Of a stretch of DNA of 22,573 bases, positions 1 to 22,573 are shown in pieces. The stretch covers positions 1 through 22,573 of the IMG/VR virus record IMGVR_UViG_3300024415_000052; one strand, 5' to 3'. The DNA is from a virus. Under the pieces are notes generated by a model. That model was given only the letters and a program-made list of their open reading frames with translations. It searched no databases and was not told where the DNA came from. The translations under genes and the position numbers were made by a program. Numbering within the stretch: position 1 is the stretch's first letter; every line of letters begins with the position of its first letter.

Positions 1-56
1 TCTTTCTTTACTGTTAGCCGTGGAGGATTTTGTAGTAGTTCTTGATATTTAGACAT
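1..56 (-). CDS. N-terminal fragment of an unidentified protein
   Basis: An ATG at 56-54 opens a frame that runs off the left edge, giving 18 complete codons (MSKYQELLQNPPRLTVKK). It lies 92 nt downstream of the exonuclease gene on the same strand. The fragment is too short to assign. In T4 the tape measure gene is followed by tail-tube cap genes, but the intervening exonuclease breaks that order, so no function is proposed. The A/T-rich leader without a Shine-Dalgarno sequence fits the other starts in the window. Confidence 0.55.
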   Translation of the reverse strand, partial: MSKYQELLQNPPRLTVKK

Positions 57-148
57 ATTCCGTGTTATTTAATTATATTATAAATATAATCAATTTAATT
101 GGGAATTGAAAATAAAATGAGATCTTTTTTCTAAAAGTTATTAACAAT

Positions 149-946
149 TTAAATAACAGGATTTTCAGCTCTCATTTTTTCTAAGAGTTTACGAGATATG
201 ATTTTTACCTCTTTTGAGAATTCACCCTTATCAATAATCCATTGAATATACCTTGCATCTGTTTCATAAACTTCTTTAAACGGTTTGCCTTTATTTTTAC
301 CAAAGTTAAATACGATTTCTCGTTTACCGTTTATTTCAGCAAATTTATATTTACCGCTAAGGTCTACTTGATCTTTTCTTGATTCATTTACAACATCATC
401 AATTTCTTTTGCTGTTGTAGGCATATCATAAAGTTCTTTTTGCTTTTGAAATATTTCCATTGTTGCACGAATATCAACATCGGCTCTATGAGCGCCTTCT
501 AAATCTTTTCCTGTATATTTTTTATATGCAGTACTCAAATCTCTACGTTCATATTTTGAATAAATTAAAAAAGGATCTACTACAGCTCTTTGGCGATGCG
601 AGAATGCAATACCACTTCTCATAAATTCCTCTACGAGCATTGGTACATCAAAGTAAAGAGCATTATATCCACCTAAGTCACTATCATCAATAAAGTCTAA
701 AACTTCTTTTGCTATTAAATCAAATTGTGGTGCATCTTTTAACTGTTCTGGTGATATACCATGCTTGTCCTGAGCTTCTTCCCTCATAACTGCATCTGGG
801 CCGGGATTAACTAATGACTGAAAAGAATCTATTTCATTTCCTTCAGAATCAGTTTTAATCATTGCGATCTCGATAATTCTATCGCTACTTGTGTTTACTC
901 CTGTGGTTTCTAAGTCAAACCAAACTATGTTTTTTACATTTGTCAT
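149..946 (-). CDS. DnaQ-like DEDDh 3'-5' exonuclease with ExoX-type C-terminal domain
   Basis: A 265-aa protein with the DEDDh exonuclease fold at roughly residues 5-170. ExoI is FDLETTG (D11, E13). ExoII holds D100 in the segment YNALYFDVPML. ExoIII holds H153 and D158 in GAHRADVD. The H-x4-D spacing marks the DnaQ/ExoX subgroup. After a linker, residues about 213-255 (FGKNKGKPFKEV, then RYIQWIIDKGEFS) match the small C-terminal domain found in ExoX-like exonucleases. Such enzymes degrade single-stranded DNA or 3' ends with two metal ions; T4 has a comparable enzyme in DexA. Here it would serve recombination, repair or host DNA breakdown. It follows the tape measure gene with a 75-nt gap that holds a TATATAAA element, so it may have its own promoter. 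All catalytic residues are present. The family call is firm; the biological role is inferred. Confidence 0.88.
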   Translation of the reverse strand: MTNVKNIVWFDLETTGVNTSSDRIIEIAMIKTDSEGNEIDSFQSLVNPGPDAVMREEAQDKHGISPEQLKDAPQFDLIAKEVLDFIDDSDLGGYNALYFDVPMLVEEFMRSGIAFSHRQRAVVDPFLIYSKYERRDLSTAYKKYTGKDLEGAHRADVDIRATMEIFQKQKELYDMPTTAKEIDDVVNESRKDQVDLSGKYKFAEINGKREIVFNFGKNKGKPFKEVYETDARYIQWIIDKGEFSKEVKIISRKLLEKMRAENPVI

Positions 947-978
947 AACTATACTTTTCTGTTAACTCTCTGTTAAAT

Positions 979-986
979 TTTATATA
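979..986 (-). promoter_or_regulatory. TATATAAA element before the exonuclease gene
   Basis: TATATAAA on the minus strand, 32 nt before the exonuclease ATG and inside the 75-nt gap after the tape measure gene. It belongs to the recurrent set seen before several genes in the window and resembles the T4 late promoter core TATAAATA. The promoter role is inferred. Confidence 0.3.
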
Positions 987-1021
987 GCTAAAATGTAATT
1001 TAGTTTTAAGATTTTTAGAAA

Positions 1022-4000
1022 TTATTGTGGGGCATCAAATGTAATCATTTGAATCTGTGAAGGTAATCTACTCATTGTAGAATTAAGTCGTGAAAGAGTG
1101 CTATTAAGTTTTACCATTGCAGCATTATTATTACTCTTGCCAGTTGATCCAGCGGCAGGAGCTCCACCTTCAGTAGTTACAGCCTCACCACCTCCACTAT
1201 TTTCTGATAGTAAATCTCGGATATCCTCTACTGCTCTTGCTAAGTTATTATATGCTCTTCTATTTTCACCAAGTTCACCGGCACCATTAAATAATCCGGC
1301 CATTGCTTCAGCCTTGAAAGGATCGACAGAATTAATAGCTGCAGCAATTTTTTCTAAATCTGTACCTGCTTTAGCTAAACTACCATCATCTGCAGCATCC
1401 GCTAAATCAGTAATCCACCCAGAGAAATGATTCATTGCAGGTCTCATCATTGCAATGTCTATATAATTCTTTGTAAACGCATCAGCAATACTATTAAATA
1501 ATGTACCTATACCTTTTGCTACCTTAGCAGGGTTCTTAACGCCGGCAAATGTAGCTACACCTTTAGCAATACCTGATAGTTCCTTACCTGCGCCTTTTAC
1601 TGCTTTAATTCCTTTTTCTACATTATTCTCATCCCATGAAATTAAACCAAACATTGCAGAGTCAGTTGTTTCATTTGAACCAATTGCAGCAAACGCATCA
1701 CCAACAAAGGTTAAAGTATTTTTAACTGCAGTAGCCAATTCTCCCTTTGGTTTAAAATCAACTTTATCTTTTACCATCTTTTGGAAAGTTTCTAATCCGC
1801 TAGCAATACCTTCCAAATCTTTACCTACACCCTTTACAGCCGAAACACCTTTTTCTACATTATTTTCATTCCATGTAATTAGACCAAATAATGCACTATC
1901 CTCAGTTTCCTCACCTGCGACTGCAGCAAATGCATCGCTTATAAATGTTATTGAACCTACAACTGCTTTGGCTAAATCACCTTCTGGACCAAAATCAATA
2001 TTATCTTTTGTAAATCCAATAAATTTAAGTAAACCATCAGCAATTGAATCTAAATCTTTACCAACTCCTCTAACTGAATCAACACCTTCCGCTACTTTAT
2101 TCTTTTTAACACCAAATAAGGAATTAAAGAATCCACCTGCCTCAACATTACCTTCATCAGCAACGGCAGCAAAAGCAGTACGAATAAATCCTATAGTATT
2201 TACAATTGCATAACCTAGGGTACCTTCTTCATAATTTCCATCACCATCAGGTTCTCCAAACTTAATACCTTTTTCTATCATTGTTTGGAATTTCATTACA
2301 CTATTGGCAATATCATCTAAGTTTTTACCAACTCCTCTAACTGAATCAATACCTTCTGCTACTTTATTCTTTTTAATTCCAAATAGAGTATTAAAGAATC
2401 CACCTGCCTGAACATTACCTTCTCCAGCAACTGCGGCAAACGCCGTTCTAATAAATCCTACAGTATTTGTAATTGCATAACCTAAAGTGCCTTCTTCATA
2501 ATTTCCATCATTATCAGGTTCTCCAAACTGAGCACCTTTTTCTTGTAGTTTCATAAAGGAGTGAAGACCTTTTGTAATTTCAGTAAGTGCATCACCTGAT
2601 CTCATTACTGATTTAACTCCTCTTTCGGTTGCATTAGGGCTAAATGTAGATCCAAATACTAAACCAAATAAACCGCCTGGGTTTGATGGTTCTCCACCAG
2701 CTTGAGCGAAGGCAGCACTAACAGAACCTAACGCAACAGCAAGATCTTCTGAATCTTCCTGTGTAAAGTCAATTTCTTTAAACGCATTTAAACCTTTCGA
2801 TAATTCTTGTAACGCCTTTCCTGCGCCTATATACATTGCAGCGGCTCCACCTCCGGCAATACTCTGTCCTATTCTACTAAATACATTACCAACATTCTTT
2901 AAGAATCCTGCTTCAGGTTCTACACCTGAGAATGCAGCAGCCACTGCACCTAATGTAAAAGATAAGTTTTCAGCATCGGTTTTGGTAAAGTCTACCTTTT
3001 TCATCATCTGTAAACCTGGTGCCAATTCTTGTAATGCTAAACCTGCGGCAGCATACATAAGAGGACCTAATAAAGCAGTACCGCCAGTGGCAGCAACCGC
3101 CAATCCTGCTAATGCCATAATTCCACCAACAGCAACTAATATTGCAGCCTGTACCCCTACATCGCCTATACCTAATCCTCTTGTAGATTTTTCAAATGGA
3201 GTATAACCCATACTGAATACCCATAATGCTAATCCGTTTGTTACCAGAGCCAAAGCACCCATTAAAATATTCTTCATTCCAAATTTACCAACTAATGCAG
3301 CGGCACCACCTACTGCTAGTATTACAGCACCTTGTATAAGAACATCCCCAATTTCCATTCCTTTCGTAGCCATTGAAAAGATTGCTAAACCTAAAGCAAA
3401 AGGTATTAATGCTAAACCTACAAGGAATAACCCACGTGCACCTCTTCTGATTCTTTTAGACATTCTCTTACCGCCTAATATAGCAACAGCACCAGGTATT
3501 AATAATAATGAACCAATCATACCACCAATAACAGCCGGCTTCATTATTATAAACATTGTAGTTAAAGCAAATAAAGCTAGTCCGATTGCAAAAGATTTTA
3601 TAGCATCACCTACTCTATCCAAGGCTTTTGCACCTCTTCTAATCCGCTGAGACATTTTCTTACCGCCTAATAAAGCAACAGCACCACCAACAACTGTCAT
3701 TGATAGTATTAAGAATGGTATTGCTATCATACCAGGTATAAGTAAAATTGCAGATAAGGCTAATGCTTTAGCAAATTTCATTATAGAATCTCCCATTAAA
3801 CCTAATGCCTTAGCACCCTTTTTCATTTTCTTAGGTTGAGTTTTTGCTAGAGATTTACTTAATTTTGTTATATACTTTGTAAATTTATTAACAGCCGACA
3901 TAGGTACAAACATCCAAAGCATCATTGCTTTACCTGATACCATAGCAGCTCCTGATACAACCGCTACAGCCTCTGCTCCTGCTTTTACTTTTTTAGGTTT

Positions 4001-4774
4001 GACATTTTCAAATGCACTAAGTGTATCTACTACAAATAAATTAAATTTTTTCAATACCTTTGGCGGAACAAAAATCCACCGCATCATTGCTTTAGCTGTT
4101 AGTAGCGCACCCATACCTAAATCCTTTAGACGAGATCCTACATTGCTCTTCTTCATCTTTTCAGGCTTTTCTTTTACCTTTGGGGTTGGGCCTTTAGTAG
4201 CGGCTATTGCCGATTGAGTATTTTTTGCAATTTGATCTAATTTCTTACCACTCTGTCGTGCTAAGATATATTGTCTTAATGCTCCGCCTAACCAACTATC
4301 AGTATTGTCGGCAGTACGGTAGATTGCTCTTGTTTGTGATAATAATTGTGTGGAGATACGACTTAATTCCTTAAGCTGCTTTTCATTCAGGGCAGCTATC
4401 AGGGAGGTATTTTCACTGATATTTTTATCTATATCAAGAACCTCACTTAAAACATCATTTGCCTTTTTAGTATTCTTTTTACTGTCTTCGGCTTGCTTTG
4501 GATTAAATCCTTCAGTTAAAATTTCAAGCTGCTTTTCATTTAAAGAAGCTATTTGTTTGGCAATAGAATTAGAAATTTCTTTTGCATTAAGCCCATTAGT
4601 TAAAACATCGCACAGTTTTTCAAAATACTTATCAGACATATTAGAACCCTTATTTGAATCCATGCCTTGAACTAAAAATTCTTCAATTCTTTTAACAGTT
4701 TCAGAAGTTTCATTAGCATAAGCCTCTATTTTAGATAGAGGACTCATTAAATCTTTAAGAGTTACAGTTGCCAT
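1022..4774 (-). CDS. Tail tape measure protein
   Basis: A 1250-aa protein and the longest in the window. The N-terminal ~230 residues are charged and helical, with two similar NEKQLE/NEKQLK segments. Residues about 230-570 hold repeated basic-hydrophobic units (KKMSQRIRRGAKAL, KRMSKRIRRGARGL, KKMKKGAKALG) alternating with long Ala/Gly/Val/Ile stretches that could span a membrane. Residues about 620-1080 carry a series of 79-89-aa repeats marked by KGVxSVRGVGKDL and TFxxDAFAAVA. The C-terminus is Gly/Ser/Asn-rich and ends in a coiled-coil-like segment with SRLNSTMSRLPSQ. Size, repeats, hydrophobic middle and position after the gp26/gp51 genes indicate the tape measure, the role of T4 gp29 (590 aa). 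It would set tail length inside the tube and may help DNA cross the membrane. No lysozyme or peptidase motif was recognised. Confidence 0.85.
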   Translation of the reverse strand: MATVTLKDLMSPLSKIEAYANETSETVKRIEEFLVQGMDSNKGSNMSDKYFEKLCDVLTNGLNAKEISNSIAKQIASLNEKQLEILTEGFNPKQAEDSKKNTKKANDVLSEVLDIDKNISENTSLIAALNEKQLKELSRISTQLLSQTRAIYRTADNTDSWLGGALRQYILARQSGKKLDQIAKNTQSAIAATKGPTPKVKEKPEKMKKSNVGSRLKDLGMGALLTAKAMMRWIFVPPKVLKKFNLFVVDTLSAFENVKPKKVKAGAEAVAVVSGAAMVSGKAMMLWMFVPMSAVNKFTKYITKLSKSLAKTQPKKMKKGAKALGLMGDSIMKFAKALALSAILLIPGMIAIPFLILSMTVVGGAVALLGGKKMSQRIRRGAKALDRVGDAIKSFAIGLALFALTTMFIIMKPAVIGGMIGSLLLIPGAVAILGGKRMSKRIRRGARGLFLVGLALIPFALGLAIFSMATKGMEIGDVLIQGAVILAVGGAAALVGKFGMKNILMGALALVTNGLALWVFSMGYTPFEKSTRGLGIGDVGVQAAILVAVGGIMALAGLAVAATGGTALLGPLMYAAAGLALQELAPGLQMMKKVDFTKTDAENLSFTLGAVAAAFSGVEPEAGFLKNVGNVFSRIGQSIAGGGAAAMYIGAGKALQELSKGLNAFKEIDFTQEDSEDLAVALGSVSAAFAQAGGEPSNPGGLFGLVFGSTFSPNATERGVKSVMRSGDALTEITKGLHSFMKLQEKGAQFGEPDNDGNYEEGTLGYAITNTVGFIRTAFAAVAGEGNVQAGGFFNTLFGIKKNKVAEGIDSVRGVGKNLDDIANSVMKFQTMIEKGIKFGEPDGDGNYEEGTLGYAIVNTIGFIRTAFAAVADEGNVEAGGFFNSLFGVKKNKVAEGVDSVRGVGKDLDSIADGLLKFIGFTKDNIDFGPEGDLAKAVVGSITFISDAFAAVAGEETEDSALFGLITWNENNVEKGVSAVKGVGKDLEGIASGLETFQKMVKDKVDFKPKGELATAVKNTLTFVGDAFAAIGSNETTDSAMFGLISWDENNVEKGIKAVKGAGKELSGIAKGVATFAGVKNPAKVAKGIGTLFNSIADAFTKNYIDIAMMRPAMNHFSGWITDLADAADDGSLAKAGTDLEKIAAAINSVDPFKAEAMAGLFNGAGELGENRRAYNNLARAVEDIRDLLSENSGGGEAVTTEGGAPAAGSTGKSNNNAAMVKLNSTLSRLNSTMSRLPSQIQMITFDAPQ
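1560..2640 (-). repeat. Tandem in-frame repeats within the tape measure gene
   Basis: At least five related units of about 79-89 codons. Two adjacent copies are very similar at the DNA level: the segments starting near 2061 and 2328 are offset by 267 nt (89 codons) and share long near-identical runs through the VRGVGK and GGFFN coding regions. The next units shorten to about 79 codons because they lack the GEPDGDGNYEEGTLG insert. The DNA similarity suggests recent duplication or ongoing homogenisation of this pair. Confidence 0.8.
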
Positions 4775-4787
4775 TCAATATATTTAT

Positions 4788-5165
4788 TTAAAACTTCGGC
4801 ATGCTTATCTTAGGCATAGATGGTGCTTTAAAAGAACTCATCTGTTTGTTCATAGACTTAGACATGCTGTCCGTATTATATTTATCCGAATAAGATTGAG
4901 TATTCTGTTTTTCCTCGTCATTACGATCCTTAAGAATCTCATTAAACATTTCTAAAGTATATTCATACTCATAGAAAGGAAGCAAATCCAGCTCTGATGG
5001 CTGGAGATGCAACTTTTCTAATAATAATACTCGTACTTTATAAAAGTTCAGAAGAGATATCTTGAATAATAAAGAGAGCTTTGATCCCGCCGGGAAACGT
5101 GAGCGGAACTGTGACCTCCTCACCACAGCTTTCACATGGATAGTTAAACTCAGGCTTAACTCCAA
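4788..5165 (-). CDS. gp51-like baseplate hub assembly protein, start unresolved
   Basis: This open frame overlaps the end of the gp26-like gene by 128 nt in the +1 frame. Its only upstream start-type codon at the given boundary is a TTG, and the frame has no ATG until residue 73. The recognisable region begins near residue 40 (NFYKVRVLLLEKLHLQP, then SELDLLPFYEYEYT). This matches the short helical proteins encoded after gene 26 in T4-like phages, where gp51 assists hub assembly. Residues 1-38 look like a chance reading of the gp26 C-terminus. The tail is polar with a Met/Pro/Lys-rich end (PKISMPKF). Either a +1 frameshift near the gp26 stop extends that protein, or translation starts at a rare codon such as CTG at residue 39 or TTG at residue 52. 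The tape measure gene follows after 13 nt. Confidence 0.55.
   Translation of the reverse strand: MELSLSLTIHVKAVVRRSQFRSRFPAGSKLSLLFKISLLNFYKVRVLLLEKLHLQPSELDLLPFYEYEYTLEMFNEILKDRNDEEKQNTQSYSDKYNTDSMSKSMNKQMSSFKAPSMPKISMPKF
5038..5056 (-). other. Candidate +1 frameshift zone at the gp26/gp51 junction
   Basis: The gp26-like frame ends TCT GAA CTT TTA TAA. One base forward, the frame continues without a stop into NFYKVRVLL and the conserved gp51-like region. CTT followed by T permits a CUU-to-UUU slip of the kind used in prfB, although here the stop lies one codon further on. The frameshift is a hypothesis; non-AUG initiation would explain the same layout. Confidence 0.3.
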
Positions 5166-6042
5166 TTTTTGCTTTTTCTACTAATCTATAAACAATTGAA
5201 AATTTACTAGCATCCCACCCTTGGAAACTTGTAATTGCAGAAAATATTTCTTTATCATTAAATCCTCGCCATTCTCTTTGAATATAAGGCAAAATACTTA
5301 ATGAGGATTTATCCCAAGGTAAATTTCCTTCTTCTCTTTTTCGTATCCAATCAGTAATGGCTCTCATTACTCCAATAGTCGGTGGGGCAATAATTAATTC
5401 ACCATGACTCTTTGTTGGGACAGTAAAACATTTATTTTCATAATCATAATATTTTTCTATTAATTCATCCTGTTCATTAAATTGAAGATTGTTAGTTTTA
5501 AGTTCAACTGATTCTTGTGATTTACAAGTTCCTGTTTTACATTTCTTTCTACCAACAGGCATCATCAGTTTATTTTCACCCTCCTTAAAAGTTAACTCTC
5601 TAATAGATAGGATTAGATATATTCTATCCTCTTCTAAAACATCTCTATAAGATCCCCTTTGGTTACCATACATAATTTTTGTACAGTTCACTAGAAGTGA
5701 GTTTAGCTTTTCATCTACATCTAAAATGTTTTCTTCATCTACTGTTGAGAATTCTCTAATTTCACCAACCCTTGCAGATCTAATATGAATTTCAAAATCT
5801 TCTCTGTAAAACTGTCCACCTGAAGGAAAGTTTGCTAAATCTAATTTAATATAACCAGTTAATGATTGTATTCTTTGTATTTCTGGATCATCTATTGATG
5901 TTACACCAGAACCTCTACTAGTATCTACAGTTCCTAACTGTGTTATCTTGCCATCTTGGTTAGTTTTTACTTCGGCATTAGTATCTACTATACCTTCTGC
6001 TGCTTCAAACTCTTTTTTAATATTGTCTTCGTGACTGCTCAT
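5038..6042 (-). CDS. gp26-like baseplate hub subunit with zinc-binding cysteine pairs
   Basis: A 334-aa protein. The N-terminal ~60 residues are acidic and probably disordered. The core starts near residue 64 with YIKLDLANFPSGGQFY, a form of the lPSxGxxY motif common in T4-type baseplate hub proteins. It continues with VGEIREFST and SYRDVLEEDRIYLILSIREL. Two cysteine pairs, C168/C173 and C303/C306 (YPCESCGEE), could make a zinc site. The protein ends in PLTFPGGIKALFII. Order and motifs point to the T4 gp26 role in the central baseplate hub from which the tail tube grows. It is longer than T4 gp26 (208 aa). It begins 3 nt after the stop of the GIY-YIG gene, so the two are probably co-transcribed. 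Its 3' end overlaps the gp51-like frame. Confidence 0.65.
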   Translation of the reverse strand: MSSHEDNIKKEFEAAEGIVDTNAEVKTNQDGKITQLGTVDTSRGSGVTSIDDPEIQRIQSLTGYIKLDLANFPSGGQFYREDFEIHIRSARVGEIREFSTVDEENILDVDEKLNSLLVNCTKIMYGNQRGSYRDVLEEDRIYLILSIRELTFKEGENKLMMPVGRKKCKTGTCKSQESVELKTNNLQFNEQDELIEKYYDYENKCFTVPTKSHGELIIAPPTIGVMRAITDWIRKREEGNLPWDKSSLSILPYIQREWRGFNDKEIFSAITSFQGWDASKFSIVYRLVEKAKIGVKPEFNYPCESCGEEVTVPLTFPGGIKALFIIQDISSELL

Positions 6043-6044
6043 AA

Positions 6045-6515
6045 TTATTTAATTTTTATTAATTGTTTTTCTGGTGATGTTTCCTCTACTATGTGTTCTA
6101 CTATTAACTGTCTTACGTACTTAGACACAGGTAGTGGTTTTGTTTTGTTTTCCATTGATTTTTCGATAATAATTGCATTTAAATTATCCTCATCTTCTGG
6201 TGTTAAGAGAACTTGTAGTTTTTTAGTAAGTCTCTTTTTTTGTGGAATTAATTCTTGTACGCTTTCATTATATCCATATTTAGGATTATCAGCTTTATAA
6301 TTTTTTATCCAAAATTCTAGCCTTTCCATTATATGGCTTAATGATTCTTCAGATTCAAATTCTTCAAGAACAGTTTTTTGAAAAGACTTTGTTCCAAAAT
6401 CTTTAACGGCTCTTTTGATATATTTACCTGCCCCTAAGTTATTAGGATTATCATTAACTGAATAACCTACATAAACCTTTCCATCAGTTTCATTTACTAC
6501 TTTAAAGATTGTCAT
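6045..6515 (-). CDS. GIY-YIG nuclease-like protein with C-terminal ribbon-helix-helix domain
   Basis: A 156-aa protein. Residues 1-85 match a GIY-YIG nuclease. The first motif is degenerate (IFKVV), the second is YVG at 15-17, then GAGKYIKRAVKDFG with the likely catalytic R35, FQKTVLEEF, E67 in LEFWI, and GYN at 81-83. Residues 96-143 (KKLQVLLTPEDEDNL, then PVSKYVRQLIVEHI) look like a ribbon-helix-helix DNA-binding fold. Phage GIY-YIG proteins are often free-standing homing endonucleases. Its place among conserved tail genes, just after a terminator, fits an inserted homing gene. The ribbon-helix-helix tail would supply specificity or autoregulation. The nuclease could be weakened because the first tyrosine of the GIY motif is replaced by phenylalanine. 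Confidence 0.72.
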   Translation of the reverse strand: MTIFKVVNETDGKVYVGYSVNDNPNNLGAGKYIKRAVKDFGTKSFQKTVLEEFESEESLSHIMERLEFWIKNYKADNPKYGYNESVQELIPQKKRLTKKLQVLLTPEDEDNLNAIIIEKSMENKTKPLPVSKYVRQLIVEHIVEETSPEKQLIKIK

Positions 6516-6530
6516 ATGTTTAGATTATAT

Positions 6531-6538
6531 AATTTATA
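6531..6538 (-). promoter_or_regulatory. TATAAATT element before the GIY-YIG gene
   Basis: TATAAATT on the minus strand, 15 nt before the ATG and close to the T4 late core TATAAATA. It lies between the terminator after the tail tube gene and the GIY-YIG start, where a new promoter would be needed. The surroundings are very AT-rich, so the call is weak. Confidence 0.3.
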
Positions 6539-6558
6539 ATATATATCAAAGTACAAAC

Positions 6559-6586
6559 AAAAAAACTGGCCCTAAAGCCAGTTTTT
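6559..6586 (-). terminator. Rho-independent terminator after the tail tube gene
   Basis: The arms AAAAACTGGC and GCCAGTTTTT form a perfect 10-bp inverted repeat with a 6-nt loop. On the minus strand the stem runs into seven T residues. It lies about 20 nt past the tail tube stop and would end the highly expressed sheath/tube transcript. The structure is near-symmetric, so it might also work from the plus strand, but no plus-strand gene reads into it. Confidence 0.88.
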
Positions 6587-6606
6587 CTAAAATATTTAAA
6601 AAGCTA

Positions 6607-7164
6607 TTATGCAGCTCCAACATTTTCTTCAACCCAGTGATCACAACGATAAGTCATTGTTAAATCAACTGCGTCTGGAGTTTCATAGCTTAATTCATCT
6701 ACAAAATCAGGTTGACCTGTAGGGAATACATCTTTACAAGTAATCTTTCTAAAGATATCACCTGCTCTGTTATATTGTACAATGATCATACTTCCAACAT
6801 AGTCTTTCTTTAATCCCATTTCACCAGTTAATGGATCATAGATTATTTTGTACCAATTACGGAATGTATTGTAAATGTAGTTTTCATTAGCTTCGTTTAA
6901 GTTAAGACTAAAGTTAACAGTCAGATCCATAAATGTTTGACCTGGCATACTTGCAAATGAACGGTCAGCAAATTTATATTTCTGTCCTATTGCATCTACA
7001 GCAGGGTTTAAGTTATTTAAACCTCCGATAGTTTTAACTTGCTCCAAGATTAAACCCGTATCATCTCCTAGTGGTGAAAATACAGTCACCTCGAATAGGT
7101 TAGGCTGAATAGGTTCGTACCTTTGGCTACTGGCCCTTGATTGGGTATAATGTGGTAGTGGCAT
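6607..7164 (-). CDS. Tail tube protein (gp19-like)
   Basis: A 185-aa protein placed directly after the sheath gene, as in T4 (18 then 19). The N-terminus (YTQSRASSQRYEP then NLFEVTVFSP) and the C-terminal segment with FRKITCKDVFPTGQP and YRCDHWVE match the T4-type tube family, in which a beta-barrel forms stacked hexameric rings. T4 gp19 is 163 aa, so the size fits. The rings form the inner conduit for DNA, and the tape measure protein lies within them. A 42-nt gap from the sheath gene carries its own TATATAAA element, and a strong terminator follows. Both fit high, separately tuned expression. Confidence 0.88.
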   Translation of the reverse strand: MPLPHYTQSRASSQRYEPIQPNLFEVTVFSPLGDDTGLILEQVKTIGGLNNLNPAVDAIGQKYKFADRSFASMPGQTFMDLTVNFSLNLNEANENYIYNTFRNWYKIIYDPLTGEMGLKKDYVGSMIIVQYNRAGDIFRKITCKDVFPTGQPDFVDELSYETPDAVDLTMTYRCDHWVEENVGAA

Positions 7165-7180
7165 AGTTTATTTTATTTTT

Positions 7181-7188
7181 TTTATATA
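7181..7188 (-). promoter_or_regulatory. TATATAAA element before the tail tube gene
   Basis: AATATATAAAAAAA on the minus strand, with TATATAAA 16 nt before the ATG. The same string occurs before the sheath gene and the coiled-coil head protein gene. Candidate late promoter core. Confidence 0.4.
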
Positions 7189-7206
7189 TTCTTATTTAGT
7201 TTCCTC

Positions 7207-10200
7207 TTATTGGAAGTTTCCTGATGCAATTGCACCTGTCTTAAGAATTGTAGTTCTCTGTACGAGAATTTCCATTCCTCTTACTGGTTCAATATAAGTA
7301 TCTAGGATACCGACATTTTGATCAATAACTTCTGGAGTATTATTAGTTTCATCCATCACGTTTTTGTAATCGTAAACACCATCATCGTTTTGAACAGTTG
7401 CTAAGAAATTATCAGCAAGTGTTTTAATCTCCAATCTTGTTTGCGCCGTATTAAATTCGAATAGATAGTTTTTCAGAATTGCTTCAATACCATCTTGGAT
7501 GTAAATTACAACCTCTCTACAGTTAATAGAACTTAATGCAGATTTTGTAGTCTGCTGTGCAGTTTTATTTGCAAAGATTGTTGGTCCAGTTCCACTTTGG
7601 AATACAATCGGATTTAATCCAAATGGTTCTAAGTATTCTCTGTCCTCTTTTCCAAGATTAACTTCTAATCCTACAACTCCTGCTCCACCTACAACACCTC
7701 TACGAACTCCGGCAACTAATGACCATGGTAAAGCGTTTTCATATTTTGCAATAAAGTTATTTGAAACGTATGCAGCTGGTACAACATTTATATTTCTACC
7801 TAAATCCCTAACAGTAATGAAAGGATAATAGAATGCTCCCCAACTCGCACCTTGGGTTTGAGATGGTAATGAGTATCTAACAGTAGGATTTAATGCAAGA
7901 TCACCACCAGTAGAAATAAATCTAGATGATAAACTTCCAGTAAGATCTTTAAATGATGGATCAAGATTACGTTTAAAATCTTTAGCCGATGGAGCATTTA
8001 ATATTGCGAATGCATTCTTTCTAGTAGAAGCTAACACTGTGTATATCGCTTTAGATCCACTTTCAATACCGTTTCCGAATGTATCTACAATATATCTAAA
8101 GTTAATTACATCTCTATCAGTTAATGCTTTAAATAAATTAGTTCCATTTAAAGTACCGTTTAAGATTTCAACTTGTCTATCATTAGTTCCGTTAGGTACA
8201 TGTCTTGTGCTATCTAATTTAAAACCATCTAAGGTAAATACGTTTAGATAATCAATCCATCTATCAATTGGAAAATATAATTCAACCTTTGTTACTCCGC
8301 CAGCGGCATAAGTATCTATTTCACTTTGGCAAGTTACTAACAGTGCAGTTTCCCCAACAGGGATAGTGCTAAATTCAGCGTTAGTTAATCCACCTTGAAC
8401 AGCATTTATTCTTGTTAACCTTGAATGTGGTATATCAATAGTTCCTTCAAAATGTACTAAGTAATTTCCTACTGTAACTGTGGATGCATCAGGATCATTA
8501 GATGATATTAATACTTGGTTAGGCTTTAAACCTGTTTCAGTTAATGAATCAGATATAATATCTATAGATCTGTTCATTGCACCTTTAAGTGTTTGTATTC
8601 CAAATACACCGAATGGATATGCAACAGGAACAGAATTTAAAAACTGTCCATCAACTCCACCTAAATTAAATTGTCCATGTGGTGTAACATTATTAAAATC
8701 ATCTTCCTCATAAGGTGTTACGGCAACGGATGGTAAATAATAATTTGGATCCGAAATAGGAATTGTTGTTGCTGCAGTTGTTGGATTAGCAGTATGAATA
8801 GCAGGATAATTAACAGCATTAAATACTAAGTAAGATGTATACTGAGTTGTTATACCTCCTAGAGTTATTTCATATACTGCTTCATCACCATCAGTAAGAG
8901 TACCATTTGTGAATTGGCTATATAATATAGAACCATATCCACCTATGATATTTGAACTTGCATTATCATTATCTGGTACTTGGTCAGTAACAAATCCAAA
9001 ATCACCTTCATTGATGTATTTGTATACTGCTCCTGGTCCACTTGCAAAATCAGCAGAAGTAATTCCACCGGCTGCCGATAATGTAACTGTTACAGTTCCA
9101 CCTACAACTTGAGCAGAAATAACCGGAACAAACGCAGTCCCTGTTGCAGTTAGTATATAAGTACCTACTGCTGTTGAACTATTTGCCGTCATTGCAGCAA
9201 ATGCGTCATATAAAGCATCACCTTCAGCACCCTGTACTTGTATTTGTACATCACCAGAAGTTATCTCAGTAACAGATAGTAATTCAGTTGTTTGAGTAAC
9301 TTCAGTTGCTGCAGTTCCAGTTCCATTATAACTTACATCTGAAACGATTGATCCACTATATGATAAGAATCTAACATCATCTTGTATTGAAGTAGCCTGA
9401 GTGTATTCAATATTGTGACCGATTAAATCAATACCACCTTGAACACCGTCAAGTAATGTATCACCGTCAAATAAATCTTCATTCACAGCTACAAATAATC
9501 CAGTTGATGCAGTGTCAGCATTTATAACTTTTTCTACGAAAAGGTTATTACCTAATAAATCTGTAAAGTTAGGAAGTAAAGATGCAGTATAAGTTGCAAT
9601 AAGGTTAACTTCACTTTCATTAAAAAATTCAGCAAGTTTTGTATCAGTAGAATCTGAATCAAATAACCTTCTCTTTAAACCTTGAACTTTATCAAAGTAT
9701 GTTTGGTAAATTGGATCTGCTACGAACCTTTCATAAGGTGTAGGAGAACCAAAGTCTCCACCAAAGTTTCCATCTATTACAAAGACATCAACTAAGAAGT
9801 CAGATACTAAACTATCTTTATCTAAATAACCAGGTACATTTGCAGCACCATACCATTCTTCAGCAGTTACATTAAATCCTGTTGAATTTGCATTGGATGC
9901 TTTTCTTACAATAACTGAAATAGGATTTTGTCCTAAATTTGTAAAATCTAATAAATCATTAGTTGTTCCTGAATTAAAGGCCAGTTTATCTGCCCCTACA
10001 TTATCCAAGAATGAATCAGTATCAGGATAAAAGAATTTATCTCTGTTATACATTAATTGGTATTCGGCCATTGCACCTTCATTATCCTGAACCTCAGGAG
10101 TTGATGCTGTACCAAATTTAATATACTCTACCTTATCGGCAGCAGTTAAGTTTAATAGATTAAGTGCAAGAATCGGTCCTCTTTCCAATGCTGCTAAACA

Positions 10201-10434
10201 GCTTCTGTGGAAATATGAGTCCTTTCTTTCTAGGTTTCTGTCAATGTCACCGTAAACTTGTTTAAAGAATGCAGTGTCAGGTACAAATACCGGAGTATTG
10301 AAAGGTCCCGTTTTGGAGAAACCAACAATTAATCTAGTTTGATTAGCAGGAATACTAACTACTTGTGATTTGTCAAATTCAAATCTGTAGGTTCCTGAAG
10401 CTTTAATCGAAGCTATTTTCGGATCTAGTGCCAT
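7207..10434 (-). CDS. Tail sheath protein (gp18-like), unusually long
   Basis: A 1075-aa contractile sheath subunit. The N-terminus (FEFDKSQVVSIPANQTRLIVGFSKTG is covered by residues 18-43) is typical of T4-type sheaths. The conserved C-terminal core, about residues 830-1075, includes GAFYYPFITVRDLGR, PWSLVAGVRRGVV, EYLEPFGLNPIVFQ, CREVVIYIQDGIEAIL and VQRTTILKTGAIA. T4 gp18 is 659 aa. Much of the extra length lies between about residues 110 and 650, including a Thr/Val/Gly/Ala-rich, beta-like stretch near 370-565 that could form domains on the outside of the tail. The protein wraps the tube and contracts to drive it into the cell. The gene follows the terminase gene after a 55-nt gap with its own promoter-like element. 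Confidence 0.9.
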   Translation of the reverse strand: MALDPKIASIKASGTYRFEFDKSQVVSIPANQTRLIVGFSKTGPFNTPVFVPDTAFFKQVYGDIDRNLERKDSYFHRSCLAALERGPILALNLLNLTAADKVEYIKFGTASTPEVQDNEGAMAEYQLMYNRDKFFYPDTDSFLDNVGADKLAFNSGTTNDLLDFTNLGQNPISVIVRKASNANSTGFNVTAEEWYGAANVPGYLDKDSLVSDFLVDVFVIDGNFGGDFGSPTPYERFVADPIYQTYFDKVQGLKRRLFDSDSTDTKLAEFFNESEVNLIATYTASLLPNFTDLLGNNLFVEKVINADTASTGLFVAVNEDLFDGDTLLDGVQGGIDLIGHNIEYTQATSIQDDVRFLSYSGSIVSDVSYNGTGTAATEVTQTTELLSVTEITSGDVQIQVQGAEGDALYDAFAAMTANSSTAVGTYILTATGTAFVPVISAQVVGGTVTVTLSAAGGITSADFASGPGAVYKYINEGDFGFVTDQVPDNDNASSNIIGGYGSILYSQFTNGTLTDGDEAVYEITLGGITTQYTSYLVFNAVNYPAIHTANPTTAATTIPISDPNYYLPSVAVTPYEEDDFNNVTPHGQFNLGGVDGQFLNSVPVAYPFGVFGIQTLKGAMNRSIDIISDSLTETGLKPNQVLISSNDPDASTVTVGNYLVHFEGTIDIPHSRLTRINAVQGGLTNAEFSTIPVGETALLVTCQSEIDTYAAGGVTKVELYFPIDRWIDYLNVFTLDGFKLDSTRHVPNGTNDRQVEILNGTLNGTNLFKALTDRDVINFRYIVDTFGNGIESGSKAIYTVLASTRKNAFAILNAPSAKDFKRNLDPSFKDLTGSLSSRFISTGGDLALNPTVRYSLPSQTQGASWGAFYYPFITVRDLGRNINVVPAAYVSNNFIAKYENALPWSLVAGVRRGVVGGAGVVGLEVNLGKEDREYLEPFGLNPIVFQSGTGPTIFANKTAQQTTKSALSSINCREVVIYIQDGIEAILKNYLFEFNTAQTRLEIKTLADNFLATVQNDDGVYDYKNVMDETNNTPEVIDQNVGILDTYIEPVRGMEILVQRTTILKTGAIASGNFQ

Positions 10435-10462
10435 CTTATATTATTTTTTTTTATTTGCTTTT

Positions 10463-10470
10463 TTTATATA
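10463..10470 (-). promoter_or_regulatory. TATATAAA element before the sheath gene
   Basis: GATATATAAAAAAAGC on the minus strand, with TATATAAA 28 nt before the sheath ATG, in the 55-nt gap after the large terminase gene. Same family as the elements at 7181 and 22345. Confidence 0.4.
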
Positions 10471-10489
10471 TCCACTAACCTATAACTTT

Positions 10490-12307
10490 TTATACCAGGT
10501 CGTAGATATCAAAATTCAATTGCCCACCTTTAGCATCCTGTTCTAAGATGCCATCAATTTTATCCTGAACACTTTGCTCAGCAACATCATGTATCTCTTC
10601 AGCAAAGTCTGAAAAATCCAAAGTAAAAAAGAATTCAGAACTATTTATACATGTCATTATTAAATCATCATGACCTAATTGACCGGCATATGTACCATTC
10701 GGTAATTTTCCAAATGTTGCTGCTTCATAAACAGTTTGCTTATCTTTTATTACAATTTTATTTTGGGTAATATATTTTTTAAAGTTCTGGCAGAAAATAG
10801 GTTTGTTATCCTTTTTAACCTTTAGCCCAAATTGTTTTGTTTTTGCATCTATTCGATGTTTAAATTTAACAACCGATTCTTCATCAAAATCATTTCTTTG
10901 TGGAAATACAGTTTCCAGCCTTTTTATTAGCTCACCACCAAATAAATTCCATTCTATAATTAATTTTACGTTTTCAGAGTAAAAAACATCATATGCTAAA
11001 ATATAAAGAGATTTTGCAAATTCTTCGATAGTATGCTCGTTACTTCTAAATCTTCCTATTTGTCTAATTCTATAAAAATCAATAAAGCTACCTGGTGATG
11101 TTACTTTTTTCCAATCGGCTTCATCCATGAGCTCTATCTTAAAGATATTTATAATAGAATAATCACCACCAGTACCTTCGGCAATATCTACAGAAAAACA
11201 CCAGTAATTATCATCCTCTTCAGCATCATCCAAATTAAATTCAGGATCCCATAATAAACCAGCATAATCTACCTGTTCATCTTCAAATGCAATCATCTCT
11301 CTATGTACAAAATCTATTTGGTTGGTTGTTAATTTTTTAAGGCTATCAGCTCCTAATAGTAATGATGATCCTGCTATAAACTGATTTCCATATTGTCTAT
11401 TGAATGCCTCATCGCTTCCTAAGTTAGCAACTTCTTGCTTCATCCATGCATCATCTCTTCCAGGTACATCCCACCAATCAACTCTAAATGGTGTATATTC
11501 ACTTAACCCTTTATCAGCAGCAGTATATATGTCATAGAATTTATTAAAACCATTTGGCGTACTTGTTATAATAACTTTAGAGTTTGAAGATGCAGATACA
11601 GTAGGATAAACATTTTCATAAAAGGTATCAACAAAGTTTGCAGGTATATGCGCAAACTCATCCATAAATAATAAATGAATAGTAAAACCAATTGCTGCTT
11701 TCTTTGTAGTAGTCTGACCAATTATTCTACAGCCATTATCAAACTTAGAATTAAATACATCCCATTTAAGAGTTCCTGGTTTTAAAAAGAAAGGTAAATG
11801 TTCTAATATAGTTTTACCCTTATCAATGATTTCTCTTGTAGTTGCCCCTTTATTTGAAAGTATTAAAGAATTCTTATCAAAATTAAATAATGAATACCAA
11901 GCAATAAAAATAGATGAACAAATAGTTTTACCTACTTGCCTACTTGCTAAACATACATTAAACCTTTCGGCTTGGAATTGCCTTAACATCTCTTCTTGGT
12001 AAGGTCTTAAATTAATTGTCTGTAAACCATGATCGGTCATTACAGTACAATATGTATTTGCAAAGTATACAATATCTTTTGCACACTTCTTAATTTCTTT
12101 TATTTCCTCAGATGTATAATTAAATACAATATTACCTTTTCTTAAATTAGGATTACCTTCATAGAATGGAGTAGATGCAGGTTTATAACCTTCTTCTATC
12201 GCAAACATTAATTGCTCTACGCTTTCACTTGACCATGAAAATGCTTGCTTAGCCTTACCAACGTTAAAATCAAATCCTGCACTAGGTGCTTGTGGTTTCT
12301 GTGCCAT
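10490..12307 (-). CDS. Terminase large subunit (gp17-like)
   Basis: A 605-aa packaging motor. The ATPase domain has an adenine-binding segment RPYQEEML near 101-108, Walker A SRQVGKT at 122-128 (T4 gp17 has the near-identical SRQLGKT), Walker B LLFMDEF with D216/E217, and a coupling motif TSTPNG near 249. The nuclease domain follows: D374 in FSVDIAEGTGGD, an acidic residue in the IIEWNLFGG segment near 460, and the aspartates of GHDDLIM near 570. It would translocate DNA into the prohead through the portal and cut at head-full. Length matches gp17 (610 aa). It starts close behind the GroES-like gene, overlapping its end by 26 nt, so the two are translationally linked. Confidence 0.95.
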   Translation of the reverse strand: MAQKPQAPSAGFDFNVGKAKQAFSWSSESVEQLMFAIEEGYKPASTPFYEGNPNLRKGNIVFNYTSEEIKEIKKCAKDIVYFANTYCTVMTDHGLQTINLRPYQEEMLRQFQAERFNVCLASRQVGKTICSSIFIAWYSLFNFDKNSLILSNKGATTREIIDKGKTILEHLPFFLKPGTLKWDVFNSKFDNGCRIIGQTTTKKAAIGFTIHLLFMDEFAHIPANFVDTFYENVYPTVSASSNSKVIITSTPNGFNKFYDIYTAADKGLSEYTPFRVDWWDVPGRDDAWMKQEVANLGSDEAFNRQYGNQFIAGSSLLLGADSLKKLTTNQIDFVHREMIAFEDEQVDYAGLLWDPEFNLDDAEEDDNYWCFSVDIAEGTGGDYSIINIFKIELMDEADWKKVTSPGSFIDFYRIRQIGRFRSNEHTIEEFAKSLYILAYDVFYSENVKLIIEWNLFGGELIKRLETVFPQRNDFDEESVVKFKHRIDAKTKQFGLKVKKDNKPIFCQNFKKYITQNKIVIKDKQTVYEAATFGKLPNGTYAGQLGHDDLIMTCINSSEFFFTLDFSDFAEEIHDVAEQSVQDKIDGILEQDAKGGQLNFDIYDLV

Positions 12308-12569
12308 TTTCTTCTATTACGGCAAGAACATGATTTATATGAAGGATTTCAAACTTATCTCCATCAAATGTATACTCAGTACCCTTACCTATTGTTTTTA
12401 CTATTTTATCACCTTTCTTTACTTCAAGGTCATCGGCTGCTTCAATTACTAAAGCTATCCTATTATATTTTTCATCAGGGAGTATTAAGCCACTATCAGT
12501 TTTTCTCTCTGGGTTTATTACTTCTTGTGTGAGAATATAACTATTCTTCATTTTCATCGCTATCGACAT
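12282..12569 (-). CDS. GroES-like co-chaperonin (gp31 analogue)
   Basis: A 95-aa Cpn10-fold protein. YILTQEV leads into a mobile-loop region NPERKTDSGLILPDEK, where LIL stands at the hydrophobic tripeptide that contacts GroEL. It continues with RIALVIEA, then KKGDKIVKT (the GD turn) and a final strand HVLAVIEENG. Compared with bacterial GroES, about ten residues are missing between IEA and the KKGD turn, where GroES has its roof hairpin. T4 gp31, needed to fold the capsid protein, also lacks this roof. The start overlaps the previous gene by 29 nt; ATGs at 12557 and 12551 also fit, and the family usually starts close to the first strand. It is inserted between the two terminase genes. Likely role: fold the capsid protein with host GroEL. 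Confidence 0.82.
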   Translation of the reverse strand: MSIAMKMKNSYILTQEVINPERKTDSGLILPDEKYNRIALVIEAADDLEVKKGDKIVKTIGKGTEYTFDGDKFEILHINHVLAVIEENGTETTST

Positions 12570-13149
12570 CTTGTATATCTTCTTCGTTAATTGTTTCTTG
12601 TAATGCTCTCATTAAATCTTTAGTACCTCTTGACTTAACTCCGCTTTGTTTTTTATTATTACTACTATCTGAATTACCATGATAAACATCAATATCTCTA
12701 GAAGTCTTTTTGGCATTTTCTTCAATAGCAACCATGTACATAGTTTGACTTTTAATAATGTCTAATAAAGTTCTTTGTAAATCACTAAGTACTTCAAACA
12801 TTCTTGGGGATACATCACCTTCATTAATAATATCCATTAATTGAGATATTGCAATTTCACTGTTCTCCATTTGTCTAATAAGCATACCTAATGCATACTC
12901 ATCTAAATTAGATTTTGCTTGAATATATTCATGCTCTGCAATGATTTCTTCGCTTAAATAAAACTTAAGTAAACTAGACATTACTTTTTTAGCCTTTCCT
13001 TTAGCCTTTGTTAAAGCAACTGCTTGTGTACTTTCAATCTTTACTCTTGACAATTCTGGAGTTTCATCTAAACCAGGTACTTCATCTGGTAAATCATTGA
13101 GTAAATCTCCGATACTATCTCTAAATTTATCTTTTGAGTTATCTTCCAT
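12541..13149 (-). CDS. Putative terminase small subunit (gp16-like)
   Basis: A 202-aa, mostly helical and acidic protein. Residues about 60-160 form long amphipathic helices (LLKFYLSEEIIAEHEYI, then MLIRQMENSEIAISQLMDII and RTLLDIIKSQTMYMV), consistent with the central coiled coil of T4-type small terminases that assemble into rings. The acidic C-terminal end (DVDSDENEE) follows a Lys/Arg/Ser-rich linker. Size is close to T4 gp16 (164 aa), and it sits before the large terminase as in T4, with only the co-chaperonin between. No sequence motif is decisive, so the call rests on position and architecture. Its expected job is DNA recognition and stimulation of the motor. Confidence 0.55.
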   Translation of the reverse strand: MEDNSKDKFRDSIGDLLNDLPDEVPGLDETPELSRVKIESTQAVALTKAKGKAKKVMSSLLKFYLSEEIIAEHEYIQAKSNLDEYALGMLIRQMENSEIAISQLMDIINEGDVSPRMFEVLSDLQRTLLDIIKSQTMYMVAIEENAKKTSRDIDVYHGNSDSSNNKKQSGVKSRGTKDLMRALQETINEEDIQDVDSDENEE

Positions 13150-13179
13150 TAATAAGTTATTTGTAATATATATTCCAGG

Positions 13180-15141
13180 TTATCTGGCATCCGTTACATC
13201 TTGTAGCATTAATTCTGGTGATGCATTATCTAGCAATAAAGTTAAATGTGTATCTTTAACTACATACTGACTAAGTACTAATGACTGTAATTCTTCTTCT
13301 ATAGGTTTTTTCCAAATTCTTATATTTGTTATATCCATAGAGCACCCTAACAGTTTCCATTCAAGATCATTAGCTACATCAACTGGTGTGTAAGTTTTTG
13401 TTTCGTTAAATTGCAAATCTAATTCTGCTGTAAATTCAGGATTAGGTTGAGATGCATCTTCTAATGTATTATAAACAAATAAACCTAATTGCCTAGCGGT
13501 TGCATTTAAATTAACTACAAATGCATACCATTTATTATTTAGAAATGGAGAAACTAATTTCCATTTATAATAAGTGTTATTAATTTTCATAATAAACCAA
13601 TTATGAAGATAGGTAAATGATACATCCTGTGTAGGAGGTAATAAATTGTTTTCATATACTATAAAATTATTACTCTCTTCCTTGTTAAAACTAGGTGAGC
13701 CTGTGACAAGTATATCATCTACATAAGTTTCATCAATAATAATAGAATCCCCTACAATTTCAATAATCTTTGCAATTCCATTATATGATTGTGTTCCTCT
13801 AATACTAATCCAGTCACCGACCGATACTGCATTACCAAATGTTGGTAAACCACCAGTATTAAATTGTACATTTCCATTTTTATTAACTATAGAAAGTATA
13901 AGTACATTAGTTTGTTTTGTGTTTTTAAATTTAGGTCTTGCCCAAAACGTAAATGCTCTATCTTCTTCTTTACCCCAACCTTCGTTGTATCTATACTTTA
14001 TTGCTTGATTACCAATTCCTACTGTTGATAATTCATAGTGATATTTAGAAATAATAGTCCAATGATTGTAAACATTTTCTTCTTTTATAATTAGCCTTTT
14101 ATTTAAAGACCTTCTAATATAATCATTACTTAATGTTCCTATTGTATTGTATTGATTATTTTTTCTAACATCTCTGAATTCATTTTCTCTCTCTACTCTA
14201 AACTTATCTTCTACATCAGATATTAAAGCTTGTGTATTAACATCAGCCTGTATTCCTGCTGTAGTATTCTCATACCCAACAGCCGTCCTTTGTTGATATG
14301 GAACAAGGCTTACTCTCCAATAAGATCCACTATATAAAAAATCATCAGCCTCTGCAATTGCATCAACTTCATACATTCTATTCATATAATCTTTAAAATA
14401 TAAATAGTCACGCATCTCTGGTTTTGAACCTAGTCCAAAGATTGCCTCAAATGCAGATTTAACAATATGTATTTCAAACTGAACAGGAAAATCCATCATC
14501 ATTGGATTAAATTGAATTTCCCTTGTTGGTAATTCGTTATCAGGAATTAGTATTTTTACTTCACCTTCCTTAATAACATCAAATAATGAATATTCTTTAA
14601 GGATAACATCTCTACTTCTTTGGTCAGCTTTAGTTTTAAAATAATCAACACAAAAACCAAACATATTAGAAGTAATGGCAGAAAGCTGATTATACATTGA
14701 TGAAGCTCTAGATAAATCATAAGGATTCCATGTATCACCACAACAATCAACTACGAGATTAGGTACACCTATACAACCTTCAGCTCCACACTCTACTTGA
14801 GGTATTCTACAAATCACGCCACCATCAGTTACTAATTCTAATGCAATAGATTCAAATTCCATTATACCATCACCAACCTGTTCATAGCGGTATTGAATCC
14901 AAAAAGGTTTTGCTGGATTTAATAACAAAGCTTCTAAATTTGCATTAGTAAGATCAATATAATCAGAATATGTTACACCATCTGTTCCCCATCTAAATTG
15001 TTTTTTATAATAGGTACCTGTACTTTCACCTTTTGTAACATCAGTATACCCTAATACTTCTACTACGTCTTTATAAGGTTCTTGTAAGCTAATTAATATA
15101 GCATCACCATTAGCATCCGTTTTTGTTCCGTTAACTGCCAT
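13180..15141 (-). CDS. Probable neck/virion structural protein with C-terminal LamG-like lectin fold
   Basis: A 653-aa protein with three parts. Residues 1-110 are beta-rich (FRWGTDGVTYSDYIDL, PAKPFWIQYRYEQ). Residues about 110-290 hold clustered cysteines (C111, C118, C123, C133, C134, C164) and a segment RDYLYFKDYMNRMYEVD, then SGSYWRVSLVPYQ, that recalls T4-type neck proteins. Residues about 395-650 look like a concanavalin/LamG domain (RAFTFWARPKF, KWYAFVVNLNATARQL, ITNIRIWKKPIEEE), interrupted near 435-480 by a small barrel-like insert (GDWISIRGTQSYNG). It sits just before the small terminase gene, where T4 has neck and tail-completion genes 13-15. A lectin-like domain suggests glycan binding at the neck, perhaps by whisker-like decorations. 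The virion role is likely; the specific neck assignment is tentative. Confidence 0.45.
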   Translation of the reverse strand: MAVNGTKTDANGDAILISLQEPYKDVVEVLGYTDVTKGESTGTYYKKQFRWGTDGVTYSDYIDLTNANLEALLLNPAKPFWIQYRYEQVGDGIMEFESIALELVTDGGVICRIPQVECGAEGCIGVPNLVVDCCGDTWNPYDLSRASSMYNQLSAITSNMFGFCVDYFKTKADQRSRDVILKEYSLFDVIKEGEVKILIPDNELPTREIQFNPMMMDFPVQFEIHIVKSAFEAIFGLGSKPEMRDYLYFKDYMNRMYEVDAIAEADDFLYSGSYWRVSLVPYQQRTAVGYENTTAGIQADVNTQALISDVEDKFRVERENEFRDVRKNNQYNTIGTLSNDYIRRSLNKRLIIKEENVYNHWTIISKYHYELSTVGIGNQAIKYRYNEGWGKEEDRAFTFWARPKFKNTKQTNVLILSIVNKNGNVQFNTGGLPTFGNAVSVGDWISIRGTQSYNGIAKIIEIVGDSIIIDETYVDDILVTGSPSFNKEESNNFIVYENNLLPPTQDVSFTYLHNWFIMKINNTYYKWKLVSPFLNNKWYAFVVNLNATARQLGLFVYNTLEDASQPNPEFTAELDLQFNETKTYTPVDVANDLEWKLLGCSMDITNIRIWKKPIEEELQSLVLSQYVVKDTHLTLLLDNASPELMLQDVTDAR

Positions 15142-15144
15142 CGA

Positions 15145-15570
15145 TTAAGAATTTATTTGTTCGTATGAACCTTTTGAATTACCTTCCTTTTTAAAAGTTT
15201 CTCCAATTATATAAGAACCTACAAAAGGTGTTAATGCAGCAAAGTATGCAGCCGCACCCATAAGGTCAGCGTTCTTAACGATTACCCATACTCCTATGAT
15301 AGTCCATAAAGCAATCGTAATATACATTAGATTTTCTCTTTTGCTATTTTTACCTTTCATGAAAATTGAACTATCGTCACTAGGTCTCATGCTTTCGCCA
15401 AATATGTATGAAGCAACAAAACCAGTCAAAGAAATAAAATATCCAGCTAGTTGAGTAAAGTCAGTATTAAAGTATGTAGCAGTAATACCTACAGCTACCC
15501 ATAAAAATACTACTAAGTAAGTAACACATTCACGTTTTGATTCACAGCATCGTTTAAGAAAAGATTTCAT
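15145..15570 (-). CDS. Four-helix membrane protein built from a tandem duplication
   Basis: A 141-aa protein. A TTG at 15576 extends the frame by two codons, but the ATG at 15570 is preferred. Four hydrophobic segments are visible, at about 16-33, 39-59, 81-98 and 104-124. The two halves repeat each other at a 65-residue offset: SKRE-x3-Y, a tryptophan in helix one, Y-F-x2-L-T-x-F-V-x-S-Y-I-x-G-E in helix two. The loop and C-terminal tail are charged, with cysteines at residues 8, 9 and 15. The function is not known. Small multi-helix phage membrane proteins are often holins, which is possible here because no other lysis gene is visible, but nothing proves it. It ends 3 nt before the neck/LamG gene, so the two are co-transcribed. 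Confidence 0.75.
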   Translation of the reverse strand: MKSFLKRCCESKRECVTYLVVFLWVAVGITATYFNTDFTQLAGYFISLTGFVASYIFGESMRPSDDSSIFMKGKNSKRENLMYITIALWTIIGVWVIVKNADLMGAAAYFAALTPFVGSYIIGETFKKEGNSKGSYEQINS

Positions 15571-15586
15571 ATACAAACATTATTTG

Positions 15587-15594
15587 TTTATATA
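15587..15594 (-). promoter_or_regulatory. TATATAAA element before the membrane protein gene
   Basis: GAATATATAAACAAATAA on the minus strand, with TATATAAA 16 nt before the ATG at 15570, in the short gap after the 220-aa gene. It marks a possible start of the neck-terminase transcript. Confidence 0.38.
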
Positions 15595-15602
15595 TTCAGC
15601 TA

Positions 15603-16265
15603 CTAATATGGAGTATAGTCTGTCTTTACAACTAAGACAGGATCGTCTTCTTCTAGCTTTGGATCAATCCTATCCAAAAAACCGAAGGTACTTAGTTTTC
15701 CTTCAATATCCATTGAAGTTAAAATATCAATAATAGCAGTAGCCTTCATATAAAAATAAGGCTTTCTTTCAAGATATCTATTTTTAAGAATTTTAAAATC
15801 TATTAGAGTTTTATTAAAAATATCAAGTTCTTCACGAGACATTAGTTTTGTAAGGTCAAACATCCCTTCTAAGATACTAAAATGAAAACTTACTATTTGT
15901 TTACCTGCATCGGTTCTGACTAGCCTGGAATATTTTTTATCATCACTTATAGAAAAAGTTATAAATTCAATATTAGTAAGTCTATTAAATATTGACCATA
16001 TAAAATAAACAGAGTTTGGTTTTATATTAGGATTAAAGCCAGATTCAGTAGACTTTTGTATTTGAGATCTTACTCTTTTACTAGTTTTTATTGCATTTAT
16101 AAACGATGCAGCATTAATTGTAAATTCTCCATCTACATTAGAAAGATTTTTACATTCTCTTTTTACTCTGGTAATAATAATACTATCAAAGTAATCATAT
16201 TTAAAAAGAGTAAATTTAATATGCGTAGGTATCCCTAATTCAAACTGTTCATCAATTAACATCAT
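15603..16265 (-). CDS. Conserved-looking protein of unknown function
   Basis: A 220-aa protein that I do not recognise. It is mixed alpha/beta and soluble, with an N-terminal strand-rich part (THIKFTLFKYDYFDSIIIT), a basic helical part (KTSKRVRSQIQK) and a C-terminal acidic end (DPKLEEDDPVLVV). No signal peptide, membrane helix or catalytic motif is visible. It overlaps the candidate clamp-loader small subunit gene by 14 nt (TGA inside the new start region; two adjacent ATGs are possible), so the pair is translationally coupled. In T4 the clamp-loader genes are followed by regA, but this protein is longer and shows no clear match to RegA. A replication or head/neck assembly role is equally open. 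Confidence 0.7.
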   Translation of the reverse strand: MMLIDEQFELGIPTHIKFTLFKYDYFDSIIITRVKRECKNLSNVDGEFTINAASFINAIKTSKRVRSQIQKSTESGFNPNIKPNSVYFIWSIFNRLTNIEFITFSISDDKKYSRLVRTDAGKQIVSFHFSILEGMFDLTKLMSREELDIFNKTLIDFKILKNRYLERKPYFYMKATAIIDILTSMDIEGKLSTFGFLDRIDPKLEEDDPVLVVKTDYTPY

Positions 16266-16668
16266 TACCCATTTGTTTTTCTAACTTATCAATGGATGTC
16301 TGAATTAATTGTGGGTTAAGTTTGATTGCTTCCCTATATTCTCTTTCTCCTATTTCATTAAATTTCATATACATCTCTTTTGCTCTAGGATTAGGATTCC
16401 ATTCTTTAGCTTTTTGTTTTGGTGACTTTTTTACTTTAGTGTAAATAAATCCAGGTACTCTATTAAATTTAGATGAAACTAATCGCCATGCTTCAGCTTG
16501 GCCAACTGGATCGATTTTTAATGTATTAAATAAATTTGCCTGAATAGGGAATTTAATACTCATAAACCTGTTAGTCATAAATGAATTTTTAGATTTATCA
16601 TAATTAGATACATTATCCCAATTAACATCTTTACCAAAAAGTACTTTTATATAGTCAAATAATTTCAT
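16252..16668 (-). CDS. Candidate clamp loader small subunit (gp62-like)
   Basis: A 138-aa protein. Residues 3-80 follow the pattern of the phage clamp loader A subunit: FDYIKVLFGK, a basic acidic-aromatic stretch, then NSFMTNRFMSIKFP, ANLFNTLKIDP and a helix WRLVSSKFNRVPGFI. This matches the family layout of a conserved N-R-x-(L/M)-S with a following N-x-(L/M)-N-like segment and a positively charged patch. The last 50 residues are Lys/Glu-rich helices. In T4, gp62 forms the single different subunit of the gp44/gp62 clamp loader. The clamp-loader ATPase gene lies 2.1 kb upstream in the same block, separated by three genes rather than adjacent. The assignment is from pattern recognition only. 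A CATATAAATA element precedes the start. Confidence 0.5.
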   Translation of the reverse strand: MKLFDYIKVLFGKDVNWDNVSNYDKSKNSFMTNRFMSIKFPIQANLFNTLKIDPVGQAEAWRLVSSKFNRVPGFIYTKVKKSPKQKAKEWNPNPRAKEMYMKFNEIGEREYREAIKLNPQLIQTSIDKLEKQMGNDVN

Positions 16669-16680
16669 TGTGTTATTTTA

Positions 16681-16690
16681 TATTTATATG
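16681..16690 (-). promoter_or_regulatory. CATATAAATA element, exact match to the T4 late core
   Basis: The minus strand reads CATATAAATA and contains TATAAATA, identical to the T4 late promoter -10 consensus, about 12 nt before the ATG of the candidate clamp-loader small subunit gene. The spacing to the ATG is short, which would give a very short leader. Confidence 0.4.
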
Positions 16691-16707
16691 AAGAAAAAGC
16701 AAAAGGT

Positions 16708-17931
16708 TTAAAAAATCTTATCTTGTTTTTTACCACCTTTTATAAAAGACATATCGTCGGAATCATTATCATCATCTTTAAAGAATGAAGCTTTAAATGA
16801 ACTATCAGTCTCTTTTGCATATTCAGTATTCTCCAAAATAGATTTCATTGTAGAAATAGTTTTTAGTTGTAAGCCTTTTAAATTCATTTTAGATTCAACT
16901 GATTTAAACATTTCGTCTAGGATACCTTCTGGTATAGATTCAGCAGCAAGAACCATAAGATTGACATTAGATTTAAGATTAGAAATAATCTGTTCTCTGC
17001 TCATATGTTTTGCATTCATAACTCTTACAGTCATATTTGCAAGGTCAGTAATATACTCATCATTATAAAGATACATATGAGATAAGTGACCATGTTTTTC
17101 TTTGAACTCAGCAATGATAGCGGTTGCCTTGTTTTCACTAATACCGTATCTCCTATTACCTTTTTTATAATAGTAGGCAGGTGGTACATTATCACCAGCA
17201 TCCCCGGTAAGTACCTTACGGAAACGGAAGTCTTCAGGATCAACTTCTATAATAGAAACCTTTTTCTTTGCGACTAATGCCTTAAGTAATTTTTTAGCCT
17301 GATTCTCTGGTGATACAGAAGTTTTTAGTACATCAAATATGTCATCAGATTGTTCTTCTTCAGTTTGAGAATCCATCCATTCAGAAAAACCTTGGTAAGT
17401 ATATAATTTTTTATGAGCTGGTGAAAATAGAATAGTATGAGTATGATTACTTTTACTCTTATCTACTAATTGAACTAAATCTCTATCTCCAGTAAACATA
17501 ATAACTGATTTGTCATTTGCGAGACATTCAGTATTCCATGCATACATTAAATCATCACCTTCAGCACCGTCAATTTTAGAAACAATAACACCTTGCTTAG
17601 ATAAGATAGAAATAAAGTCGGCTGTTGCCTTTGAAAAGTTCTCCCAGTTAAGAGAATCATTTTGTTTACGATTACCTTTATATTCTGCCTCTGGGTAAAA
17701 GTCCTTTCTCCATGATCTTGAATCTACTGTCCAAACAACCTTATCAATAAGACCTTCAAATAACCTGATCTGATATGCAAAGTCAGTTGCCAATTTTTTA
17801 ACAAAGGCCTGTACATCTTCTTCTGTTCCTAATAGACCTGCCTTTTTTGATCTTTGTGGAATTACGTATAATGTTCTAAATAGAAAATAGTTTCCATCTA
17901 TGACAAATGTATGTCTTCCTGTTTTTTTCAT
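16708..17931 (-). CDS. T4 RNase H-like 5'-3' exonuclease (FEN family)
   Basis: A 407-aa FEN/PIN-fold nuclease that removes RNA primers and flaps during lagging-strand synthesis. Motifs in order: VIDGNYFLFRTLY (D12), TVDSRSWRKDFYPEAEYKGNR (residues 68-88, with D70 and the basic helical arch), DGAEGDDLMYAW (E124, D126, D127), FTGDRDLVQLV (D149, D151), and TGDAGDNVPP near 237 (two aspartates), followed by the helix-three-turn-helix region with GNRRYGISENKA. It is longer than T4 RNase H (305 aa); an extra acidic segment near 190-215 (EEEQSDDIFD) and a long C-terminal helical part with an Asp-rich end (DDDNDSDD) account for this. The terminal KQDKIF may be a partner-binding tail. All catalytic acids are present. 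It is followed by the candidate gp62 gene. Confidence 0.9.
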   Translation of the reverse strand: MKKTGRHTFVIDGNYFLFRTLYVIPQRSKKAGLLGTEEDVQAFVKKLATDFAYQIRLFEGLIDKVVWTVDSRSWRKDFYPEAEYKGNRKQNDSLNWENFSKATADFISILSKQGVIVSKIDGAEGDDLMYAWNTECLANDKSVIMFTGDRDLVQLVDKSKSNHTHTILFSPAHKKLYTYQGFSEWMDSQTEEEQSDDIFDVLKTSVSPENQAKKLLKALVAKKKVSIIEVDPEDFRFRKVLTGDAGDNVPPAYYYKKGNRRYGISENKATAIIAEFKEKHGHLSHMYLYNDEYITDLANMTVRVMNAKHMSREQIISNLKSNVNLMVLAAESIPEGILDEMFKSVESKMNLKGLQLKTISTMKSILENTEYAKETDSSFKASFFKDDDNDSDDMSFIKGGKKQDKIF

Positions 17932-17962
17932 AATGTGTTATTTAATATAATTATAACAAGTA

Positions 17963-18118
17963 TTAAAGAACTTTGAAAGTTTTATGTAAGATATATTCTT
18001 CTACTTGGTTTGTACTCATCCCATCCTGGATAAGTGTATGATATTTATGCACAGCAGCTCCTAGCTCCATATAATTAGGAAATGCCTTAATTAATTTTTT
18101 TAAAAATTCTTCTCTCAT
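17963..18118 (-). CDS. 51-aa helical protein coupled to the aminotransferase gene
   Basis: A short frame from an ATG at 18118 to a TAA at 17963, giving 51 residues beginning MREEFLKKLIKAFPNYM and ending ILHKTFKVL. It shares the sequence ATGA with the end of the preceding gene, a classic translational coupling. It fills most of an otherwise empty 183-nt gap and has no stop in frame, which supports a real gene. It looks like two or three amphipathic helices with mixed charge. No family is recognised. Confidence 0.6.
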   Translation of the reverse strand: MREEFLKKLIKAFPNYMELGAAVHKYHTLIQDGMSTNQVEEYILHKTFKVL

Positions 18119-18771
18119 TTTTCGTATATTTTAAATTTTGATAAATCAGGATAAGGTAACGACAAATCCTCTTGGTGCTTTTTAGTACCGTCCTGGTTAT
18201 AAAATTGGTTCATTAGCAATAATCCTCTTGCTGCTAATTCTGGCATCATATAAAAATTCCATCCAATCATATCAAAATTATCATCATGATAAGAACACTC
18301 TCTTCGGCCTGAATATCTTGCTCTCTTAAACCAATGGTATGCCGCTAAGCTATCAGTTAGTATAGCACCGCCTTTAGATAATTTAAAATGTTTATAAGGG
18401 CCAGTAAATGATATACACATATGTGTACCGGGTTTATACATATCAGCTGTAAATGTTAATGCTGAATCCCAAACATTGGATCCTTTTAATTGATATGCAC
18501 CAGTTAATTTACCTTTAAAAACTTGTGAGTGTTTTTTATCCCATCCTACCTTTAAACCTGCATGAATTATTTCACAAGGCACTGATGGGTAAGTTCTATT
18601 AGGTATCGTAATAGTATCAGTATCTATACTTTTATTAACATGCTTCTCATAATATAAAGCAAGGAATAAACCGTTACTCATATTATCTAATGTTACTGCA
18701 TATTTAGAACCAGTGTATTGTGCCAACTGCTCTTCAAATTCTTCTGTATTTTTGTATACTCCGTATGCCAT
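18115..18771 (-). CDS. Minimal DegT/DnrJ/EryC1-type PLP aminotransferase
   Basis: A 218-aa protein matching the large PLP-binding domain of the DegT family. It shows EEFEEQLAQYTGSKYAVTLDN, within which the family's tG-x-kyav segment falls at about 19-27, then SNGLFLALYY (phosphate loop region), ITIPNRTYPSVPCEIIHAGLKVGW (residues 55-78), D102 in WDSALTF at the place of the pyridine-binding aspartate, and the catalytic-lysine segment ISFTGPYKHFKLSKGGAI with K127. The end (YMMPELAARGLLLMNQF) matches the y-R-m-x-e-x-x-A-A motif. Family members are about 370-400 aa; the C-terminal domain is missing. They usually transfer an amino group to keto-sugar nucleotides. It starts within TAATG at the clamp-loader stop. 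The fold is clear; activity with half a protein and the substrate are unknown. Confidence 0.75.
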   Translation of the reverse strand: MAYGVYKNTEEFEEQLAQYTGSKYAVTLDNMSNGLFLALYYEKHVNKSIDTDTITIPNRTYPSVPCEIIHAGLKVGWDKKHSQVFKGKLTGAYQLKGSNVWDSALTFTADMYKPGTHMCISFTGPYKHFKLSKGGAILTDSLAAYHWFKRARYSGRRECSYHDDNFDMIGWNFYMMPELAARGLLLMNQFYNQDGTKKHQEDLSLPYPDLSKFKIYEK

Positions 18772-19733
18772 TATGCTCCGTTTACTATTGTTTGCAGTTC
18801 ATAAATACAAGCAAGCATTGATACTGCAGGATCAATTACTTGTTGTCTTTGTGCTTGGTATTTTGCAACCGTTACAATTATCTGTGGAATAAACTGTGTA
18901 TATGATTGTCTGTCTTGTTTAATAAAATCTATAAACTCAGCACCTAATGAAGATAGAACATCATCAGTTCTATTTGCATAATTAGATAACATATACTGAT
19001 AATTTTTTACAGGATCTTCCCCATCAATAACAAGATCATAAATATCTTTATATACTGAACTAAATTGTTTAATGTTTTCAACTGTTATAGTTTCTACACC
19101 CTGTGATTTAAATCCTTGTAATTGATTTAACATATTTCTTAAATCAGGAAACTTTCTTTTTACTAATTCAACAGCTGCATGTTTATCAATCCCAATACCT
19201 TCTTCTTTACAGATTTGTAGAATCCTCATAATGTAACTTTTCATTATTTCAGTTTCTTCTTCTTTAGAAAAATCAAAATCAATCATTTCAAATCTTGACT
19301 GAATTGGATCAGGTACTTTATTAATATAATTACATGTTGCAACGAATCTTGCATTTACAGCAAACTGATCCATTGTGGCTCTTAGTGCCTTAAAGAATTG
19401 ATCAGATACACCATCAATCTCATCAAGTATAATTACCTTCATTTTTCCTGGTTCATCCATTATAGAACGGTTAGCGCAAAAATCAGTAATTCTATTTCGT
19501 ACAACATCCACTGATGTATCTGTTGATGCATTAATATAAAGATAAGGGTGCTTAAAATGTTTTACTAGAGCCTTGGCAGCAGAAGTTTTACCTGTACCTG
19601 GACTACCATGTAATAACAGATGTTGATAAACTCCTTTACTTAATTTTTCACCTACTCTTTTAGGCGTAATTAAATCGTCTAATGATTGTGGTCTATACTT
19701 TTCAGTTAAAAGTATGTTTTGAATGTTCTTCAT
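18771..19733 (-). CDS. Clamp loader large subunit (gp44-like AAA+ ATPase)
   Basis: A 320-aa RFC/gp44-type clamp loader subunit, the same size as T4 gp44 (319 aa). It starts with LLTEKYRPQSLDDLI, typical of RFC small subunits. Walker A is GSPGTGKT at 43-50, Walker B IILDEIDG with D104/E105, sensor 1 includes N135 in VATCNYINKV, and the arginine-finger motif is SRF at 146-148. A helical lid and collar follow (PDLRNMLNQLQGF near 215). It would load the sliding clamp onto primer ends with the gp62-type subunit. The polymerase and clamp genes are not in the window. The stop codon overlaps the next start (TAATG). It is divergent from the DUF115-type gene across a 72-nt gap. Confidence 0.93.
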   Translation of the reverse strand: MKNIQNILLTEKYRPQSLDDLITPKRVGEKLSKGVYQHLLLHGSPGTGKTSAAKALVKHFKHPYLYINASTDTSVDVVRNRITDFCANRSIMDEPGKMKVIILDEIDGVSDQFFKALRATMDQFAVNARFVATCNYINKVPDPIQSRFEMIDFDFSKEEETEIMKSYIMRILQICKEEGIGIDKHAAVELVKRKFPDLRNMLNQLQGFKSQGVETITVENIKQFSSVYKDIYDLVIDGEDPVKNYQYMLSNYANRTDDVLSSLGAEFIDFIKQDRQSYTQFIPQIIVTVAKYQAQRQQVIDPAVSMLACIYELQTIVNGA

Positions 19734-19753
19734 AAATTAATGTTAGATTTATT

Positions 19754-19761
19754 TTTATATG
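19754..19761 (-). promoter_or_regulatory. CATATAAA element before the clamp loader gene
   Basis: CCATATAAAAATAAATC on the minus strand, 20 nt before the clamp loader ATG, in the 72-nt divergent gap. It would drive the replication block. The plus-strand gene must start from the same short gap, but no clear plus-strand promoter stands out. Confidence 0.35.
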
Positions 19762-19805
19762 GATAAAAATACATTTGTTTAAGGTAAATAAATAAAAAAA
19801 TTACT

Positions 19806-20600
19806 ATGAGGAGATCACGGAAATTAAGAAAGGTTGTTAAAGTTACTGTACCTAGAGAAGTGTCTAAAAATATAAAAAGTAACATAAATAGAGGTAATTC
19901 TAATCAATCAAAGATTTCTAAAGTAACAGTCCCTGTAAAGGTAAATAGTGAAAAAAGAAAATGGAATAATATTCCACTATCAAATGCTAAATACTCTAAT
20001 GTACCAAAGATATGGGCAAATGAAACTGTTTATTTAATTGGAGGTGGGCCTTCTCTTAAAAACTTCAATTGGAACTTGCTTAACGGTAAAAAAACCATAG
20101 CTATAAATAAATCAATAAAATTTTATCCTAATGCAGATGTTGTATATTGGACAGATGGAAGATTTCACGATTGGTTTAAAGATGAGATAAGTAAATTTAA
20201 AGGTTTAAAATATACCATAACACCGAGGAGGGATTTTAAGGATGATATTAATTTACTTAAGAGAGGGGTTAAGTTTGGTTTAGAAACAGCAACAAATGCT
20301 TTAGCTCATGGTAATAATAGTGGATATGCAGCAATAAACTTAGCTATACATCTAGGTGCCAAAAAGATTATTCTTTTAGGTTATGATATGTCAAATAATG
20401 GTAAAGAAAGCCATTTTCATGATGGCTATAAAGTTAATGCAACTAGCGAGAAAATTTACACCACTCATTTTTTACCAGGGTTTAGTGTACTAAAAGAATC
20501 TATTAAAGGAATGAACATTAAAATTTTTAATGCATCCCCAACATCAAGACTTAATACATTTCCTATAATAACAATAGAGGAAGCATTATCCCTTAGATGA
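19806..20600 (+). CDS. DUF115 / MptE-like Rossmann-fold protein
   Basis: A 264-aa protein and the only clear plus-strand gene. The first 52 residues are strongly basic and carry two copies of a KVTVP motif (VVKVTVPREV, ISKVTVPVKV). From residue 74 a Rossmann-like domain begins (VYLIGGGPSLKNF, TIAINKS), then ADVVYWTDGRFHDWF and the signature segment NSGYAAINLAIHLGAKKI followed by ILLGYDM at 189-195. This is the pattern of DUF115 proteins, which include Maf flagellin glycosyltransferases and archaeal 6-hydroxymethylpterin kinases; phage members have no settled role. No membrane segment is visible. It starts 72 nt from the divergent clamp loader gene and ends overlapping the zinc-ribbon gene by 15 nt, tail to tail. 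Its isolation on the opposite strand suggests a later acquisition with its own expression timing. Confidence 0.7.
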   Translation: MRRSRKLRKVVKVTVPREVSKNIKSNINRGNSNQSKISKVTVPVKVNSEKRKWNNIPLSNAKYSNVPKIWANETVYLIGGGPSLKNFNWNLLNGKKTIAINKSIKFYPNADVVYWTDGRFHDWFKDEISKFKGLKYTITPRRDFKDDINLLKRGVKFGLETATNALAHGNNSGYAAINLAIHLGAKKIILLGYDMSNNGKESHFHDGYKVNATSEKIYTTHFLPGFSVLKESIKGMNIKIFNASPTSRLNTFPIITIEEALSLR

Positions 20601-21077
20601 TCTACGAACATAAGTCATGAATTCCCTTTGTTCTCCTTTTAATAATGATTTACAGTGTTGAGTAAAGTTGATTGACGAATCTATTATTCTTTGATCAACT
20701 CTTTTATTTGATGAGTTATGAGACTCTGAGCACTTATTACATACAAAGTTTTCAACCTTTCTGGAATCCATCCTTGATTTAATCTCAGTTTTGCAAATAC
20801 CACAATTCCAATCTACTAAATCCGAGTCTTTTTCTAATTCTTTAATATTTGTAAAGGTTTCTCTAAAAGGATTCCAAAGTATACGGTTAGGATTTTTTTC
20901 ATGTTCATTCATATCCTCAACCTTAAATATAATCTCAAATGCATCTACATCAGAATCTAACCATTTCATATGATTATTTTCTAATAAAAGTTTTTGCTTC
21001 AAAGGAGGCAGATTCTCCAATAGAATTCCATGCCTCCTTTTATACCATCCAAAATTAATTTTTCTTACACGATACAT
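20586..21077 (-). CDS. Zinc-ribbon protein of unknown function
   Basis: A 163-aa basic protein with two CxxC pairs, C92/C95 (NCGICKTE) and C113/C116 (VCNKCSES), spaced like a small zinc ribbon. The N-terminal 90 residues contain several aromatic and basic segments (RKINFGWYKRRHGILLE, NRILWNPFRETF). The C-terminus is Arg/Ser/Lys-rich (YVRRSSKG). It could bind DNA, RNA or protein; phage transcription regulators and nucleases both use such ribbons. It lies 9 nt downstream of a tiny Cys-rich peptide gene and is probably on the same transcript. Its last 15 nt overlap the end of the convergent DUF115-type gene. I do not recognise a named family. Confidence 0.7.
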   Translation of the reverse strand: MYRVRKINFGWYKRRHGILLENLPPLKQKLLLENNHMKWLDSDVDAFEIIFKVEDMNEHEKNPNRILWNPFRETFTNIKELEKDSDLVDWNCGICKTEIKSRMDSRKVENFVCNKCSESHNSSNKRVDQRIIDSSINFTQHCKSLLKGEQREFMTYVRRSSKG

Positions 21078-21086
21078 AGTGTCTAT

Positions 21087-21152
21087 TTAACAGTTGCAAC
21101 ATTCACAGCTACATGATGTTCCACAGTTACATACTTTACAATCACATTTCAT
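21087..21152 (-). CDS. 21-residue metallothionein-like Cys-rich peptide
   Basis: ATG at 21152 to TAA at 21087. Nine of the 21 residues are cysteine, at positions 3, 5, 8, 10, 14, 16, 18, 19 and 21, giving a CxCxxCxC block and then CSCECCNC. The core NCGTSCSCECCN resembles the small fungal metallothioneins in its CxC and CxxC spacing. Such peptides hold Cu(I), Zn or Cd in thiolate clusters. The frame sits in the 83-nt gap between the coiled-coil head protein gene and the zinc-ribbon gene, 8 nt from one and 9 nt from the other, as expected for an operon member. There is no Shine-Dalgarno, like its neighbours. A chance frame with nine cysteines and exact operon spacing is unlikely. Translation and metal binding are inferred. 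It is far below the size cut-off of gene callers. Confidence 0.65.
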   Translation of the reverse strand: MKCDCKVCNCGTSCSCECCNC

Positions 21153-21160
21153 ATTAATAA

Positions 21161-22327
21161 TTATTTTTGCATATTTTGTGTTAACCTTCTAAACTTTTCA
21201 GAAATAGATTCTTCTAATGGATTAAAAGATTCTGGTACTAATGCAGCTAGTTTCTTTTTAGCATCAGCTTCCTTTTTCTTAAGTTCAGCAATATCTTCTT
21301 TACTATCTTCAATTGCCTTTTGTAGCTTTTGAACCTTTTCTTCAGAACCTCTACCAGTCTTTAAATCTCTTTTAGCCTGTTCTAAATCTTTGGTAGCTTT
21401 ATTCATTGTAGTTCTTTCAGCTTCTATGTTATCATTAAAGCTTTTAATATCAGCTTCTAATTTTGCACCTGGATCATTTTTACCAGTCTCAGTCTCTGTT
21501 TCAGTCTCAGTCTCTGTTTCAGTTTCAGCATTCGGATCAATAGCCTTTATCTTTTTCGTAATCTCCCCGATGTCATTTCCTAAACTTTTGAGCAATTCAT
21601 CGTTGCCATCTAGCTTAGCTTTTTTCTGTTGGGCTTGTTTAAATTTAATTTCTGCTTGTAGTTTGGCCTTTTCATCTTCGCCGTCTTTTACTTTATCATA
21701 CGCAGCTTTAGCTTTAGTAATCTCACCTTCAACAGCTTCTTTAGCCTTATCAGCTTTTTCTTTATCTAACTTTGCCTTTTCTGCAGCTGCAGCCTTTTCC
21801 TTTTCACCTGGCAATTCAACTTCTTTTTTATCACCAGTAGATTCATAATCTTTTAAAGCCTGTTGTGCATCAGCAGCTTTACCTGCTAATTCTTTAATTC
21901 TAATCTTAAGTTGTTTTGATTCTTCGCCATCTGCTGCCTTCAGCGCAGTTTCTGCTGCCGCTAGGTTTGATTTTGTAGTTGCAATAGTTACCACCTTTTT
22001 AAGAGCGTCAGATGTAGCCAAGTCTTTCATTCTTTGACTAACTGCAGATGCTTTATCTTTTAGTGCTTGATTCTTAGCTTTATTTGCAGCATCTAAAACC
22101 TCCTTTTGCTTAGGATCTATTTTACCTGCAGACTTTTCTTTCTTTTTAGCATGATCAACATTGTTTAAAGCTATTTGAACTTTAGTCTGTTGATACTTCT
22201 TGGCATTATTTTTAATCTTTGTATATTTAACAGGATTACTTGCAATACCTTTAATATCGGTAATACCTTCGTCTACACCTTTATTAGACTCTGTTATAAA
22301 TTGATTGTATGATTTTAATCTTTTCAT
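21161..22327 (-). CDS. Coiled-coil, Ala/Lys/Glu-rich probable prohead protein
   Basis: A 388-aa protein made almost wholly of charged helices with Ala, Lys, Glu, Asp and Gln, long coiled-coil stretches (for example AAEKAKLDKEKADKAKEAV), and a seven-unit Glu-Thr run near residue 270. The N-terminus MKRLKSYNQFITES contains ITE at 11-13, and the C-terminus contains LEE and ISE (371-377); these fit the (I/L)-x-E cleavage rule of the T4 gp21 prohead protease. It lies directly after the capsid gene. Composition and place suggest a prohead core (gp22-like) or internal head protein. A bacterial-type long-helix protein without such a role is possible. The gene has its own TATATAAA element and follows the capsid terminator. 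Confidence 0.55.
   Translation of the reverse strand: MKRLKSYNQFITESNKGVDEGITDIKGIASNPVKYTKIKNNAKKYQQTKVQIALNNVDHAKKKEKSAGKIDPKQKEVLDAANKAKNQALKDKASAVSQRMKDLATSDALKKVVTIATTKSNLAAAETALKAADGEESKQLKIRIKELAGKAADAQQALKDYESTGDKKEVELPGEKEKAAAAEKAKLDKEKADKAKEAVEGEITKAKAAYDKVKDGEDEKAKLQAEIKFKQAQQKKAKLDGNDELLKSLGNDIGEITKKIKAIDPNAETETETETETETETGKNDPGAKLEADIKSFNDNIEAERTTMNKATKDLEQAKRDLKTGRGSEEKVQKLQKAIEDSKEDIAELKKKEADAKKKLAALVPESFNPLEESISEKFRRLTQNMQK
21485..21526 (-). repeat. Glu-Thr dipeptide tandem repeat in the coiled-coil gene
   Basis: Seven ET dipeptides in a row. At the DNA level two exact 18-nt copies of GAAACAGAGACTGAGACT lie head to tail, which indicates slippage or unequal exchange. It separates two coiled-coil regions and probably acts as a flexible acidic linker whose length may vary between relatives. 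Confidence 0.85.
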
Positions 22328-22344
22328 ATCTAGTTATTGATTTT

Positions 22345-22352
22345 TTTATATA
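22345..22352 (-). promoter_or_regulatory. TATATAAA element before the coiled-coil head protein gene
   Basis: AATATATAAAAAAATC on the minus strand, with TATATAAA 17 nt before the ATG and just after the capsid terminator. Same string as before the sheath and tube genes. Candidate late promoter core. Confidence 0.4.
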
Positions 22353-22368
22353 TTAAGGTTATTAAAAC

Positions 22369-22400
22369 AAAAAAAGGTCCGCCGTTAAGCGAACCTTTTT
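22369..22400 (-). terminator. Rho-independent terminator after the capsid gene
   Basis: On the minus strand AAAAAGGTTCGC pairs with GCGGACCTTTTT (one T-G wobble) around a short loop, and the stem runs into seven T residues. It begins about 24 nt past the stop of the partial capsid-like gene. Together with the downstream promoter-like element it isolates the capsid transcript. Confidence 0.87.
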
Positions 22401-22423
22401 AAAAGTAATATATCTAACTAGGA

Positions 22424-22573
22424 TTAGATGATTGATACACCAGTACCAAAGTTGAATCCTAATGTGTAATACATTGTTTCTGGGTGGAATCCAGCGTCTA
22501 CTAAAGCGAATCTAGATTTAACCGCGATTTTAGGAGCCATAGTTCCTTCTGCGATTGTCTCAACAGATTCAGC
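22424..22573 (-). CDS. C-terminus of a probable major capsid protein (gp23-like)
   Basis: The last 49 residues of a protein that enters from the right edge. It includes AEGTMAPKIAVKSRFALVDA and ends YYTLGFNFGTGVSII. The pattern of a basic-aromatic segment (KSRFALV) close to a YY near the end recalls the C-terminal end of T4-type capsid proteins. The codon choice is richer in G and C than in neighbouring genes (GCG, GGT, ACT), which is common in highly expressed phage genes, and a strong terminator follows. All these fit the major capsid protein, but the fragment is short, and another abundant head protein cannot be excluded. Confidence 0.45.
   Translation of the reverse strand, partial: AESVETIAEGTMAPKIAVKSRFALVDAGFHPETMYYTLGFNFGTGVSII

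Follow-up and report, generated by a model that had tools for sequence, protein, structure and literature searches.

A 21-Residue Metallothionein-Like Peptide Gene in a T4-Like Phage Fragment, with Relatives in Marine Bacteroidota Genomes

We report a 21-codon gene from a T4-like phage fragment, encoding a peptide with nine cysteines, which variation among relatives indicates to be real, protein coding, and selected for those cysteines. As judged from scans of viral and bacterial genomes, the peptide family is common to many phages of marine Bacteroidota and to some marine Bacteroidota chromosomes. It is likely a cytosolic metallothionein-like metal chelator or buffer, encoded by a phage accessory gene that also resides on some host chromosomes. 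The family appears undescribed and widespread, and its members are about as small as functional genes get. An earlier note on this DNA had proposed a real, tiny metallothionein-like gene overlooked by gene callers; the retained cysteines and substitution constraint reported here strongly support that reading of the gene itself, which had missed how broad the family is and that some marine Bacteroidota carry it on their chromosomes.

Gene and genome context

The window (the whole stretch analyzed, 22,573 nucleotides of IMG/VR record IMGVR_UViG_3300024415_000052) is a T4-like phage fragment with genes for terminase, tail sheath, tail tube, clamp loader, 5'-3' exonuclease, and the end of a Gp23-type capsid protein (Table 1). 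The peptide gene lies just downstream of the capsid end and upstream of the T4-like replication genes (clamp loader and 5'-3' exonuclease). Its open reading frame (ORF) runs from an ATG through 21 codons to a TAA, with cysteines at positions 3, 5, 8, 10, 14, 16, 18, 19, and 21, and sits between two same-strand genes, 8 nt from the stop of the 388-aa gene (21161) and 9 nt from the start of the 163-aa gene (21077); all of these details, as first described, were reproduced exactly. It was the sole ORF in the window of at most 60 aa with at least six cysteines and at least 30% cysteine, and nothing comparable appeared in 300 first-order Markov simulations of the window (6.77 Mb).

Table 1. Features around the peptide gene (window coordinates)
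Feature	Position	Strand	Evidence
Cysteine-rich metallothionein-like peptide gene, 21 aa (MKCDCKVCNCGTSCSCECCNC)	21087..21152	-	ORF and family conservation
Major capsid protein C-terminal end, cut by window edge	22424..22573	-	phrog_28442 (PHROG 28442), E 4e-12; relatives match Gp23, PF07068
Upstream gene, 388 aa, coiled-coil-like; N-terminus MKRLKSYNQFITE^S like T4 capsid-targeting leader (L/I-x-E)	21161..22327	-	Motif rule, PMC9026906
Downstream gene, 163 aa, two CxxC pairs, zinc-ribbon/treble-clef-like (weak)	20586..21077	-	DUF4379 match; 80 related loci
Terminator-like hairpin after major capsid protein gene	22371..22400	-	Pattern match only

The hairpin suggests that the 388-aa gene, the peptide gene, and the 163-aa gene are transcribed apart from the capsid gene. 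For the 163-aa product, treble-clef/zinc-ribbon-like matches were weak at best (DUF4379, E 5e-4, not reaching the Pfam cutoff), and its gene is kept across the related loci with or without the peptide. Among named phages, the tail sheath of the window was nearest to that of the uncultured 462-kb phage LR756500, followed by other uncultured giant phages and by Flavobacterium, Tenacibaculum, and Prevotella (Lak) phages; these relatives among Bacteroidota phages point to a Bacteroidota host. The peptide pattern, within two mismatches, was absent from Tenacibaculum phages PTm1 and pT24, Flavobacterium phage MaF61, and metagenomic LR756500. Elsewhere in the window (18115-18771), a phage gene has a partial DegT/DnrJ/EryC1/StrS aminotransferase match (PF01041) and, at 218 aa, is a short version.

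Conservation upstream of the 163-aa gene

Eighty viral loci were gathered via the 163-aa protein alone, so that the sample was free of cysteine ascertainment, and the region upstream of that gene was scanned with any ORF of at least four cysteines allowed (the window is a 22.6-kb record, and the contigs of this set extend from short fragments up to 182 kb). The scan, which the earlier note had suggested for this slot, found the peptide family and no other such ORF. The peptide was present at 37 of the 80 loci (26 of 56 distinct loci), directly before the 163-aa gene at 32 and displaced upstream at 5, by an inserted gene in at least one case. At L144, the insert is a 335-aa gene with an O-fucosyltransferase-like match (PF10250).

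Loss of the frame or its cysteines among relatives, or substitutions lacking protein-level constraint, had been named beforehand as evidence against the gene; relatives that keep the frame retain every cysteine position, and constraint at the protein level was evident. Across 15 distinct slot cores, the sole exception to nine kept cysteines was C16H (L056). Pairwise differences at cysteine codons were 243 synonymous versus 14 nonsynonymous, all 14 from the C16H variant, and dN/dS (NG86) was 0.21 for the peptide core versus 0.70 for its noncysteine codons, which argues that selection acts on a peptide and, within it, on the cysteines in particular.

On the tree of the neighboring gene, presence and absence of the peptide need at least six changes, four of them forced by supported branches. 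Slot relatives without the peptide showed clean absence with no decaying copy, and those contigs with an empty slot that were checked, most of them fragments, lacked the peptide throughout. On this distribution, the peptide gene is an accessory gene, gained and lost by phages.

Breadth of the viral family

IMG/VR was scanned with the motif C.C..C.C...C.C.CC.C-stop, which matched at least 120 stretches; because the motif fixes cysteine spacing, other spacings escape, and the viral count is a lower bound. Seven matches were removed as poly-Cys repeat junk, leaving at least 113 viral ORFs of essentially one design, with a start zero to three codons before the first cysteine, a stop right after the last, and a length of 20 to 23 aa. 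Exceptions among the matches listed were a leader fusion (L181, described below) and a tandem double peptide (L099, reverse strand near 800-900; MRNRQNCNCENCKCQKACNCMKCNCSKSCDCACCDC), the latter resembling a two-domain metallothionein. The 118 distinct 19-residue cores (126 DNA variants, among the matches listed) contained no aromatic residue and zero to two hydrophobic residues, and two had a histidine. Neighboring gene families formed at least 74 different combinations, with 49 downstream gene clusters.

In a second sample without cysteine ascertainment, comprising loci upstream of a phage FAD-dependent dehydrogenase gene, the peptide was present at 12 of 48, each time with nine cysteines. 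Many related phages do without it (43/80 slot loci and 36/48 dehydrogenase loci).

Several other elements were observed along the way. At L245-L247, the slot upstream of the dehydrogenase gene holds a different small cysteine-rich ORF, MKRFICDLVYALSFRNICFGWCGSKIKCDCNCNC. A conserved RNA-like element lies ~100 nt upstream of the dehydrogenase ORF (L237-L295; e.g., L241:1744-1843), with or without the peptide; it has a riboswitch-like layout, in which a hairpin whose loop, AUUCAUA(G/A)C, is invariant and whose stem shows compensatory changes in three of five pairs (16 sequences) precedes a terminator-like hairpin, and it has no Rfam match. Longer phage proteins of cluster c3 (L096, L100, L104, L161, L166, L180, and L210) start with a four-cysteine block, MC[NDSK]CGCNTC; in several of them an LNE cleavage-like site comes next, and their relatives in other phages are without the block.

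A blastn search with two peptide genes brought up short matches to Acinetobacter phages BS46/Phab24, AR9, Citrobacter phages, and a crAss-like phage, which were rejected: the BS46 and cr131_1 records have longer annotated genes at the match (that of BS46 on the opposite strand, with no cysteine-rich peptide), and the matches in AR9 and Citrobacter phages were weak (E 0.1-0.5). Using the 21-mer, tblastn against phages found nothing, as expected for a short cysteine-rich query.

Copies in bacterial genomes

A GTDB-based scan of 84,980 species with the same motif gave 24 stretches, of which 22 were in Bacteroidota genomes, one was repeat junk (Idiomarina), and one was on a phage contig in a Flavobacteriaceae bin (L210). 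The 22 genomes, mostly marine metagenome-assembled or single-cell genomes, belong to Flavobacteriales, other Bacteroidetes, Cytophagales, and Rhodothermaeota. Ten copies share one syntenic chromosomal site (L201-L206, L209, L217, L219, and L222), between what we take, from the sequences, to be Na/Ca-exchanger-like and pirin-like genes near glnA, and five more (L207, L211, L213, L214, and L221) lie among other ordinary chromosomal genes. The nine Bacteroidota genomes checked had one copy each, and a survey of genomes of the order, with 1 of 398, was uninformative. This occurrence on marine Bacteroidota chromosomes, with patchy presence in phages, is that of an accessory gene shared with the host. 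Glycine at position 11 occurred in 82 of 103 phage cores but, among 23 host cores, in L210 alone, a contrast which argues that the phage copies are not recent host captures; as the sequences compared share ancestry, its p-value is indicative only.

Proposed function and alternatives

In the function we propose, nine thiolates would enclose either roughly three divalent ions (M3Cys9) or several Cu(I) ions. Made by the phage during infection, the peptide would buffer or sequester a thiophilic metal of the infected cell (Zn, Cu, or Cd) and would probably shield or supply metal- and thiol-sensitive proteins of the phage itself; both the identity of the metal and the benefit (protection, supply, or sequestration) we infer. 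Nine cysteines form Zn3Cys9 in the mammalian metallothionein beta-domain (PMC10243857). The family has the composition of metallothioneins (small and cysteine rich, nine in 20 to 23 aa, in CxC, CxxC, and CC motifs, with few aromatic or histidine residues), and its cysteine ligands are conserved in both samples gathered without cysteine ascertainment, apart from one Cys-to-His change. With no aromatic and so few hydrophobic residues, the cores could form no hydrophobic core, and a metal cluster would be their natural fold. No signal peptide or hydrophobic segment was found in the peptide, so a cytosolic location is expected.

Cysteine conservation alone would fit metal binding, redox, or Fe-S roles alike. 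A thiol redox buffer, whose cysteines would scavenge oxidants or exchange disulfides in the infected cell with metal binding incidental, nevertheless appears unlikely. Thiol density is very high, and the dehydrogenase gene repeatedly adjoins the peptide in one phage lineage, but that adjacency is limited to one group of contexts, most dehydrogenase relatives are without the peptide, and scavenging needs neither an odd number of cysteines nor strictly fixed spacing. The only tolerated change, C16H, preserves metal ligation, not redox chemistry, since histidine is also a metal ligand.

A bolder extension of metal chelation, which we consider decidedly unlikely, has the peptide soak up metal in the service of host takeover or counterdefense; in at least some lineages, it would be loaded into the capsid by means of a T4-type leader, delivered along with the DNA, and would strip or clamp host metal early in infection. 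L/I-x-E is the T4 gp21 cleavage motif of capsid-targeting leaders (PMC9026906). Homologues of the 388-aa upstream protein keep such a leader (e.g., MAKLKTYNEFVNE^A), and we infer its cleavage in the 388-aa protein. Leaders with L/I-x-E start 24 of 35 upstream gene families versus 7 of 35 at a single control position (slightly looser motif; Fisher 9e-5), an enrichment that may reflect only the gene's place in the head module. An S77 prohead protease is encoded at L144. At L181 (reverse strand, about 1051-1150), the leader is fused to the peptide itself, MKNLKTQLNE^SCDCTLCECKSSCNCSCCSC, with neighbors carrying the same leader type; this single-case lead suggests packaging and injection in some phages, and another search of viral sequences for copies fused to a leader yielded L181 alone.

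Instead of a general buffer, the peptide might be a dedicated metal donor or stripper for a specific partner, such as a zinc-ribbon protein of the phage, a primase, or the RNA polymerase of the host. The CxxC-containing 163-aa gene follows it in the window, the neighbor to which the earlier note had tied metal handling, and a DnaG-like primase gene lies within a few genes downstream in another context (c10). That tie did not hold up: the 163-aa gene is one of the 49 downstream clusters, roughly half of its relatives occur without the peptide, and the contigs checked with a peptide-free slot (mostly fragments) do not carry the peptide elsewhere either. Given also the variety of neighbor combinations, a dedicated partner is highly improbable.

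That the ORF acts as an RNA or as a Cys-codon attenuator is barely credible: it is very short and intergenic, but its cysteine codons vary silently while the amino acids stay fixed, which largely refutes this reading; flanks and contexts are unrelated, chromosomal copies lie at unrelated sites, and an attenuator does not need nine codons at fixed spacing. The probability of a functionless chance ORF, despite a length of only 66 nt, is negligible, as none arose in the simulated 6.8 Mb and the peptide is conserved in >110 viral loci and across hosts.

If the peptide is a metallothionein-like chelator or buffer, metal (or thiol) handling would be a target of selection while abundant marine bacteria are being infected, with phage and host sharing a 21-residue tool, and metal handling in infection may rely on a metal-binding gene product that is among the smallest seen. 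The cysteine motif also offers a search pattern for similar microproteins dropped by annotation pipelines.

Comparison with known systems

The peptide family had no significant match in Pfam, PHROGs, NCBIfam, or the PDB. Pfam metallothionein models did not match the window peptide, and among 36 members PF01439 matched 3 (best E 0.54); phmmer and profile searches of the PDB returned no fungal metallothionein and only wheat Ec (E 7). These weak, subthreshold matches are all to metallothioneins.

The tiny fungal metallothioneins (Neurospora and Agaricus Cu-metallothioneins and Heliscus Cd-metallothionein) have seven or eight cysteines. The phage peptide is like them in its length of about 20 to 25 residues, its exclusive use of CxC/CxxC-type motifs, its lack of aromatics, and its predicted single small cluster, and unlike them in its nine cysteines, different cysteine order, and fixed CxCC.C end. 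The resemblance drawn at the outset thus stands for composition and fails for sequence, with no match in Pfam or the PDB; it is likely convergent. Bacterial metallothioneins (SmtA/PmtA, PF02069, and MymT) are about 50 to 80 aa long, the SmtA type having a zinc-finger fold and histidines. They share with the peptide the character of bacterial cytosolic cysteine-rich metal binders (binding being predicted for the peptide), whereas the peptide is far shorter and has no HMM match to them.

With the mammalian metallothionein beta-domain (Zn3Cys9; PMC10243857), the peptide shares nine cysteines in one short domain, mostly in CxC/CxxC spacing, but it is a stand-alone 21-residue phage and bacterial gene with other spacing and no detectable homology. 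A literature search found no report of a phage-encoded metallothionein, which does not prove that none exists. As for T4 internal (IP) proteins (PMC9026906), upstream neighbors of the peptide, including the 388-aa gene, start with L/I-x-E leaders; unlike those proteins, the peptide is without a leader in the window and in every copy seen except L181. The peptide falls outside every known metallothionein family and represents a new metallothionein-like family, expected to work as metallothioneins do.
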